Shown here: piece by piece, positions 1 through 64,000 of the stretch
Layout of the letters: each line of letters starts with the position of its first letter
Position numbering within the stretch: position 1 is the stretch's first letter
Origin: Streptomyces sp. NBC_01294
Lineage (GTDB): Bacteria > Actinomycetota > Actinomycetes > Streptomycetales > Streptomycetaceae
Assembly (NCBI RefSeq): GCF_035917235.1
Contig: NZ_CP108423.1
Span: forward strand, 3,227,001 to 3,291,000
Length of the DNA: 64,000 nucleotides
Direction: 5' to 3'
Notes under the pieces: generated by a model
Databases searched by the model: none
What the model was told of the DNA's origin: nothing
The model's input: only the letters and a program-made list of their open reading frames with translations
Translations under genes and position numbers: made by a program

Positions 1-318
1 TCGATGTCCCCGGACACCTGTCCGAGAACTTATTGGTTCAACCGCCTTCGCACTCTCAACGATGGTCACTCGAAAGAGTTACGGGTCGGACGGACACCTT
101 CGGCACTCTACGTGAGGAAGCGATCACGGCGGCGACGCCACAAGCCAGCCGTCCTCCATCTGGAGCTATGCCCTATTTGGCGGCTTTCCTTCCGTTTGGC
201 ACGTGTCTGAGGCTAGATTCCCAATGAGTCATATTTACATCTACTCCGACAGTAGGTGTGGAGACCCTTGGAGACATGGACCGTATCCGCCTCAGTACCG
301 GCACCAAGAGGACTACCC
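1..318. promoter_or_regulatory. Upstream region of whiD, no gene seen
   Basis: No open frame here has Streptomyces-like codon use or a ribosome site. The stretch is less GC-rich than its surroundings, as expected for a developmental promoter region. A candidate site (TTGGCA near 197 with TAGATT about 15 bases later) is weak. The whiD ribosome site AAGAGGA lies at 306-312. In S. coelicolor the gene upstream of whiD is bldM; it would lie beyond the left edge. Confidence 0.4.
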
Positions 319-645
319 ATGGCAGATTTCTCCCGCCTCCCCGGACCTAACGCCGACCTCTGGGACTGGCAGCTGCTCGCTGCCTGCCGCGGGGTCGACA
401 GCTCCCTCTTCTTCCACCCGGAAGGCGAGCGGGGCGCGGCCAGGAGCGCGCGCGAGGCCTCGGCTAAAGAGGTCTGCATGAGATGCCCGGTGCGTTCGGA
501 ATGCGCCGCGCACGCACTCGCCGTCCGCGAGCCCTACGGGGTGTGGGGCGGCCTCACCGAGGACGAGCGCGAGGAACTGATGGGCCGCGCCCGGCACCGC
601 CTGATCCCCGCGTCGAGTGCGATCGGACCGATCGCGCCGCACTGA
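319..645 (+). CDS. whiD: WhiD, WhiB-like [4Fe-4S] developmental regulator
   Basis: A 108-residue Wbl protein. The four cluster-binding cysteines are C23, C53, C56 and C62, and the GVWGG turn is at residues 74-78, followed by a basic C-terminus suited to binding DNA or the sigma factor. The first 85 or so residues match my memory of S. coelicolor WhiD almost residue for residue; the last 15 diverge. The ATG at 319 is chosen over an upstream in-frame start at 256 because AAGAGGA sits 6 bases before it. WhiD acts late in sporulation (septation and spore wall maturation) by contacting the principal sigma factor. It is transcribed alone, convergent with the LysR gene. Confidence 0.95.
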   Translation: MADFSRLPGPNADLWDWQLLAACRGVDSSLFFHPEGERGAARSAREASAKEVCMRCPVRSECAAHALAVREPYGVWGGLTEDEREELMGRARHRLIPASSAIGPIAPH

Positions 646-734
646 GAGCCCGACGAAACGCCGGAAGGAACGTTTCTTCGAATCAGCTGCACGCCCGGGC
701 GTGTCGCCGCCCGGCCCGCAATTCACGCGTTCGG

Positions 735-762
735 CCGTACGCACGCTGCCGTGTGCGTACGG
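735..762. terminator. Hairpin between whiD and the LysR gene
   Basis: A perfect 10-bp inverted repeat (CCGTACGCAC, loop of 8 bases) immediately follows the LysR stop codon on the minus strand. It is also about 90 bases past the whiD stop, so it may end both convergent transcripts. There is no clear U-tract. Confidence 0.55.
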
Positions 763-1662
763 TCAGCGCGCGGCGGCCCGCTCCAGCTCGGCCATCGTCG
801 CGGCCACGGCCGGCACCCGGGCCAGGTCGGGCAGGGTCAGCGCGACGATCTCCCGCTCGACGGCCGGTTCCACGGCCACCGTGCTGACGCCCTTGGCCCG
901 TACGGACTCCACCGCGAGCTCCGGCAGCACCGCGACGCCCAGCCCCGCGCCGACCAGACCGACCACCGCCGGATAGTCGTCGGTGGCGAAGTCGATGCGC
1001 GGGGTGAAGCCCGCGCTCTCGCACACCTCCACCAGATGACGGCGGCAGCGCGGGCAGCCCGCGATCCAGGGCTCGTCGGCCAGCTCCGCCATGCCCACGC
1101 GCTCCGCCCCCGCCAGCCGGTGCCCGTCCGGGACCAGCCCGACGAGCCGGTCGGTCAGCAGCGGCCGCACCACGAGGTCGTCCCACTCCGCGGCGGAGCC
1201 GGCCGCCCCGCCGTAGCGGAAGGCCAGCGCCAGGTCGCAGTCGCCCTCGCGCAGCATCTCCACCGAGCGCGGCGGCTCGGCCTCGACCAGCGAGATCCGG
1301 GTCCCGGGGTGCTCGGCGCGCATCGCCGCGAGCGCGGTCGGCACCAGCGTGGAGCTGCCGCTGGGGAAGGACACGAGCCGGACCCGGCCCGCGCGCAGCC
1401 CCGCGATGGCCGCGACCTCCTCCTCGGCCGCGGTCAGCCCGGCCAGGATCCCCGCGGCATGCCGGACCAGCGCCTCGCCCGCCTGCGTCAGCCGCATCTC
1501 GCGGCCGGTGCGGATGAGCAGCGGGGTGCCGGCCGACTGCTCCAGCGCCTTCATCTGCTGGGAGACGGCGGGCTGGGTACAGCCGAGCTCGCGCGCGGCG
1601 GCGGAGAAGGAACCGGTCCCGGCGACAGCGCGCAGAACTCGGAGATGACGTGCCTCGATCAC
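763..1662 (-). CDS. LysR-family transcriptional regulator
   Basis: This 299-residue protein has the usual LTTR length. The N-terminal winged helix-turn-helix occupies residues 1-60 (FSAAARELGCTQPAVSQQMK region), followed by a periplasmic-binding-protein-like effector domain. It is divergent from the MOSC gene across a 79-bp gap, which is the classic LysR arrangement, so that gene is its most likely target. The ligand cannot be told from the sequence. Confidence 0.9.
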   Translation of the reverse strand: MIEARHLRVLRAVAGTGSFSAAARELGCTQPAVSQQMKALEQSAGTPLLIRTGREMRLTQAGEALVRHAAGILAGLTAAEEEVAAIAGLRAGRVRLVSFPSGSSTLVPTALAAMRAEHPGTRISLVEAEPPRSVEMLREGDCDLALAFRYGGAAGSAAEWDDLVVRPLLTDRLVGLVPDGHRLAGAERVGMAELADEPWIAGCPRCRRHLVEVCESAGFTPRIDFATDDYPAVVGLVGAGLGVAVLPELAVESVRAKGVSTVAVEPAVEREIVALTLPDLARVPAVAATMAELERAAAR

Positions 1663-1741
1663 CCTTCGAGCATAAGGCCTGCTTTGACTGCCGCGTGAAT
1701 ATCAATGTGACGCTTTGGGCTCGCTCGGCTAGCGTGTCCGC

Positions 1742-2437
1742 ATGGGCTCCATGCATCTGATCTCCGTGAACGTAGGCCGCGCCACGGCCTCCGACTACAC
1801 CGACGCGGAAAGCGGGCTGACCGGCCACGGCAAGCTGCCGGTCCCCGGACCGGTCCGGGTCTTCGCCCCCGGCTCCAAGGCCACCGGCCTGGGCAGCGGC
1901 CTGGAGGGCGACGCCGTCTGCAACCGGCGCCACCACGGCGGCGACCACCAGGCCGTCTACGCGTACGCCCGCGAGGACCTCGACCTGTGGGAGCGCGAGC
2001 TGGGCCGCGAGCTGCCCGGCGGGCTCTTCGGCGAGAACTTCACCACCTCCGGCATCGACCTGAACACCGCGCGGCTCGGCGACCGCTGGCGGGTCGGCGC
2101 GGACCTCCTCCTCGAAGTGGCCTCCGCCCGCATCCCGTGCCGGACCTTCCAGGGGGTCCTGGGCGAGAGCGGCTGGGTCAGGCGCTTCACGCAGGAGGCG
2201 CGGCCGGGTGCGTACCTGCGGGTGATCGAGGAGGGCTCGGTCTCGCCCGGCGACCCCGTCGAGATCGTCCACCGCCCGGACCACGACGTGACGGTGGAGC
2301 TCTGGTTCCGCGCCTTCACCACCGAGCGCGCGCTGCTCCCGCGCACCCTGGCGGCGGGCGCGGCGATGGAGCCGGAGGCCCACGAGCGGGTGCGCCAGTA
2401 CGTGGAGAAGTACGGGGCAGGGGCCGGGGCGAAGTAG
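1742..2437 (+). CDS. MOSC domain-containing protein (YiiM-like)
   Basis: A 231-residue single-domain MOSC protein. The HHGGDHQAVYAY stretch near residues 61-72 and the FGENFTTSG motif near 97-105 are characteristic of the YiiM branch, and Cys near residue 138 (IPCRTFQ) is the conserved sulfur-carrying position. MOSC proteins act with molybdenum cofactor in reducing N-hydroxylated compounds or in sulfur transfer. The ATG at 1742 is used; the ATG at 1754 is an alternative that removes four residues. It is probably controlled by the divergent LysR gene. Confidence 0.88.
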   Translation: MGSMHLISVNVGRATASDYTDAESGLTGHGKLPVPGPVRVFAPGSKATGLGSGLEGDAVCNRRHHGGDHQAVYAYAREDLDLWERELGRELPGGLFGENFTTSGIDLNTARLGDRWRVGADLLLEVASARIPCRTFQGVLGESGWVRRFTQEARPGAYLRVIEEGSVSPGDPVEIVHRPDHDVTVELWFRAFTTERALLPRTLAAGAAMEPEAHERVRQYVEKYGAGAGAK

Positions 2438-2468
2438 CGCCGTGATCCGGGCGAGCTAGGTTGCGCCT

Positions 2469-3242
2469 ATGACGACTGCGTTGATTACGGGATCCACGGC
2501 GGGCATCGGCGCCGCCTTCGCCCGGCGGCTCGCCGCCCGGGGACACAACCTCGTGCTGGTGGCGCGCGACACCAAGCGGCTCGGCGAGCAGGCCACCGAA
2601 CTGCACGACCTGCACGGCATCGAGGCCGAGGTGCTGGCGGCCGACCTCTCCACCGACGAGGGCATCGCGTCGGTCGAGCGGCGCCTCGACGACCGTACGC
2701 ACCCGGTCGACCTGCTGGTCAACAACGCGGGCTTCGGCAACAAGGGGCGCTACCTCGAAGTGTCCATGGCCGACGAGCTGACCATGCTGAAGGTGCACAT
2801 CGAGGCGGTCCTGCGGCTGACCTCGGCGGCGACCGGGTCGATGCGCTCGCGCGGCCGCGGCGGTGTGATCAACGTGGCCTCGGTGGCCGCGTTCGTGCCC
2901 CGCGGTACGTACGGGGCGAGCAAGGCCTGGGTCGTGCAGTTCACCCAGGGCGCGGCGCGGGACCTCTCGGGGTCGGGCGTGCGGCTGATGGCGCTGTGCC
3001 CCGGCTTCGTCCGGACGGAGTTCCACGAGCGCGCCGGCATGGGCACGGACAACATCCCCGGCTGGATGTGGCTGGACGCCGACAAGCTGGTGGCCACGGC
3101 CCTGGCCGACCTGGCGCGGGGCAAGACGGTGTCGGTCCCGGACCCGCGGTACAAGGCGCTGATGGGCGTGGTGAAGCTGACGCCGCGCGGGCTGCTGGGC
3201 GGGGTGTCCTCGCGTACGGGCCGCAAGTACGGACCCCAGTAA
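2469..3242 (+). CDS. SDR-family NAD(P)-dependent oxidoreductase
   Basis: A 257-residue classical short-chain dehydrogenase. The nucleotide-binding TGSTAGIG is at residues 7-14, NNAG at 85-88, the catalytic serine at about 138 (NVAS), and YGASK with Tyr148 and Lys152 completes the triad. The substrate is not predictable. It starts 31 bases after the MOSC gene on the same strand, so the two may be cotranscribed. Confidence 0.9.
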   Translation: MTTALITGSTAGIGAAFARRLAARGHNLVLVARDTKRLGEQATELHDLHGIEAEVLAADLSTDEGIASVERRLDDRTHPVDLLVNNAGFGNKGRYLEVSMADELTMLKVHIEAVLRLTSAATGSMRSRGRGGVINVASVAAFVPRGTYGASKAWVVQFTQGAARDLSGSGVRLMALCPGFVRTEFHERAGMGTDNIPGWMWLDADKLVATALADLARGKTVSVPDPRYKALMGVVKLTPRGLLGGVSSRTGRKYGPQ

Positions 3243-3314
3243 CCCACCGGTAAACCCGCGAAATGGGTGAAGTCTACCTAAAATGGACGTGTCCCATCCA
3301 GCCCGGGAGACGCC

Positions 3315-4004
3315 ATGACATTCGTACAGATAATCGATTACAAGACCAGTCGGCAGGACGACCTCAACCAGCTGCTCGACCGGTACGTCTCGCAGAGCCA
3401 GGGCAAGCGCACCGTCACCCACAGCATCGTGGGCAAGGACCGCGAGAACGAGAACCACTACGTGGACGTGGTCGAATTTCCCTCGTACGAAGAGGCCATG
3501 AGGAACTCTCACCTCCCGGAGACGGACAAGATGTTCCAGGAGATGGTGGCCCTGTGCGAGGGGATGCCGACCTTCACCAACCTCGACGTGGTCCGCGACG
3601 AGAGCATCAACAAGCACATGGTGAACCGGATGTTCGACGAGTGCCTCATGAAGGGGAACCTCGACGTCATCGAGGAGGTGTTCACGCCCCGGTACATCGA
3701 CCACGACATGATGAAGGACGGGCCCGTCACCGGACGGGCCGTCATGCGCGACGACGTCACGGCCTGGCGCAAGGCCTTCGACTACAGCTTCACCACGGAC
3801 GCGCAGCTGGCCGAGGGCGACTACGTCACCACGGTGTGGAGCTGGACCGGAACCCACAAGGGCGAGTTCCAGGGCATCGCGCCGACCGGCAAGAAGTGCA
3901 CCATGACCGGCACCACGACGTTCCGCTGCGAGGACGGAATGATCGCGGAGGGCTGGTGGCACATGGACGCCATGGGCCTGATGCGCCAACTGGGCGCGAT
4001 GTAG
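3315..4004 (+). CDS. SnoaL-like/ester cyclase domain protein with N-terminal ferredoxin-like domain
   Basis: The 229-residue protein looks like two alpha+beta domains. Residues 1-90 resemble the ABM-type dimeric barrel (VTHSIVGKDRENENHY followed by FPSYEEAM). Residues 100-225 resemble a SnoaL-like NTF2 fold (YIDHDM, TGRAVMRDDVTAWRKAF, then GIAPTGKKCTMTGTTTF and a DGMIAEGWWHMD ending). Such proteins bind small hydrophobic ligands and are often of unknown function. A purine-rich site lies close to ATG 3315 after a 72-bp gap. It is convergent with groEL. Confidence 0.75.
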   Translation: MTFVQIIDYKTSRQDDLNQLLDRYVSQSQGKRTVTHSIVGKDRENENHYVDVVEFPSYEEAMRNSHLPETDKMFQEMVALCEGMPTFTNLDVVRDESINKHMVNRMFDECLMKGNLDVIEEVFTPRYIDHDMMKDGPVTGRAVMRDDVTAWRKAFDYSFTTDAQLAEGDYVTTVWSWTGTHKGEFQGIAPTGKKCTMTGTTTFRCEDGMIAEGWWHMDAMGLMRQLGAM

Positions 4005-4018
4005 CCCCCACACACACG

Positions 4019-4056
4019 GGAAGGCCCCGTTCCGCAGATGCGGAACGGGGCCTTCC
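4019..4056. terminator. Bidirectional terminator between the SnoaL-like gene and groEL
   Basis: A perfect 17-bp inverted repeat (GGAAGGCCCCGTTCCGC) with a 4-base loop lies between two convergent genes, 15 bases from each stop. It is the strongest hairpin of the first 10 kb and would serve both strands. Confidence 0.9.
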
Positions 4057-4071
4057 AAGCGCGGTGCGCGA

Positions 4072-5709
<1,638 letters not shown>

Positions 5710-5836
5710 TCAGTCCTCTCGTTGCGATCCTCGGCCGCTCACCGCGACCTCCACCGCCTAGAACGAACTACGCCCCTCGCCGCCCGGCATCAGCAGGGTG
5801 ACCAGGGGCGCAGCTCAAATCAAATCTGGAAGCGAA

Positions 5837-6145
5837 TTACTTCTCGACGATCGCGAGCACGTCGCGAGCCGAGAGGACGAGGTACTCCTCGCCGCTGTAC
5901 TTCACTTCGGTGCCGCCGTACTTGGAGTACAGCACGATGTCGCCGACGGTGACGTCCAGCGGGAGACGCTGGCCGTCTTCGAAGCGACCCGGACCGACCG
6001 CGAGGACGACGCCCTCCTGGGGCTTCTCCTTCGCGGTGTCCGGGATGACCAGGCCAGAGGCCGTGGTCTGCTCGGCGTCGAGCGGCTGGACCACAATGCG
6101 GTCCTCGAGCGGCTTGATGGCAACCTTGGAGCTGGCGGTCGTCAC
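5837..6145 (-). CDS. groES: GroES co-chaperonin
   Basis: A 102-residue co-chaperonin. The mobile loop lies around [19 protein letters not shown] (residues 25-43) and the [13 protein letters not shown] core is intact. It forms the heptameric lid of the GroEL chamber. It is the first gene of the groES-groEL1 operon. Inside the 136-bp gap to groEL a 7-bp inverted repeat (CGCCCCT at 5771-5777 with its complement at 5804-5810) could be a processing or attenuation hairpin. Confidence 0.97.
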
Positions 6146-6241
6146 GATCCGACCTCCCCCTTCGGAGATCCGGGGTTAACTGTCTGAGGTGGCGACCAGG
6201 TCGATCCGTCGTCGCGGGTGCCGGATCTGCCTGTCGCTGTG

Positions 6242-6268
6242 TTGGCACTCACCAGGGGTGAGTGCCAG
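6242..6268. promoter_or_regulatory. CIRCE element, promoter-distal copy (HrcA operator)
   Basis: TTGGCACTC, nine bases, then GAGTGCCAG. This is the HrcA-bound CIRCE (TTAGCACTC-N9-GAGTGCTAA) with one mismatch in the left half and two in the right. It lies just downstream of the predicted -10 box, in the 5' leader of the groES transcript. Confidence 0.9.
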
Positions 6269-6273
6269 GTGCG

Positions 6274-6303
6274 AGACTATTCCGGCGATTAGCACTCGGT
6301 CAA
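6274..6303 (-). promoter_or_regulatory. Predicted groES promoter
   Basis: On the minus strand TTGACC (6303-6298) and TAGTCT (6279-6274) are separated by 18 bases, a vegetative-type promoter. The -35 box lies inside the upstream CIRCE and the start point is next to the downstream CIRCE, so HrcA binding would block initiation until heat stress. Confidence 0.7.
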
Positions 6304-6315
6304 GCGGAGTGCCAA
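6289..6315. promoter_or_regulatory. CIRCE element, promoter-proximal copy (HrcA operator)
   Basis: TTAGCACTC, nine bases, then GAGTGCCAA. The left half is a perfect match to the consensus and the right half has one mismatch. It overlaps the predicted -35 region of groES. Confidence 0.93.
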
Positions 6316-6419
6316 TTCCCGACCCCCGGGCGTTGCGCGGACCGGGCCGGAAACCCCGAAAACCCGGGCGCACGGACGTTCGCGATCAGCACTCTCCCGG
6401 ACCTGACCAGGACGAACTC

Positions 6420-6798
6420 CGGCGTGCGGCGGCACCACGCCGCCCCCGTCGCCGTCGGCCTCGCCTTCGATACCTGGGTTGTTCTCGGCCGCCGCGCCGA
6501 GGCCGGTGACCCTGCCGACGGGGGTGGAGGGCACCTTCCAGGCGGGAGCGGTGCACCTGGGAGGAGTCCTCGGACGGGGAGCGGGAGGCGATCTGCCGAG
6601 GTTCCTTCACCGCCTCTGACGGATCGTTCACGATCCCGCGCATCGAGTCCCCCATGGGCCTGGGCCTGACCGTCTTCGCGTTCCCGGCCGTCGCACTGAC
6701 CGGGCTCACACGCGACCTCCTCGGCCGCCGGAGGCGCCGCGCGACCGACCTCGCCGAGCTCCGGAAGGAACCATGGGGAGGACCTCAACGTCGTTGAT
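6420..6798 (+). pseudogene. Decayed gene, probable membrane protein remnant
   Basis: Protein-like fragments follow one another on the plus strand in different frames: AFDTWVVLGRRAEA, then GVEGTFQAGAVHLGG, then CTWEESSDGEREAICRGSF, and finally a hydrophobic segment MGLGLTVFAFPAVALTG with an Arg-rich tail ending in a stop near 6798. Each has coherent composition, but no single frame joins them, which suggests frameshifts and deletion in an old gene. The family is not recognised. It could still be chance in GC-rich DNA. Confidence 0.35.
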
Positions 6799-6995
6799 GA
6801 TATGAAGATAAAGCGCCTCATTGCCGAGCAGATCGGACTCAAAGCCTCCGCTACCCCGGACGCACCGGGCACGTCGGGCACACGGGGCGCCGCGTCCGCA
6901 CCTCCGGCGACACACCAGGCTTCACGTGAGCCGTCACGTGAGCCGTCAGGTGAGGCGTCACCTCCGCAGCCCTCCCCACCCTCTTCGCCTTCCCC
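6799..6995. other. Spacer before the SEDS gene
   Basis: No convincing gene. A 78-codon frame from 6802 starts with a plausible helix but turns into Ser/Pro low-complexity sequence with unbiased third positions and overlaps the SEDS start. A short AT-rich patch (6795-6820) may hold the promoter of the SEDS gene. Confidence 0.35.
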
Positions 6996-8420
6996 GTGCA
7001 CCCCCAAGGACGGTGGCGGCATCCCGTGCGTGGGCTGAAGCCCCTGACGTCGGCGGGCGCCCGCCGGCGGACCGAGGCGCTGCTCCTGGTCTTCGTCATC
7101 GTCATCGCCGTCTTCGGCCACGCCGCCGCGGGCCTCGCCATGAACGACCGACTGCCGCCCAACCTCGCCGGCTTCACCATCAGCATGACCCTGCTCTCGC
7201 TGGTGGGGCACTTGGGCGTGCGCCGCTTCGCGGCCTACGCGGATCCGCTGGTCTTCCCGCTCGCCATGCTGCTGACCGGGCTGGGGCTGGTACTGATCCA
7301 CCGCCTCGACCAGGGCTACATCGAGCGGTGGAACTCGGACGCGAACGCCCCGGGCCAGCTGATGTGGACGGTGGTCGGCGTCGGCGCCTGCATCGCGGTG
7401 GTGGCCCTGCTGCGCGACCACCGGCTGCTGCAACGGTTCATCTACATCACGATGGCCGTCGCCCTGGTGCTGCTGATCGCGCCGGCGTTCTTCGGCGCGG
7501 ACACGTACGGCGCCAAGCGGTGGATCATCCTCTTCGGCTTCTCGGTACAGCCCGGCGAGTTCGTGAAGATCATGATCGCGATCTTCTTCGCCGGCTACCT
7601 GGTCATCCACCGCGACTCGCTCGCGCTGACGGGCCGGAAGTTCCTCGGCATGCGGCTGCCCCCGATGCGCCAGCTCGGCCCCATCATCACGGTGTGGATC
7701 GTCTCGATGCTGGTGCTGGTCTTCGAACGCGACCTCGGCACCTCGCTGATCTTCTTCGGCGTGTTCGTGGTGATGCTGTACGTCGCCACCGAGCGCACCA
7801 GCTGGATCATCTGCGGCCTGCTCATGGCCGCGGCCGGCGCCTTCGTGGTCGGCTCGACGGAGCCGCACGTCAAGGCGCGCGTGGCGGCCTGGCTCGACCC
7901 GCTCTCCGTCTACTGGCCGACCCCGCCCCCGGGCGTCACCTCGGACCAGTCGGCGCAGGCCCTGTTCAGCTTCGGCACGGGCGGCATGTCCGGCACCGGC
8001 CTCGGCATGGGCCACCCGGAGCTGATCAAGTTCGCCGGCCGCAGCGACTTCATCCTCACGACGGTGGGCGAGGAGCTCGGCCTGGCCGGGGTCATGGCGG
8101 TCCTGATCCTGTACGCGCTCCTCGTGCAGCGGGGGCTGCGGATGGCGCTCGGCGCCCGCGACCCCTTCGGCAAACTGCTCGCGGTGGGCCTGGCCGCGGC
8201 GCTGGCCCTGCAGGTCTTCGTGGTCGCGGGCGGCGTCACGGGCCTGATCCCCCTGACGGGCAAGGCCCTGCCCTTCCTGGCCAAGGGCGGCTCGTCCCTC
8301 CTGGCCAACTGGATCATGATCGCCCTCCTCCTGCGCATCAGCGACAGCGCGGAACGCCAACGCGAGGCGGACACCCACGGCCCAGCAGAAACCACGATCA
8401 CGCCGGCGGTACGGGTGTAG
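6996..8420 (+). CDS. FtsW/RodA/SpoVE-family (SEDS) peptidoglycan polymerase
   Basis: The 474-residue polytopic protein has about ten to twelve hydrophobic segments. Family motifs are visible: RWIILFGFSVQPGEFVKI, ERDLGTSLIFF with the catalytic-type Asp, the long loop with FSFGTGGMSGTGLGMGHPE, and TTVGEELGLAGV. SEDS proteins polymerise lipid II together with a class B PBP. It is most like the RodA-related extra copies of Streptomyces; which division or sporulation role it has cannot be said. The start is uncertain: GTG at 6996 or GTG at 7026, with only a weak AAGGA 15 bases before the latter. Confidence 0.9.
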   Translation: MHPQGRWRHPVRGLKPLTSAGARRRTEALLLVFVIVIAVFGHAAAGLAMNDRLPPNLAGFTISMTLLSLVGHLGVRRFAAYADPLVFPLAMLLTGLGLVLIHRLDQGYIERWNSDANAPGQLMWTVVGVGACIAVVALLRDHRLLQRFIYITMAVALVLLIAPAFFGADTYGAKRWIILFGFSVQPGEFVKIMIAIFFAGYLVIHRDSLALTGRKFLGMRLPPMRQLGPIITVWIVSMLVLVFERDLGTSLIFFGVFVVMLYVATERTSWIICGLLMAAAGAFVVGSTEPHVKARVAAWLDPLSVYWPTPPPGVTSDQSAQALFSFGTGGMSGTGLGMGHPELIKFAGRSDFILTTVGEELGLAGVMAVLILYALLVQRGLRMALGARDPFGKLLAVGLAAALALQVFVVAGGVTGLIPLTGKALPFLAKGGSSLLANWIMIALLLRISDSAERQREADTHGPAETTITPAVRV

Positions 8421-8573
8421 GGGGCGGGCGGGGCGGGGCGGGGCGGGGCGGGGCGGGAGGGGCGGGAGGGGCGGGGCGGGGTCGTGCGGGAGGGGCGGGG
8501 CGGGGTCGTGCGGGAGGGGCGGGGCGGGGTCGTGCGGGAGGGGCGGGGCGGGGTCGTGCGGGAGGGGCTTTGG
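8421..8573. repeat. G-rich tandem repeat, about 24-bp unit
   Basis: Directly after the SEDS stop the plus strand carries runs of GGGGC and then about four copies of a 24-bp unit (GTCGTGCGGGAGGGGCGGGG plus GCGG). Dozens of closely spaced G-runs could form G-quadruplexes in DNA or in the 3' end of the transcript. No coding potential. Confidence 0.85.
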
Positions 8574-8955
8574 GAGGCCTGATCCCCTCACCCAGCATCA
8601 GGGATGGTTTGGGGGTTTCCCGTCAGTCTCATCGTCTCTCCGTGTCGGGCCGGTCCCTCAAGGGCGCTCCTTCGTCGCGTCGCTGCGCGATGGCCTTCGG
8701 CCACCCTTGACCGACCGACCCGCCACGGAAATCCGAAGACCGACGGGAACCCCCCAAAGGAACGGGCCGGCCATTGCAAATTCAGGGACGGGCCGATCAG
8801 CGCCCCCCGGGCAAGTCGGGGGTAGCGCACCAAATCGCTACGCGCTTCTCGCCGATGGCGGCTGCAGGCCGTCTGTGGCCGGACATAGGCCGCCACAGAT
8901 CGCTACATGCTCCCCGAAGAGGGCGGCTGACGGCCGTCTGGGGCTGATGAGGGGG
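8556..8955 (+). repeat. Long inverted repeat, copy A
   Basis: This segment is the reverse complement of 13066-13460 (copy B). The central part is nearly identical: over 155 bases I count two differences, and about 90 percent identity continues to about 8905, after which the copies diverge. Two related modules beginning ATCGCTACGCGCTT-like occur inside, near 8834 and 8899. The 4-kb interval between A and B holds the mobile and regulatory genes of the island. Confidence 0.9.
8606..8760. repeat. 155-bp palindromic MITE-like element, copy A
   Basis: The two ends are imperfect inverted repeats of about 55-60 bp: GGTTTGGGGGTTTCCCGTC at one end, and the complement of GGGACGGG-type sequence (CCGACGGGAACCCCCC) at the other. 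The whole could fold into one long hairpin. It codes for nothing recognisable. An equal-length copy lies at 13257-13411 in opposite orientation. Confidence 0.8.
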
Positions 8956-9207
8956 CGGACGCTCGGCTCAGCCGAGGTGTACCCCGGTCAGGGCGGAGGT
9001 GGCATCACAAACGGACGTCCAGATCGGGGCAATTGTTGCAATCTATCGGTCTCTTTGACCCTCCACGCCGCCAGACCCGGGTACACATCGGAATAGCCGT
9101 TGTCCGGCGCTTTCCCTCCCCCAAGCGGCCGTCGGACGCCCTCATGGGGGAGCACGTAGCGATCTGACGCGCCTGACCAGCCGAGACTGATTCTGTTCAC
9201 GAATTCC
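8956..9207. other. Intergenic repeat debris
   Basis: No gene. The stretch contains GAGGTGTACCCCGGTCA (8975-8991) related to GATGTGTACCCAGG in copies B and C, and an inverted partial module (complement of ATCGCTACGTGCTCC, about 9152-9166). It looks like rearranged pieces of the same repeat family. Confidence 0.5.
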
Positions 9208-9229
9208 GGTTCTGGCTCAAGTTCTGTGG
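9208..9229. repeat. Left terminal inverted repeat of the ISL3-derived unit
   Basis: Begins GGTTCTGGCTCAA and differs from the right end at one position (G instead of T at base 14). Confidence 0.8.
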
Positions 9230-9256
9230 TCGATCACCCTGCGTATCGCCCGCGTC

Positions 9257-9784
9257 TCATGCGGTCCCAAGATGCGGCACGAGATCGCGCGCCATACGCA
9301 CGTTGGGCAACCTGCCTCGCCACAACTCACGCTCACCCGTGAGCTGGAACCTGTGGCGCTCGTAAAACCGGATCGCTCTCCCGTTGTACTCAGTCACCCA
9401 CAGGTGCACGGGAGCTCCGTCCGCCCATAGGAAGAACTCACCCATCAGCTGACCGCCGATGCCCTGGCCTTGGGCTTCGTTCAGCAGGTACATCGGTCCG
9501 AGGGTCACTGGTTCGTCTCGGCGGCCACAGAGGACACCAGTGATCTCAGCCCCGGATCGGACGACACGGCAGAAGAGCCGTTCAGGGTGGCGTGCGACCT
9601 CGTCAATGAACTCTCGCCGCTGCGCAATGCCCTCGGTGGTGACCGCGGACCCTCGCTGCTCGCGGATCCACGTCTCATCAACGCCGGCTTCTTCGTTGGG
9701 GTAGGTCTGGAGCCAGGCCGTGAGCTGCATACGGCCCACGGATGCAGCATCGTCGGGACTGGGCGCTTCGATTCGGTGGACCAC
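9257..9784 (-). CDS. GNAT-family N-acetyltransferase
   Basis: A 175-residue GNAT domain. The N-terminal substrate lobe begins IEAPSPDDAASVGRMQLTAW, the acetyl-CoA pyrophosphate loop is NEAQGQGIGGQLM (Q/RxxGxG/A type), and the end NGRAIRFYERHRFQLTGERE is the typical last strand. A GTG at 9784 gives a normal GNAT N-terminus. The reading frame, however, continues upstream into an ISL3 transposase fragment up to 9928, so a fusion protein of 223 residues is also possible. The acceptor substrate is unknown. It lies inside ISL3-type inverted repeats and may have been carried by them. Confidence 0.8.
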   Translation of the reverse strand: MVHRIEAPSPDDAASVGRMQLTAWLQTYPNEEAGVDETWIREQRGSAVTTEGIAQRREFIDEVARHPERLFCRVVRSGAEITGVLCGRRDEPVTLGPMYLLNEAQGQGIGGQLMGEFFLWADGAPVHLWVTEYNGRAIRFYERHRFQLTGERELWRGRLPNVRMARDLVPHLGTA

Positions 9785-10092
9785 GGCGCCATTCTCGACG
9801 AGGACGGTGCCATGGTTCCGGCCCTTGCGTGTGGCGTACTCATCGACTCCGACCACCCGCGGCGCAGGCACTACCGGCTCAGGAAGGGCCTCAACCAGGC
9901 GCCGCACCGTGCTACGGCTGACAGCCACCCCAGAGCACGGGCCAGACGGGCGCTACTGGAGTACGACGCTTCGTCCGGCACTGGGCACGTCAGCGGGAAA
10001 CCGCAGGTAGGAGCCGTGGACCAGGCTGGACCAGGTCCCGCACCAGCCAGAGCACGACCTAATTCACAGCACCGAACGGTCAGCCCACTCAT
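9785..10092 (-). pseudogene. ISL3-family transposase fragment, frameshifted
   Basis: Residues encoded at 9928-9790 read STVRRLVEALPEPVVPAPR and VVGVDEYATRKGRNHGTVLV, the helix-turn-helix end and first catalytic strand of ISL3 transposases (first Asp of the DDE set in VDEYA). The upstream part continues in another frame (ARLARALG near 9940), and one missing G at the junction explains the shift. The rest of the catalytic domain is gone, replaced by the GNAT gene. Confidence 0.75.
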
Positions 10093-10413
10093 CCCGGTCG
10101 TAGCTCATTTTCGGGCGACTTCGAATGCGCCCTGCGACGCTCAGCCATCAGCTGGCGTGGCCGCTCCACAGAAATTGAGCCAGAACCGCAGTTTTGACAG
10201 CACCAGGTCACGGGGATGTTCGGATCGGCACCGGCTGTCCACTGCGAGTGAGGCAGACAGCGGCAAGGCGGCGATCGAGAGTCACCTGTCAGGGTGCAAT
10301 CCTCTGAGGCCATGCGCGTTCGGCCAGGTCGGGAGTCGCTGCCCCCTAGCGTGATTCGGGAATGATCCAGGCGGGCCGCCGTCGGGATCCGGACCCTACG
10401 GAGGTACCTGACC
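10093..10413. other. Intergenic region before the YceI gene
   Basis: Contains the right end of the ISL3-derived unit (10166-10187) and, from 10188, about 225 bases without a gene. TTGACA at 10194-10199 sits just outside the inverted repeat and could be the -35 box of a promoter for the YceI gene, but no good -10 follows. The YceI ribosome site GGAGG is just before ATG 10414. Confidence 0.45.
10166..10187. repeat. Right terminal inverted repeat of the ISL3-derived unit
   Basis: The reverse complement begins GGTTCTGGCTCAAT and matches the left end at 21 of 22 bases. Confidence 0.8.
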
Positions 10414-10965
10414 ATGGCCGTCTCGCTCCCCGAGCTCACCGGGGACTACGTCCTTGATCCGCCCCACACCCGGATCGGATTCGTCGCCCGCCACGCCATG
10501 GTCACCAAGGTGCGCGGCGCCTTCCACCAGTTCGAGGGCACCGCACACTTGGACGGCGCCGACCCGGCCGGGTCCACCGGCCAGGTGGTGATCAAGACGC
10601 AGAGCATCGACACCGGCGTCGAGCAGCGCGACCAGCACCTGCGCACCAACGATTTCCTGGACGTGCCGAACTTCCCCGACATCACCTTCCGCACCACCGC
10701 GGTAGAGCAGAAGTCCGACGCCGAATACCGGGTCAGCGGCGACCTCACCATCAAGGACACCACCAAGCCGGTCACCATCGACTTCGAGTACACCGGCAAT
10801 GCCGTCGACCCCTACGGCAACCTGCGCGTCGGTCTGGAAGGCTCGGTGACCATCTCCCGCAAGGAGTTCGGTGTCACCTGGAACGCAGCCCTGGAAGGCG
10901 GCGGCGTCCTGGTCGGCGACAAGATCGTCCTGGAGTTCGACATCTCCGCGATCAAGCAGGGCTAG
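10414..10965 (+). CDS. YceI-family lipid-binding protein
   Basis: The 183-residue protein covers the complete YceI lipocalin-like domain: the start YVLDPPHTRIGFVARHAMVTKV, the ASIDTGVEQRDQHLRTNDF-type helix (IDTGVEQRDQHLRTNDFLD near residues 68-86), the strand DLTIKDTTKPVTIDFE and the closing GDKIVLEFDISAIKQ. YceI proteins bind isoprenoid or fatty-acyl chains; here there is no signal peptide, so it should be cytosolic, as is common in actinobacteria. GGAGGTACCTGACC precedes ATG 10414, a strong ribosome site. It lies within the inverted-repeat island but has ordinary codon use. Confidence 0.92.
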   Translation: MAVSLPELTGDYVLDPPHTRIGFVARHAMVTKVRGAFHQFEGTAHLDGADPAGSTGQVVIKTQSIDTGVEQRDQHLRTNDFLDVPNFPDITFRTTAVEQKSDAEYRVSGDLTIKDTTKPVTIDFEYTGNAVDPYGNLRVGLEGSVTISRKEFGVTWNAALEGGGVLVGDKIVLEFDISAIKQG

Positions 10966-11069
10966 CAGCGCCCGCCCGACCGGCGCGCGAGCGGTACAGG
11001 AAGCGAGGCGCGGTCCTCGAAGTCAGGGCCGCGCCGTCACGATGCCGTATGCCATGGGCTAACAGCCGA

Positions 11070-11204
11070 GTGGGGTTGCTTCGGTTTGGCGGACATCCCG
11101 AGATCTGGGGTTGCACCGGAGAGGGATGTCCATGATGGAGAGTACGAAACCACCGCTGCCTGACCAACACATAGAGCCCGTCCGCCAAACAGGAACGACC
11201 CCAC
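11070..11204. mobile_element. 135-bp MITE-like element
   Basis: The 25-bp ends (GTGGGGTTGCTTCGG at 11070 and the complement of TCCGCCAAACAGGAACG ending at 11204) are inverted repeats matching at 21 of 25 positions. A second, nested pair GGACATCCC/GGGATGTCC (11091-11099, 11123-11131) is also present. There is no transposase, so it would be a non-autonomous remnant. No clear target duplication. Confidence 0.55.
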
Positions 11205-11235
11205 GACAGGTACTGCGGACCTCTCGGCGTCTGCG

Positions 11236-11420
11236 ATGCGTCTGGGGCTGGCCAAGGCCGATTCGAGGGGTGGGAAGGGCGATCCATCGACTCAGCCGAT
11301 GTGTACCCAGGTCAACCCACGGCGGGATCCCACGCTCGCGCCCGAACATGGGCAATCGCGGCGCAATATCGACCCCTTCCTCAGACGGCCGGATCGACCG
11401 CACGCGGATGGCCGTTTCGC
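11236..11420 (+). repeat. Island repeat, partial copy C
   Basis: Matches the complement of copy B between about 12850 and 13090: CTGGGGCTGGCCAAGGCCG, GATGTGTACCCAGGTCAA, GGCGGGATCCCACGCTCGCG and CGGATCGACCGCAC occur in the same order, with an internal deletion. Same orientation as copy A. Confidence 0.8.
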
Positions 11421-11521
11421 CGCTCACGTCGAAAAGTCGTGCAGGCATGGACGCGACACTCGGGAGGCGAGAAGGAATGCCCAGACACTGACCCACGGAG
11501 GACGGCGTCTGCCGGAAGGGG

Positions 11522-12280
11522 CTAGGCGTCGAAGTCGTACTCCAGCACGTAGGAAGCGGAGTCCAGCGTCATCTCGTTGACCTCAACGGCCCGCCCGCCC
11601 TCGGCGAACGCGGTACGGACGATCTGGATGACAGGCGTGCCCATGGAGAGCGCCAGCCGCTCGGCCTCTCCGGCTGAAGGCATCCGGGACCGGATTTCCT
11701 CTCGGAAGTGAAGGGGCGCATGCCCCAGCTCGGCCAGGCGCGCGTACGTCCCGCCGGGTCCGGTGTCGGCCTGGGTGATGGCAGAGTCCCCAACGACGTC
11801 CGCCGGCAGGTACGACGTCGCGACGAGCACGGGTTTGCCATCAAGCACGAAGCGGCGGCTGCGTGCCCACACCTGAGTCCCTGCGGGAATACCAAGGGCG
11901 TCGGAGATGCGGCTGTTCGTTTCTTCTTCCCGCACTTCGATCTGATCGACGACCAGCTCTCGATCCTCGGAATCTGCAGACCAGATGGAGCGGCCCGATC
12001 CCCACTGCTCGTGCGCGAGTCGCTGGATTCCGCGCCGACGCAAGGGCCTGAACGCCCGGACGAAGACGCCGGCACCCTTCCGCGCCTCCGCGAGGCCTTC
12101 GTTCTGCAGCACGCCGAGGGCCTGACGTGCGGTCATCCGGGCGACCTCGTACGTGGCCATGAGGTCGTTCTCGCCCGGCAGACGGTCGCCCGGGCCGTAT
12201 TCGCCCGCCTGGATAGCCGTCCTCAGCTCGTCAGCGATCCGCTGGTACTTCGGCTGGCGGGTGCTGCCCTGGCTGGTCAT
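11522..12280 (-). CDS. GntR/HutC-family transcriptional regulator with UTRA domain
   Basis: A 252-residue regulator. The winged helix is at residues 10-75 (YQRIADELRTAIQAGEYGPG, then MTARQALGVLQNEGL), and the UTRA effector domain follows at about 100-245 (WARSRRFVLDGKPVLVATSY and the AEGGRAVEVNEMTLDSASYV end). It resembles regulators of the KorSA type found on Streptomyces integrative elements. A TCTAGAGA operator overlaps its own ribosome site (GGAGAAGGAG), and two more lie in the divergent promoter, so it probably represses both itself and the two small genes. The effector is unknown. Confidence 0.92.
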   Translation of the reverse strand: MTSQGSTRQPKYQRIADELRTAIQAGEYGPGDRLPGENDLMATYEVARMTARQALGVLQNEGLAEARKGAGVFVRAFRPLRRRGIQRLAHEQWGSGRSIWSADSEDRELVVDQIEVREEETNSRISDALGIPAGTQVWARSRRFVLDGKPVLVATSYLPADVVGDSAITQADTGPGGTYARLAELGHAPLHFREEIRSRMPSAGEAERLALSMGTPVIQIVRTAFAEGGRAVEVNEMTLDSASYVLEYDFDA

Positions 12281-12299
12281 GAACCGATCACTCCTTCTC

Positions 12300-12311
12300 C
12301 TCTCTAGACAC
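12300..12311. promoter_or_regulatory. Predicted GntR operator O1
   Basis: CTCTCTAGACACC on the plus strand; on the minus strand TGTCTAGAGAGG, a TCTAGAGA half-palindrome directly at the GntR ribosome site. It fits negative autoregulation. Confidence 0.6.
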
Positions 12312-12369
12312 CCTAGGGCTACAGGCAGGCCACCGCACGCACCAGCCTTGAGGTCCCACTTCGACCGAG

Positions 12370-12381
12370 ATCTCTAGAGAT
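12370..12381. promoter_or_regulatory. Predicted GntR operator O2
   Basis: ATCTCTAGAGAT, a perfect 12-bp palindrome, lies just upstream of the -35 box of the small-gene promoter. Confidence 0.7.
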
Positions 12382-12384
12382 GTA

Positions 12385-12414
12385 TTGACGAATGAAGCAG
12401 CGTTCGGCTGTAGT
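12385..12414 (+). promoter_or_regulatory. Predicted promoter of the two small genes
   Basis: TTGACG (12385-12390), 18 bases, TGTAGT (12409-12414). Operators O2 and O3 flank it on both sides, at the -45 and +5 regions, so repressor bound to both would exclude RNA polymerase. Confidence 0.6.
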
Positions 12415-12420
12415 GGATAC

Positions 12421-12432
12421 ATCTCTAGAGAG
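12421..12432. promoter_or_regulatory. Predicted GntR operator O3
   Basis: ATCTCTAGAGAG, differing from O2 at the last base, located at the expected transcription start. Confidence 0.7.
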
Positions 12433-12472
12433 GCCGTTCACGATGCGGCCTCCCGAGCAGGGAGTGATCTGC

Positions 12473-12628
12473 ATGCAGCAGTGCCGCGATGCGTCCAGAG
12501 TCGACACGGAAGACGCCTCCTCGGGGAGGGTGGCGGCCATAGGTGAGCCCAGCGCGGATCTGTTGGACCGGGCGCTGGTCGGCTGGGAGCGCTTCCTCGC
12601 CACCCTGCAGGAGGCACCCGATGAGTGA
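12473..12628 (+). CDS. Small protein of unknown function, 51 residues
   Basis: First of two tiny genes under the GntR-flanked promoter. The start ATG at 12473 is chosen because GGGAG lies 8 bases upstream and because earlier in-frame ATGs (12392, 12443) fall in or next to the promoter. The C-terminal half (LLDRALVGWERFLATLQEA) is an amphipathic helix. Two Cys are near the start. No family is recognised. Its last codons overlap the next gene (ATGAGTGA), so the two are translated together. Confidence 0.65.
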   Translation: MQQCRDASRVDTEDASSGRVAAIGEPSADLLDRALVGWERFLATLQEAPDE

Positions 12629-12830
12629 GCAGTACGAATACGTGCCGCACCGGCTCCCGCGCCGCCGTGTCCGCGACCTCGCTTCCGGCGTCGAGGGTGA
12701 GCTGATGGCCGTGATCAACGAGAACGTCTCGGACGCCGGCCTCGACCGCTGGATGGAGCTGGCCTACATCCGTGGAGCGTCCGGCCGTGAATTCACCACT
12801 TGCGTCACCAACATTGAGGCCGCGGATTGA
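12621..12830 (+). CDS. Small protein of unknown function, 69 residues
   Basis: The ATG at 12621 overlaps the stop of the preceding small gene by eight bases. The protein is charged, starts with a basic patch (HRLPRRRVRDL) and continues with a helix (GELMAVINENVSDAGLDRWM). There is no signal peptide or membrane segment. The family is not recognised. The overlap and the shared promoter suggest that the two small proteins act together. Confidence 0.65.
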   Translation: MSEQYEYVPHRLPRRRVRDLASGVEGELMAVINENVSDAGLDRWMELAYIRGASGREFTTCVTNIEAAD

Positions 12831-13065
12831 GAGTCCGATCAGCCATCCGAAGAGATGTGCGGTCGATCCGTCCGCCTGAGGCAGGAACAGCAACTGATGC
12901 CGGCTATACCGATGCGCACTCGGGCCTGGGAGAGCAAGGAGCCGAATAAGCTGGCGTTTTGTCGCGATGGCCCATGTTCGGGCGCGAGCGTGGGATCCCG
13001 CCGTGGGGTTGGCCTGGGTACACATCGGCTGGGCCGACGGATCGCCCTTCCTACCCCTCGAATCG

Positions 13066-13460
13066 GCCTTGGCCAGCCCCAAACGGCCGTCGGCCGCCAT
13101 CGCGGAAAAGCGCGTAGCGATCTGTGGCGGCCTATGTCCGGCCACAGACGGCCTGCAGCCGCCATGAGCGGGAAGCGCGTAGCGATTTGGTGCGCCCCGG
13201 GCTCGGCCCGGGGTCGCTGATCGGCCCGTCCCTGGATAAGGAATGGCCGGCCCGTTCCTTTGGGGGGTTCCCGTCGGTCTTCGGATTTCCGTGGCGGGTC
13301 GGTCGGTCAAGGGTGGCCGCAGGCCATCGCGCAGCGACGCGACGAAGGAGCGCCCTTGAGGGACCGGCCCGACACGGAGAGACGATGAGACTGACGGGAA
13401 CCCCCCAAACCATCCCTGATGCCGAGTGAGGGAATCAGGCCCCCGAAGCCCCGCCGCACG
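13066..13460 (-). repeat. Long inverted repeat, copy B
   Basis: The reverse complement matches 8556-8955. Homology to copy C extends this repeat further left, to about 12840, so the full unit appears to be about 620 bp. Copy B begins right after the second small gene and ends shortly before the deacetylase operon. Confidence 0.9.
13257..13411. repeat. 155-bp palindromic MITE-like element, copy B
   Basis: Same length as copy A at 8606-8760 and opposite in orientation. I count two differences in 155 bases. Its own ends are inverted repeats, so each copy can form a hairpin. Confidence 0.8.
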
Positions 13461-13569
13461 ACCCGGCCCCGCCCCGGTGGGCATCCCGCCCACCCGAAGC
13501 CCCGCTCGTGCCGTCGCAGCCACCCGTCCCGTACGAGATCCCCGAACCCCGCACCCCCGCACCCCCGCG

Positions 13570-14535
13570 CTACAGGTAGTCCTCCAGGCGGCCGATGCTG
13601 TAGCCCTGCTCGTGGATTCGTTGGAGCATGCGCGTCGTCATCTGGGTTTCCGTCGCGCCCTTGAGCTCGCCCGGGCCGCGGAAGTGGGCCAGGATGATGT
13701 CGCCCGGGCGGAGGGCGGAGCCCTCGGCGTACTGGAAGTTGTTGATCTGCATCGAGACCCGCCACAGGAGCAGGGACGAGACTCCGCACTCCGAGGCGGC
13801 CCGGAGGGTGTCGTCGTTGTAGTTGCCGAAGGGCGGGCGGAAAAACGGCGGGCGTTGGCCGAAGCGCTTCTCCAGGCGGTCCTGCTGGCCGCATATCTCC
13901 TTCTTCTGCCCTTCGAAGGACAGGGTCCGGAGGTTCGGGTGCGTCAGCGTGTGGTTGTTTATCGTGCTCGCCGAGCCGTTGTCGCGGAGCTTCTCGAAGT
14001 GCCCGTAGTCCGACGAGGCCACGTTGTCCGTGAGGAACATGCTGATCGGCAGCTTGAGGTCGGCCGCCATCTTCAGGAACTCGGGGTCCTTCTCGGCGCC
14101 GTCGTCGAAGGTCAGGAAGACCACCTTCTCCCCGGCCGGGACGGGTATTCGGTCTATCACCGGCACCTTGCCCGGGCCCGCCTTCGGGATCTGGGGCTTC
14201 TGGGCGGGCTTCGGCGCGTAGGCGACGGGGGCCGTCAGCCCCCACTTCTTGTACGCCGCGTCGGACGGGCTCCCCGGCGGGGACGCGGTCCCCGCCGGGG
14301 AGGCGGGGCCGGCGCCCTTGGGGTCCTTGGAGTCCTTGGAGTCCTTGGAGTCCTTGGGGCCCTTCGACGCGTCCGAGCCCTCCGCCCCCTGCGCCCCCTC
14401 CGCCCCCTGCAGGTCCTGAGTCGTCTTGCGGCCCAGGCGTTCGATGGGGTCCACGCTGTCCCCGCACCCCGTCAGGGACAGCGCGAGCGCGCCGGCCGCC
14501 AGCGTTCCGGCTACCAACCGGCGCGCGTGCTTCAC
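13570..14535 (-). CDS. Polysaccharide deacetylase (NodB-domain) lipoprotein
   Basis: A 321-residue exported protein. The N-terminal signal ends in a lipobox (LSLTGC, Cys24), followed by a Ser/Lys/Asp-rich linker with KDS repeats (residues 60-72). The NodB domain runs from about 130: FLTFDDG (metal Asp), NNHTLTH (His pair) and RPPFGNYN are intact, so it should be an active metal-dependent amidohydrolase acting on cell-surface glycan. GTG at 14535 overlaps the stop of the upstream paralogue (GTGA), giving translational coupling. Confidence 0.9.
   Translation of the reverse strand: MKHARRLVAGTLAAGALALSLTGCGDSVDPIERLGRKTTQDLQGAEGAQGAEGSDASKGPKDSKDSKDSKDPKGAGPASPAGTASPPGSPSDAAYKKWGLTAPVAYAPKPAQKPQIPKAGPGKVPVIDRIPVPAGEKVVFLTFDDGAEKDPEFLKMAADLKLPISMFLTDNVASSDYGHFEKLRDNGSASTINNHTLTHPNLRTLSFEGQKKEICGQQDRLEKRFGQRPPFFRPPFGNYNDDTLRAASECGVSSLLLWRVSMQINNFQYAEGSALRPGDIILAHFRGPGELKGATETQMTTRMLQRIHEQGYSIGRLEDYL
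14325..14360. repeat. 9-bp tandem repeat within the deacetylase gene
   Basis: Four consecutive GTCCTTGGA-like units encode the KDS repeats of the linker. In-frame repeat number changes would lengthen or shorten the wall-spanning linker without harming the enzyme. Confidence 0.75.
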
Positions 14536-15488
14536 AGATAGTCCTCCAGGCGAGCCACGGCATATCCCTTGTCCGTGACGGTCTTCATGACCTGACGGAT
14601 CATGTCAGGCATCGTGCCCTTCCAGTCTTCCTTGCCCCGGAAGTGCGTGAGGATGATGTCACCGGGGTGCAGGTCGCGGTCCCACTCTCGGTAGTCCATC
14701 CGGTTCGTGAACGCCTCGGCGTTCCACAGCGGAACCGCCTTGATGCCGCAGGACTTCGCCGCGCGCAGCGTGTCGTGGTTGTAGTTGCCGTACGGCGGCC
14801 GGAAGAGCGTCGGCCGCTTGCCGAACTGCTTCTGGATCGTGTCCTGCTGGCCGCAGATCTCCTCACGCTGCTTCTCGTACGACAGGCCCGGCATGTAGCG
14901 GTGGTTGAGCGTGTGGTTGTTCAGGGTGACGCCCGCGGCCTGCATCTGCTTGAAGTACGGGTAGTTGTCCCGCACGAGGTAGTCGCTGAGGAAGGCCGTG
15001 TACGGGATCTTCAGCTCCTGCATCATCCGCAGGAACTCGGGGTCCTTCTCCGAGCCGTCGTCGACCGTCAGGAAGACGACCTTGTCCTCGGTCGGGATGG
15101 TGGTGAAGACCGGGGGCAGCTCGTCCTCTTCGTGGTCGTACACCTCGAAGCCGTCGCGCGTCTCGATCTCGGGCTTCTCCTTCGGCGCCGCCGGGGCGGT
15201 GAGCGGCGGCTTGAGCAGCCGCCACTTCTTCGCCGCCGCGATGCGCGCCTGCTGGGCCGTCTTGGCCTTCTCCGCAGCGCTGAGCGCACCCGCCGCCCCG
15301 GCCTCCGCGGCCTTGGCGGCCTTCGCCTTCTCGGCCTTGTCCGGTCGCGCGGACTCCCCGGAGCCACACGCCGTTCCGAGGGATGCGACGAGCAGGGCTG
15401 CCACCGCCACCCCGAACCGGCCGCGCGGACCCGCCGCGTACCGGTGACCCTGTTGCGAGCGATGTTCCTTTTGTCTTACTAGCTGCAT
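14532..15488 (-). CDS. Polysaccharide deacetylase (NodB-domain) lipoprotein, upstream paralogue
   Basis: A 318-residue lipoprotein. The signal peptide ends in LGTAC, followed by an Ala/Lys-rich linker and a NodB domain with FLTVDDG (Val replaces the usual Phe), NNHTLNH, RPPYGNYN and the closing GDIILTHFRG. Both paralogues end with the same sequence RLEDYL, so they arose by duplication. The ATG at 15488 is preferred because it places the hydrophobic segment near the N-terminus; the ATG at 15506 is possible. Confidence 0.88.
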   Translation of the reverse strand: MQLVRQKEHRSQQGHRYAAGPRGRFGVAVAALLVASLGTACGSGESARPDKAEKAKAAKAAEAGAAGALSAAEKAKTAQQARIAAAKKWRLLKPPLTAPAAPKEKPEIETRDGFEVYDHEEDELPPVFTTIPTEDKVVFLTVDDGSEKDPEFLRMMQELKIPYTAFLSDYLVRDNYPYFKQMQAAGVTLNNHTLNHRYMPGLSYEKQREEICGQQDTIQKQFGKRPTLFRPPYGNYNHDTLRAAKSCGIKAVPLWNAEAFTNRMDYREWDRDLHPGDIILTHFRGKEDWKGTMPDMIRQVMKTVTDKGYAVARLEDYL

Positions 15489-15670
15489 AGCTGCGCATCC
15501 TGGCATCCGACACACGGGCTTCCCGGAAGACACCGCGAACGCGGTCCCACCTTCCTTCGACTGGCCCACACGGTTCGACGCGGGCGCGTCCGCAAGCCCC
15601 CTCCCCGTGCGCCGCCCCTCCCCGCGCATCCCCGCCCGCCCGCGGCCACCCCGTCGCCGACAATGGACCC

Positions 15671-16867
15671 GTGACCCCCGAAGACTTCGCCGCCCTCCTC
15701 ACCCCCGAGGGCCTCGCCCTCCTCGACTCGCTCCGCGACTACGACCCCGCCCAGGAGCTGGCCGTCGCCACCCGGCTGCGCCGCGAGCACCCCGCCGGGC
15801 TGGTCTCCGCCGCGCTCGGGCAGGCCCGGCTGCGGCAGCGCGCGGTGGCGAAGTTCGGCGCGGAGGACGCCTTCCGGATGTTCTTCACGCCCGGCGGCGG
15901 CGAGATGGCCACCCGCGCGTCCGTGGCCTCGTACCGGGCCGAGCGGCTCGCGGCCCTCGGCGTACGGAGCCTCGCCGACCTGTGCTGCGGCATCGGCGGC
16001 GACGCCCTCGCCCTGGCCCGGCTCGGCATCCGGGTGCTCGCTGTGGACCACGACCCGCTGACGGTCGCCGTCGCGCGGGCCAACGCCGAGGTACTGGGGC
16101 TGGCGGACCTGATCGAGGTCCGGGAGGCCGACGTGACGGAGGTGGACACCTCCGGCTACGACGCCGTCTTCATCGACCCGGCCCGCCGCGGCGGGCGCGG
16201 CCGGATCTTCGACCCGGAGTCCTACTCGCCGCCGCTGTCGTGGGCCGTGGAGACGGCCCGTACGGCGAAGTACGCGGCCATCAAGATCGCCCCCGGGATC
16301 CCGCACGAGGCCGTGCCCGAGGAGGCCGAGGCGGAGTGGATCTCCGACCATGGTGACGTCAAGGAGGCCGTGCTGTGGTTCGGGACCGCCCCCGGGACCG
16401 TGCGCGCCACCCTGCTCCCCGGCCCGCGCGGGCTGCACACCACCGATCCGCTGCCCGATCCGCAGGCCGGGCCGGTCGGCCGCTGGCTCTACGAGCCCGA
16501 CGGCGCCGTCATCCGCGCCCACCTCGTCGCCGAGGTCGCCGAGCAGCTGGACGGCCGGCTCATCGACCCGACCATCGCCTACATCACCGCCGACGAGCTG
16601 CGCGCGACGCCGTACGCGACCGCGTACGAGATCACCGACGTGCTGCCGTTCGGCCTGAAGAAGCTGAAGGCACTGCTGCGCGAGCGCGGGGTCGGCATCC
16701 TGACCGTGAAGAAGCGCGGCTCGGCGATCGAGCCGGAGGAACTGCGCAGGAAGGTCAAGCCGCAGGGGCCGAACTCCGCGACCGTCTTCCTGACCCGGGT
16801 GGCGGGCGCCCCCTCGATGCTGATCGGCTCCCCGGCGGCAGCGCCTGCGGCGACGCCCGGCCGGTGA
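15671..16867 (+). CDS. Class I SAM-dependent methyltransferase with THUMP-like domain
   Basis: The 398-residue protein has an N-terminal helical part, a Rossmann methyltransferase with ADLCCGIGGDALALA (SAM loop, residues 104-118) and VDHD acidic strand, the substrate motif FIDPARRGGRGR, and a C-terminal THUMP-like domain ending in PNSATVFLTRV. These actinobacterial proteins are annotated as probable RNA methyltransferases; the target is unknown. It uses a GTG start. Confidence 0.85.
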   Translation: MTPEDFAALLTPEGLALLDSLRDYDPAQELAVATRLRREHPAGLVSAALGQARLRQRAVAKFGAEDAFRMFFTPGGGEMATRASVASYRAERLAALGVRSLADLCCGIGGDALALARLGIRVLAVDHDPLTVAVARANAEVLGLADLIEVREADVTEVDTSGYDAVFIDPARRGGRGRIFDPESYSPPLSWAVETARTAKYAAIKIAPGIPHEAVPEEAEAEWISDHGDVKEAVLWFGTAPGTVRATLLPGPRGLHTTDPLPDPQAGPVGRWLYEPDGAVIRAHLVAEVAEQLDGRLIDPTIAYITADELRATPYATAYEITDVLPFGLKKLKALLRERGVGILTVKKRGSAIEPEELRRKVKPQGPNSATVFLTRVAGAPSMLIGSPAAAPAATPGR

Positions 16868-17008
16868 TCCTCCGCGCGGCCCGCGCCGCTCGCCCGCGCC
16901 GCCGGCCCGCGCCGTTCGGCCCGCGCCGCTCGGCCGCGGCTTCCGCCGCCCGGGCAGGCCCGGCGCCCGCCGCCCGGGCAGGCCCGCCTCCCGCGGCCCG
17001 TCCGCCGG
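16868..17008. other. Short GC-rich spacer with repeats
   Basis: Convergent intergenic stretch with repeated GCCCGCGCCG blocks and a repeated CCGCCCGGGCAGGCCC (about 16947 and 16971). No gene seen. Confidence 0.5.
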
Positions 17009-17659
17009 CTACTCGGCGGGCGCGGCAGGCGTCGCGGGCGCCCCGGACCGCGTGCCGAAGGCTCGTACCGCCCAGCGGTAGTGGGCGGTCGCCTTGGCGG
17101 CGCCCAGGAGGGCGGTGATCCACAGGATCATGCCCAGGCCCATGTAGTACGCGACCTCGCCGTACGTCTCCTCGCCCGGGCGGGCCGACAGCGCGACCCC
17201 GAAGGTCACCCAGAGCCCGGCCGCGCCCAGTGCGAAGGAGGACAGCAGCCAGGTCAGGCTCCGTCCGGGCGCGCGCACGTGGGAGTCGGCCGCCGGGTCG
17301 CGGCCCGCCTCGGCCCATGCGTACAGCAGCGTGCGCACCTCGCGGTCCCGCCGGGCGCCCCAGGTGAACCAGAACCCGGCCGGGACCAGCACACCGGCGC
17401 CCAGGGCGAGGAAGACCGCCCCGAGGACGAACGAGACCGGGTCGCCCGCCTCGAAGGCCACCAGGGCCATGCCGACGAAGGACCAGCCGAGGGCGAAGAC
17501 CGCCGAGACGGCCCAGAGCACCAGCAACCGCCCGACGCCCAGGCTGCGTTGACCGAGGTCCCGCAGGAAGCGCGCACGGTCGGCCCGTACGGCGCTCTCG
17601 TCCAGCCAGGCGCGCAGGTGCGCGGGGGGCGGCGGGGGCGGCAGGTCAGGGCGAGGCAT
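17009..17659 (-). CDS. Membrane protein of unknown function
   Basis: A 216-residue protein with a proline-rich N-terminus (LPPPPPPAHLRAWLD) and four hydrophobic segments (residues about 43-63, 70-95, 131-152 and 165-185). The family is not recognised. The start at ATG 17659 is chosen so that the protein begins just before the proline stretch; earlier ATGs at 17665 and 17698 cannot be excluded and no ribosome site decides. It is convergent with the methyltransferase gene. Confidence 0.65.
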   Translation of the reverse strand: MPRPDLPPPPPPAHLRAWLDESAVRADRARFLRDLGQRSLGVGRLLVLWAVSAVFALGWSFVGMALVAFEAGDPVSFVLGAVFLALGAGVLVPAGFWFTWGARRDREVRTLLYAWAEAGRDPAADSHVRAPGRSLTWLLSSFALGAAGLWVTFGVALSARPGEETYGEVAYYMGLGMILWITALLGAAKATAHYRWAVRAFGTRSGAPATPAAPAE

Positions 17660-17711
17660 GCACATGACCATAGCCGCAGCTCGGGACGGTCCCGGCACGG
17701 GCGGGAGCCCG

Positions 17712-17984
17712 TCAGCCGCCGTCGACCTCCACCGACTCGAACCGCCAGCGGTGCACCGCCCGCGTGATCAAGTCGGCCGCGGGCTCGGGCAGTTCGGGGA
17801 GGTCCGCCGCGACCCCCTCGGCCGCCTCCCACCAGGTGATGACGAGCACCCGGTCCTGCGGGGCCCGGAACACCTCGCGGCGCACCGGCTCCCGGGCGAG
17901 GACCTGGGAACGGGCCCACTCCAGCAGCTCGTTGCCCCGGCCGTCGGCGGCCCGGGCCTCCCACATCAGCGCGACGGTGCTCAT
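17712..17984 (-). CDS. Antibiotic biosynthesis monooxygenase-like (dimeric barrel) small protein
   Basis: A 90-residue protein with the length and pattern of an ABM-type ferredoxin-like fold: strand VALMWEARA, helix [15 protein letters not shown], strand RREVFRA, strand RVLVITWWE. The name reflects fold only; most such proteins have no known reaction. The ATG at 17984 overlaps the tsaD stop (ATGA), so it is translated with tsaD. Confidence 0.7.
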
Positions 17985-19129
17985 GAGTACAGGTTGTCCT
18001 TGCTCAGCTCGTGCACGTGGTCGTGGTCGTGGTCGTGGTCGTGGGCGTGGGCGTGGCCATGTCCGTGCCCGTCCCCGTGCCCCTGAACGCCCGGCACGTG
18101 CGGGTCCGTCACCGGCAGCGAGGAGTCCGCCGACAGGTCCCAGTCCGAGGCCGGACGGTTCCGCTTGACCATCTCCGCGCCCAGCGCCGCCACCATCGCG
18201 CCGTTGTCGGTGCACAGCTTCGGCCGCGGCACCCGCAGGATGATCCCCGCGTCGTCGCACCGCTCCTGCGCCAGCGAGCGCAGCCGGGAATTGGCCGCCA
18301 CACCGCCGCCGATCATCAGGTGGTCGACACCCTCGTCCTTGCACGCACGGATCGCCTTGCGCGTCAGCACGTCCACCACGGCCTCCTGGAAGGACGCCGC
18401 CACATCGCGCACCGGCACCTCCTCGCCGGCCTTCCGCTTCGCCTCGATCCAGCGGGCCACCGCCGTCTTCAGCCCGGAGAAGGAGAAGTCGTACGCCGCG
18501 TCGCGCGGCCCCGTCAGCCCGCGCGGGAAGTTGATCGCCTTCGGGTCGCCCTCGCGCGCGAGCCGGTCGATGACCGGACCGCCGGGGAAGCCCAGCTGGA
18601 GCACGCGCGCGATCTTGTCGAAGGCTTCGCCCGCCGCGTCGTCGATGGTCGCGCCGAGCGGCCGTACGTCGGAGGTGATGTCCGGGGCCAGGAGCAGCGA
18701 GGAGTGCCCGCCGGAGACCAGCAGCGCCATCGTCGGCTCGGGCAGCGGCCCGTGCTCCAGCTGGTCCACGCAGATGTGGGAGGCCAGGTGGTTCACCCCG
18801 TACAGCGGCTTGCCCAGCGCGTACGCGTACGCCTTGGCCGCCGAGACGCCCACCAGCAGCGCCCCCGCGAGGCCCGGTCCGGCCGTGACCGCGATGCCGT
18901 CGAGGTCGCGGGGGCTGACCCCGGCCTCCTTCAGGGCGCGGTCGATGGTGGGGACCATCGCCTCCAGGTGGGCCCGCGAGGCCACCTCGGGCACGACGCC
19001 GCCGAAGCGCGCGTGCTCGTCGACACTCGACGCGATCGCGTCCGCGAGCAGGGTGGTGCCGCGGACGACGCCGACGCCGGTCTCGTCGCAGGACGTCTCG
19101 ATGCCGAGGACGAGCGGTTCGTCAGCCAT
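17981..19129 (-). CDS. tsaD: TsaD, tRNA N6-threonylcarbamoyladenosine transferase subunit
   Basis: The 382-residue Kae1/TsaD protein begins [17 protein letters not shown]. The metal-binding HLASH is at residues 114-118 and [11 protein letters not shown] lies in the C-terminal lobe. With TsaB and TsaE it transfers threonylcarbamoyl to A37 of ANN-decoding tRNAs. About 30 extra residues at the end form a His/Asp-rich tail ([20 protein letters not shown] and more), which the family does not need and which may bind metal. ATG 19129 overlaps the rimI stop. Confidence 0.96.
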
Positions 19130-19625
19130 TGCTCTCACTGCTCTCAGTTCGTGCTTGTGCGGGGTCGGTCAGTCGCATGACGAGCGCGTCGACGTTGCCC
19201 GGCTGGTAGTAGCCGCGCCGGAAGCCGATGGGCTCGAAGCCGAAGCGCTCGTAGAGCTTCTGGGCGCGCGTGTTGTCCACGCGCACCTCCAGCAGCACCT
19301 CGGCGCACTCGAACGCGGTGGCGGCGCGCAGCAGGTCGGTCAGGAGCCGGGCGCCGAGCCCGGTCCCCCACTGGTCGCGGGCGGCCGCGATGGTCTGTAC
19401 GTCGGCCAGGTCGCCGGCGGCGGCCAGCCCGGCGTAGCCCACCAGCCGGCCCGAGGCGTCCTCGGCCACGATGTAGCGGCGCGTGGCCTGCGGGCCGCGG
19501 GCGTGGGCCAGTTCGGACCAGAACATCCCGGCGGACCAGGCGTCCTCGGGGAACAGCTCGTGTTCCAGTTCCAGCACGGGCCCGATGTCCCACCAGCGCA
19601 TCTCGCGCAGCGTGTGGGGTGTCAC
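19122..19625 (-). CDS. rimI: RimI-type ribosomal/protein alanine N-acetyltransferase
   Basis: A 167-residue GNAT protein. The PWSAGMF-like substrate patch appears as [12 protein letters not shown], the acetyl-CoA loop is [13 protein letters not shown] and the end [17 protein letters not shown] followed by [12 protein letters not shown] is typical of RimI. It sits between tsaB and tsaD, as in most actinobacteria. RimI acetylates the N-terminus of S18 in E. coli; the substrate here may be broader. The GTG at 19625 overlaps the tsaB stop (GTGA). Confidence 0.92.
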
Positions 19626-20284
19626 TGCGGGGTGACCACCTTGTAGTTCTTGGGCACCTGCGCGTCGGGCCTGCGCAGGTAGAGCGGGGTCGGAGGCAGG
19701 AACTCCAGGCCGGCCGCCAGTCGTTCCGCGGCCAGCGAGGCCAGCGCGGCGGCGGACTGGTGCACGGGGCCCCGGGCGTCCGGGAACACCTCGGGGTACA
19801 GGAGCGCGCCCTGGCCCACGGCGGGCAGCCCGGCGACCTGCTCGGCGATGTCGGCGGGGCGGTCCACGGCGGGCTCGCCGACGCGCGTGCGCGGGTCCTC
19901 GTAGCGCGCCCAGTAGACCTCCTTGCGCCGTGCGTCGGTGGCGACGGTGAAGGGGCCCTCGATCCCGGCGGCCCCCGCGGCGTACGCGAGGCCGTCGAGG
20001 GTGCACAGGCCGTGCACGGGCACGCCCAGCACGGCGGCGAAGGTGGAGGCGGTGACGAGGCCGACGCGCAGCCCGGTGTAGGGGCCGGGGCCGACCCCGA
20101 CGACGATGCCGGTGACGGCTTCGAGCTTCAGCCCGGCCTCGGCGAGGACCTGGTCCACTGAGGGCAGCAGGAGCTCCCCGTGGCGGCGGGCGTCGACCTG
20201 GTTCGACTCGGCGACGACGGACTCGCCGTCGTGCAGGGCGACGGTGACGGCGGGCGTGGCGGTATCTACAGCGAGCAAGAGCAC
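19622..20284 (-). CDS. tsaB: TsaB, t6A dimerisation partner of TsaD
   Basis: A 220-residue ASKHA-fold protein. It begins LLLAVDTATPAVTVAL, and GVGPGPYTGLRVGLVTA (residues 63-79) is the TsaB signature. It lacks the HxxxH metal site of TsaD, as expected for the scaffold subunit. It is the first gene of the tsaB-rimI-tsaD-ABM series, each joined by a stop/start overlap. The divergent gene starts 110 bp away. Confidence 0.95.
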   Translation of the reverse strand: MLLLAVDTATPAVTVALHDGESVVAESNQVDARRHGELLLPSVDQVLAEAGLKLEAVTGIVVGVGPGPYTGLRVGLVTASTFAAVLGVPVHGLCTLDGLAYAAGAAGIEGPFTVATDARRKEVYWARYEDPRTRVGEPAVDRPADIAEQVAGLPAVGQGALLYPEVFPDARGPVHQSAAALASLAAERLAAGLEFLPPTPLYLRRPDAQVPKNYKVVTPQ

Positions 20285-20393
20285 GCGAACAGCCTACGAC
20301 TCCGGCGACCGCGCCCCTTGCGGCCGGTCGCAGAGCAGGGTGGCTGCTACCTTTCGACCGAGGTATCCAGTCAGCGGGGAGAGGTGGAGCAAG

Positions 20394-20951
20394 GTGGCAC
20401 GCAGCAGCTCGGGAATCGTGGCCGGGCTCACCGCCGCGGCACTCGTCGCCATCGGCTTCCTCGGCTACCAGGCCTCCGCCACGGCGCCCGCGCACCCCCC
20501 GAAGGCGGTCGCGCAGGAACCGGCCCCCGCTCCGAGCCAGGCAGCCGTCAAGCAGGACCAGGCGAAGCCGGTGCCCGTGCCCGAGGGCTCCGGTACCGGG
20601 GTGCGCGTCGTGTACGCGGTGGGCCAGAAGCGGGTGTGGCTGGTGGGCGACCCCGCGCAGGAGCCGAAGTCCTTCCCGGTCATGCCGAGCACGGTGCACC
20701 CGAAGGCGGGCAGCTACACGGTCACCTCGCGCTCGGGATCGGTCACCGGCTCGGACGGGGTGCCGATCGAGCACGTCGTACGGTTCGCCAGCGCGCAGGG
20801 CGTCGTGGTCGGCTTCAGTGCCCGGCTGGACGGCACCACCCCGGAGCCCGACCCGAACAAGAAGACCGGCGGCATCCGCATGTCGCGCGCCGACGGCGAC
20901 GCGATGTGGGCCTTCGCGACGATCAACGCGAAGGTCGTCGTCGTTCCCTGA
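20394..20951 (+). CDS. Secreted or membrane-anchored protein of unknown function
   Basis: A 185-residue protein with a signal-like N-terminus (SGIVAGLTAAALVAIGFLGY), a Pro/Ala-rich linker (residues 25-65), and a compact beta-rich domain (VRVVYAVGQKRVWLVGD to MWAFATINAKVVVV). It resembles no family I can name. GTG at 20394 follows GGGGAGAGG by several bases. It is divergent from tsaB. Confidence 0.75.
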   Translation: MARSSSGIVAGLTAAALVAIGFLGYQASATAPAHPPKAVAQEPAPAPSQAAVKQDQAKPVPVPEGSGTGVRVVYAVGQKRVWLVGDPAQEPKSFPVMPSTVHPKAGSYTVTSRSGSVTGSDGVPIEHVVRFASAQGVVVGFSARLDGTTPEPDPNKKTGGIRMSRADGDAMWAFATINAKVVVVP

Positions 20952-21064
20952 CGGCGGCGCCCGTCCTTCACCCGTACGTGCGACGGCGGGCCGCCCCGCC
21001 GACGGGTCGGCCCGGACCGATCGCCCCGTACGGACGAGCGGGGAATCGGAGAACCGCAGGACCG

Positions 21065-21286
21065 CTAGGCCGCTTCGGATTCCGGAGCGGCCTCTTCGCG
21101 TCCGTCGTGTCCGCCGCGGCCCCCGTGTCCGCCGTTTCCGTCGTCCTGCGGCTCGCCCGCGGGCGCCGCGTGTTCCCGTGCGGGCGGCGTCGAGACGGCG
21201 GTGGCGGCCACACCGGCGGCGAGCAGCGTCCGCATGGAGACGACGGACGGGCGGGGATCGCGCTGTGCTCCTGCTGGTGCCGACAT
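21065..21286 (-). CDS. Small His/Gly-rich protein of unknown function, 73 residues
   Basis: AGGAGG lies 6 bases before ATG 21286, one of the best ribosome sites in the window, so the gene is probably real although short. The sequence has a hydrophobic stretch (MRTLLAAGVAATAVS, residues 18-32) and a hydrophilic Gly/His/Asp-rich tail (GNGGHGGRGGHDGREE). A palindrome CTTAGG-CATA-CCTAAG lies 30 bp upstream. A role in metal handling is a guess based on these two facts. Confidence 0.55.
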   Translation of the reverse strand: MSAPAGAQRDPRPSVVSMRTLLAAGVAATAVSTPPAREHAAPAGEPQDDGNGGHGGRGGHDGREEAAPESEAA

Positions 21287-21315
21287 GGCTGCCTCCTGGA
21301 CCCCGGCACACCGAA

Positions 21316-21331
21316 CTTAGGCATACCTAAG
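21316..21331. promoter_or_regulatory. TTAGG/CCTAA palindrome, possible iron-box-like operator
   Basis: CTTAGGCATACCTAAG with 6-bp perfect arms. The arms agree with the halves of the DmdR/IdeR iron box (TTAGGTTAGGCTAACCTAA), but the spacing is five bases shorter than consensus, so another regulator is possible. It sits at the expected promoter position of the 73-residue gene. Confidence 0.35.
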
Positions 21332-21402
21332 AAACTCTCGGTACCATGTCACCACGAGCGCCGCCACCAGCGCAATATCTTGCCGACGAGTTGTCGGTAC
21401 GT

Positions 21403-21969
21403 TTACTCCGAGAGCGCGCCTGCGAGGGCGTCCAGCCCGGCCCCGGCGCCCCAGCGCGCCCCGACCCCGCGCACGGACACCTCACGGACGTCGTCCAGGA
21501 CCTCCTCGTGGCCGACCGCCCGCGCGATCACCACGTGCAGCCGGTCGTCGGCGAGCTCCTCCACCTTGCCGTCGCCCCACTCCACGACGACCACGGACTC
21601 GGGCAGCGAGACGTCGAGGTCCAGGTCCTCCATCTCGTCCAGCCCGCCGCCCAGGCGGTACGCGTCCACGTGCACCAGCGCCGGCCCGCCGGTCAGCGAG
21701 GGGTGTACGCGGGCGATCACGAAGGTCGGCGAGGTCACGGCCCCGCGCACGCCCAGGCCCTCGCCCAGGCCGCGGGTCAGCGTCGTCTTGCCCGCGCCCA
21801 GCTCGCCGGTCAGCAGGACGAGGTCGCCGGGGCGCAGCAGAGCGGCGATCCTGCGGCCCAACTCCTGCATCGCGTCCGGGGAATCGATGGTGATCCGGGT
21901 CTCCGCGCCGGTCTCGGCCTCAGGTGCCGGTGCCTGGCTGCGCTGTGCTTCCAGCGGTACTTCTTCCAT
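21403..21969 (-). CDS. tsaE: TsaE, t6A biosynthesis ATPase
   Basis: A 188-residue P-loop protein. LLTGELGAGKTTLTRGLGEG is the Walker A region near residues 50-70, VTSPTFVI the switch region, and LVHVDAYRLGG the family signature. It energises the TsaB-TsaD complex. A Glu/Ala-rich N-terminal extension precedes the domain. The ATG at 21969 (or 21978) lies inside the 3' end of the hydrolase gene, an overlap of about 50 bases. Confidence 0.95.
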   Translation of the reverse strand: MEEVPLEAQRSQAPAPEAETGAETRITIDSPDAMQELGRRIAALLRPGDLVLLTGELGAGKTTLTRGLGEGLGVRGAVTSPTFVIARVHPSLTGGPALVHVDAYRLGGGLDEMEDLDLDVSLPESVVVVEWGDGKVEELADDRLHVVIARAVGHEEVLDDVREVSVRGVGARWGAGAGLDALAGALSE

Positions 21970-23098
21970 GCACGCCAACGTTAGTCGCTGCGGGGACCGC
22001 GCCGGTGCGTGCCAGCAGCTCGGTGAGCAGCCGGGTCACCGTCTCCGGGCGCTCCAGCATCATGAGGTGCCCGGTGGACTCCAGGACCACGAGGTCGGCG
22101 CCGGGCAGCGCCTCCTTGATGGCGACGCTGTGCTCGGGCGGGGTGATCATGTCCTTGTCCCCGGCGATGACGGTGACCGGGAGGTCCGCGAAGAGCTGGA
22201 GCGCAGCGGTCTTGTCGTGGATCTGGAAGGCCGGGTAGAACTCGGCGACCACGTCGATCGGGGTGGCCTCGATGAGCCGCTCCGCGAAGCGCGCGACGCC
22301 CGGATCCACGTCCCGGGAGCCGAACGAGTACATCTTGATCATGCCGGCGAACAGGTCCGCGGTGGCCCGGCGGCCCTTCTCCACCAGCTCCACCTGGGAG
22401 CCGAGCGCCTTGAGGACGCCGGGCAGGATGCGCCGCACGGCGCCCACGCCGGCGGCGGGGAGCCCGTACGTCACCTCGCCGAGGCGGCCGCTGGAGGTGC
22501 CGACCAGGACCACACCGACCACGCGGTCGCGCACGAGGTCGGGGAACTGCTCGGCGAACGCCATGATGGTCATACCGCCCATCGAGTGACCCACCAGGAT
22601 CAGCGGGCCCTCGGGAGCGGTGGCGTCGATGACGGTCTTCAGGTCGCGGCCGAGCTGCTCGATGCTCAGCGGCTCGCCGTCCGCGTGGGCGAGGCCGCGC
22701 GCGCTGCGGCCGTGGCTGCGCTGGTCCCAGTAGACGGCGCGGACCACTCCGCGCAGGGCGGCGCGCTGGAAGTGCCAGGAGTCCTGGCCGAGGCAGTAGC
22801 CGTGGCAGAAGACGACGGTCGCCTGGGGTTCGGCCTTGCGCCGCAGGCGCCGCCGCTTGCCGTCCTCGGGCAGCTCGTCGACCTCGTAGTAGAGCTCGGT
22901 GGCGTCCTCGGCCCGGCAGGTCCCCTCGGTCCCGCGCAGGGACCCGTAGTCCCCGGCGGCGTCGAGGGCCAGCCGCGCCTCGCGCCGCATGCCGCGCCCG
23001 ACGGTGATCCGTTCCACCGCGACACCGGCCGCCGCGCCCGCGGCTATCACGCCGATGGCGGCTCCGGCCCAGCCGGCCTTGCGCCAGTTCTCGCTCAC
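21920..23098 (-). CDS. Alpha/beta hydrolase, membrane-anchored
   Basis: The 392-residue protein has an N-terminal hydrophobic anchor (residues 9-28), then an alpha/beta-hydrolase fold: VVFCHGYCLGQDSW (oxyanion loop), VGHSMGGM with the nucleophile Ser, DKDMITPPEHS near the acid and STGHLMMLE with the catalytic His. The substrate is unknown. It is located between alr and tsaE, a common order in Streptomyces. GTG at 23098 is used because it begins the anchor; the last 50 bases overlap tsaE. Confidence 0.85.
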   Translation of the reverse strand: MSENWRKAGWAGAAIGVIAAGAAAGVAVERITVGRGMRREARLALDAAGDYGSLRGTEGTCRAEDATELYYEVDELPEDGKRRRLRRKAEPQATVVFCHGYCLGQDSWHFQRAALRGVVRAVYWDQRSHGRSARGLAHADGEPLSIEQLGRDLKTVIDATAPEGPLILVGHSMGGMTIMAFAEQFPDLVRDRVVGVVLVGTSSGRLGEVTYGLPAAGVGAVRRILPGVLKALGSQVELVEKGRRATADLFAGMIKMYSFGSRDVDPGVARFAERLIEATPIDVVAEFYPAFQIHDKTAALQLFADLPVTVIAGDKDMITPPEHSVAIKEALPGADLVVLESTGHLMMLERPETVTRLLTELLARTGAVPAATNVGVHGRSTAGSTAQPGTGT

Positions 23099-23117
23099 GC
23101 CGCCGCCCTCACTCCGC

Positions 23118-24254
23118 TCAGCCGCCCAGGTACACCCGGGGCACTCGTGCACCGATACGGGTGACGATCTCATACGCGATCGTGTCCGCCGCTCGGGCCC
23201 AGTCCTCGGCGGTGGGTTCACCGCGTTCCGCGTCCCCGAAGATGACGGCTTCGTCACCGACGCGGGCGTGGTCTCCGTCCAAGTCGACCACGAACTGGTC
23301 CATGGCGACGCGCCCGGCGACGTGGCGGACCTTGCCGCCGACGAGCACGGGCCCGCGCCCGGAGGCGTGCCGCGGGATGCCGTCGGCGTAGCCGGCCGGG
23401 ATCAGGGCGAGGGTCGTCTCGGCGTCGGTGACGTAGTGGTGGCCGTAGCTCACCCCGTGCCCGGCGGGGACGGTCTTGACCAGCGCGAGGGAGGCCTTGA
23501 GGGTCATGGCGGGCCGCAGGCCCAGCTCGGCCGGGGTGCCGAGCTCGGGCGCGGGCGAGACGCCGTAGAGGGCCAGCCCGGGGCGCACCAGGTCGAAGTG
23601 GGACTCGGGGAGGGTGAGGGTGGCCGGCGAGTTGGCCATGTGCCGGACCTCGGGCTCGACGCCCTCCTTCTCGGCGTGCGCGAGCATGTCGCGGAAGGCG
23701 GCGAGCTGGAGCTGGATGGAGGGGTGCCCGGGCTCGTCGGCGCAGGCGAAGTGCGACCAGACGCCGGTGACCCGGACGGTCCCCTCGGCCTGGGCGGCGA
23801 CGGCCGCGGCGACCAGGGCCTCCCAGTCGGCGGGCTGGCAGCCGTTGCGGCCGAGGCCGGTGTCGGCCTTGAGCTGGATGCGCGCGGTGCGGCCGGCCGC
23901 GCCGGCGGCCTTGCGGACCTCGTCGAGGGCCCACAGTCCGCTGACGGAGACGTCCAGATCGGCCTCGACGGCCTCCTGCCAGGGCCCGCCGGGGGTCCAG
24001 AGCCAGCACAGGATCCGGCCTTCGACCCCTGCGGCGCGCAGGGCGAGGGCCTCGTCGGGCGTGGCGGTGCCGAGCCAGGTGGCGCCGGCCTCCTGGGCGG
24101 CCTTGGCGCAGGCCAGGGCTCCGTGCCCGTAGGCATCCGCCTTGACCACGGCCATCAACTCGGCCCGGGGTGCCCGCTCGCGCAGTGCGCGCACGTTCTC
24201 GCGTACGGCGTCAAGATCGATCTCGGCGTACACGCGCGTCGGTGTCTCGTTCAT
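23118..24254 (-). CDS. alr: Alanine racemase
   Basis: A 378-residue fold-type III PLP enzyme. The PLP lysine is Lys38 in VVKADAYGHG, and the second-subunit tyrosine is in HGVSYGHHYV near 270. The C-terminal beta domain is complete (RVAMDQFVVDLDG). It makes D-alanine for peptidoglycan. It is upstream of the alpha/beta hydrolase gene with a 19-bp gap, so the two are probably cotranscribed. Confidence 0.97.
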   Translation of the reverse strand: MNETPTRVYAEIDLDAVRENVRALRERAPRAELMAVVKADAYGHGALACAKAAQEAGATWLGTATPDEALALRAAGVEGRILCWLWTPGGPWQEAVEADLDVSVSGLWALDEVRKAAGAAGRTARIQLKADTGLGRNGCQPADWEALVAAAVAAQAEGTVRVTGVWSHFACADEPGHPSIQLQLAAFRDMLAHAEKEGVEPEVRHMANSPATLTLPESHFDLVRPGLALYGVSPAPELGTPAELGLRPAMTLKASLALVKTVPAGHGVSYGHHYVTDAETTLALIPAGYADGIPRHASGRGPVLVGGKVRHVAGRVAMDQFVVDLDGDHARVGDEAVIFGDAERGEPTAEDWARAADTIAYEIVTRIGARVPRVYLGG

Positions 24255-24370
24255 CGCCCCCAGTCTCTCAGAATCCCCGCGCGCCTTACGGGACCGGGCC
24301 GCGGGGCCCCTCCGGGGGCGCGGGGGTGCCGCTGCGCGGAGCCTCCTCCCCGCCGCACCAATCCAGCCCC

Positions 24371-24459
24371 GCCGGCGTTTGAGGCGCGGGGTCCGGGGCG
24401 GAGCCCCGATCCTTCAGCCTCGCCGACGTTTGAGGCGCGGGGTGCGGGGCGGAGCCCCG
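24371..24459. repeat. Two copies of a 38-bp Streptomyces-type intergenic repeat
   Basis: GCCGGCGTTTGAGGCGCGGG continues to GGCGGAGCCCCG at 24371-24408 and is repeated with three differences at 24422-24459. Its right part is palindromic (CGGGGC-GGA-GCCCCG). I recall this type from many Streptomyces intergenic regions. It fills the gap between nnr and alr and may act as a terminator. Confidence 0.8.
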
Positions 24460-24464
24460 GGCTT

Positions 24465-25862
24465 TCAGGGGCGGGACGCGTCGCGCCAGGCGGCCGGGAG
24501 GGACTCGGCCAGTTGCTGGGCCAGCAGCGGGCCGCCGGTGCGCCTGGCCGCCAGGCCGTGGAGGTACGCCCCCACCGCCCCCGCATCCGCCCCGGACAGC
24601 CCACCCGCCAGCAGGGACCCGGCCAGCCCGGACAGCACGTCCCCGCTCCCCGCGGTGGCCAGCCACGCGGTCCCCGTCGGATTCACCCGAACGGCACCAC
24701 CGCCGGAGGCGACCAGCGTCGTCGAGCCCTTCAGCAGGACCGTCGCCCCGTACCGCTCCACCAGCCCCCGCACCGCGCCCAGCCGCCCCGCCTCCACCGA
24801 CTCCCTCGACACCCCCAGCAGCGCCGCCGCCTCCCCCGCGTGCGGGGTCAGCAGGGTCGGGGCCGTCCGGGCCCGCAGCACGTCCGGGTCCAGCCCGCGC
24901 AGCCCGTCCGCGTCGACCAGTACCGGCACGTCCCCCGCCAGCAGGTCCGCGACCTCCCCGGCGCGCCCCTCGCCCAGCCCCGGGCCGACCACCCACGCCT
25001 GCACCCGGCCGCGCCCGATCAGCGTCTCGGGGTAGCGCGCGAGCACGGCCTCCGCCGCAGGCCCCGCGTAGCGCACGGCGCCCGCACCGCCGCGCAGGGC
25101 TCCCGCCACGGCCAGTACCGCCGCCCCCGGGTACTGCGCGGAGCCCGCGACGATCCCGACCACGCCCCGCCGGTACTTGTCGCTCGACGCCGTCGGCTCC
25201 GGCAGCAGCCCGGCCACGTCGGCGTGCTGCAGCGCCTCCACCTCCGGCGCCGGCAGCCGCAGCCCGATGTCCACGAGGTGCACCGCGCCCGCCCGGGAGG
25301 CCCCGGGGTCGATCAGCAGACCGGGCTTGTACGCCCCGAAGGTCACCGTCACCTCGGCCGTGACGGCCGGCCCCGCCACTTCCCCGGTGTCCGCGTCCAC
25401 CCCGCTCGGCAGGTCCACGGCGACCACCGGGACGCCCGGCGGGATCCGCTCCACCAGCGCGGCCGCCGCGGGCCGCAGCCCGCCCCGCCCGCCGATCCCG
25501 AGCAGCCCGTCCAGTACGAGGTCCGCCCGTTCCGGGACGGATCGTGCGAGCCGGCCCCCGGCGGCCAGCAGCGCCGCACGTCCGCCCGGGTGCATCCGCT
25601 CGGGGTCCATCGGCACCGCCGTCACCGCGGCCCCGCGCCGCGCCAGCCGCGCGCCCGCGTACAGCGCGTCGCCGCCGTTGTCCCCCGGGCCGACGAGCAG
25701 CACAACGCGGGAGCCGTAGACCCGCCGGCGCCGCGCCAGCAGTCCCGCGCACACGGCGGCCAGCCCGGCCGCCGCCCGCTGCATCAAGGCGCCTTCGGGC
25801 AGGCGGGCCATCAGCTCCCGCTCGGCGGCCCGTACGGTCTCCACGCTGTAAGCAGTACGCAT
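24465..25862 (-). CDS. nnr: Bifunctional NAD(P)HX epimerase/dehydratase
   Basis: A 465-residue protein joining two repair enzymes. Residues 1-210 are the YjeF_N epimerase (GPGDNGGDALYAGARLA and the LDGLLGIGGRG loop). Residues 220-460 are the ADP/ATP-dependent dehydratase with GIVAGSAQYPGAAVLA, LTPHAGEAA and GSGDVLSGLAG near the end. It restores damaged NADH and NADPH. It lies 78 bp after acpS. Confidence 0.94.
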   Translation of the reverse strand: MRTAYSVETVRAAERELMARLPEGALMQRAAAGLAAVCAGLLARRRRVYGSRVVLLVGPGDNGGDALYAGARLARRGAAVTAVPMDPERMHPGGRAALLAAGGRLARSVPERADLVLDGLLGIGGRGGLRPAAAALVERIPPGVPVVAVDLPSGVDADTGEVAGPAVTAEVTVTFGAYKPGLLIDPGASRAGAVHLVDIGLRLPAPEVEALQHADVAGLLPEPTASSDKYRRGVVGIVAGSAQYPGAAVLAVAGALRGGAGAVRYAGPAAEAVLARYPETLIGRGRVQAWVVGPGLGEGRAGEVADLLAGDVPVLVDADGLRGLDPDVLRARTAPTLLTPHAGEAAALLGVSRESVEAGRLGAVRGLVERYGATVLLKGSTTLVASGGGAVRVNPTGTAWLATAGSGDVLSGLAGSLLAGGLSGADAGAVGAYLHGLAARRTGGPLLAQQLAESLPAAWRDASRP

Positions 25863-25884
25863 GGCCCCAGCCTGCCCGACGACG

Positions 25885-25940
25885 CGCCCTCGGGGCGTGC
25901 TCTTGGGGCGTGGCCTTGGGCCGTGCCCTCGGGGCGTGCC
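25885..25940. repeat. Short tandem repeat between acpS and nnr
   Basis: About four imperfect copies of a 14-bp unit (CTCGGGGCGTGCCC and variants) occupy nearly the whole intergenic space. They have no coding potential. Confidence 0.6.
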
Positions 25941-26309
25941 CTAACCCTCGGCGATCACCACGGCGGAGGCGACGCCGGCGTCGTGGCTGAGCGAGATGTG
26001 CCAGGACTTCACGCCCAGCGCCAGCGCCCGCGCCTCCACGGTCCCCGACACCCGCAGCCGCGGCTGTCCGCTGTCCTCCACGTACACCTCGGCGTCGGTC
26101 CACAGCAGGCCGCCGGGCGCGCCGAGGGCCTTGGCCAGCGCCTCCTTGGCGGCGAACCGCGCGGCGAGCGAGGCGATCCCGCGCCGCTCACCGCTCGGCA
26201 GCGTCAACTCGTCGGCGACGAAGAGCCGTTGGGCCATGCCCGGCGTGCGCTCCAGCGCCGCCTCGAACCGCTCGATCTCCGCTACGTCGATTCCGACGCC
26301 GATAATCAC
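25941..26309 (-). CDS. acpS: Holo-[acyl-carrier-protein] synthase
   Basis: A 122-residue AcpS-type phosphopantetheinyl transferase. [12 protein letters not shown] at the start and [12 protein letters not shown] (magnesium and CoA site) are both present, followed by [16 protein letters not shown]. It attaches the 4'-phosphopantetheine arm to fatty-acid or polyketide carrier proteins. It follows glmS by 34 bp on the same strand. Confidence 0.96.
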
Positions 26310-26343
26310 AACGACACCCCCATGACCTGCCCGCTCGCTCCGC

Positions 26344-28191
26344 TCACTCCACGGTGACCGACTTGGCGAGGTTACGCGGCTGGTCCACCTCGTTGCCCCG
26401 TGCGGTCGCCAGCTCGCACGCGAACACCTGCAGCGGCACCGTCGCCACCAGCGGCTGGAGCAGGGTCGGCGTCGCCGGGATCCGGATCAGGTGGTCGGCG
26501 TACGGGACGACCGCCTCGTCGCCCTCCTCCGCGATCACGATGGTCCGCGCCCCGCGCGCCCGGATCTCCTGGATGTTCGACACGATCTTGTCGTGGAGCA
26601 CCGACCGGCCGCGCGGCGACGGGACGACGACCACCACCGGCAGGTCCTTCTCGATGAGCGCGATCGGCCCGTGCTTGAGCTCGCCCGCCGCGAAGCCCTC
26701 GGCGTGCATGTACGCCAGCTCCTTGAGCTTGAGCGCGCCCTCCAGCGCCACCGGGTAGCCGACGTGCCGCCCCAGGAACAGCACGGTGTTCTTGTCGGCG
26801 AGGGACCGCGCGAGTTCCCGTACGGGCTCCATCGTCTCCAGGACGGTGTCCACCGCGGCGGCGATGTCCGACAGCTCCCGGATCACGGCCTCGATCTCGT
26901 CGCCCCACTTCGTGCCGCGCACCTGCCCGAGGTACAGCGCGACGAGGTAGCAGGCCACCAGCTGCGTCAGGAACGCCTTGGTGGAGGCGACGGCCACCTC
27001 CGGACCGGCGTGCGTGTAGAGCACGGCGTCCGATTCGCGCGGGATCGTCGAGCCGTTGGTGTTGCAGACGGCCAGCACCCTGGCCCCCTGCTCGCGCGCG
27101 TGCCGCAGGGCCATCAGGGTGTCCATGGTCTCGCCGGACTGCGAGATCGCGACCACCAGCGTCCGCTGGTCCAGGATCGGGTCGCGGTAGCGGAACTCGC
27201 TCGCCAGCTCCGTCTCGCACGGGATGCGGGTCCAGTGCTCGATGGCCAGCTTCGCGATCATGCCCGCGTGGTACGCCGTACCGCACGCCACGATCACGAC
27301 CTTGTCGACCTCCCGGAGCACCGAGACGGGGATGCGCACCTCGTCCAGGGTCAGCGAGCCGTTCGCGTCGATCCGGCCCAGGAGGGTGTCGGCGACGGCC
27401 TTCGGCTGCTCGGCGATCTCCTTGAGCATGAAGTAGTCGTAGCCCCCCTTCTCGGCCGCCGAGGCGTCCCAGTCGACGTGGTACGCCCGCACGGTCGCGT
27501 CCGAGCCGTCGAAGTTGGTCACCGAGACGCCCTCGCGGCGCAGTTCCACGACCTGGTCCTGCCCCAGCTCGATCGCGGACCGGGTGTGGGCGATGAACGC
27601 GGCCACGTCCGAGGCGAGGAAGTTCTCGCCCTCGCCGACGCCCACCACCAGGGGCGAGTTCCGGCGCGCGCCGACCACCACGTCGGGCTCGTCGGCGTGC
27701 ACGGCCACGAGCGTGAACGCGCCCTGGAGGCGCCGGCACACCAGGCGCATGGACTCCGCGAGGTCGCCGGTGGCCGAGAACTGCTCCGCCAGCAGGTGCG
27801 CCACGACCTCGGTGTCGGTCTCGGACTCCAGCCGGTGTCCGCGCTCGGCCAGTTCGGCCCGGAGCTCGGCGAAGTTCTCGATGATGCCGTTGTGCACGAC
27901 CGCGACCCGCCCCGAGTTGTCGAGGTGGGGGTGGGCGTTGACGTCGGTGGGCCCGCCGTGGGTCGCCCACCGGGTGTGCCCGAGTCCCGTGGAACCGGAC
28001 GGCAGGGGGTGCCCGACCAGCTCCTTCTCCAGATTGACGAGCTTGCCGGCCTTCTTGACGGAGGCCAGGCTCCCGTCGGCGAGTACGGCGACCCCGGCCG
28101 AGTCGTACCCGCGGTACTCCAGGCGCTTGAGTCCGGCGATGACCACATCGAGCGCCGACTGCGCTCCCACGTAACCCACAATTCCGCACAT
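26344..28191 (-). CDS. glmS: Glutamine-fructose-6-phosphate aminotransferase (isomerizing)
   Basis: The 615-residue enzyme starts MCGIVGYVG, so the N-terminal nucleophile is Cys2 after removal of Met. The glutaminase domain spans residues 1-240, followed by two SIS domains ([22 protein letters not shown]) and the C-terminal [15 protein letters not shown] with the Schiff-base lysine. It commits carbon to UDP-GlcNAc, and with glmM (33.3 kb) provides the amino-sugar route. No glmS ribozyme is visible in the short leader. Confidence 0.97.
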
Positions 28192-28248
28192 AGGCCGCAG
28201 CGTACGCCGTAGTTGGCCGTCTGCCCCGCACCCGAACAAGACGAAAAC

Positions 28249-28276
28249 CCCGCCCCGGCGAATGAGCCGGGGCGGG
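28249..28276 (-). terminator. Rho-independent terminator after the first lipoprotein gene
   Basis: An 11-bp stem (CCCGCCCCGGC, loop GAATGA) is followed on the minus strand by GGTTTTCGTCTT, a recognisable U-rich tail. It also shields glmS from upstream transcription. Confidence 0.85.
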
Positions 28277-28299
28277 TTCGACGCACGGCCGGACGGGCC

Positions 28300-29019
28300 T
28301 CAGCCCAGCTTCGCGACCTGCGCGTCGACGACGGGCTTGCCCTGGTCGACGGTGCGGGCGTCGCTCGCCGTCGAAAAGGCGGCCACCGTGTCGCCCTTGC
28401 GGACGAACACCAGGGTCGGCAACGCTTCGCCGCCGGTGTCGGTCTCGAAGGTGAGCGCGAGAGCCTCGTCACCGGCCGCCGCATACGCACCGGAGCTGAC
28501 CTTGGTGATCTGAAGGGTGTCGCCGTAATGGCCGGCGAGGTAGCCGCCGGCGCACGTCCGGCTCGCCGTCTTCACGGCGCTGAAGGTCTCCTCGGCGCCC
28601 TTGCCCGCGTACGAGGCGAGGGTGACGGCCGTGGCGGAGGAGCGCGTGGGTGCGAGGACCGAGGTACGCGCTGCCCCGGTGGGCGTACCCAGCGGAACGG
28701 AGGTCTGCAGCTGGGCGAGCACCTTGCACTCGGGCTTGTCGCTGGTGCTGGTGTCGCGGCCGCCCGGCCCGTCGAGGCTGAAGTCCGAGAAGGTGTGGTC
28801 CGGCAGGTCTCCCTGCGTCAGCAGGAGCCCGGCCACCGCCGCGCCCGTCTTCCCCTTGCCCGTCGGCGCCGCCGATGCTGCCGACGCCGGAGCCGACGCG
28901 GACGGCTCGGCGTCGCCCTTCGCGTCCGCCTTCTCGGCGGCGCCGCACGCGGTGACGAGCAGCGCCAGCGACACGGCCGAGGTCGTCAGGACGGTACGGC
29001 GGACGAACGTGGTGCGCAC
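28300..29019 (-). CDS. Putative lipoprotein, paralogue 1
   Basis: A 239-residue exported protein. The signal peptide ends in LLVTAC (lipobox Cys25), followed by an Ala/Ser/Pro linker and a domain with the pattern LLLTQGDLPDHTFSDF, then [11 protein letters not shown] and GKGAEETFSAV, ending DAQVAKLG. It matches the downstream-strand neighbour at 29098 in architecture and in these motifs, so the pair arose by duplication. The GTG start at 29019 follows GGGGGGA. The function is unknown; the form is like sensor-type lipoproteins. Confidence 0.8.
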   Translation of the reverse strand: MRTTFVRRTVLTTSAVSLALLVTACGAAEKADAKGDAEPSASAPASAASAAPTGKGKTGAAVAGLLLTQGDLPDHTFSDFSLDGPGGRDTSTSDKPECKVLAQLQTSVPLGTPTGAARTSVLAPTRSSATAVTLASYAGKGAEETFSAVKTASRTCAGGYLAGHYGDTLQITKVSSGAYAAAGDEALALTFETDTGGEALPTLVFVRKGDTVAAFSTASDARTVDQGKPVVDAQVAKLG

Positions 29020-29097
29020 GATGATGGTCCCCCCAGGGGAATGCCTACCGACAAGGGCGGCGCTGACAGAGGTGCGAACGGGGCGCCGGGCGGACCG

Positions 29098-29886
29098 TCA
29101 GCCGAGCTTCTTGGACTGGGCGGCGACCAGCGTCACCGGAGACTCCGCCGTCCCCAGCAGGCTGAGGGAACTGAAGGTGGCCACCGTGGAACCGGTGCGC
29201 AGGACCGTGAGGAGGATGGTGGCCTTGTCGCCGTCCTCGAGGTCCGCCGTGAGCACGAGGCTGGCGGAGTCGTCGCCGGAGGTGACGGGTGCGCCGGTGC
29301 CGCGCTGGACGCTCGCGTACTTGGTGGTCTCCCCCTCGGAGGTGCTGGTGAAGCCGCCCCCGCACGCCTGGCCCGCCGTCTTGACGGAGGCCAGCAGCTC
29401 CTCCGCGCCCTTGCCGTCGTAGGAGGTGAGGCCGACCATCGTCACGGTGGTGCCGATGGCGTTCTTGATCGCCTCGGCCTTCTCCTCCGGCGAGGCGTTC
29501 GGGCCCGCTTCCTTGGGCTTGGCGCCCAGGGCGGTCCGCGCGACGCCGGACGGCGTGCCGATCTTCTGCAGGTACTGGCTCTGGACCAGGACCTTGCACT
29601 CGGGCTTGTCGGTGGAGACCGTGGTCTTGTCGACCTCGCCCAGCTTGGCGGCGGCCTCGGCCTGCACGAGGTACCCGGGTGCTTCCGCCTGGGTGACCAG
29701 CAGGGCGGTCAGCTCCGCGTCCGTCTTCCCCTTGGCGGCCGGGGCCGTCGAAGGCGCCGGGGCGCCGGCCGACGCCTTGTCGTCCTTCTTGGTGTCGGGC
29801 TTGTCGCCGCCGCAGGCGGTGGCCAGCAGGGCCAGGGACACCGCGGACGCGGTCAGGACGGTACGACGGACGAGAGCGGTGCGCAC
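29098..29886 (-). CDS. Putative lipoprotein, paralogue 2
   Basis: A 262-residue lipoprotein. The signal ends in LLATAC (Cys25), followed by a Lys/Asp/Ala linker, [26 protein letters not shown] and a [12 protein letters not shown] segment, ending AAQSKKLG. It shares its signal region ([14 protein letters not shown]) with paralogue 1, 78 bp downstream. GTG at 29886 is preceded by GGGGGGATC. Two conserved Cys (PEC and QAC) could form a disulfide. The function is unknown. Confidence 0.8.
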
Positions 29887-30146
29887 GAAAGATCCCCCCA
29901 GGGAACACGACGAGTTCAGGGCAGCACGAAACGTTCGTCCGAGCTGCGGTGATCCACAATCTACGGGCCGGCCGATCGGATGATCGGCATTCCCCCCGCG
30001 CGACACCGATCGTGACCAGGGCGAGACTCCCCCTGCTCCGAATCGATACCGGCCCCGCCACAACCGGGCCCCGCAGCGCCCTCGGCCCCCGCGCACGTGA
30101 CCGACCACACCACCCACAAGCGCCCCGGAGCCCCGACAATGGCGGT

Positions 30147-31196
30147 GTGATCACTTCGCCGCCACGAAGCAACACGCCGGACGACGCAACGGTGCGCGCG
30201 GGCCGGGAGGGGCATCCCACGCGCCCCGCCCACCGCAGGGGACCCGAGGCCTCGCCGTACGTCGACCTCACCCGCGCCGAGTGGAGCGCCCTGCGCGAGC
30301 GCACCCCGCTGCCGCTGACCGCCGTCGAGGTGGAGCGGCTGCGCGGCCTCGGTGACGTCATCGACCTCGACGAGGTCCGCGACGTCTACCTGCCGCTCTC
30401 CCGCCTCCTCAACCTCTACGTGGGCGCCACCAGCAACCTCCGCGGCACCCTCAACACCTTCCTCGGCGACGCGGGCAACGGCCACGGCGCCCAGCAGGGC
30501 ACCCCCTTCGTCATAGGGGTCGCCGGTTCGGTCGCCGTCGGCAAGTCCACGGTGGCGCGCCTGCTGCAGGCGCTGCTCGCCCGCTGGCCCGAGCACCCGC
30601 GCGTGGAGCTGGTCACCACCGACGGGTTCCTGTACCCGATGAAGGAGCTCCAGCGGCGAGGCCTCACCTCCCGCAAGGGGTTCCCGGAGTCCTACGACCG
30701 CCGCGCGCTCACCCGCTTCGTCGCCGACATCAAGGCCGGCAAGGACGAGGTGCGGGCGCCGGTCTACTCGCACCTGATCTACGACATCGTGCCGGGCGAC
30801 GAGCTCGTCGTACGCCGCCCGGACATCCTCATCGTCGAGGGCCTCAACGTGCTCCAGCCGGCGCTCCCCGGCACGGACGGCCGCACCCGCGTCGCCCTCG
30901 CCGACTACTTCGACTTCAGCGTGTACGTGGACGCGCGCCCCGAGGACATCGAGCGCTGGTACCTCAACCGCTTCCGGAAGCTGCGCGAGACCGCCTTCCA
31001 GAACCCCTTCTCCTACTTCCGCAAGTACACCCAGGTCTCCGAGGCGGAGGCCATGGAGTACGCGCAGACGATGTGGCGGACGATCAACAAGCCGAACCTG
31101 CTGGAGAACGTGGCGCCCACCCGCGGCCGGGCCACCCTCGTCGTCCGCAAGGGACCGGACCACAAGGTGCAGAAGCTGAGCCTCCGCAAGCTCTAG
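30147..31196 (+). CDS. coaA: Pantothenate kinase, type I (CoaA)
   Basis: A 349-residue kinase. The P-loop [12 protein letters not shown] is at residues 124-135, and [27 protein letters not shown] and EGLNVLQP follow as in E. coli CoaA. It phosphorylates pantothenate, the first step to CoA. A 35-residue unstructured N-terminus is longer than in E. coli. GTG at 30147 is used; frames before it are not conserved-looking. Confidence 0.95.
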
Positions 31197-31220
31197 GGGC
31201 CGCCTGGCTAGGGTGCGGAA

Positions 31221-32201
31221 ATGCTGCATCTGCGGATGATCACCCCGCACCACCTGACCGAGCAGGTGGTGGCTCTGGTCGACCAGACGGTCGGAACCAC
31301 CCATCTGGTCGTCCTGACCGGCGCCGCCCGCGACCCCGAGGGCGATCTCGTCCTGTGCGACGTCGCCCGCGAGTCGGCCGACGAACTGCTGCAGGAGATG
31401 CGCGCCCTCGGCATCCACGAGACCGGGTCGATCGCCGTCGAGAACATCGACCTGTCGATCTCCCGGCGCGCCGACGACGCGGAGGAGGAGGCGCCCGGCG
31501 AGGCCGCCGACGCGGTGATCTGGGAGCAGCTCGCCGAGTCGACGCACGAGGAGTCCACCCTCACGATCACCTACAGCGTCTTCATGATCGTGGCGACGAT
31601 GATCGCGGCCTGCGGTGTGGTCCTGGACAACGCGGTCCTGATCGTGGGCGCCATGGCGGTCGGCCCGGAGTTCGGCCCGCTCGCCGGCGTCTGCACGGGC
31701 CTGGTGCAGCGCGCGCCCCGGCTCGCCGTGCGCTCCCTCTTCGCGCTGCTGGTCGGCTTCGCGGCGGCGATCGTGGCGACGACGGTCTTCAGCCTGGTGA
31801 TGGACGCGCTCGGCCTGTTCCAGGAGCGGATGCTCGACAACGCCCGGCCGAACACCAGCTTCATCTGGCAGCCCGACCCGTTCTCCTTCGTCGTGGCGCT
31901 GCTCGCCGGCGTGGCCGGCATGCTGTCGCTGACGTCGGCGAAGGCCGGTGCGCTGGTCGGCGTGGCCATCTCGGTGACCACCGTGCCGGCGGGGGCCAAT
32001 GCCGCGGTGGCGCTCAGCTACGGGGACTTCGCGCAGATGTGGGGCTCGGCCCTGCAGCTGCTGCTCAACCTGGGCGGCATCATCCTCGCGGGCACGCTCA
32101 CCCTCATCGCCTGGAAACTGCTGTGGCGCACCCAGCAGAGCCGGATGATCCGGATGCCGGGTGCGCCACACGGGCCGGGCGGGCCGGGCGGGCCGCTCTA
32201 G
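31221..32201 (+). CDS. DUF389 integral membrane protein
   Basis: The 326-residue protein has an N-terminal soluble ACT-like domain (residues 1-75) and about six membrane segments from 115 on, with the family motifs DNAVLIVGAMAVGPEFGPL and AVGVAISVTTVPAGANAAVA-like (VGVAISVTTVPAGANA). The function of DUF389 is unknown. It is 24 bp after coaA. Its TAG stop codon is part of the 6-bp target duplicated by the IS481 element, so the protein is intact. Confidence 0.88.
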   Translation: MLHLRMITPHHLTEQVVALVDQTVGTTHLVVLTGAARDPEGDLVLCDVARESADELLQEMRALGIHETGSIAVENIDLSISRRADDAEEEAPGEAADAVIWEQLAESTHEESTLTITYSVFMIVATMIAACGVVLDNAVLIVGAMAVGPEFGPLAGVCTGLVQRAPRLAVRSLFALLVGFAAAIVATTVFSLVMDALGLFQERMLDNARPNTSFIWQPDPFSFVVALLAGVAGMLSLTSAKAGALVGVAISVTTVPAGANAAVALSYGDFAQMWGSALQLLLNLGGIILAGTLTLIAWKLLWRTQQSRMIRMPGAPHGPGGPGGPL

Positions 32202-32202
32202 G
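32197..32202. repeat. Left target-site duplication TCTAGG
   Basis: The six bases before the IS end are identical to 33271-33276. They include the stop codon of the DUF389 gene. Confidence 0.9.
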
Positions 32203-33270
32203 TGTAATGCCCCGGGAGGTTGTGGACGGGTGATGCAGGTCTCGGCTGGGGGATCTTGAACGGGTGAGGGCCTTCCGGGTTTGGTGTGGATTGCGACGTC
32301 TACACCGACCGGAAGGCCCTCATGCCCCACCGTAATGCACCCCTGACCGAGACCGGACGGCTGCGGCTTGCCCGCTGCGTGGTCGAGGACGGCTGGACCC
32401 ACCGCCGGGCAGCCGAACGCTTCCAGGTCTCCCCGACGACCGCCCAGCGGTGGGCCGACCGCTACCGAACGCTCGGCGACGCGGGCATGCACGACCGGTC
32501 TTCCCGCCCGCACAACAGCCCGCGCCGGACCCCGACCCGCACCGAACGCCGGATCATCAAGGTCCGCGTCCTGCGCAGGTGGGGACCCGCCCGCATCGCC
32601 CACCTGCTCGGCCTGGTGCCCTCAACCGTGCACCGGGTGCTGACCCGGTTCGGCCTGGCCCGCCTGTCCCATCTGGACCGGGCCACCGGCCGCGTCATAC
32701 GACGCTACGAACGACCCAAGCCCGGCGAACTCGTCCACGTCGACATCAAGAAGCTCGGCAACATCCCTGACGGCGGCGGCCACAGGGCTCTCGGCCGACA
32801 GGCAGGCCGCAAGACCAGGTCCGGCACGGGCTACAGCTACATCCACACCGCCGTCGACGACCACTCCCGCCTCGCCTACAGCGAGATCCTGGCCGACGAG
32901 AAGAAGGAGACCGCCGCCGGCTTCTGGACCCGGGCCCAGGCGTTCTTCACCGGCTGCGGGATCACCGTCGAACGCGTCCTGACCGACAACGGCGCCTGCT
33001 ACAAGTCCCACGCCTGGCGCGACACCCTGGCGGCGGCCGGGATCACCCACAAGCGAACCCGGCCCTACCGGCCCCAGACCAACGGCAAAGTCGAACGCCT
33101 CAACCGCACCCTGCTGGAGGAATGGGCCTATGCCCGCCCCTACCGGTCAGAGCAGGAACGACGCGACGCTTTCCCCGGCTGGCTGCACACCTACAATCAC
33201 CACCGCGGACACACCGCGCTCGCAGGCAAACCACCCGCCAGCCGCGTCCCCAACCTCACAGGGCAATACA
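32203..33270 (+). mobile_element. Intact IS481-family insertion sequence, 1068 bp
   Basis: The ends are imperfect inverted repeats: TGTAATGCCCCGGGAGG at the left and, complemented, TGTATTGCCCTGTGAGG at the right, continuing to about 28 bases. The 6-bp duplication TCTAGG flanks it, matching the NCTAGN target known for IS481. The transposase frame is open to the right end. Confidence 0.95.
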
Positions 33271-33275
33271 TCTAG
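32322..33275 (+). CDS. IS481-family DDE transposase
   Basis: The 317-residue transposase has an N-terminal helix-turn-helix (WTHRRAAERFQVSPTTAQRW), a second HTH-like part, and an rve core with Asp141 (VHVDIKK), Asp222 (VLTDNGACYK) and Glu258 (NGKVERLNR), so the catalytic triad is complete. The start at ATG 32322 is the usual one for the family (MPHRNAPLTE). The stop TAG is not in the element: it is supplied by the target duplication at 33271-33276. Confidence 0.95.
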   Translation: MPHRNAPLTETGRLRLARCVVEDGWTHRRAAERFQVSPTTAQRWADRYRTLGDAGMHDRSSRPHNSPRRTPTRTERRIIKVRVLRRWGPARIAHLLGLVPSTVHRVLTRFGLARLSHLDRATGRVIRRYERPKPGELVHVDIKKLGNIPDGGGHRALGRQAGRKTRSGTGYSYIHTAVDDHSRLAYSEILADEKKETAAGFWTRAQAFFTGCGITVERVLTDNGACYKSHAWRDTLAAAGITHKRTRPYRPQTNGKVERLNRTLLEEWAYARPYRSEQERRDAFPGWLHTYNHHRGHTALAGKPPASRVPNLTGQYI

Positions 33276-33276
33276 G
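33271..33276. repeat. Right target-site duplication TCTAGG
   Basis: Identical to 32197-32202; provides the transposase stop codon. Confidence 0.9.
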
Positions 33277-33290
33277 GCGTGGGACGTGGG

Positions 33291-34649
33291 CTAGCCCAGC
33301 GCCGCCTTCACGACGTCCGCGAGCCGGCCGGCGACCGCGCGGGCCTGCTCGATGTCGGCGGCCTCGACCATTACCCGTACGAGCGGCTCCGTGCCGGACG
33401 GACGGAGCAGTACGCGCCCGGTGGTGCCCAGCTCGCGCTCGGCGTCGGCCACCGCCGCGGCCAGCTCGGCGGAGGTGGTGACGCGGGACTTGTCCACGTC
33501 GGGAACGTTGATCAGCACCTGCGGCAGCCGCTGCATGACGCCCGCCAGCTCGGCGAGGGACCGGCCGGTGGCCGCGACCCGCGCCGCCAGCAGCAGGCCG
33601 GTCAGCGTGCCGTCGCCGGTCGTCGCGTGGTCGAGGATGATCACGTGGCCGGACTGCTCGCCGCCGAGCGCGTAGCCGTGCTCCTTCATCGACTCCAGCA
33701 CGTACCGGTCGCCGACTCCGGTCTGCACGACCTGGATGCCCTCGCCCTCCATGGCCAGCTTGAAGCCCAGGTTGGACATCACGGTGCCGACCACGGTGTT
33801 CTCGCGCAGCTGGCCGGCCTCGCGCATGGCCAGCGCCAGCACCGCGAGGATCTGGTCGCCGTCGACCTCCGCGCCGGTGCCGTCCACGGCCAGGCAGCGG
33901 TCCGCGTCGCCGTCGTGCGCGATGCCGAAGTCGGCGCCGTGCTCGACGACGGCCGCCTTGAGCAGGCCGAGGTGGGTGGAGCCGCAGCCGTCGTTGATGT
34001 TGAGGCCGTCCGGCTCGGCGCCGATCGTGATGATCTCCGCGCCGGCCCGGGCGAAGGCCTCGGGCGAGACGAAGGCGGCCGCGCCGTGCGCCTCGTCCAG
34101 GACGACCTTCAGGCCGTCGAGGCGGTTGGGGAGGACCCCGATGAGGTGGCCGACGTACTTCTCGAAGCCCTCGGTGTAGTCGGAGACGCGGCCGACGCCG
34201 GAGCCGGTGGGCCGGTCCCAGGGGGCGCCGGTGCGGTGCTCCTCGTAGACGGACTCGATGCGGTCCTCCAGCTCGTCGGCGAGCTTGTGGCCACCGCGCG
34301 CGAAGAACTTGATGCCGTTGTCGGGCATGGCGTTGTGGCTGGCGGAGAGCATCACGCCGAGGTCGGCGCCCAGCGCACCGGTGAGATACGCCACCGCCGG
34401 GGTGGGCAGCACACCGACGCGCAGGACGTCCACGCCCGCGCTCGCGAGGCCGGCCACGACCGCGGCCTCGAGGAATTCACCGGAGGCACGGGGATCCCGG
34501 CCGACCACGGCGGTCGCCCGGTGACCGGCGAAGGTGCCGGCCTCGGCCAGTACGTGGGCAGCCGCCACGGAGAGGCCGAGCGCGAGCTCCGCCGTCAGAT
34601 CCGCGTTGGCAACGCCGCGTACACCGTCCGTCCCGAAGAGTCGTCCCAC
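33291..34649 (-). CDS. glmM: Phosphoglucosamine mutase
   Basis: A 452-residue alpha-D-phosphohexomutase. It begins [15 protein letters not shown], the phosphoserine loop SASHN is at residues 102-106, the magnesium loop is DGDADRC, the sugar loop GGEQSGH, and the phosphate loop [12 protein letters not shown]. It converts GlcN-6-P from GlmS into GlcN-1-P. It lies 135 bp downstream of rpsI, separated by a terminator. The IS481 element ends 14 bp past its stop codon. Confidence 0.97.
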
Positions 34650-34721
34650 TGTTGTCCTCCCGAGTTTGCGCTTCGCGTATGACCGCTTGTGACAGGTATT
34701 TGCCGCTTGTGGCGGTAAACG

Positions 34722-34760
34722 AACCGCCCCGGCAGCACAGAGAGTGCTGCCGGGGCGGTT
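34722..34760 (-). terminator. Terminator of the rplM-rpsI operon
   Basis: A perfect 17-bp stem (AACCGCCCCGGCAGCAC) with a 5-base loop, 25 bases after the rpsI stop. It separates rpsI from glmM. Confidence 0.92.
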
Positions 34761-34784
34761 TCGTTGCAGAACAGCAGGCGCAGA

Positions 34785-35306
34785 TTAACGCTTGCTGTAC
34801 TGCGGAGCCTTACGGGCCTTCTTGAGACCGGCCTTCTTGCGCTCGACCGCACGGTCGTCGCGGGAGAGGAAGCCGGCCTTCTTCAGCGCCGGGCGGTTGT
34901 TGTCGACGTCCGCCTCGTTCAGCGCACGGGCCACGCCGAGGCGCAGGGCGCCGGCCTGACCGGAGACGCCGCCACCCGAGATGCGGGCGATGACGTCGTA
35001 GCGGTTGTCGAGCTCAAGGAGCTTGAACGGCTCGTTGACTTCCTGCTGGTGCACCTTGTTGGGGAAGTAGTCCTCAAGGGTGCGACCGTTGATCTTCCAC
35101 TTGCCGGTGCCCGGAACGATCCGGACGCGGGCGATGGCGTTCTTGCGACGGCCCAGGCCGGCGGCCGGCTGGGGGTCGCCGAAGCGACCGGCAAGGGACT
35201 CGGAGGTGTAGTCGCCCTCGACGACGACCTCAGACTCGCTGGTGTACTCCTCGACGTTGCCCTCGAACTCGTCGACGGGGGTCGTCTCGGCGGTGGTCTC
35301 GGCCAC
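34785..35306 (-). CDS. rpsI: 30S ribosomal protein S9
   Basis: The 173-residue protein ends [14 protein letters not shown], the conserved tail that reaches the P-site tRNA. The core from [12 protein letters not shown] is normal. About 45 acidic N-terminal residues ([16 protein letters not shown]) are extra compared with the E. coli protein, as in other actinobacteria. It follows rplM by 42 bp. Confidence 0.97.
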
Positions 35307-35348
35307 GATGCTCCTCAGAATTTTCTACGTCTTAGGGGGTGGCCGGAA

Positions 35349-35792
35349 CTACTGCGCGACCTGGGTGATCTCGAACGGCACCGGCTGCTGCGCAGCGTGC
35401 GGGTGCTGGTCGCCCGAGTAGACCTTCAGCTTCGACAGCATCTGACGGCCCAGGGTGTTCTTGGGGAGCATGCCCTTGATGGCCTTCTCGACGGCCTTCT
35501 CCGGGTTGTTCGCCAGGAGGTCGTCGTAGCGCACCGAGCGGAGACCACCCGGGTAGCCGGAGTGGCGGTACGCCATCTTCTGGGTCGCCTTGTTGCCGGA
35601 CAGGTGAACCTTGTCGGCGTTGACGATGATGACGAAGTCGCCCATGTCCATGTGGGGGGCGTAAGTCGGCTTGTGCTTACCCCGCAGGAGGGCAGCGGCC
35701 TGGGTCGCCAGACGGCCGAGGACAACGTCCTGGGCGTCGATGACGAGCCACTGGCGCGAGATGTCGCCGGGCTTGGGGCTGAACGTACGCAC
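35349..35792 (-). CDS. rplM: 50S ribosomal protein L13
   Basis: A 147-residue L13 of normal length. [19 protein letters not shown] and the [16 protein letters not shown] core are intact. It is the first gene of the rplM-rpsI operon. Confidence 0.97.
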
Positions 35793-36023
35793 GCGTATGC
35801 CTTCGCTTCTTCAGTGGTGGTATCCCAAGGGCGCAAGCCCCACGGGAAGGTCCTGACAGGGTCACCACGGACGATCACGACAGCCCTCATTCACAACGGG
35901 GACGCAACCCGTGTGAACTGCTGGTCATCGGTCCGGTGGACCGGCGCAAGGCCCTTTCACGTGAGAATGAGAAAGCCAATACGCATAACAAACCAGCAGG
36001 ATACCCAAGCAGACCCGGACGGG
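35793..36023 (-). promoter_or_regulatory. Leader and promoter region of rplM-rpsI
   Basis: The 231 bases between rplM and the GT87-like gene hold no gene. An AT-rich patch (35960-36005, minus-strand GTTTGTTATGCGTATTGG) is the likely promoter area. No named leader RNA can be drawn with confidence. Confidence 0.4.
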
Positions 36024-37394
36024 TCAAAACGCGGTCCGCGATGCCGTTTCTGCTGGCGTCGCGGCGCACTCCGGTTCGGTCCTGGGTGGGGACCCCGTAG
36101 TTGTTACGGGCTCCAGAGTAACCCGCCCGGAGCGCAGTGCACGACGCGCCAGCAGAAACGCGAGTCCGCACAGGGTGGCGCAGTCCTTGAAGGCGCGCCG
36201 CTTGGCCTCCAGTTCCCTGGGCCACGGGACGCCCGCCAGCTGCGGCCCCAGGGCCGCCCAGAACCAGGGCGAGCGGGGCATCGAGCCCGGTCGCACGGCC
36301 GACGCGAGCAGCAGCGGAAGCACCACCAGCAGATAGTGGTCGAAGGACGGCCGGGAGACCAGGAATGCGGCGAGCATCACCATGCAGGCCGTCTCCACCA
36401 GCCGCAGCTCGCCCCCGTCGGCATCGTCCGGCCGCCGCCACCGCACCCAGGCCGCCCACAGACCGGCCCCGGCCCCCGCGAACGCGACCAGCACCGCCAG
36501 CGGCTCCGGCACCCCCAGCCGCGGCAGCACCGCGATCGGCGAGGCGTCCCACGGCAGGGCGTATGCGTCCTGCCCCTGGAGCAGGAACGGCAGCGTCTTG
36601 GTGAAGAACAGCGTCGGGCTCGGCATCGCCAGCGCACCGGCCAGCGAGAGCCCCAGCGGCACCAGCACGGCCGCGGCCAGCCCCCGCCAGCGCCGGGCGA
36701 TCAGGAAGAGCAGCCCGATCGGCACCAGCATCGGCTTGCACGCGATCGCCAGCCCGACCACCAGCCCGGCCGACCCCCACGACCGCCGGTGCGCGAGCAG
36801 CAGCGCCACCGGCAGCGCGGCCGCCGAGATGGCGGTCCAGTTGCCGATCAGCACGAGGTTCACGTACGGCTTGTAGGCGAGGGCGAACACCGCGAAACCG
36901 CCGACCGCGAAGCGCGAGCGCAGCGGCACCGCGAACATCCGCAGAGCCGCCAGCCAGCCGACGCCCAGCAGCCCCGACATCCCGAAGGGCAGCACCCACC
37001 GCAGGACCTCCCGCGGCAGCATCGCCTCCGGAACCGCCATGAGCACGGCGCTCGGGAGGTACAGGAAGCGCTTGTCCTCGTACGGGGACCCGCCCGCCAG
37101 CAGCGTCTCCGCGGCCTTGACGACGAAGGCGTTGTCCGAGCCCCAGTTCGCCCGCAGGCTCGTGGAGACGGCGATCCCGAGGAGCACCGCGAGGGAGACG
37201 ACCTGCCAGGACCGGGACGCCGGCCGCAGCAGCCAGTCGACGAGCCGGTTGCCGGAGGCCGGGCCCCCGGCGCGCCGGCCCCCGGCGGCCGCGCTCCCGG
37301 CGGCCGCGCTCCCGGCGGCCCCGCTCCCGGTGTGCTCGTCCCCGGTGATCTGGTTCTCCCACTTCATCAGCCAGATGCTAGGCCGCAGCCCCAC
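36024..37394 (-). CDS. GT87-like (DUF2029) polytopic glycosyltransferase
   Basis: The 456-residue protein has about nine to ten membrane segments. After the first segment comes WGSDNAFVVKAAETLLAGGS with the catalytic-type acidic residue and SPYEDKRFLYLPS, a pattern shared by DUF2029/GT87 mannosyltransferases that use polyprenyl-phosphate sugars. A GAAGSAAAGSAAAGG stretch near the N-terminus arises from repeats in the DNA. The start at 37394 is GTG; the ATG at 37367 is an alternative. Its sugar and acceptor are unknown. Confidence 0.75.
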   Translation of the reverse strand: MGLRPSIWLMKWENQITGDEHTGSGAAGSAAAGSAAAGGRRAGGPASGNRLVDWLLRPASRSWQVVSLAVLLGIAVSTSLRANWGSDNAFVVKAAETLLAGGSPYEDKRFLYLPSAVLMAVPEAMLPREVLRWVLPFGMSGLLGVGWLAALRMFAVPLRSRFAVGGFAVFALAYKPYVNLVLIGNWTAISAAALPVALLLAHRRSWGSAGLVVGLAIACKPMLVPIGLLFLIARRWRGLAAAVLVPLGLSLAGALAMPSPTLFFTKTLPFLLQGQDAYALPWDASPIAVLPRLGVPEPLAVLVAFAGAGAGLWAAWVRWRRPDDADGGELRLVETACMVMLAAFLVSRPSFDHYLLVVLPLLLASAVRPGSMPRSPWFWAALGPQLAGVPWPRELEAKRRAFKDCATLCGLAFLLARRALRSGRVTLEPVTTTGSPPRTEPECAATPAETASRTAF

Positions 37395-37440
37395 GACGCC
37401 TGCCCCTCACTCGACCGAGGGGGTGACGGTCTCCCCCTAC

Positions 37441-39069
37441 CTAGCGCTTGCGTTCGACTCTACGTTCGTCCCAGACGGGTTCCTGAGTCTCCCGCACAAC
37501 ACCGTCTGAACCGAAGACCAGGTAACGGTCAAATGTGCGCGCGAACCAGCGGTCGTGCGTGACGCACAGCACAGTGCCGTCGTACGCCTCCAGGCCGTCC
37601 TGGAGCGCCTCCGCGGACTCCAGGTCCAGGTTGTCCGTCGGCTCGTCCAGCAGCAGCGCCGTGGTCCCCGCCAGCTCCAGCAGCAGGATCTGGAAGCGTG
37701 CCTGCTGGCCACCGGAGAGCTTCTCGAAGGGCTGGTCGCCCTGACGCTCCAGCTCGTACCGGCGCAGAGCGCCCATCGCCTGCCCCAGCGGCTTGGCCGC
37801 CTCCGTCCACAGGATGTCGACGAGGGTCCGCCCGAACAGCTCCGGGTGCGCGTGGGTCTGCGCGAAATGGCCGGGAACCACCCGCGCGCCCAGCTTCCAC
37901 GTACCCGTGTGCTTGACGTCCTCGCCCGCCATCAGGCGCAGGAAGTGCGACTTGCCCGATCCGTTCGAGCCGAGGACCGCGACCCGCTCCCCGTAGAAGA
38001 CCTCCAGGGAGAAGGGCTTCATCAGGCCGGTCAGCTCCAGGTTCTCCACGGTCAGGGCGCGCACGCCGGTCCGCCCGCCCTTGAGCCGCATCCTGATGTC
38101 CTGCTCGCGCGGCGGCTCCGGCGGCGGGCCGGCCTCCTCGAACTTCTGGAAGCGGGTCTGCATCGCCCGGTACCGCGAGGCCATGTCGGGGCTGCTCGCG
38201 GCCTGGTTGCGCAGCCGCAGCACCAGCGCCTTCAGCCGCGCGTGCTCCTCGTCCCAGCGCCGCTTGAGCTCCTCGAAGCGCGCGAAGCGCTCCTTGCGGG
38301 CGTCGTGGTAGGTGGCGAAGCCCGCGCCGTGCACCCAGACGTCGGAGCCCGTCGGGCTCGCCTCCAGGCTGATGATCTTCTCGGCGGCCTGGGTCAGCAG
38401 CTCCCGGTCGTGGGAGACGAAGAGCACCGTCTTGCGTGTGGCCTTCAGCTGTTCCTCCAGCCAGCGCTTGCCGGGGACGTCCAGATAGTTGTCCGGCTCG
38501 TCGAGCAGCAGCACCTCGTCGGGCCCGCGCAGCAGCGCCTCAAGCACGAGCCGCTTCTGCTCACCGCCGGACAGCGTGCGCACCTCGCGGAACTGCGCGG
38601 TGTCGTACGGGATAGCCAGCGCGGCCATGGTGCAGACGTCCCACAGCGTCTCCGCCTCGTACCCCTGGACGTCCGCCCAGTCGCTCAGCGCCTGGGCGTA
38701 GGCCATCTGGGCGGCCTCGTCGTCCACCGTCAGGATCAGCTGCTCGGCGCGGTCCACGGCCTTCGCGGCCTCCCGGATGCGCGGCTGGGCCACCGAGACC
38801 AGCAGGTCCCGTACGGTCGTCTCGTCCCGCACCGAGCCCACGAACTGCGACATCACGCCGAGGCCGCCGGAGACGGTGATACCGCCGCCGTGCGGCTGGA
38901 GCTCGCCGGAGATCATCTTCAGCAGGGTGGTCTTGCCGGCCCCGTTCGCCCCGACGAGCGCGGCGACCGACCCCTCCCCCACGCGGAAGGAGACGTCAGG
39001 GAGCAGTACCCGCCCGTCGGGCAGGTAGTACTCCAGGTGGCTGGCTTCGAGATGTCCCATGCCGGGCAT
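37441..39069 (-). CDS. ABC-F family ATPase
   Basis: The 542-residue protein has two nucleotide-binding domains and no membrane part. Walker A motifs are GANGAGKTT and GSNGSGKS; signatures are LSGGEQKR and LSGGQQAR; Walker B motifs VLLLDEPDNYLD and ALLLDEPTDNLD. Between them is the charged linker (KERFARFEELKRRWDEEHAR). ABC-F proteins act on the ribosome, either in translation or in antibiotic protection; sequence does not decide here. The start may be ATG 39069 or 39060. Confidence 0.92.
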   Translation of the reverse strand: MPGMGHLEASHLEYYLPDGRVLLPDVSFRVGEGSVAALVGANGAGKTTLLKMISGELQPHGGGITVSGGLGVMSQFVGSVRDETTVRDLLVSVAQPRIREAAKAVDRAEQLILTVDDEAAQMAYAQALSDWADVQGYEAETLWDVCTMAALAIPYDTAQFREVRTLSGGEQKRLVLEALLRGPDEVLLLDEPDNYLDVPGKRWLEEQLKATRKTVLFVSHDRELLTQAAEKIISLEASPTGSDVWVHGAGFATYHDARKERFARFEELKRRWDEEHARLKALVLRLRNQAASSPDMASRYRAMQTRFQKFEEAGPPPEPPREQDIRMRLKGGRTGVRALTVENLELTGLMKPFSLEVFYGERVAVLGSNGSGKSHFLRLMAGEDVKHTGTWKLGARVVPGHFAQTHAHPELFGRTLVDILWTEAAKPLGQAMGALRRYELERQGDQPFEKLSGGQQARFQILLLELAGTTALLLDEPTDNLDLESAEALQDGLEAYDGTVLCVTHDRWFARTFDRYLVFGSDGVVRETQEPVWDERRVERKR

Positions 39070-39126
39070 TGTCCCGGTCCGGCGCCGATCCGCCCAAACG
39101 GATTAGCCGGACGCCCGCGGGGGCGG

Positions 39127-39978
39127 TCAGCAGCAGCCGGCGCCCGGCAGGGTCCGCACGTTGCGCGCTTCCTTGCTGCGGGCGGCCAGCAGCTCGTCCG
39201 CGGGGTAGCCGACCTCCTCCAGGGTCAGCCCGTGCGGCTTGACCACGTGCACCGAGGAGTCCCGTACGCCGGCGGCCAGCACCTTGCCCGGCCAGTCGGT
39301 CGGCCGGTGGCCGTCGCCGACGTGCAGCAGGGCTCCCACCAGCGAGCGGACCATGTTGTGGCAGAACGCGTCGGCGCGGACGGTCGCGGTGACGATCCCG
39401 TCCTCGGCGCGCTGCCAGCTGAGCTGCTGGAGCGTGCGGATGGTCGTCGCGCCCTCGCGCTTCTTGCAGTACGCGGCGAAGTCGTGCTCGCCGAGCAGCG
39501 GGGCGGCGGCCTCGTTCATGGCGTCCACGTCGAGCGGCCACTGGTGCCACAGCACGTGGCCGCGGCGCAGCGGGTCGACGCCGCCCTGGTGGTCGCCCAC
39601 GCGGTACGCGTAGCGCCGCCAGATGGCCGAGAAGCGCGCGTTGAAGCCCTCGGGGGCCTCGGCGACCTTCCACACCCGCACGTCGTGCGGCAGCCGTCCC
39701 GCCAGGCGGCGCAGGAGCTTGTCGTGGTGCTCGGCCCACACCTCCTCGGTAAGGTCGAACTGCGCGACCTGCCCGCGGGCGTGCACGCCCGCGTCGGTGC
39801 GCCCGGCCACGGTCAGCTCGACCGGCTCGGACAGCCGCATCACGGTCTGCAGGGCCGACTCCAGCTCGCCCTGCACGGTCCGCAGCACGCGCTGCTTCGC
39901 CCAGCCGGAGAAGTCCTTGCCGTCGTAGCTCAGGTCCAGCCGCACCCGGACGTGCCCGGGCTCCACCTCGTCACTCAC
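39127..39978 (-). CDS. truA: tRNA pseudouridine synthase A
   Basis: A 283-residue TruA. The catalytic Asp62 is in [27 protein letters not shown] and [14 protein letters not shown] are intact. It modifies positions 38-40 of tRNAs. It ends in a Cys-Cys pair. It is the last gene next to the ribosomal cluster, after the rplQ terminator. Confidence 0.96.
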
Positions 39979-40010
39979 GTGACCGATCCTCTCAGAGTCA
40001 CCGAAATGCA

Positions 40011-40045
40011 GAACGGGCCCGCCCCGGGAAGGGGCGGGCCCGTTC
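40011..40045 (-). terminator. Terminator of the alpha operon after rplQ
   Basis: A perfect 15-bp stem (GAACGGGCCCGCCCC) with a 5-base loop, 32 bases beyond the rplQ stop. Confidence 0.92.
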
Positions 40046-40077
40046 AGAGCCGATCAAGCAAGCGTGATCCCGGGGGA

Positions 40078-40551
40078 TCAGGCCTCCTTGGTCTCCTCGG
40101 CGGGGGTCTCGGTGGCCTCGGCCTTGGCCTCCGCCTCCTTCACCGCGCGCTTGGTGGCGGCCTCGGCCTCACCAGTGGCCTGCTGGGCGACCGTAAGGGC
40201 CTCGACCAGCTCGATCACGGCCATCGGGGCGTTGTCGCCACGACGGTTGCCGATCTTGGTGATGCGCGTGTAACCACCGGGGCGGTTCTCGTAGCGCGGG
40301 GCGATCTCGGTGAACAGCGTGTGCACGATGCTCTTGTCCGTGATCGTCTGCAGCACCAGGCGACGGTTGTGGATGTCGCCCTTCTTGGCCTTGGTGACCA
40401 GACGCTCGGCGTAGGGACGCAGGCGACGGGCCTTGGCCTCGGTGGTGGTGATGCGGCCGTGCTCGAAGAGCGCCTTCGCGAGGTTCGCGAGGAGGTGCTT
40501 CTCGTGCGCGGCGCTGCCGCCCAGACGGGCACCCTTTGCGGGACGCGGCAT
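40078..40551 (-). CDS. rplQ: 50S ribosomal protein L17
   Basis: A 157-residue L17. The core [20 protein letters not shown] and [19 protein letters not shown] is normal, followed by about 30 residues of an Ala/Glu/Lys-rich tail ([17 protein letters not shown]) that E. coli L17 lacks. Last gene of the alpha operon, 137 bp after rpoA. Confidence 0.97.
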
Positions 40552-40688
40552 GGTGATACTCCTTCATATCTGCACCGGCCGTGTCAGGTACCGGTGTCAG
40601 TTCCCCCGAGGCGGATGCCGCGGGAAAGTTCAGGCAAACCCGGCCGGCGACCTGGGCCGAAGGCCCGGACCGCCGGCGGCGGGGTGGA

Positions 40689-41711
40689 TCAGTACTGCTC
40701 GGTCTCGACGAAACCGGCGTCCGCGTCGTCGTCGGCGCCGAAGGCGTCGGCGGCGGCGGTCGGGTCGAATCCGGGCGGGCTGTCCTTGAGGGCCAGGCCC
40801 ATGCCGGCCAGCTTCGCCTTGACCTCGTCGATCGACTTCGCACCGAAGTTGCGGATGTCGAGCAGGTCGGCCTCGGAGCGGGCGACGAGCTCACCCACGG
40901 AGTGGATGCCCTCGCGCTTGAGGCAGTTGTACGACCGAACGGTGAGCTCGAGCTCCTCGATCGGCAGCGCCAGGTCGGCGGCCAGGGCGGCGTCCGTCGG
41001 GGACGGGCCCATGTCGATGCCCTCGGCGTCGATGTTGAGCTCGCGCGCCAGACCGAACAGCTCGACCAGGGTCTTGCCGGCGGACGCCATGGCGTCGCGC
41101 GGGCGCATGGCCTGCTTGGTCTCGACGTCGACGATCAGCTTGTCGAAGTCGGTGCGCTGCTCGACACGGGTCGCCTCGACCTTGTAGGTGACCTTGAGGA
41201 CCGGGCTGTAGATGGAGTCGATCGGGATGCGACCGATCTCCTGGCCCAGCTGCTTGTTCTGGACGGCGGAGACGTAGCCGCGACCGCGCTCGACGGTCAG
41301 CTCCATCTCCAGCTTGCCCTTGCCGTTGAGCGTGGCGAGGACCAGGTCCGGGTTGTGCACCTCGACACCGGCCGGGGGCGCGATGTCGGCAGCGGTGACC
41401 AGGCCGGGACCCTGCTTGCGCAGGTACATCACGACCGGCTCGTCGTGCTCCGAGGAGACGACCAGCTGCTTGATGTTGAGGATGATGTCGGTGACGTCTT
41501 CCTTGACGCCCGGCACGGTGGTGAACTCGTGCAGGACGCCGTCCACGCGGATGCTGGTGACAGCGGCACCCGGGATCGAGGACAGGAGCGTACGGCGCAG
41601 GGAGTTACCGAGGGTGTAGCCGAAGCCCGGCTCCAGCGGCTCGATCACGAACCGCGAGCGGTACTCGTCGACGACCTCTTCGGTCAGCGAAGGACGCTGA
41701 GCGATAAGCAT
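40689..41711 (-). CDS. rpoA: DNA-directed RNA polymerase alpha subunit
   Basis: The 340-residue subunit has a complete N-terminal dimerisation domain ([20 protein letters not shown]) and a C-terminal domain with [20 protein letters not shown] and [14 protein letters not shown], which contacts UP elements and activators. It ends in an acidic tail. It lies between rpsK and rplQ; rpsD is missing from this operon. Confidence 0.98.
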
Positions 41712-41860
41712 GTCTGTGTTCCTTCATTCGTGGACGCCCACTATTTGACGCCCGACGGGGTGCAGCCGGAGCTGCGGACTACAAGGGTACGGGCGGTACG
41801 TCCCCCGCGAGGGGTTCGTACCGCCCGGACACTCAAGAACGCACAGGTGCGTCCGTCGCG

Positions 41861-42265
41861 TCAGACGCGGCGGCGCTTCGGCGGGCGGCAGCCGTTGTGC
41901 GGGGTGGGGGTGACGTCCTGGATCGAGCCGACCTCGAGGCCAGTGGCCTGCAGGGAGCGGATCGCGGTCTCGCGGCCGGAGCCCGGACCCTTGACGAAGA
42001 CGTCAACCTTGCGCATGCCGTGCTCCTGCGCGCGGCGGGCGGCCGACTCGGCGGCCATCTGCGCGGCGAAGGGGGTGGACTTGCGCGAGCCCTTGAAGCC
42101 GACGTGGCCGGCGGAGGCCCAGGAGATCACGTTGCCCGCGGGGTCCGTGATCGAGACGATGGTGTTGTTGAACGTGCTCTTGATGTGGGCGTGCCCGTGA
42201 GCGACGTTCTTCTTTTCCTTGCGGCGCACCTTCTTGGCAGCGCCCTGACGACCCTTGGGGGGCAT
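41861..42265 (-). CDS. rpsK: 30S ribosomal protein S11
   Basis: A 134-residue S11. [18 protein letters not shown] and the C-terminal [15 protein letters not shown] are intact. It follows rpsM by 54 bp. Confidence 0.97.
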
Positions 42266-42319
42266 CTATTTCTCCTACGGGAGGTGGTCGGTCCTACAGC
42301 GCAAGACCGCTGAACAGGA

Positions 42320-42700
42320 CTACTTCTTGCCCGGCTTCTTCTTACCGGCGATCGCGCGACGCGGACCCTTGCGGGTACGGGCGTTCGTGCTGGTGCGCTG
42401 ACCGTGCACGGGCAGGCCACGACGGTGGCGGATGCCCTGGTAGCACTGGATCTCGACCTTGCGGCGGATGTCGGCCTGGATCTCGCGGCGGAGGTCACCC
42501 TCGGTGCGGAGGTTGGCGTCCACGTACTCGCGGATCTTGACCAGGTCCTCTTCGGCCAGGTCACGAACGCGGGTGTTCGGGTTCACGCCCGTGGCCGCAA
42601 GGATCTCCTTGGACCGGGTGCGCCCGACACCGAAGACGTAGGTGAGTGCGATCTCCACGCGCTTTTCGCGCGGGATGTCGACACCGGAAACGCGTGCCAT
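42320..42700 (-). CDS. rpsM: 30S ribosomal protein S13
   Basis: A 126-residue S13, beginning [20 protein letters not shown], with [17 protein letters not shown] near 90-106 and a Lys-rich tail (AGKKKPGKK). It contacts the P-site tRNA and the inter-subunit bridge. The 199-bp gap after rpmJ may hold an internal promoter. Confidence 0.97.
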
Positions 42701-42899
42701 TCAATGGCTCCTGTGTGTTCGGGGGTCTTCAGCAGAACCGTCCCCGACCGCCGACCACACCTGATGGGTGGTGGTACGTCCGGGTCCCCGGCCCCCGCCG
42801 GAGGTACCGCCGGCCCCTCTCAGGGCTGGGCGGGTTCTGCGTATGTACGTTTTCTTACGTCGCGCGAAGAACTGCGGAAGGCAGGTCGGTCGGCGTGCG

Positions 42900-43013
42900 T
42901 CAGCCCTGGCGCTGCTTGTGGCGCAGGTTGTCGCAGATGACCATGACCCGACCGTGACGGCGGATCACCTTGCACTTGTCGCAGATCTTCTTGACGCTCG
43001 GCTTGACCTTCAT
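42900..43013 (-). CDS. rpmJ: 50S ribosomal protein L36
   Basis: A 37-residue protein read directly from the minus strand: [17 protein letters not shown], then [15 protein letters not shown]. The zinc ribbon is complete (CDKC, a third Cys and the His of RHKQ), so this is the zinc-binding form of L36; a zinc-free paralogue may exist elsewhere. It lies between infA (74 bp) and rpsM. Confidence 0.96.
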
Positions 43014-43087
43014 GTTGGTGAGGTTCTCCGGGTCAGTGCCACCACCCGCGCCGGGACAAGACGCCCAGACGGGGGTGAAGACAAGAT

Positions 43088-43309
43088 CTACTTGTATCGG
43101 TAGACGATCCGGCCACGCGTCAGGTCGTACGGAGACAGCTCCACGACGACCCGGTCATCAGGGAGGATGCGGATGTAGTGCATGCGCATCTTGCCGCTGA
43201 TGTGCGCGAGGACCTTGTGACCGTTCTGGAGTTCCACCTTGAACATCGCGTTCGGGAGGGACTCGATCACGGTGCCCTCGATTTCGATGGCACCTTGCTT
43301 CTTGGCCAC
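43088..43309 (-). CDS. infA: Translation initiation factor IF-1
   Basis: A 73-residue OB-fold protein, beginning [20 protein letters not shown] and ending [12 protein letters not shown]. It blocks the A site during initiation. It opens the alpha operon; the 138-bp gap after map is a likely promoter position. Confidence 0.97.
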
Positions 43310-43447
43310 GCTTCGCCTTTCGAATCGGCTACCTTGATCGGCCTAGTACGCCATGCAGGCATGGGAGTGCACGAGAGCCGACGAGTCAGTCTACGTCAGG
43401 GCATCCAGAAAGACGAATCCGGAAAGTTTGCCCCAGAGTCTAGATCA

Positions 43448-44299
43448 TTAACCGAGGGGGTCCGGAGCCGTGGTGACTCCGTACTCCGCCAGCTTCGCCT
43501 TGCCGCAGTCCGGGCTGGTCAGGACGATGGGACCGGCCTCCGTCAGCGCGATGGAGTGCTCCCAGTGCGAGGACCAGGTGCCGTCCGTCGTGATGACCGT
43601 CCAGTCGTCCGCCAGCACCTCCGTCTGGGCGGTTCCCAGGGAGACCATCGGCTCGATCGCCAGGCAGACGCCCGGGACCAGCTTGATGCCCTTGCCCCGC
43701 TTGCGCGAGACGTAGTTCAGCAGGTGGGGGTCCATGTGCATCTCGGACCCGATGCCGTGGCCGCCGTAGTCCTCGATGATCCCGAACTTGCCGAGGCTGT
43801 GCTCACCGGTGGTGGGGCGGGGCTGGCGCTTGATGTACGTCTCGATCGCCTTGGAGATGTCCACGAGGCGGTTGCCGAGCTTCATGGCGGCGATGCCGGC
43901 CCACATGGACTCCTCGGTCACCCGGGAGAGCTCCACGAGCTCGGGCGCGTGCCCGGTGCCCACGAAGGCGGTGTACGCGGCGTCGCCGTGCCAGCCGTCC
44001 ACGATCGCGCCGGCGTCGATCGAGATGATGTCGCCGTCCTTGAGGACGGTCTTGTCGTCCGGGATGCCGTGGACGACGACCTCGTTCACCGAGGTGCAGA
44101 TCGTCGCGGGGAAGCCGCCGTAGCCGAGGAAGTTCGACTTGGCCCCGGCGTCCGCGATCACCTTGCGGGCCACCATGTCCAGATCCCGCGTCGTGGCGCC
44201 CGGCACGGCCGCCTCACGGGTCGCCGCGTGGATCGCGGCGACGACCAGCCCCGCCTCGCGCATCTTCGCGATCTGCTCGGGGGTCTTGATCTGGACCAT
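43448..44299 (-). CDS. map: Methionine aminopeptidase, type I
   Basis: A 283-residue peptidase. The five metal ligands can be placed: two Asp in SIDAGAIVDGWHGDAA, His in GGHGIGSEMHMDP, Glu in LAIEPMV and Glu in SSHWEHSIAL. ATG 44299 is used because the longer frame upstream has no family similarity. It removes the initiator Met from nascent proteins and follows adk. Confidence 0.96.
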   Translation of the reverse strand: MVQIKTPEQIAKMREAGLVVAAIHAATREAAVPGATTRDLDMVARKVIADAGAKSNFLGYGGFPATICTSVNEVVVHGIPDDKTVLKDGDIISIDAGAIVDGWHGDAAYTAFVGTGHAPELVELSRVTEESMWAGIAAMKLGNRLVDISKAIETYIKRQPRPTTGEHSLGKFGIIEDYGGHGIGSEMHMDPHLLNYVSRKRGKGIKLVPGVCLAIEPMVSLGTAQTEVLADDWTVITTDGTWSSHWEHSIALTEAGPIVLTSPDCGKAKLAEYGVTTAPDPLG

Positions 44300-44340
44300 G
44301 GGGAAACAGCCTTCCAGCTTCGAAACGGGTCTTCTCAACA

Positions 44341-44377
44341 GTACGGCCGCGATGCCCTGGGGACACCGCGGCCGTAC
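44341..44377 (-). terminator. Hairpin between adk and map
   Basis: An 11-bp perfect inverted repeat (GTACGGCCGCG, 15-base loop) in the 96-bp gap. There is no U-tract; it may reduce transcription into map or stabilise the upstream mRNA. Confidence 0.6.
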
Positions 44378-44395
44378 CTGCACAACAAGGGTCTA

Positions 44396-45043
44396 CTACT
44401 TCTTGAGGGCGTCCATCGCGCGCTTGGTGACGTCCGCGACCTCACCGAGGGCCGGGATGGTCACCAGCAGGCCCTGGGCCTTGTAGTAGTCGATGATCGG
44501 CTCGGTCTGCGTGTGGTAGACCTCCAGCCGGTTGCGGACCGTGGCCTCCGAGTCGTCGCCGCGCTGGTACAGCTCGCCGCCGCAGGTGTCGCAGACGCCC
44601 TCGGCCTTCGCCGGGGCGTACGTCACGTGGAAGACGTGCGCGGAGTCGTTGCGGCAGATCCGTCGACCGGCGATCCGCTTGACGACCTCGTCCTCCTCGA
44701 CCTCCAGGTCGAGAACGGCGTCGAGCTTCATGCCCGCCGCCTGGAGCATCACGTCGAGCGCCTCGGCCTGCGAGACGTTGCGCGGGAACCCGTCGAGCAG
44801 GAAGCCGCCTACGGCGTCGGGCTGCTCCATCCGGTCCTTCGCCATGCCGATGGTCACCTCGTCGGGGACCAGGTCGCCGGCGTCCATGTACGCCTTCGCC
44901 TGCTTGCCCAGCTCGGTGCCCTGGCTGATGTTGGCCCGGAAAAGGTCGCCCGTGGAGATGTGCGGGATCGACAGGTTCTTGGCAAGGAACGCGGCCTGCG
45001 TTCCCTTCCCGGCACCGGGCGGTCCGACGAGGACGATTCGCAT
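44396..45043 (-). CDS. adk: Adenylate kinase
   Basis: A 215-residue kinase. The P-loop [11 protein letters not shown] is at residues 7-17, [14 protein letters not shown] follows, and the long LID insertion contains Cys residues (RRICRND, CDTCG), as in zinc-type LID domains, though the full set of four ligands is not evident. The ATG overlaps the secY stop by one base (TGATG). Confidence 0.97.
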
Positions 45044-46356
45044 CAGCGGAGGAACCCTTCGTAATTACGCTGCTGGAGCTGGCTCTCGATCTGCTTCACG
45101 GTTTCCAGACCCACACCCACGATGATCAGGATGCTCGTCCCGCCGAACGGGAAGTTCTGGTTCGCTCCGAAGCCGGCCAACGCCATCGTCGGCACAAGAG
45201 CGATGAGACCCAGGTACAGCGACCCCGGCCAGGTGATCCGGTTGAGCACGTAGCTCAGGTACTCGGCGGTGGGTCGACCGGCGCGGATGCCGGGGATGAA
45301 CCCACCATACTTCTTCATGTTGTCTGCAACTTCCTCGGGGTTGAACGAGATCGCCACGTAGAAGAACGCGAAGAAGACGATCAGGAGGAAGTACACCGCG
45401 ATGTAGTAAGGGTGGTCGCCCTTGACGAAGTGCTTCTGGATCCAGGTGGCCCAGCCCGCGGTGGAACCGCTGAACTGTACGACCAGTGCCGGGATGTAGA
45501 GCAGCGACGAGGCGAAGATGACGGGGATGATGCCCGCCTGGTTCACCTTGAGCGGGATGTAGGTCGAGGTACCACCGTAGGCGCGGCGGCCGATCATGCG
45601 CTTCGCGTACTGGACCGGGATCCGGCGCTGCGCCTGCTCGACGAAGACCACCAGGCCGACCATGGCGAGACCGACAAGCATGACCACGCCGAACTCGACC
45701 CAGCCGTCCGCGATCTTGCCCTGCTCCTTGATGGCCCAGAGGGCGCCGATGAAGCCGGCGGCGATCGAGATGAACATAAGGATCGACATGCCGTTGCCGA
45801 TGCCGCGGTCGGTGATGAGCTCACCGAGCCACATGACGACGCAGGTGCCGGCGGTCATGGTGACCACCATGACGACCGTGGTGAAGATCGACCGGTCGGG
45901 GACGATCTGGCTGGCGACCTGGCAGCCCTGGAACAGGGCCCCCGTGCGGGCGGTGGCGACGAGGCCGGTGCCCTGCAGGATCGCAAGCGCGACCGTCAGA
46001 TAGCGCGTGTACTGAGTGATCTTCGCCGTGCCGGACTGTCCCTCTTTTTTGAGGGTCTCCAGCTTCGGGATGACCACGGTCAGCAGCTGCAGAATGATGC
46101 TCGCCGTGATGTACGGCATGATGCCGAGCGCAAAGATCGTGATCTGCAGCAGCGCACCGCCGCTGAACATGTTGACGAGGCCGAACAGCCCATTGCTGCT
46201 GCCTGCCTGTTCAACACAGATCTGTACGTTCTTATAGCTCACGCCGGGTACCGGGATGTGGGACCCGAGCCGGAACAGCACGATGATGCCGAGCGTGAAG
46301 AGCAGCTTCTTGCGCAGGTCGGGCGTCTTGAACGCCCGGGCGAACGCGGTGAGCAC
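45043..46356 (-). CDS. secY: SecY preprotein translocase subunit
   Basis: The 437-residue protein has ten membrane segments, the plug region [19 protein letters not shown] and the cytoplasmic loop with [20 protein letters not shown]. It is the channel-forming subunit of the Sec translocase. It lies 187 bp after rplO, with a hairpin in the gap, and is coupled to adk. Confidence 0.98.
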
Positions 46357-46476
46357 GGTGCCTCCTGCGACCCCCGCGCTACTGCGTCAGAGGTGACGGT
46401 CTGAGGGATCGACGTATACGACAAAGCAAAGGTGCACGCCACCTTACCGGCGAGTGTGCCTTCCGTGGAACGACCA

Positions 46477-46510
46477 ACCGGGGATGCCCCATATGTGAGG
46501 CATCCCCGGT
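46477..46510. terminator. Hairpin in the rplO-secY gap
   Basis: A 12-bp perfect stem (ACCGGGGATGCC) with a 10-base loop, 34 bases after the rplO stop. It stands where the ribosomal part of the spc operon ends and the secretion/adk/map part begins, so partial termination is likely. Confidence 0.7.
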
Positions 46511-46543
46511 CGGGTTTCGAGCTATTCAGCCACTGAAATCGTC

Positions 46544-46999
46544 TTAGACGAGCTCGGTGACAGTGCCGCCGGCAGCGGCAATCTTCTCCTTGGCGGAGGC
46601 GGAAACGGCGTCAACCGAAACCTGCAGCGCCACGGAGAGCTCGCCCTGGCCCAGGACCTTGACGAGGCTGTTCTTGCGAACCGCGCCCTTGGCGACCAGG
46701 TCGGCCACCGTGACTTCTCCACCCTCGGGGTAGAGAGCGCCGAGCTTGTCCAGGTTCACGACCTGGAACTCGGTGCGGAACGGGTTCTTGAAGCCCTTGA
46801 GCTTCGGCAGGCGCATGTGGAGGGGCATCTGCCCACCCTCGAAGCGCTGCGGGATCTGGTAGCGGGCCTTCTGGCCCTTCGTACCACGACCGGCCGTCTT
46901 ACCCTTCGACGCCTCACCACGACCGACACGGGTCTTCGCGGTCTTGGCACCGGGGGCGGGACGGAGGTTGTGGGCCTTCAGCGGGCTGTTCTCAGCCAT
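46544..46999 (-). CDS. rplO: 50S ribosomal protein L15
   Basis: A 151-residue L15. The Gly/Lys-rich start ([20 protein letters not shown]) and [19 protein letters not shown] are typical. It starts two bases after the rpmD stop. Confidence 0.97.
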
Positions 47000-47000
47000 G

Positions 47001-47183
47001 TTAGTCAACCTCCTCAACCGTCACGAGGTGGCGGACGGTCTGCACCATTCCGCGGAACTCGGGGCGGTCCTCCTTGACGACCACGTCGTTCAGGCGCTTG
47101 AGCCCGAGCGAACGCAGAGTGTCGCGGTGGTTCTGCTTGCTGCCGATGTACGACTTCGTCTGCGTGATCTTGAGACGGGCCAT
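47001..47183 (-). CDS. rpmD: 50S ribosomal protein L30
   Basis: A 60-residue L30, [20 protein letters not shown] to [10 protein letters not shown]. Its ATG overlaps the rpsE stop by one base (TAATG). Confidence 0.97.
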
Positions 47184-47788
47184 TACGCACCCGCTCCCGC
47201 AGCACGTGCACGAAGGAGAGCCGCGGGGGCGACGTCCTCGAGCGGCAGACCACGGCGAGCCGCGATCTCCTCGGGACGCTGCAGGCCCTTGAGGGCCGCC
47301 ACGGTCGCGTGCACGATGTTGATCGCGTTGGACGAGCCAAGCGACTTCGACAGGATGTCGTGAACGCCGGCGCACTCCAGAACGGCGCGCACCGGGCCAC
47401 CGGCGATAACGCCGGTACCGGGGGAAGCCGGCTTCAGGAGCACGACGCCCGCGGCACGCTCGCCCGTGATCGGGTGAGGAATCGTGCCCTGGATGCGCGG
47501 GACCTTGAAGAAGCTCTTCTTGGCTTCCTCGACGCCCTTGGCGATGGCCGCGGGAACTTCCTTGGCCTTGCCGTAACCGACACCTACAGTGCCGTCACCG
47601 TCGCCCACCACGACCAGCGCGGTGAAGCTGAAGCGGCGACCACCCTTGACAACCTTGGCGACGCGGTTGATCGCGACAACGCGCTCAACGTAAGCGGTCT
47701 TCTCGGCGGCAGGGCCACCGTCGCGACCCTTCCGGTCCCGCCGCTCGCCGCCACCGGCACCGCTTCCGCGGCGCTGGGGTCCAGCCAT
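47183..47788 (-). CDS. rpsE: 30S ribosomal protein S5
   Basis: A 201-residue S5. The double-stranded-RNA-binding N-domain ([20 protein letters not shown]) and [15 protein letters not shown] are intact. An Arg/Gly-rich N-terminal extension of about 30 residues ([17 protein letters not shown]) is longer than in E. coli. Confidence 0.97.
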
Positions 47789-47833
47789 TGGATTACCTCT
47801 CTCTGTTACGTCCGTGAGTCCCGGAACCGGGGC

Positions 47834-48217
47834 TTAGAACTTCAGCCCGGCTTCGCGGGCGGCGTCAGCCAGAGCGGCAATGCGCCCGGCGTATCGGTTG
47901 CCACCGCGGTCGAACACGACGGTCTCGACACCCGCAGCCTTGGCACGCTCAGCGACGAGTGCGCCGACGGCCTGGGCCTGGGCGCTCTTGTCGCCTTCGC
48001 CACCGCGGATCGAGGTGTCCAGGGTCGACGCGGACGCCAGGGTGTGACCCTGGAGGTCGTCGATGACCTGAGCAACGATGTTGCGGTTGGAACGCGTCAC
48101 GACGAGGCGCGGACGCTCCGCCGTACCCGAGACGTTCTTGCGGATGCGGATGTGGCGGCGGGCCTTGGCGGCACGCTTGTACGCGTCGCCCTTGGCGATC
48201 TTCACACCGTATGCCAT
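47834..48217 (-). CDS. rplR: 50S ribosomal protein L18
   Basis: A 127-residue 5S-rRNA-binding protein. [20 protein letters not shown] and [19 protein letters not shown] are typical. It starts two bases after rplF. Confidence 0.97.
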
Positions 48218-48219
48218 GG

Positions 48220-48759
48220 CTACTTACCAGCCTTTCCGACCTTGCGGCGGATGACTTCGCCGGCGTACTTGACACCCTTGGCCTTGTACGGGTCGGGCTT
48301 CCGCAGCTTGCGGATGTTGGCGGCGACCTCGCCGACCTTCTGCTTGTCGATGCCCTCGACCGAGAACTTGGTCGGCGACTCGACCTTGAAGGAGATGCCC
48401 TCGGGCGCCTCCACCAGGATCGGGTGGCTGTAACCCAGCTGGAACTCCAGGTTGGAGCCCTTCGCCAGGACACGGTAACCGACACCGCTGATCTCGAGAG
48501 CCTTGACGTATCCCGTGGTCACACCGGTGATCATGTTCGCCACCAGCGTGCGGGACAGGCCGTGCAGGGCCTTGTTCTGACGCTCGTCGTTGGGGCGGGT
48601 GACGTTCAGAACGCCGTCCTCACCCTTCACGACCGCGATGGGAGCCTTGACGGTGTGCGAGAGGGAACCCTTGGGGCCCTTCACGGCGACCGTGCTGCCA
48701 TCGATGGTGACGTCCACACCGGCGGGAACCTGGATGGGGAGCTTGCCGATTCGCGACAT
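48220..48759 (-). CDS. rplF: 50S ribosomal protein L6
   Basis: A 179-residue L6 with both alpha/beta repeats, starting [20 protein letters not shown] and with the [16 protein letters not shown] signature near the end. It lies next to the GTPase-factor site of the ribosome. Confidence 0.97.
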
Positions 48760-48779
48760 TGCTTTTCCTCCGTTCCCGA

Positions 48780-49178
48780 CTACCAGACGTAGGCGAGGAC
48801 TTCCCCACCTACGCCCTTCTTGCCTGCCTGCTGGCCGGTCAGGAGACCGTGGGACGTGGAGATGATCGCCACGCCCAGGCCGCCGAGGACCTTCGGCAGG
48901 TTGGTGGACTTCGCGTACACGCGCAGACCGGGCTTCGAGATCCGCTTGATGCCCGCGATGGAGCGCTCACGGTTCGGCCCGAACTTCAGCTCGAGGACGA
49001 GGTTCTTGCCGACCTCGGCGTCCTCGACCTTCCAGCCGGTGATGAAGCCCTCTTGCTTGAGGATCTCTGCGATGTGCGACTTGATCTTGCTGTGCGGCAT
49101 CACCACGGTGTCGTGGTACGCCGAGTTAGCGTTACGCAGACGCGTGAGCATGTCTGCGATCGGGTCAGTCATGGTCAT
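48780..49178 (-). CDS. rpsH: 30S ribosomal protein S8
   Basis: A 132-residue S8. [18 protein letters not shown] at the start and [20 protein letters not shown] at the end are typical. The ATG at 49178 (or 49172) is chosen because the frame upstream has no S8 homology. A 223-bp spacer separates it from rpsN. Confidence 0.97.
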
Positions 49179-49401
49179 GAAGTGGCCTTCGGCCTCTCTC
49201 GCCGGGGTTTCCTGTATGCGCCATCCCTCTCCCCACTCAGTGGCGGGACGGGTGCGGTGCGGGGACCTACGGCGTAGTAAGTCGTTATGGGCGGTGGACG
49301 CCCAACCACACAAGCCTAAGGCATGCGCGGCCGGGCACCCACCGTCCAGATGCTTACCGAGAGTGCCTGGTACCGCTCAAGTCCTTGCGGACGAGAGGGA
49401 A

Positions 49402-49587
49402 TTACCAGGAGCTCTTGGTCACGCCCGGCAGCTCGCCACGGTGAGCCATCTCACGAAGGCAGACGCGGCACAGGCCGAACTTGCGGTACACGGAGTGGGG
49501 GCGACCGCAGCGCTGGCAGCGGGTGTACGCACGCACACCGAACTTGGGCTTGCGGGCAGCCTTCGCGATGAGAGCCTTCTTCGCCAT
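49402..49587 (-). CDS. rpsN: 30S ribosomal protein S14, zinc-binding type
   Basis: A 61-residue S14. CQRC and CRVC form a complete four-Cys zinc ribbon. A longer zinc-free S14 paralogue is common elsewhere in Streptomyces genomes. It starts five bases after rplE. Confidence 0.97.
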
Positions 49588-49592
49588 CTCGC

Positions 49593-50144
49593 TTACGCCT
49601 CCTTGAAGGGGAAGCCGAGGTGACGAAGGAGCGCGCGGCCCTCAGCGTCGTTGGTCGCCGTGGTGACCACGGTGATGTCCATACCCCGGGTACGGTCGAT
49701 CTTGTCCTGGTCGATCTCGTGGAACATGACCTGCTCCGTGAGACCGAAGGTGTAGTTGCCACGGCCGTCGAACTGCTTCGGCGACAGACCACGGAAGTCA
49801 CGGATACGCGGCAGCGCGAGCGACAGCGTACGGTCCAGGAACTCCCACATGCGGTCACCACGGAGGGTGACGTGGCAGCCGATCGGCTGACCCTCGCGCA
49901 GCTTGAACTGCGCGATGGACTTCCGGGCCTTCGTGACGGCCGGCTTCTGACCGGTGATCGTCGTCAGGTCCTTGATGGCGCCGTCGATCAGCTTGGAGTC
50001 GCGGGCGGCGTCGCCCACACCCATGTTGACCACGATCTTCACGAGACCGGGGATCTGCATGACGTTCTCGTAGGAGAACTCCTCACGCAGCTTGCCCGCG
50101 ATGTCCTCGCGGTACTTCGTCTTGAGACGCGGAGTGGTAGCCAT
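49593..50144 (-). CDS. rplE: 50S ribosomal protein L5
   Basis: A 183-residue L5. [20 protein letters not shown] and [20 protein letters not shown] are intact. It binds 5S rRNA. Its ATG overlaps the rplX stop by one base. Confidence 0.97.
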
Positions 50145-50467
50145 CAGATGTCCTCACCCGTCCGCTTGGCAACGCGGATCTTGTTGCCCTCGTCATCGAA
50201 GCGGAAACCGACGCGGGTAACGACCTTCTGGCCGTCCTTCTCCACAACCAGCTGAACGTTGCTGACGTGGATCGGCGCCTCGGTGATCACGATGCCACCG
50301 GTCTGCGAGCCACCAGCGGTCTGGCCGGCCTTGGTGTGCTTCTTGACCCGGTTGACACCCTCGACGAGGACGCGGTTCTCAGCGGGGAAGGCGACGATGA
50401 CCTTGCCCTGCTTGCCCTTGTCCTTACCGGTGATGACCTGAACCAGGTCGCCCTTCTTGATCTTCAT
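50144..50467 (-). CDS. rplX: 50S ribosomal protein L24
   Basis: A 107-residue KOW-domain protein, [20 protein letters not shown], an assembly initiator of the 50S subunit. It starts two bases after rplN. Confidence 0.97.
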
Positions 50468-50469
50468 GC

Positions 50470-50838
50470 TTACAGCACCTCCGGCGCGAGCGAGATGATC
50501 TTCATGAACTTCTTCTCGCGCAGCTCACGGCCCACCGGGCCGAAGATACGGGTGCCGCGAGGGTCGCCGTCGTTCTTCAGAATGACGGCGGCGTTCTCGT
50601 CGAAGCGGATGTACGAGCCGTCCTGGCGGCGACGCTCCTTGACGGTGCGAACGATGACCGCCTTGACGACGTCACCCTTCTTCACGTTGCCACCGGGGAT
50701 CGCATCCTTGACGGTGGCGACGATGACGTCACCGATGCCCGCGTAGCGGCGACCGGAACCACCGAGAACACGGATGCAAAGGATCTCCTTTGCACCAGTG
50801 TTGTCGGCGATACGCAGTCGCGACTCCTGCTGGATCAC
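50470..50838 (-). CDS. rplN: 50S ribosomal protein L14
   Basis: A 122-residue L14, beginning [20 protein letters not shown] and with the [20 protein letters not shown] core. It is the first gene of the spc operon; the 105-bp gap from rpsQ is the S10/spc boundary and may hold a promoter. Confidence 0.97.
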
Positions 50839-50943
50839 GTGTATCTCCTGTTTGTCTGCCGGTTCCCGGCGGGGGCTTCACTCCGAGGAGCTGGGCCCCC
50901 ACCGAGCCTGGCGGAACGAATCTGAGGGAAACCCCTCAGATAA

Positions 50944-51225
50944 TTACTTGGCCTTCTCGAGGATCTCGACGATGCGCCAGCGCTTGCTCGCCGACAGCGG
51001 ACGCGTCTCCATGATGATGACGCGGTCGCCGACGCCGGCAGCGTTCTGCTCGTCGTGCGCCTTGAGCTTGTTCGTACGGCGGATGACCTTGCCGTACAGG
51101 GCGTGCTTCACGCGGTCCTCGACGGCGACGACGACGGTCTTGTCCATCTTGTCGCTGACGACCAGACCCTCACGGGTCTTGCGGAAACCGCGCTCGGTCT
51201 TCTCAGTCACGTTCTTCTCGCTCAT
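50944..51225 (-). CDS. rpsQ: 30S ribosomal protein S17
   Basis: A 93-residue OB-fold protein with [20 protein letters not shown] and [20 protein letters not shown]. The last gene of the S10 operon. Its ATG overlaps the rpmC stop by one base. Confidence 0.97.
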
Positions 51226-51449
51226 CAGGCGCTCTCCACCGTCTCGATACCGAGCTCACGCTCGTGCATCAGGGTGTAGATGCGAGCGATGTCCTTACGG
51301 ACGGACTTGAGCCGGCCGTTGTTCTCCAGCTGACCCGTGGCCGCCTGGAAGCGGAGCTTGAACAGCTCCTCCTTGGCCTCGCGCAGCTTGCCAACGAGCT
51401 CCTCGTTGCCGAGCTCACGCAGCTCGGACGCCTTGGTTCCCGTCGCCAT
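51225..51449 (-). CDS. rpmC: 50S ribosomal protein L29
   Basis: A 74-residue helical-hairpin protein, [20 protein letters not shown]. It lies at the tunnel exit. Its ATG overlaps the rplP stop by one base (TGATG). Confidence 0.97.
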
Positions 51450-51868
51450 CACGACTCACCTGCCTCGCGCCGAACAATCCGGCACTTCATCGGAAGCTTG
51501 TGAGCAGCGCGGGTGAGCGCCTCACGAGCAATCTTCTCGTTCGGGTAGGACAGCTCGAACATGACCCGGCCCGGGTGCACGTTGGCGATCCACCACTCGG
51601 GAGAACCCTTACCGGAACCCATGCGGGTTTCGGCCGGCTTCTTCGTCAGCGGGCGGTCCGGGTAGATGTTGATCCAGACCTTGCCGCCACGCTTGATGTG
51701 GCGGGTCATCGCAATACGAGCCGCCTCGATCTGGCGGTTCGTCACGTACGCCGGGGTCAGCGCCTGGATGCCGTACTCGCCGAACGTGACCTCAGTACCG
51801 CCCTTGGCCATGCCACTGCGCTTCGGGTGGTGCTGCTTGCGGTGCTTGACCCTACGAGGGATCAGCAT
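51449..51868 (-). CDS. rplP: 50S ribosomal protein L16
   Basis: A 139-residue L16. [19 protein letters not shown] at the start and [20 protein letters not shown] are intact. It helps to position the A-site tRNA. It starts five bases after rpsC. Confidence 0.97.
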
Positions 51869-51873
51869 GTCGG

Positions 51874-52716
51874 TCAGGCCTCCGTTCCGGTGCTCTCGGC
51901 CGGAGCGGCGGCGGGAGCGTCGGCCTTGGGGGCCTCGACACCAGCAGCCTGCTGCGGCTTGCGGCCACCACGGCCGCCGCGCTCGCCACCACGGCCACCA
52001 CGGCCGGCGGGACGGTCGCCAGCGCCCTGCGCGCCACGGGCCGGGCGGTTACCCGCACGGGCCGCAGCGTTCTCGGCGCGAACCTCGGCGATGTTCTTGA
52101 CGTCGCCCTTGTAGATCCAGACCTTCACACCGATACGGCCGAAGGTGGTCTTGGCCTCGAAGAAGCCGTAGTCCACGTTCGCGCGCAGCGTGTGCAGCGG
52201 CACACGACCCTCGCGGTAGAACTCGGAGCGGGACATCTCGGCGCCGCCGAGACGGCCGCCACACTGGATCTTGATGCCCTTGGCGCCGGCCTTCATCGTG
52301 CCCTGCATGCTCTTACGCATGGCGCGACGGAAGGAGACGCGGGAGGAGAGCTGCTCGGCAACGGCCTGGGCAACCAGCTGAGCGTCGACCTCGGGGTTCT
52401 TGACCTCGAGGATGTTCAGCTGGACCTGCTTGCCCGTGAGCTTCTCGAGGTCACCGCGGATGCGGTCGGCCTCGGCGCCACGGCGGCCGATGACGATGCC
52501 CGGACGAGCGGTGTGGATGTCCACACGCACGCGGTCACGGGTGCGCTCGATCTCAACCTTCGAGATGCCGGCGCGCTCCATGCCGGACGTCATCATCCTG
52601 CGGATGGCGACGTCTTCCTTGACGTAGTCCTTGTACAGCTTGTCGGCGTACCAACGCGACTTGAAGTCGGTGGTGATGCCGAGCCGGAACCCGTGCGGGT
52701 TTACCTTCTGGCCCAT
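51874..52716 (-). CDS. rpsC: 30S ribosomal protein S3
   Basis: A 280-residue S3. The KH domain ([20 protein letters not shown]) and the C-domain ([20 protein letters not shown]) are typical of the mRNA-entry protein. From about residue 215 an Arg/Gly and Ala-rich tail adds some 50-60 residues over E. coli S3. It overlaps rplV by one base. Confidence 0.97.
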
Positions 52717-53063
52717 TACCGGGAACCTTCCTTGCTGCTGACGACCACGGTGATGTGGCTGGTCCGCTTGCGGATCCGGTAGGCACGGCCCTGCGCACGC
52801 GGACGGAACCGCTTCAGGGTCGGGCCCTCGTCCACGAACGCCTCGCTGATGACCAGCGTGGAGGCGTCCGGGTGGTTGTAGTTGTGTGCGGCATTGGCAA
52901 TGGCGCTGTCAAGCACCTTGCCAACCGGCACGCTCGCGGCCTGCGGGGCGAAACGCAGGACCGCCTGAGCCTCCGTGGCATCCATGCCACGGATAAGGTC
53001 CACCACTCGGCGGGCCTTCATGGGCGTGACGCGGATGTACCGCGCCTGGGCCCTGGCTTCCAT
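52716..53063 (-). CDS. rplV: 50S ribosomal protein L22
   Basis: A 115-residue L22. [20 protein letters not shown] and the exit-tunnel hairpin region ([20 protein letters not shown]) are intact. The ATG at 53063 matches the usual L22 start ([12 protein letters not shown]). Confidence 0.97.
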
Positions 53064-53106
53064 GGTTGTCCCTTCGGTGTAAGTCATAGTCGTAACCACC
53101 CCGCCT

Positions 53107-53388
53107 TTAGCGGCGCTTCGACTTCCGGTCGTCCTTGACGTGGCCGCGGAAGGTGCGAGTCGGCGAGAACTCGCCGAGCTTGTGGCCGACCATCGACTCG
53201 GTGACGAACACCGGGACGTGGGTCTTGCCGTTGTGCACCGCGATGGTGTGACCCAGCATGCTGGGGATGATCATCGAGCGACGGGACCAGGTCTTGATGA
53301 CGTTCTTGGTGCCGGCTTCGTTCTGGACGTCCACCTTCTTTGCGAGGTGGTCGTCGACGAAGGGCCCCTTCTTGAGACTGCGCGGCAT
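53107..53388 (-). CDS. rpsS: 30S ribosomal protein S19
   Basis: A 93-residue S19, [19 protein letters not shown], with [20 protein letters not shown] core ([16 protein letters not shown]) and [20 protein letters not shown] at the end. It follows rplB by 12 bp. Confidence 0.97.
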
Positions 53389-53400
53389 CTAAACCCGCTC

Positions 53401-54237
53401 CTAGCGCTTCTTGTTCGTCTTGCGGCGGCGGACGATGTACTTGCTCGAAGCCTTCTTCGGCGAGCGAGTACGACCCTCCTTCTGACCCCACGGGGAGACC
53501 GGGTGGCGACCACCACTGGTCTTGCCCTCACCACCACCGTGCGGGTGGTCAACCGGGTTCATCGCGACACCGCGGACGGACGGGCGAACGCCCTTCCAGC
53601 GCATGCGGCCGGCCTTGCCCCAGTTGATGTTCGACTGCTCGGCGTTGCCGACCTCGCCGACCGTGGCGCGGCAGCGCGCGTCGACGAGACGGATCTCACC
53701 GGACGGCATACGAAGGTGGGCCATGGTGCCCTCCTTCGCCAGCAGCTGCACGGAGGCACCAGCGGAGCGCGCGAACTTGGCGCCGCCACCGGGACGGAGC
53801 TCGATCGCGTGGATCGTGGTACCGACCGGGATGTTGCGGAGCGCCAGGTTGTTACCGGGCTTGATGTCGGCCGTGGGGCCGTTCTCAATCCGGTCGCCCT
53901 GCTTCAGGTTCTTCGGCGCAATGATGTAGCGCTTCTCACCGTCGGCGTAGTGCAGGAGCGCGATGCGCGCAGTGCGGTTGGGGTCGTACTCGATGTGCGC
54001 GACCTTGGCCGGCACGCCGTCCTTGTCGTGACGACGGAAGTCGATCACACGGTAGGCGCGCTTGTGGCCGCCACCCTGGTGTCGAACCGTGATCCGACCG
54101 GTGTTGTTACGGCCGCCCTTGCTGTGCAGGGGGCGGACCAGCGACTTCTCCGGCGTGGACCGCGTGATCTCGACAAAGTCGGCGACGCTGGAGCCACGAC
54201 GGCCCGGGGTCGTCGGCTTGTACTTGCGGATACCCAT
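53401..54237 (-). CDS. rplB: 50S ribosomal protein L2
   Basis: A 278-residue L2. [20 protein letters not shown] and the [20 protein letters not shown] motif next to the peptidyl-transferase centre, including the essential His, are intact. Confidence 0.98.
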
Positions 54238-54276
54238 TTCTCAGTCCTCGTCCGATTCCGGACGACTAGACCTCCG

Positions 54277-54600
54277 TTAGGAGGCCTGGCCGCCGAAGAT
54301 GTCGATTCGGTCGCCCTCAGCGAGGGTCACGATGGCGCGCTTGGTGTCAGCGCGCTTGCCGAAACCGGTCTTGGTGCGCTTGCGCTTACCCTGACGGTTG
54401 ATCGTGTTGACCCCGGTGACCTTGACCCCGAAGACCGCTTCCACGGCCTGCTTGATCTGGGTCTTGTTGGAGCCGGGCGCGACGATGAACGTGTACTTGT
54501 TCTCGTCCAGCAGCGCGTAGCTCTTCTCCGAGACAACCGGCTTGATCAGCAGGTCGCGCGGGTCGGTGAAGGTCTTGCTGGTAACGGTCGCCTCAGACAT
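54277..54600 (-). CDS. rplW: 50S ribosomal protein L23
   Basis: A 107-residue L23 with [20 protein letters not shown] and [22 protein letters not shown] core ([17 protein letters not shown]). It forms the docking site for trigger factor and SRP. One-base overlap with rplD. Confidence 0.97.
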
Positions 54601-55250
54601 CAGGCGTCGCTCCCTTCGGTCTCATCGGCCTTGGGGCCAGACACGAAGGACTCGAAAGCGGCCTGAGTGAAGACCACGTCGTCAGAGACGATCACGTCGT
54701 ACGTGTTCAGCTGGCCCGGCTCCAGGATGTGAACCTGGGGCAGGTTGCGGGCGGACAGCCACGCGGCCTCGTCGGCGCGGTCGACGACCAGGAGCAGGTT
54801 CTTGCGCTCCGAGATCTTGCCGAACAGCGTCTTGGCGGCCTTCGTGGAGGCGGCACCCTCGACCACGCCGGTGATGACGTGGATGCGGGAGTGACGCGCA
54901 CGGTCCGAGAGGGCACCGCGGAGGGCGGCGGCCTTCATCTTCTTCGGGGTCCGCTGGGAGTAGTCACGCGGCTGCGGGCCGTGGACGACGCCACCGCCGA
55001 CGAACTGCGGAGCGCGGGTCGAACCCTGGCGCGCGCGGCCGGTGCCCTTCTGGCGGTACGGCTTGCGGCCACCACCACGGACTTCGCCACGACGCTTGGT
55101 CTTGTGCGTGCCCTGACGGGCAGCTGCCAGCTGGGCGACAACGACCTGGTGGATCAGCGGAACGCTGGTCTTCGCGTCGAAGATCTCCGCGGGGAGCTCG
55201 ACGGTACCGGCCTTGTCGCCTGCCGGCGAAAGGATGTCAATGGTGCTCAT
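54600..55250 (-). CDS. rplD: 50S ribosomal protein L4
   Basis: A 216-residue L4. The long tunnel loop ([37 protein letters not shown]) is intact. The ATG at 55250 matches the usual start. No autogenous leader of the E. coli type can be identified. It starts four bases after rplC. Confidence 0.97.
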
Positions 55251-55254
55251 TACC

Positions 55255-55899
55255 TCAAGCCCCCTTGGCCGCGGTACGGACCAGGACGAGGCCGCCGTTC
55301 GGACCGGGGACCGCACCCTTGATGAGGAGCAGACCCTTCTCCGCGTCAACCGCGTGGATGGTCAGGTTCTGGGTGGTGACACGCTCGTTACCCATGCGAC
55401 CGGCCATGCGCATGCCCTTGAAGACACGCCCAGGGGTGGCACAGCCACCGATCGAACCGGGGGAGCGGTGCTTGCGCTGCACACCGTGACCGGCGCCGAG
55501 GCCCCGGAAGTTGTGCCGCTTCATGACACCGGCGAAGCCCTTGCCCTTGCTGTTGCCCGTGACGTCAACCTTGACGCCGGACTCGAACACCTCAGCAGTG
55601 ATCTCCTGGCCGAGCGTGTACTCGCTGGCGTCGGAGGTGCGGAGCTCCACCAGGTGGCGGCGGGGGGTCACGTCGGCCTTGGCGAAGTGGCCCTTGAGGG
55701 GCTTGTTCACCTTGCGCGGGTCGATCTCGCCGAAGGCGATCTGGACCGACTCGTAGCCGTCGATGTCGTTCGTACGGACCTGGGTAACGACGCAGGGTCC
55801 GGCCTTGACCACGGTCACCGGGACGACACGGTTGTTCTCGTCCCAGACCTGGGTCATGCCGAGCTTCTCGCCCAGGACGCCCTTGATCTGCTTTGCCAT
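55255..55899 (-). CDS. rplC: 50S ribosomal protein L3
   Basis: A 214-residue L3. [20 protein letters not shown] at the start, and [20 protein letters not shown] with the central extension that reaches the peptidyl-transferase centre, are intact. Confidence 0.97.
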
Positions 55900-55913
55900 C
55901 TTCTCGACGCCTC

Positions 55914-56222
55914 TCAGAGCTTGATCTCGATGTCAACGCCGGCCGGAAGGTCCAGGCGCATCAGCGAGTCAACGGTCTTGGGAGTCGGGTCGAGGATGTC
56001 GATCAGGCGCTTGTGCGTGCGCATCTCGAAGTGCTCGCGCGAGTCCTTGTACTTGTGCGGCGACTTGATGACGCAGTACACGTTCTTCTCAGTGGGCAGC
56101 GGCACCGGGCCCGCGACCGACGCACCAGTGCGCGTCACCGTCTCGACGATCTTCTTCGCCGAGGAATCGATGACCTCGTGGTCGTAGGCCTTGAGCCGGA
56201 TGCGGATCTTCTGTCCCGCCAT
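55914..56222 (-). CDS. rpsJ: 30S ribosomal protein S10 (NusE)
   Basis: A 102-residue S10, [20 protein letters not shown], with [20 protein letters not shown]. It also serves as NusE in antitermination. It is the first gene of the cluster; no tuf or fusA gene lies upstream within the window. Confidence 0.98.
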
Positions 56223-56748
56223 GGCTACTCCGTAGTCCTGTCTGTATGTGGAAACGCTCTGGCTCTCGGTCGGCTGCGGGACGGATCCCGCGGCCTCTCC
56301 TCCGACCCACGCGGTCGGGCGTGTCGCACTCCCTCTACAGAAAATTCCCATACGGAAATTCCCTCATCCAAGGGGGTGCGGTCCCTGTGACCGCGTTTCG
56401 GGGGAGAAACACCCACCGAGCGCCTGGTGGGCACCGTGCTGACACTTCCCAGAAGATTCCCGTACGTCCGCCCCCATTGCTGCCCCGAAAGGCAGATTAA
56501 GGACGACGAGTACTGTGGGACTCGCTTCCGGTCCTCCCGGCGGGAGGCGCGCAGCATCGACACTCAGCCGAGCAACTTGAGTAGTCTGCCATACGAGGCA
56601 CGTACCTGGCCAATCGGGCGGAAGAGAATACCCCGCCACGCTCCGTGGTCAAACCGCACCGCACACTTTGCGGGACGGGGCCTCTCCCCCGGTCGATCAC
56701 CGGTCGATCACCGGTCGATCCCCTGCCGATCCCCTGCCGATCCCCCGG
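56223..56748 (-). promoter_or_regulatory. S10 operon leader and promoter region
   Basis: About 525 bases without a gene. The 5' leader of rpsJ must lie here, but no convincing -10/-35 pair was found. At the left edge of the next gene a cluster of short direct repeats occurs (56690-56750). Confidence 0.5.
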
Positions 56749-56750
56749 TC
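56690..56750. repeat. Short tandem repeats between rpsJ and the next gene
   Basis: CCGGTCGATCA occurs three times in an 11-bp period and is followed by CCCTGCCGATC twice in the same period. It borders the stop codon of the gene at 56749. Confidence 0.75.
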
Positions 56751-57855
56751 AGGAGCGGGTGACGGTCCCGCATCCTTCGCCCTCGATGCCCCTGCTGCGG
56801 TCGTACGGATCCACGGCGGCGCCGGTGGGCGCCGGCCCGGCCGGCGCGTCCGTCGGGAAGTCCGGGTGCAGGAAGCCGTCGGCCGCCTTGCACTCGACGT
56901 TCGACCACTCCGAGAGGTAGGCGTGCAGCTGGAGCCGGCCGCGGGTGGCCTGCCAGCGCGCCGGGTCGAGCACGCTCAGGGTGACCTGCCGGCGCACGAT
57001 GGTGCGCTGCACGCTCGTGCCCCCCTTCGTCATGGGGTGGACGAAGGTGTAGTCCGTGACCACGCGCAGCTCACCGGGCTCCCCCTGCTCCGCGCGCATG
57101 CTGCCGCGCACCTTGACGACGTCGCCGACCGGCTTGACCTTGGCCGGATCGAAGCGGGTGAAGAGCAGCGCGGGGGTGTCCTCCTCGGTGGGCTTCGTCA
57201 GGTACTGCTCCACCCGCTGCGGGATCTCCGGCTGCCGGGGGTCCAGGAGCGCCAGGGCGGCGGCGGGCCGCTCCCCGCGCAGGGTCGCCGGGTCCAGGTT
57301 GGCCGCGACGAGGAACTGCTTGGCCTTCTGCAGCGCGTCCGCGACCTGCTCCTTGGACATCCCGCCCATGGCGGTGGCCTCGGGAACCTCGATCCCGGCG
57401 GCGCCGTCGGCCCACTGGAGGGCCGGGGAGCCGCGGAAGGGTTCCTGCACGGTCGGCTGGTCGGGGGCCACCGGGGGCGGCGGCGCAGTCGGGCGTACGG
57501 ACTCCGCGGGCAGCGGACCGGCCTTGCGGGCCTCCTGCCGGGCCTCGTCCTTGCCGGTGATCCGGTCGATCACGAGCTCGGGCCGTACGGCGATCAGCGC
57601 GAGGCCGGCTATGGCGACGACGGCCAGGACCGCCTTGAGCCGGCCCGGGCGCCTGCGCTCCCGCGGTGCGGGCCCGGTGCGCCAGCCCGGCGGCTCCTGG
57701 CCCTGCGTGTCGCGCAGTCGCTCGGTCACCATCCGGGCCCGTGCGGACGGCTCCCGCGGCGCCGGGGCCGTCCCCGCGGCGGCCTCCTCCTGGAACCTGG
57801 CCCACTCCTCGTCGGAGGGACCCGTCCCGCCGCCGGCGTTGCTGTTGTTCCCCAT
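56749..57855 (-). CDS. Membrane-anchored protein of unknown function
   Basis: The 368-residue protein has a charged cytosolic N-terminus with helical stretch (DEEWARFQEEAAAG), one membrane segment at residues 74-91 and a large extracellular part starting after a Pro-rich linker. The outer domain contains KEQVADALQKAKQFLVAANL and a beta-rich part ending in CKAADGFLHPDFPTD and CGTV, with two Cys that could pair. I know of similar proteins next to rpsJ in Streptomyces but no function. ATG at 57855 is used. Confidence 0.78.
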   Translation of the reverse strand: MGNNSNAGGGTGPSDEEWARFQEEAAAGTAPAPREPSARARMVTERLRDTQGQEPPGWRTGPAPRERRRPGRLKAVLAVVAIAGLALIAVRPELVIDRITGKDEARQEARKAGPLPAESVRPTAPPPPVAPDQPTVQEPFRGSPALQWADGAAGIEVPEATAMGGMSKEQVADALQKAKQFLVAANLDPATLRGERPAAALALLDPRQPEIPQRVEQYLTKPTEEDTPALLFTRFDPAKVKPVGDVVKVRGSMRAEQGEPGELRVVTDYTFVHPMTKGGTSVQRTIVRRQVTLSVLDPARWQATRGRLQLHAYLSEWSNVECKAADGFLHPDFPTDAPAGPAPTGAAVDPYDRSRGIEGEGCGTVTRS

Positions 57856-57894
57856 GCCCCTGCCCCCTGCGAATCGTGCCGTTGAAACGTGCGA

Positions 57895-57928
57895 GAGGGG
57901 CCCCGCACCTTGTGGTGCGGAGCCCCTC
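57895..57928 (-). terminator. Terminator of the amidase gene
   Basis: GAGGGGCCCCGCACC, loop TTGT, GGTGCGGAGCCCCTC: a 15-bp stem with one mismatch, 27 bases beyond the amidase stop. Confidence 0.85.
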
Positions 57929-57954
57929 ACCTGCGGAAAGACGCGTTCACGCGA

Positions 57955-60597
57955 CTAGCTGAAGTACCCCGTGATGTCCGCGATGAGATCCACGGAACCC
58001 GAGTTGTTGTAGAAGCTGACCTTCCCGTCCACGACGGGCACGACCACCAGGTTGGGGATCGTGAGACCGGCGGTGAAGTTCAGGTTCGACGCGCTCGTAC
58101 GGGTCGAACCGCTCGGGAAGACCGACACGAAGCTCGCCCCGGTCGGGTTGGTCGCCGTCACGTTCAGCACCACGGCCTTGACCCCGGTGGCCGGGATGCC
58201 GCCGACGCCCGCCACGGGCAGCGTGACCACGCCGCCCCCGGTGACCGGACCCTGGCGGACACCGAGGCCCGCACGGGTGTCCATCAGGCGCTTCGGACCG
58301 AAGTTCGCGTGCATGGCGCCCGCGTCGCCGTCCGAGAAGTAGCCGGTGATGTCCGCTATGAGGTCGACGGTGCCCTGGTTGTTGAAGAAGCTGACCTTCC
58401 CGTCCACTACGGGCACGACCACCAGGTTGGGGATCGTCTGGCCCGGGGTGAAGTTCAGGTTCGACGCGCTGGAGCGGGTCGTACCGCTCGGGTACACCGA
58501 CACGAAGCTCGGCTGCGTCGGGTTGGTCGCCGTCACGTTCAGCACCACGGCCTTGACGCCGGTGGCCGGGACGCCGTCGACGCCCGCCACGGGCAGGGTG
58601 ACCACGCCGCCGGTGCCGACCGGGCCCTTCGGGACGCCGAGACCCTCACGGGTGTCCATCAGGCGCTTCGGGCCGAAGTTGGTCTGGGTGGCGCCGTCAC
58701 CGGTCGAGGTGAAGTAACCGGTGATGTCCGCTATCAGGTCGACGGAGCCCTGGTTGTTGAAGAAGCTGACGCTCCCGTTGATGACCGGCACGACCACCAG
58801 GTTGGGGATCGTCTTGCCCGGGGTGAAGTTCAGGTTCGACGCGCTGGAGCGGGTCGTACCGCTCGGGAACACCGACACGAAGCTCGGCTGCGTCGGGTTC
58901 GTCGCCGTCACGTTCAGCACCACCGCGGTGGGCGTTCCACCGGTGGCGGCGGCCACCGGCAGGGTGACCACTTCACCGGCACCGACCGGACCCTGGCGGA
59001 CACCGAGACCCGCGCGGGTGTCCATCAGGCGCTTCGGGGCCAGGGGGACGAACTTGGCGCCCTTGACCTCCGCGTCGACCTTGACCGCGAGACTCGTGGA
59101 GACCTTGCCGTTCTGGGCGGTCGCGCGGACCCGGACCTCGTGGCTGCCGTCGGTCACGACCGCCGTCGCCTTGCGGGTCGAGGCGTCCGTGACCGCGACG
59201 GGCTCGCCGTCGACCAGCACCTCGAACTTGCTCAGCTGCCCGCTGACCGTGCTGGTGGTCCAGTCGACCGTCAGGGCTGCGCCGCTGGGGTGACCGGCGC
59301 CCGGCGTGACCGGCGCCCCGTTCACCGAGGCGATCTTCAGCTGGGCCGCGGGACCCGTCTTGCGGAGCGCGTCCAGCTGCGGGTAGAGCGAGTTGCCCGG
59401 GCACTGGGTGTTGTAGCCGTCCCGGTGACCCGAGAGCGTCTTGAACTCGTACGTCTGCCCGGTGGTGAAGCTCTTGCCGGTGAAGTTGGTCTGGGTGGCG
59501 CCGGCGGTCAGCGTCGTCGTGCCGTTGATGTCGCCGTCGTACTGGCCCAGCTTGTACGCCGCGACCTTGGAGATGCTGTCGAGCGCGGCGGCCGAGGCAC
59601 CCGCCTTCGTGTAGTCGCCGAGGACGGAGACGCTCGTCGACTCGGCGTTCCAGCCGTAGGTGTGCGCGCCCTGGACGGGCTGGTCCACGCCGCCCTGGCG
59701 GCCCTCGAAGATGGTGCCGCACTTGTCGACGAGGAAGTTGTAGCCGAGGTCGCGCCAGCCGTTGCCCTGTACGTGGTAGACGTGCAGGCCGCGGACGATG
59801 GCCGCGGACTCGGAGCACTCGTACGGTGCGGTGGCCGCCGTGTGGTGGACGAAGAGCGCCTTGATCTTCGCGCCGGGCAGGTAGACCGGGCCCTCGTTGT
59901 TCAGGGACTCGTCCGCGCCCCACTGCACGCGCGAGACCACGTCCGGCCGCGGGGCGGTCGATTCCGGTCCCGGCGTCGTCGGCGCGGGGTCGACCGCGGG
60001 CAGGCCGAAGGCGGCCGGCCCGAGGCTCAGGTCGCCCTTCTTCTTGGCCTTCGCGACGCCGGCACCCGGGTCCACCAGGTTCAGGACCATGCCGGCGGGC
60101 AGCTCGGTGCCGCCGGCCACCCGTACCTCGGCTCCGTCGGACGGACCGACCCAGACGGGCTCGGTGGAACCGCGCAGGCCGGGGCGCTTGCCGTCGAGGC
60201 CGGACTCGGCCTGCTCCAGCACGATCCACTTCGACCACTTGCCGCTGTCGGCGTCGCGGGTGCGGGCCTCGATCTTGCCCTTCACGTCGGCCTCGGGGTC
60301 GGCCCAGGAGACGCCGAGCAGCCCGAAGGGCTCGGTGCCCTGCTGGGAGAGGACGGCCTCGCCCTTGCCCTTGGGCTTCAGGGCGAGCTTGTGCAGCTCC
60401 CCCTCGACCGGACCCTTCTCGCGGGCGCTGGCGCTGTACGGCGAAACCTCGCCCTCGTCGGAGGAGTCGATGCCGTTGGCGACGCCCTGGATACCGAGAA
60501 CCGTCACGACACCGAGCGCGGCGGCCAGTGCCGTCCCGCGCACACGACCTAGTTTCAAGTTGTCCCCAACCCCTGTTGTGACTCCGTCAGAAGTCAT
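57955..60597 (-). CDS. Secreted N-acetylmuramoyl-L-alanine amidase (PGRP type) with three C-terminal repeats
   Basis: An 880-residue exported enzyme. A signal peptide lies at residues 18-40. Residues 60-200 form a beta-rich domain. The PGRP/amidase_2 domain follows: IKALFVHHTAATAPYECSES, then YNFLVDKCGTIFEGRQGG, GAHTYGWN and SGHRDGYNTQCPGN, which supply the His, Tyr, His and Cys of a zinc amidase. Next come a fibronectin-like domain (STVSGQLSKFEVLVDGEPV) and three repeats of about 125 residues (KRLMDTRAGLGV to DLIADITGYF). It would cut peptidoglycan stem peptides outside the cell. Confidence 0.93.
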   Translation of the reverse strand: MTSDGVTTGVGDNLKLGRVRGTALAAALGVVTVLGIQGVANGIDSSDEGEVSPYSASAREKGPVEGELHKLALKPKGKGEAVLSQQGTEPFGLLGVSWADPEADVKGKIEARTRDADSGKWSKWIVLEQAESGLDGKRPGLRGSTEPVWVGPSDGAEVRVAGGTELPAGMVLNLVDPGAGVAKAKKKGDLSLGPAAFGLPAVDPAPTTPGPESTAPRPDVVSRVQWGADESLNNEGPVYLPGAKIKALFVHHTAATAPYECSESAAIVRGLHVYHVQGNGWRDLGYNFLVDKCGTIFEGRQGGVDQPVQGAHTYGWNAESTSVSVLGDYTKAGASAAALDSISKVAAYKLGQYDGDINGTTTLTAGATQTNFTGKSFTTGQTYEFKTLSGHRDGYNTQCPGNSLYPQLDALRKTGPAAQLKIASVNGAPVTPGAGHPSGAALTVDWTTSTVSGQLSKFEVLVDGEPVAVTDASTRKATAVVTDGSHEVRVRATAQNGKVSTSLAVKVDAEVKGAKFVPLAPKRLMDTRAGLGVRQGPVGAGEVVTLPVAAATGGTPTAVVLNVTATNPTQPSFVSVFPSGTTRSSASNLNFTPGKTIPNLVVVPVINGSVSFFNNQGSVDLIADITGYFTSTGDGATQTNFGPKRLMDTREGLGVPKGPVGTGGVVTLPVAGVDGVPATGVKAVVLNVTATNPTQPSFVSVYPSGTTRSSASNLNFTPGQTIPNLVVVPVVDGKVSFFNNQGTVDLIADITGYFSDGDAGAMHANFGPKRLMDTRAGLGVRQGPVTGGGVVTLPVAGVGGIPATGVKAVVLNVTATNPTGASFVSVFPSGSTRTSASNLNFTAGLTIPNLVVVPVVDGKVSFYNNSGSVDLIADITGYFS
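57958..59040 (-). repeat. Three tandem 370-bp repeats in the amidase gene
   Basis: Blocks ending near 57958, 58340 and 58716 encode successive KRLMDTR...DLIADITGYF modules. Long DNA stretches are almost identical between blocks (for example the ADITGYF and SASNLNFT codons), which suggests recent duplication or gene conversion. Confidence 0.9.
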
Positions 60598-60682
60598 GGC
60601 TAACCGGCCGGATGCTACTGGCCGGTGGTGACGGCTCGAACAGGGGGGGTCGGTCTTGGGAGCGCCGGGGTGCGGTGACGAA

Positions 60683-60722
60683 AGGGCCCCCGGTCCGCAG
60701 CGAACTGCGGGCCGGGGGCCCT
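60683..60722 (-). terminator. Terminator of the GT-C-like membrane protein gene
   Basis: AGGGCCCCCGGTCCGCAG, loop CGAA, CTGCGGGCCGGGGGCCCT: a stem of 18 bp with one mismatch, starting 15 bases after the gene's stop. Confidence 0.9.
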
Positions 60723-60737
60723 CAATTGGGGCGAAGG

Positions 60738-62576
60738 TTACTTCTTCGCCTCTTCTTCCTTCTTCTTCTGCTCCATCTTCAGCAGTTCCTCCGGCGGCGC
60801 CTTGTGGCCGCAGACGGCCGGCCAGTTCACGGGGTTGATGCCGCCGCACCAGATGTACCCGCGGTCGGCGTTCTGGCGCCACTCCCTCGTGACGATGTCC
60901 TGGCAGTTGCCGGTCGGTGCGTAGCGCGGGCAGCTGCCGTCGGCCTTCTTGATGATGTGGGCCCGGTAGGCGTCGATGCCCATCGACATCTCGTCGTTCT
61001 GCGGCATGTACCGGTTGGCCGACCAGGAGGCGCCCATCGTGGCGAACAGCGCGATCGCGCACACCATGCCGGCCGCGAGCTGCGCGACCACCCGCCGGGG
61101 AACGACCCGGGCGCCCGGTGCGGCGCCGCTCGGCCGCAGCGTGCGCTCGGCCCAGCCGGAGCCCCGGTAGACCACGGCCATCATGCCGAGGACGGCCAGG
61201 ATCATCAGGCAGTACATGATGATCCAGGTGGTGCGCGGGTAGAGCTGCACGGCCTGGTCGCGCGCCATGTGCGAGGCGAACCAGAAGCGGGCCAGCCAGG
61301 CGCCGGCCAGGGTGGCGGCGGCGGTCAGGACCATGACGTTGCGCAGCGCCAGGCCGACGCCCAAGCCCACGGCGAACAGCAGCAGCAGGGCGAAGCCGCT
61401 CTGGCCCGCCAGCTCGCCGGCCGCCGGCCAGGTCTGGTACTCCAGCGTGCCGGACCGGTCCGACACCCAGCCCAGCACGTACGCCGGGTCCACGTACACG
61501 GCCAGGAAGCCGTAGCGGTCCGGGTGCTGGGAACGGAGCCGGGCCATCTGGTAGATCAGCGGGGCGCCGACGAGACCGGCCGTCAGCAGGGTGACACCGA
61601 CGAACGCGGCGGCCCGCTTGACCACCGTCGCACCGGCGCGCCACGGGAAGAGGAACAGCGCCAGCAGGCCCACGCCGGGCGCGGCCCACACGTACCAGCC
61701 GGAGTACCAGAGGAAGACCACGCCGAAGACGAGGCCGAGGACCGCGCCGCGCAGCAGCGTCCCGCGCAGCGGCCGCCCGCCGGCACGGCGCATCTCGCGC
61801 AGGGCGCAGCCGAGCAGCGGCAGCAGGACGAGCATGCTGGCGTGGCTGTACGGACGGATCGGGTCGATGAAGAGCACGGCCGACGGCACGGCGATCAGCA
61901 GCGCCCAGAACGGACGGAGCAGCAGCCGCCAGGCCAGGTACGTCAGCGGGCCCGCGACGGCCGTGAAGAAGATCTGGAAGTCCTTGAGCGCGAACCCGGT
62001 GCCGCCGGGGACGTCGTAGCGGATCTTCGCCCAGACGGCCATCAGGCCGGGGAACAGGGGCGGGTAGATGCCCGACATGCCCTCCCCGTGCAGGAACGAG
62101 TTGGCCATGTCGATCAGGGCGCCCGGGTCGCCCTCCTGGCCGCCGAGCCCCCAGGGCGTGCCGCGCAGGGCGACGACCACGCCGCCCGCCACCACGCCGG
62201 TGGCGAGACCCGCCAGCGCGGCGCACACCAGGCGCTTCGCCATCTGGTGGCGGCGGAGCGTGCCGCGGTAGGCGGTGTACAGCAGGACCGCGAGCAGGGG
62301 CAGGCCGAGTACGGCCACGTACTGCTGGAGCTTGGCGAGACCGCTGACCTGCCCGAGGCGGACGACCGGGTTCACGCTGATGTACGTGCTCAGCAGCGTG
62401 AACCCGAGGGCGGCCACCAGGCTGACCACGGCCTCGGCGAGCGGGAGCACCCACCTCCGGGACAGCCATGCCCGGCCCCGTGAGGGCGACGGCCGGCTCG
62501 CTGCTTCCGCCGACTCGGCGGGCCGCGTCGCCAGGGCGCCGGCCTCACCGACCTCCTCGGGGGCCAGGTGTGTCAT
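60738..62576 (-). CDS. Polytopic membrane protein, GT-C-like (possible arabinofuranosyltransferase relative)
   Basis: The 612-residue protein has about 11-13 membrane segments, and a first long outer loop with GALIDMANSFLHGEGMSGIY and PPLFPGLMAVWAK. A C-terminal outer domain follows the last segment (MGIDAYRAHIIKKADGSCPR, CQDIVTREWRQNADRGYIWC), and the protein ends in a Lys/Glu tail. The architecture resembles AftA-type galactan arabinosyltransferases of mycolata. Streptomyces does not make arabinogalactan, so the real glycan is unknown. The ATG at 62576 is used. Confidence 0.7.
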   Translation of the reverse strand: MTHLAPEEVGEAGALATRPAESAEAASRPSPSRGRAWLSRRWVLPLAEAVVSLVAALGFTLLSTYISVNPVVRLGQVSGLAKLQQYVAVLGLPLLAVLLYTAYRGTLRRHQMAKRLVCAALAGLATGVVAGGVVVALRGTPWGLGGQEGDPGALIDMANSFLHGEGMSGIYPPLFPGLMAVWAKIRYDVPGGTGFALKDFQIFFTAVAGPLTYLAWRLLLRPFWALLIAVPSAVLFIDPIRPYSHASMLVLLPLLGCALREMRRAGGRPLRGTLLRGAVLGLVFGVVFLWYSGWYVWAAPGVGLLALFLFPWRAGATVVKRAAAFVGVTLLTAGLVGAPLIYQMARLRSQHPDRYGFLAVYVDPAYVLGWVSDRSGTLEYQTWPAAGELAGQSGFALLLLFAVGLGVGLALRNVMVLTAAATLAGAWLARFWFASHMARDQAVQLYPRTTWIIMYCLMILAVLGMMAVVYRGSGWAERTLRPSGAAPGARVVPRRVVAQLAAGMVCAIALFATMGASWSANRYMPQNDEMSMGIDAYRAHIIKKADGSCPRYAPTGNCQDIVTREWRQNADRGYIWCGGINPVNWPAVCGHKAPPEELLKMEQKKKEEEAKK

Positions 62577-62601
62577 GTCAGTCCGTTTCTTGGGGGTCGG
62601 C

Positions 62602-63501
62602 TCAGTTCTGGCCGGAGGTGAACACGTGCTTCGCCAGGGTGCGGGCGCCGTCCTTGTGTCCGCGGCGCAGTGCGCCGGGGAGCATGGTGAGCGCGTGCAT
62701 GCGGGAGGCGCTGTGGAAGCGCGCCGCGCGGGCCGCCTTCGGCCAGCCGCGGGCGTCCATGCGCTCGGCCACCGCGGAGAAGTACCGCTCGGCCTCCACG
62801 AAGCGGGTGCCGGAGAAGGCCTGGACGGACGATTCGCTGACGGCGTGCCGGCGGTACTGGAAGACGGTGGCGGAGTTGTCGATGACCATCTCCTCACCGC
62901 CTTCGAGCAGGTCGATCACGAGCGCGAGGTCCTGGATCACCGAGTAGTCGTCCCGGAAGTTCACCTTGCGCAGCACCTCGCCGCGCCAGGCGATGGACGG
63001 GAAGTAGAGCCAGTTGCCGCGCAGCACGCTGGCGGCCAGCTCCTCGCCGCCCATCAGCCGGCGGCCCTTGACCCGCGGCGAGTAGAGCCGCTGCTTGGTG
63101 TTGTCCGCCAGTCCCTGGGTGACCCGGCCCTCGCCGTCGATCACCTCGACGCCGGGCTGGACCATGCCGACGCCCGGGTGGGCGCCGATGATCCCGCGCA
63201 CGGTCTCCAGGTAGCGCGGGTGCAGCAGGTCGTCGCAGCCCATGATGACCACGTAGTCGGCCTCGGAGAGCCGCACGCACTTCTGGAAGTTCTTGGTGAT
63301 GCCGACGTTCTGCTCGTTGCGCGTGTAGTGCACCCGGTCGTCACCGAGCTGCTCGAACCAGCCGGGTACGTCCGGCTCCTTGCCGTCGTCGATCACGACG
63401 AGGCGGAAGTCCGGGTCCGTCTGCGCCAGGATGCTGCGGACGGCGTCCTGCATCAGCTGCACGTCCCCGTAGTAGGGGAGCATAAAGTCGAAGGTCGCCA
63501 C
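62602..63501 (-). CDS. GT2-family glycosyltransferase
   Basis: A 299-residue cytosolic GT-A enzyme. It begins FDFMLPYYGDVQLMQDAVRS, with the nucleotide-binding LVVIDDGKEP, the metal site VVIMGCDDLLHPRY and a later acceptor-side RGNWLYFPSIAWRGEVLRKV. The sugar cannot be predicted. It lies between the GT-C-like gene (25 bp) and the DUF2304 gene (6 bp), so all three are probably one operon. Confidence 0.9.
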   Translation of the reverse strand: MATFDFMLPYYGDVQLMQDAVRSILAQTDPDFRLVVIDDGKEPDVPGWFEQLGDDRVHYTRNEQNVGITKNFQKCVRLSEADYVVIMGCDDLLHPRYLETVRGIIGAHPGVGMVQPGVEVIDGEGRVTQGLADNTKQRLYSPRVKGRRLMGGEELAASVLRGNWLYFPSIAWRGEVLRKVNFRDDYSVIQDLALVIDLLEGGEEMVIDNSATVFQYRRHAVSESSVQAFSGTRFVEAERYFSAVAERMDARGWPKAARAARFHSASRMHALTMLPGALRRGHKDGARTLAKHVFTSGQN

Positions 63502-63507
63502 GGAGCT

Positions 63508-63966
63508 TCAGGCCTTCACGGAGTCGGAGTCGGCTGCGGGAGCGGACGCAGGAGCGGGAACGGCAACGGTCTCGGCAGCGCCGACGGCGGCCGGGCCGGC
63601 GAGGTCGTCCTGCCCGAGGCGCTCGTCGTTGTGCCGCAGGCCCTCGTTGATGGCCACCGTCCGCGCCAGGTCGGTGATCTTCTTCTCCAGCGAGCGGAAG
63701 CGCAGGAAGGTGTTGAGCGTGAGGAAGCCCATCGCGAGCACCATCACGTAGAGCACCAGGTCGGTGCCTCGACCGACGCCGAGCTGCTGGGCGAGCCAGG
63801 TGACGTCCGTCGGGCGGAGCACCGCGTAGACGTTGACGACGACGAAGGCCGAGAACGCTATGCGCTTCCACGCACGGTTCTTCGCCTGGCCCCAGGTCCG
63901 GATGAACATCAGTGCCATGGACACCGAGCCGACGATCAGCAGCAGCTGAATCCAGAAGTACTTCAT
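63508..63966 (-). CDS. DUF2304 membrane protein
   Basis: The 152-residue protein has three hydrophobic segments (residues about 4-22, 36-52 and 68-88), then the typical helix RFRSLEKKITDLARTVAINE and an Ala/Pro tail. DUF2304 proteins occur beside polyprenyl-phosphate glycosyltransferases and are thought to be partners of them. The gene upstream would be expected to be another glycosyltransferase, but only 34 bases remain in the window. Confidence 0.85.
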   Translation of the reverse strand: MKYFWIQLLLIVGSVSMALMFIRTWGQAKNRAWKRIAFSAFVVVNVYAVLRPTDVTWLAQQLGVGRGTDLVLYVMVLAMGFLTLNTFLRFRSLEKKITDLARTVAINEGLRHNDERLGQDDLAGPAAVGAAETVAVPAPASAPAADSDSVKA

Positions 63967-64000
63967 CGACGCCCACGCTCCCGCAGCGAAATGTCAAAAA

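Follow-up and report, generated by a model that had tools for sequence, protein, structure and literature searches.

The window analysed here is a 64,000-nucleotide stretch of Streptomyces sp. NBC_01294 in which an island lies between a SEDS gene (FtsW/RodA/SpoVE; 6996-8420, forward strand; Pfam PF01098, E 7.2e-70) and a polysaccharide deacetylase gene (13570-14535, reverse strand; Pfam PF01522, E 1.1e-26). Its limits are set by an outer inverted repeat, delineated by self-comparison and blastn, with a left arm at 8556-8955 (forward) and a right arm at 13066-13460 (reverse). The arms pair in two segments, one of 258 nt (8565-8822 with 13195-13452) that is 93% complementary and one of 122 nt (8825-8946 with 13074-13195) that is 89% complementary; as a single blastn alignment, 8540-8946 matches 13476-13075 over 407 columns at 90.9% identity. 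A sequence-only reading of this DNA had claimed a near-identical inverted repeat of about 400 bp enclosing some 4.1 kb, with two differences in 155 bases of its middle. The alignment and the arm coordinates bear out the first two claims, and the third holds over a slightly longer interval, as two differences are found in the 173 bases of the element that we call the PAL core, an imperfect palindrome with two tip hairpins (8598-8770, forward, compared with the complement of 13247-13419, reverse). The left arm also carries two direct repeats of a 65-nt type (8826-8950, forward; 76%), and beyond it the centre of the left copy of the palindromic element (8951-9201, forward) extends up to the ISL3 end, as recognised by matches of 82-89% between 8951-9120 and three other loci, L028, L029 and L030.

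A domain scan agrees with the ISL3 remnant, GNAT, YceI and GntR contents previously read within the island. The ISL3-derived remnant (9202-10193, reverse) has 28-nt inverted ends (9202-9229 and 10166-10193, 89%) and holds an ORF (9257-9928, reverse) in which a scrap of transposase, matched over residues 2-45 at E 1.5e-7 and far under the family cut-off, is fused to a GNAT domain. A YceI family gene follows (10414-10965, forward; Pfam PF04264, E 9.6e-50), and the stretch near 11070-11210, which has one partial match elsewhere in the genome (70 bases, 83%), is probably the MITE-like element of the sequence-only reading, judging its inverted ends by eye. Self-comparison also revealed a nested inverted repeat absent from that reading (left arm 11239-11360, forward; right arm 12963-13085, reverse; 93% and 98%), which encloses a GntR module. 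The regulator itself is of the GntR-UTRA type (11522-12280, reverse; domain scan) and occurs in both orientations among relatives. A motif search found two copies of CTCTAGAGA, 51 bp apart (12372-12431); the pair recurs at a spacing of 50-51 bp in five of six relatives with the module, and the two copies are candidate GntR operators. The module further contains SMALL (12624-12830, forward), a 68-aa protein that recurred at PAL loci in a locus survey; 419 homologues were found, and the best E in a PDB profile search was only 0.22. The four island proteins searched gave no match to anti-phage defence, and there is no invertase or recombinase gene among the window's island ORFs scanned.

The island is not private to this genome, as its arms belong to a genome-wide repeat family with 14 copies among the matches listed in the window genome and 49 on the chromosome of one relative. 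Listed copies span 2.7-6.7 of 8.2 Mb in G000 and 1.0-6.2 of 7.5 Mb in G401 but sit close to the contig end in G012; a plasmid and a 349-kb contig carry further copies. PALs typically come in facing pairs: of the 59 neighbours lying within 10 kb in nine genomes, 58 are in facing order, with either about 0.6-1 kb without called genes or a few genes between them. The PAL, modelled over 173 positions, folds into a stem with two tip hairpins, and the fold is strong when computed as DNA (z of -9.1 and -8.8). Such a structure could be a transcript-end or RNA-stability hairpin behind genes, with pairs arising from gene convergence, and the window pair and L028, L029 and L030, all in G000, do lie between convergent genes. 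We find this explanation hardly credible. The facing order is unchanged in PAL pairs flanked by tandem genes (L148, L176, L180) or by divergent ones (L156, L157), which rules out a feature solely of convergent genes; in addition, covariation contributes a slightly unfavourable term (+1.25, with two-sided changes in 6 of 51 pairs) and an Rfam search yielded no credible family on the PAL itself. A known RNA family can be dismissed, the only matches being two miRNA models at 32.6 bits against a cut-off of 268 and 21 against 100. Matches to the PAL tip on Nocardia, Kocuria and Mycobacterium plasmids span 21-32% of the query, a phage collection contained no PAL match at E 1e-5, and no description of the repeat was found in the open-licence literature, as judged by titles and abstract openings.

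PAL loci combine shared position with changing contents. Of 69 fetched loci, 48 are at a site common to another genome, and the contents at shared sites often differ: among 18 locus pairs, 12 have interiors that differ by more than 300 bp, while the junction one step further out is preserved in 26 of 30. Identical gene families, moreover, turn up at different PAL sites. SMALL is present at 12 of the 69 loci, and 11 of its 19 copies in five genomes are within 5 kb of a PAL where 0.39 would be expected, albeit with copies that are not independent. It could be argued that these places are merely tolerant intergenic junctions at which genes and repeats pile up independently, the PAL playing no part in gain or flipping. 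Eleven loci have genes at the SEDS junction and no recognisable PAL (L211, L215, L222, L227, L232, L233, L234, L244, L128, L131 and L134), as this idea would predict, but the SMALL association, the recurrence of gene families at different PAL sites and the mostly unchanged outward junctions make it improbable.

The copies themselves are homogenised within genomes. In 71 of 73 cases, a copy has a better match elsewhere in its own genome than at the same site in any other genome (a comparison in which more same-genome than same-site candidates were available), and this greater likeness is a mark of gene conversion. The nearest copy at another locus comes from the same genome in 123 of 130 cases, whereas 1000 label shuffles reach at most 43. 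Full-length copies at different loci can be 96-99% alike, some in opposite orientation (L187 and L189, 98.6% over 1149 bp; L028 and L029, 96.3% over 1010 bp). These near-identical copies, together with the facing ends, the dispersal of the family and its presence on a plasmid and a 349-kb contig, are what one would expect if PAL pairs were the ends of a MITE-like transposable element mobilised in trans, gene-bearing copies being composite transposons and the differing orientations independent insertions. A clear split into two PAL subtypes, seen in G038 only, where five of seven pairs join one of each as left and right ends might, also fits. Nevertheless, we consider this explanation rather unlikely: sites are largely common between species, entire blocks of several genes are flipped in situ, and no target-site duplication was recognised in the two genomes inspected, whose flanks are GC-rich. 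Nor was a recurrent transposase gene present among the loci read; in 41 cargo proteins (25 of 52 families listed), DDE_5 and rve were matched once each and, with the ISL3 scrap as a third case, no transposase domain recurs.

Inversion was suggested by the sequence-only reading, which proposed looking for SEDS and deacetylase adjacency in relatives. Both genes were found in 41 relatives, and in 21 of these they are less than 300 bp apart; a PAL is present at only 8 of the 41 junctions. Two of the short junctions, L217 and L225, look like deletion scars, with the outermost ~25 nt of the PAL left in a short hairpin; at L228, a retained piece resembles the 65-nt repeat. Rather than being fixed in one orientation everywhere, the GntR segment has the window orientation in three of seven genomes and the reverse in four, and inversion is therefore supported, at the level of differences between species only, the comparison covering one genome per species. 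The module is reversed in the pairs G054/NBC_00249 and G308/G054, a VOC gene is reversed between A1136 and S. cirratus, and a whole block is inverted between CG 926 and S. avidinii, and an inverted repeat of 81 bp lies 76 and 114 bp from the block's ends. By our count, the orientation changed two or more times whichever tree, GntR or SEDS, is used; the two trees disagree, so some pairs may instead reflect independent arrival in opposite directions. Inverted repeats of 439 bp at 86.6% are present in L213. Of the eight islands tested for such repeats, L131 (G054) and L210 (NBC_01214) show none at E 0.01, and those remaining in L244 and L211 are 22-27 bp; where missing or short, they may have decayed. 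Homologous, RecA-type recombination is the likeliest engine. The alternative suggestion of a mobile unit is right only in part: each arm is a copy of a dispersed palindromic element, and the genes that this element encloses at shared sites change, but nothing indicates that the 4.9-kb segment moves as one unit.

We therefore lean, by a modest margin, towards the view that the island marks one of the sites at which a dispersed palindromic element sits, its facing PALs being boundaries for gene inversion, loss and replacement. Non-coding palindromic elements with facing PAL ends recur at common chromosomal positions across the S. lavendulae/virginiae/avidinii group, where they would serve as boundaries for recombination; genes entering the middle could be flipped when the inverted arms recombine homologously, deleted, or replaced through exchange with other copies or incoming DNA, exchange between copies being presumably how genes are swapped. 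The window element would have been further broken by the ISL3 remnant, with the GntR/SMALL module inside its own nested inverted repeat. It is tempting to go further and speculate that facing PAL pairs form a gene-cassette platform that captures, flips and swaps genes as gene-converted arms recombine, with SMALL perhaps a helper or a selfish passenger, although we hold this only tentatively. Such a platform would extend over tens of shared chromosomal positions and plasmids, with one to a few genes captured and then swapped between sites and species, and SMALL's regulators would be recurrent passengers together with it. PAL repeats bracket small, changing gene sets in one Streptomyces group, and such a set is found flipped either way among related species; inversion would be expected to alter transcription of the GntR module and its neighbours.

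How does this compare with known systems? Long inverted repeats such as rRNA operons and paired IS copies support inversion by homologous recombination, and PAL islands share features with them: long inverted copies are present in the window and L213; between species, the DNA enclosed by near-identical copies is found both ways round at one locus, with breakpoints at the repeats (two of eight islands lack a repeat); and the island has no recombinase gene among the ORFs scanned. The difference is that the repeats at PAL loci belong to a palindromic family, and what is inverted is a small set of genes that changes. Site-specific inversion systems differ in that the island ORFs scanned in the window include no invertase or recombinase, and integrons in that PALs are inverted whereas attC sites are in direct order; no integrase appears among the 25 of 52 families listed for the 41 cargo proteins. 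Like MITEs and composite transposons, PAL copies are short and non-coding with inverted ends, the ~1 kb gene-free copies being dispersed elements with terminal inverted repeats, and genes lie between two inverted copies; unlike them, PAL copies keep to sites shared between genomes and resemble one another within each genome. REP elements have units of ~20-40 nt, and REPs and BIMEs resemble PALs in being dispersed, intergenic, imperfect palindromes in inverted pairs, but the PAL, at ~150-173 nt, is far longer and its pairs enclose up to several kb of changing genes. Some insertion sequences are also reported to use REPs as hot spots for insertion (PMC1525189). A further comparison is with the gene-flux hot spots of Streptomyces, where one to many genes are reported to be inserted or deleted repeatedly at the same places. 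Those hot spots are linked with conjugation and AICEs and lie more densely in the arms, and conjugation has been proposed as the main driver of the gain and loss of small gene sets (PMC6722414). Gain and loss recur at one place at PAL sites too, but here a palindromic repeat bounds the small gene sets, and because the boundary is defined, the entry, flipping and exit of single genes become directly testable.

The island between the SEDS gene and the polysaccharide deacetylase gene is bounded, as the sequence-only reading had described, by an inverted repeat: blastn of window positions 7500-14500 against themselves aligned 8540-8946 with the complement of 13075-13476 over 407 columns at 90.9%, and an ungapped repeat finder resolved the arms into two stretches, one of 258 nt (93%) and one of 122 nt (89%). 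The 173-nt imperfect-palindrome core of each arm (PAL) differs at two positions between the two. The arms enclose an ISL3 scrap fused to a GNAT gene, a YceI gene and a GntR-UTRA regulator (11522-12280, minus strand), and a nested second inverted repeat (11239-11360/12963-13085) encloses the GntR module, formed by that regulator and the region of SMALL, a 68-aa protein (ORF 12624-12830, plus strand). At 9202-10193, ISL3-type inverted ends surround the ORF joining the transposase scrap and the GNAT gene; no 8-bp target repeat was seen by eye for this unit, and no further copy was found in the genome except one 71-base match at 76%. A short element at 11070-11210, its ends inverted by eye, is perhaps a MITE and has one partial match elsewhere in the genome (70 bases, 83%). 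GC-rich tandem repeats of a 24-bp unit (8421-8566) lie directly left of the left arm, a 9-base repeat run (14311-14364; five overlapping copies among the matches listed) lies within the deacetylase gene, and the window also holds an L17 ribosomal protein leader at 40570-40625 on the minus strand (RF03132, 66.3 bits).

When an arm was used as query against its own 8.5-Mb genome, 27 matches were obtained, and R1, a sequence model of PAL built from 24 copies of the core, gave 14 listed copies above 75 bits. Intact copies (L028, L029, L030) are imperfect palindromes of ~1 kb in which edge, PAL, link, 65-nt repeats and centre are followed by their mirror image; the left part of the island, 8556-9170, resembles the larger part of such a copy, the match ending near the ISL3 end. 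The predicted fold of PAL is a long stem that carries two hairpins at its tip (z of -9.1 and -8.8 as single-stranded DNA), and its RNA covariation term is slightly unfavourable, so that nothing speaks for its being an RNA. A 615-base query from the left part matched 21 of 100 genomes, own included, 19 of them of the same genus; under strict filters, with at most nine scored per genome, R1 gave a match at E <= 1e-10 in 28 of the genus's 295 genomes, own included. G401 has a PAL pair on a 349-kb contig, and a linear plasmid of Streptomyces sp. NBC_00158 carries one PAL with GNAT, pterin dehydratase and SMALL genes downstream, no second PAL being found in the stretch of that plasmid read. Short matches to the PAL tip occur on plasmids from Nocardia, Kocuria, Mycobacterium and distant Streptomyces (including loci L252 and L253), one plasmid match sitting within an IS110 transposase gene.

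PAL copies tend to face one another. Among 154 listed copies above 75 bits in nine genomes (at least nine each for G113, G122 and G173; main contig only for G401), there were 59 cases of neighbours within 10 kb, 58 facing and one on the same strand, and 37 copies were unpaired. Pairs are found between convergent, tandem and divergent genes alike; some enclose ~0.6-1 kb in which no gene was called, and the others contain from one to a few genes. The Pfam families listed for 41 cargo proteins include glyoxalase (VOC), HAD, NUDIX, aldo/keto reductase, MerR, GntR, TetR, CYTH and CutA, with one match each to the transposase domains DDE_5 and rve. Of 69 loci compared, 12, from three genomes, contain SMALL according to tblastn, and in L151 it lies just outside the PAL pair; a second copy of its region (80%) adjoins a single PAL at about 2.6975 Mb of the window's own genome (L034, 2023-2277). 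At E <= 1e-5 it matched in eight of 20 genomes searched and in none of the PAL-bearing G238, G038, G122 and G113. Across five genomes whose main contigs are long, with G212 (20 contigs) and G012 excluded, 11 of 19 SMALL copies above 60 bits, which are not independent, had a listed PAL no more than 5 kb away, against 0.39 expected. A database search returned 419 homologues, with no Pfam domain among the 120 listed.

The sites are shared while their contents change. The 69 loci come from eight genomes (G401, 20; G212, 11; the window's own, G238 and G038, nine each; G054, six; G308, four; G266, one), and for 48 the site is common to another genome as judged by flanking proteins, in some cases by one flank only. 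In 18 locus pairs with both inner neighbours orthologous and two PALs per locus, interior lengths are more than 300 bp apart in 12; the other six comprise two from the SEDS junction, whose genes differ, and four that contain no genes. One junction further out, the arrangement is conserved in 26 of 30; as the sites were chosen by PAL, this does not amount to a matched control.

At the SEDS/deacetylase junction, 48 loci (39 named, nine unnamed) were examined, among them S. lavendulae, S. virginiae, S. avidinii, S. xanthophaeus, S. yangpuensis and S. cirratus. Both flanking genes were found in 41; the remaining seven, mostly contig ends and four with a PAL piece, were left out of the counts. The gap is below 300 bp in 21 and larger in 20, with at least one PAL in eight and both in five; S. 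lavendulae, S. yangpuensis and S. cirratus have no PAL there. The junction holds a VOC gene in G401, PadR and hydrolase genes in G038 (the same genes without PAL in S. lavendulae), a major-facilitator gene and a regulator in S. toxytricini, and elsewhere the GntR module, among others; the PadR, major-facilitator and TPR-like labels were assigned by eye. A GntR protein of 86-89% identity is present in six of the 41 and the window; S. avidinii and G054 share the window's orientation, and NBC_01214, CG 926, G308 and NBC_00249 have the reverse; L235 has a different GntR (53%).

When CG 926 is compared with S. avidinii, a 3.1-kb block (CG 926 length) carrying SMALL, GntR, a 94-aa gene and a TPR-like gene absent in S. 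avidinii is reversed at 88-93% between direct flanks. S. avidinii has an inverted repeat of the 65-nt type (81 bp, 88%) at distances of 76 and 114 bp from the block ends; a 22-bp pair is left at those of CG 926. The module is likewise reversed between direct flanks, at 82-89%, in G054 versus NBC_00249 and G308 versus G054, as is, at 85%, the VOC gene of Streptomyces sp. A1136 versus S. cirratus (flanks 92-93%), bracketed in A1136 by a 31-bp inverted repeat, whereas in S. cirratus a 26-bp repeat adjoins the gene instead. Loci L131 and L210 showed no inverted repeat at E 0.01. At least two orientation changes are counted on the SEDS tree and likewise on the GntR tree. The two trees conflict (the GntR tree groups G054 and NBC_00249 at 100/99), so that exchange between species also seems to have taken place, and independent arrival may account for some of the reversals.

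PAL copies are most alike within a genome: mean identity is 92.5% for two arms of one locus and 90.1% for loci within one genome, against 86.0% for the same site in different genomes and 84.7% otherwise. For 71 of 73 PALs that allowed both comparisons (seven loci with weaker site assignment excluded), the closest match at another place in the genome exceeded the best same-site copy of another genome, a comparison biased by the more numerous same-genome candidates; for 123 of 130 the nearest other-locus copy came from the same genome, against no more than 43 when the genome labels were shuffled 1000 times. Because the sites are common to several genomes, this likeness points to gene conversion, with renewed transposition as the alternative; the 96-99% likeness of some copies at different loci fits conversion or recent transposition.

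Our best reading, with inversion seen between species, is that the shared palindromic element would act as a recombination boundary at which contents are inverted and swapped. Arm identity, homogenisation and breakpoints lead us to infer homologous recombination as the probable engine. Inversion between long inverted repeats is a known kind of event. Palindromic repeats as insertion hot spots are already known (PMC1525189); the open-licence literature searched yielded no description of facing PAL pairs that bound variable gene contents at sites common to several Streptomyces.
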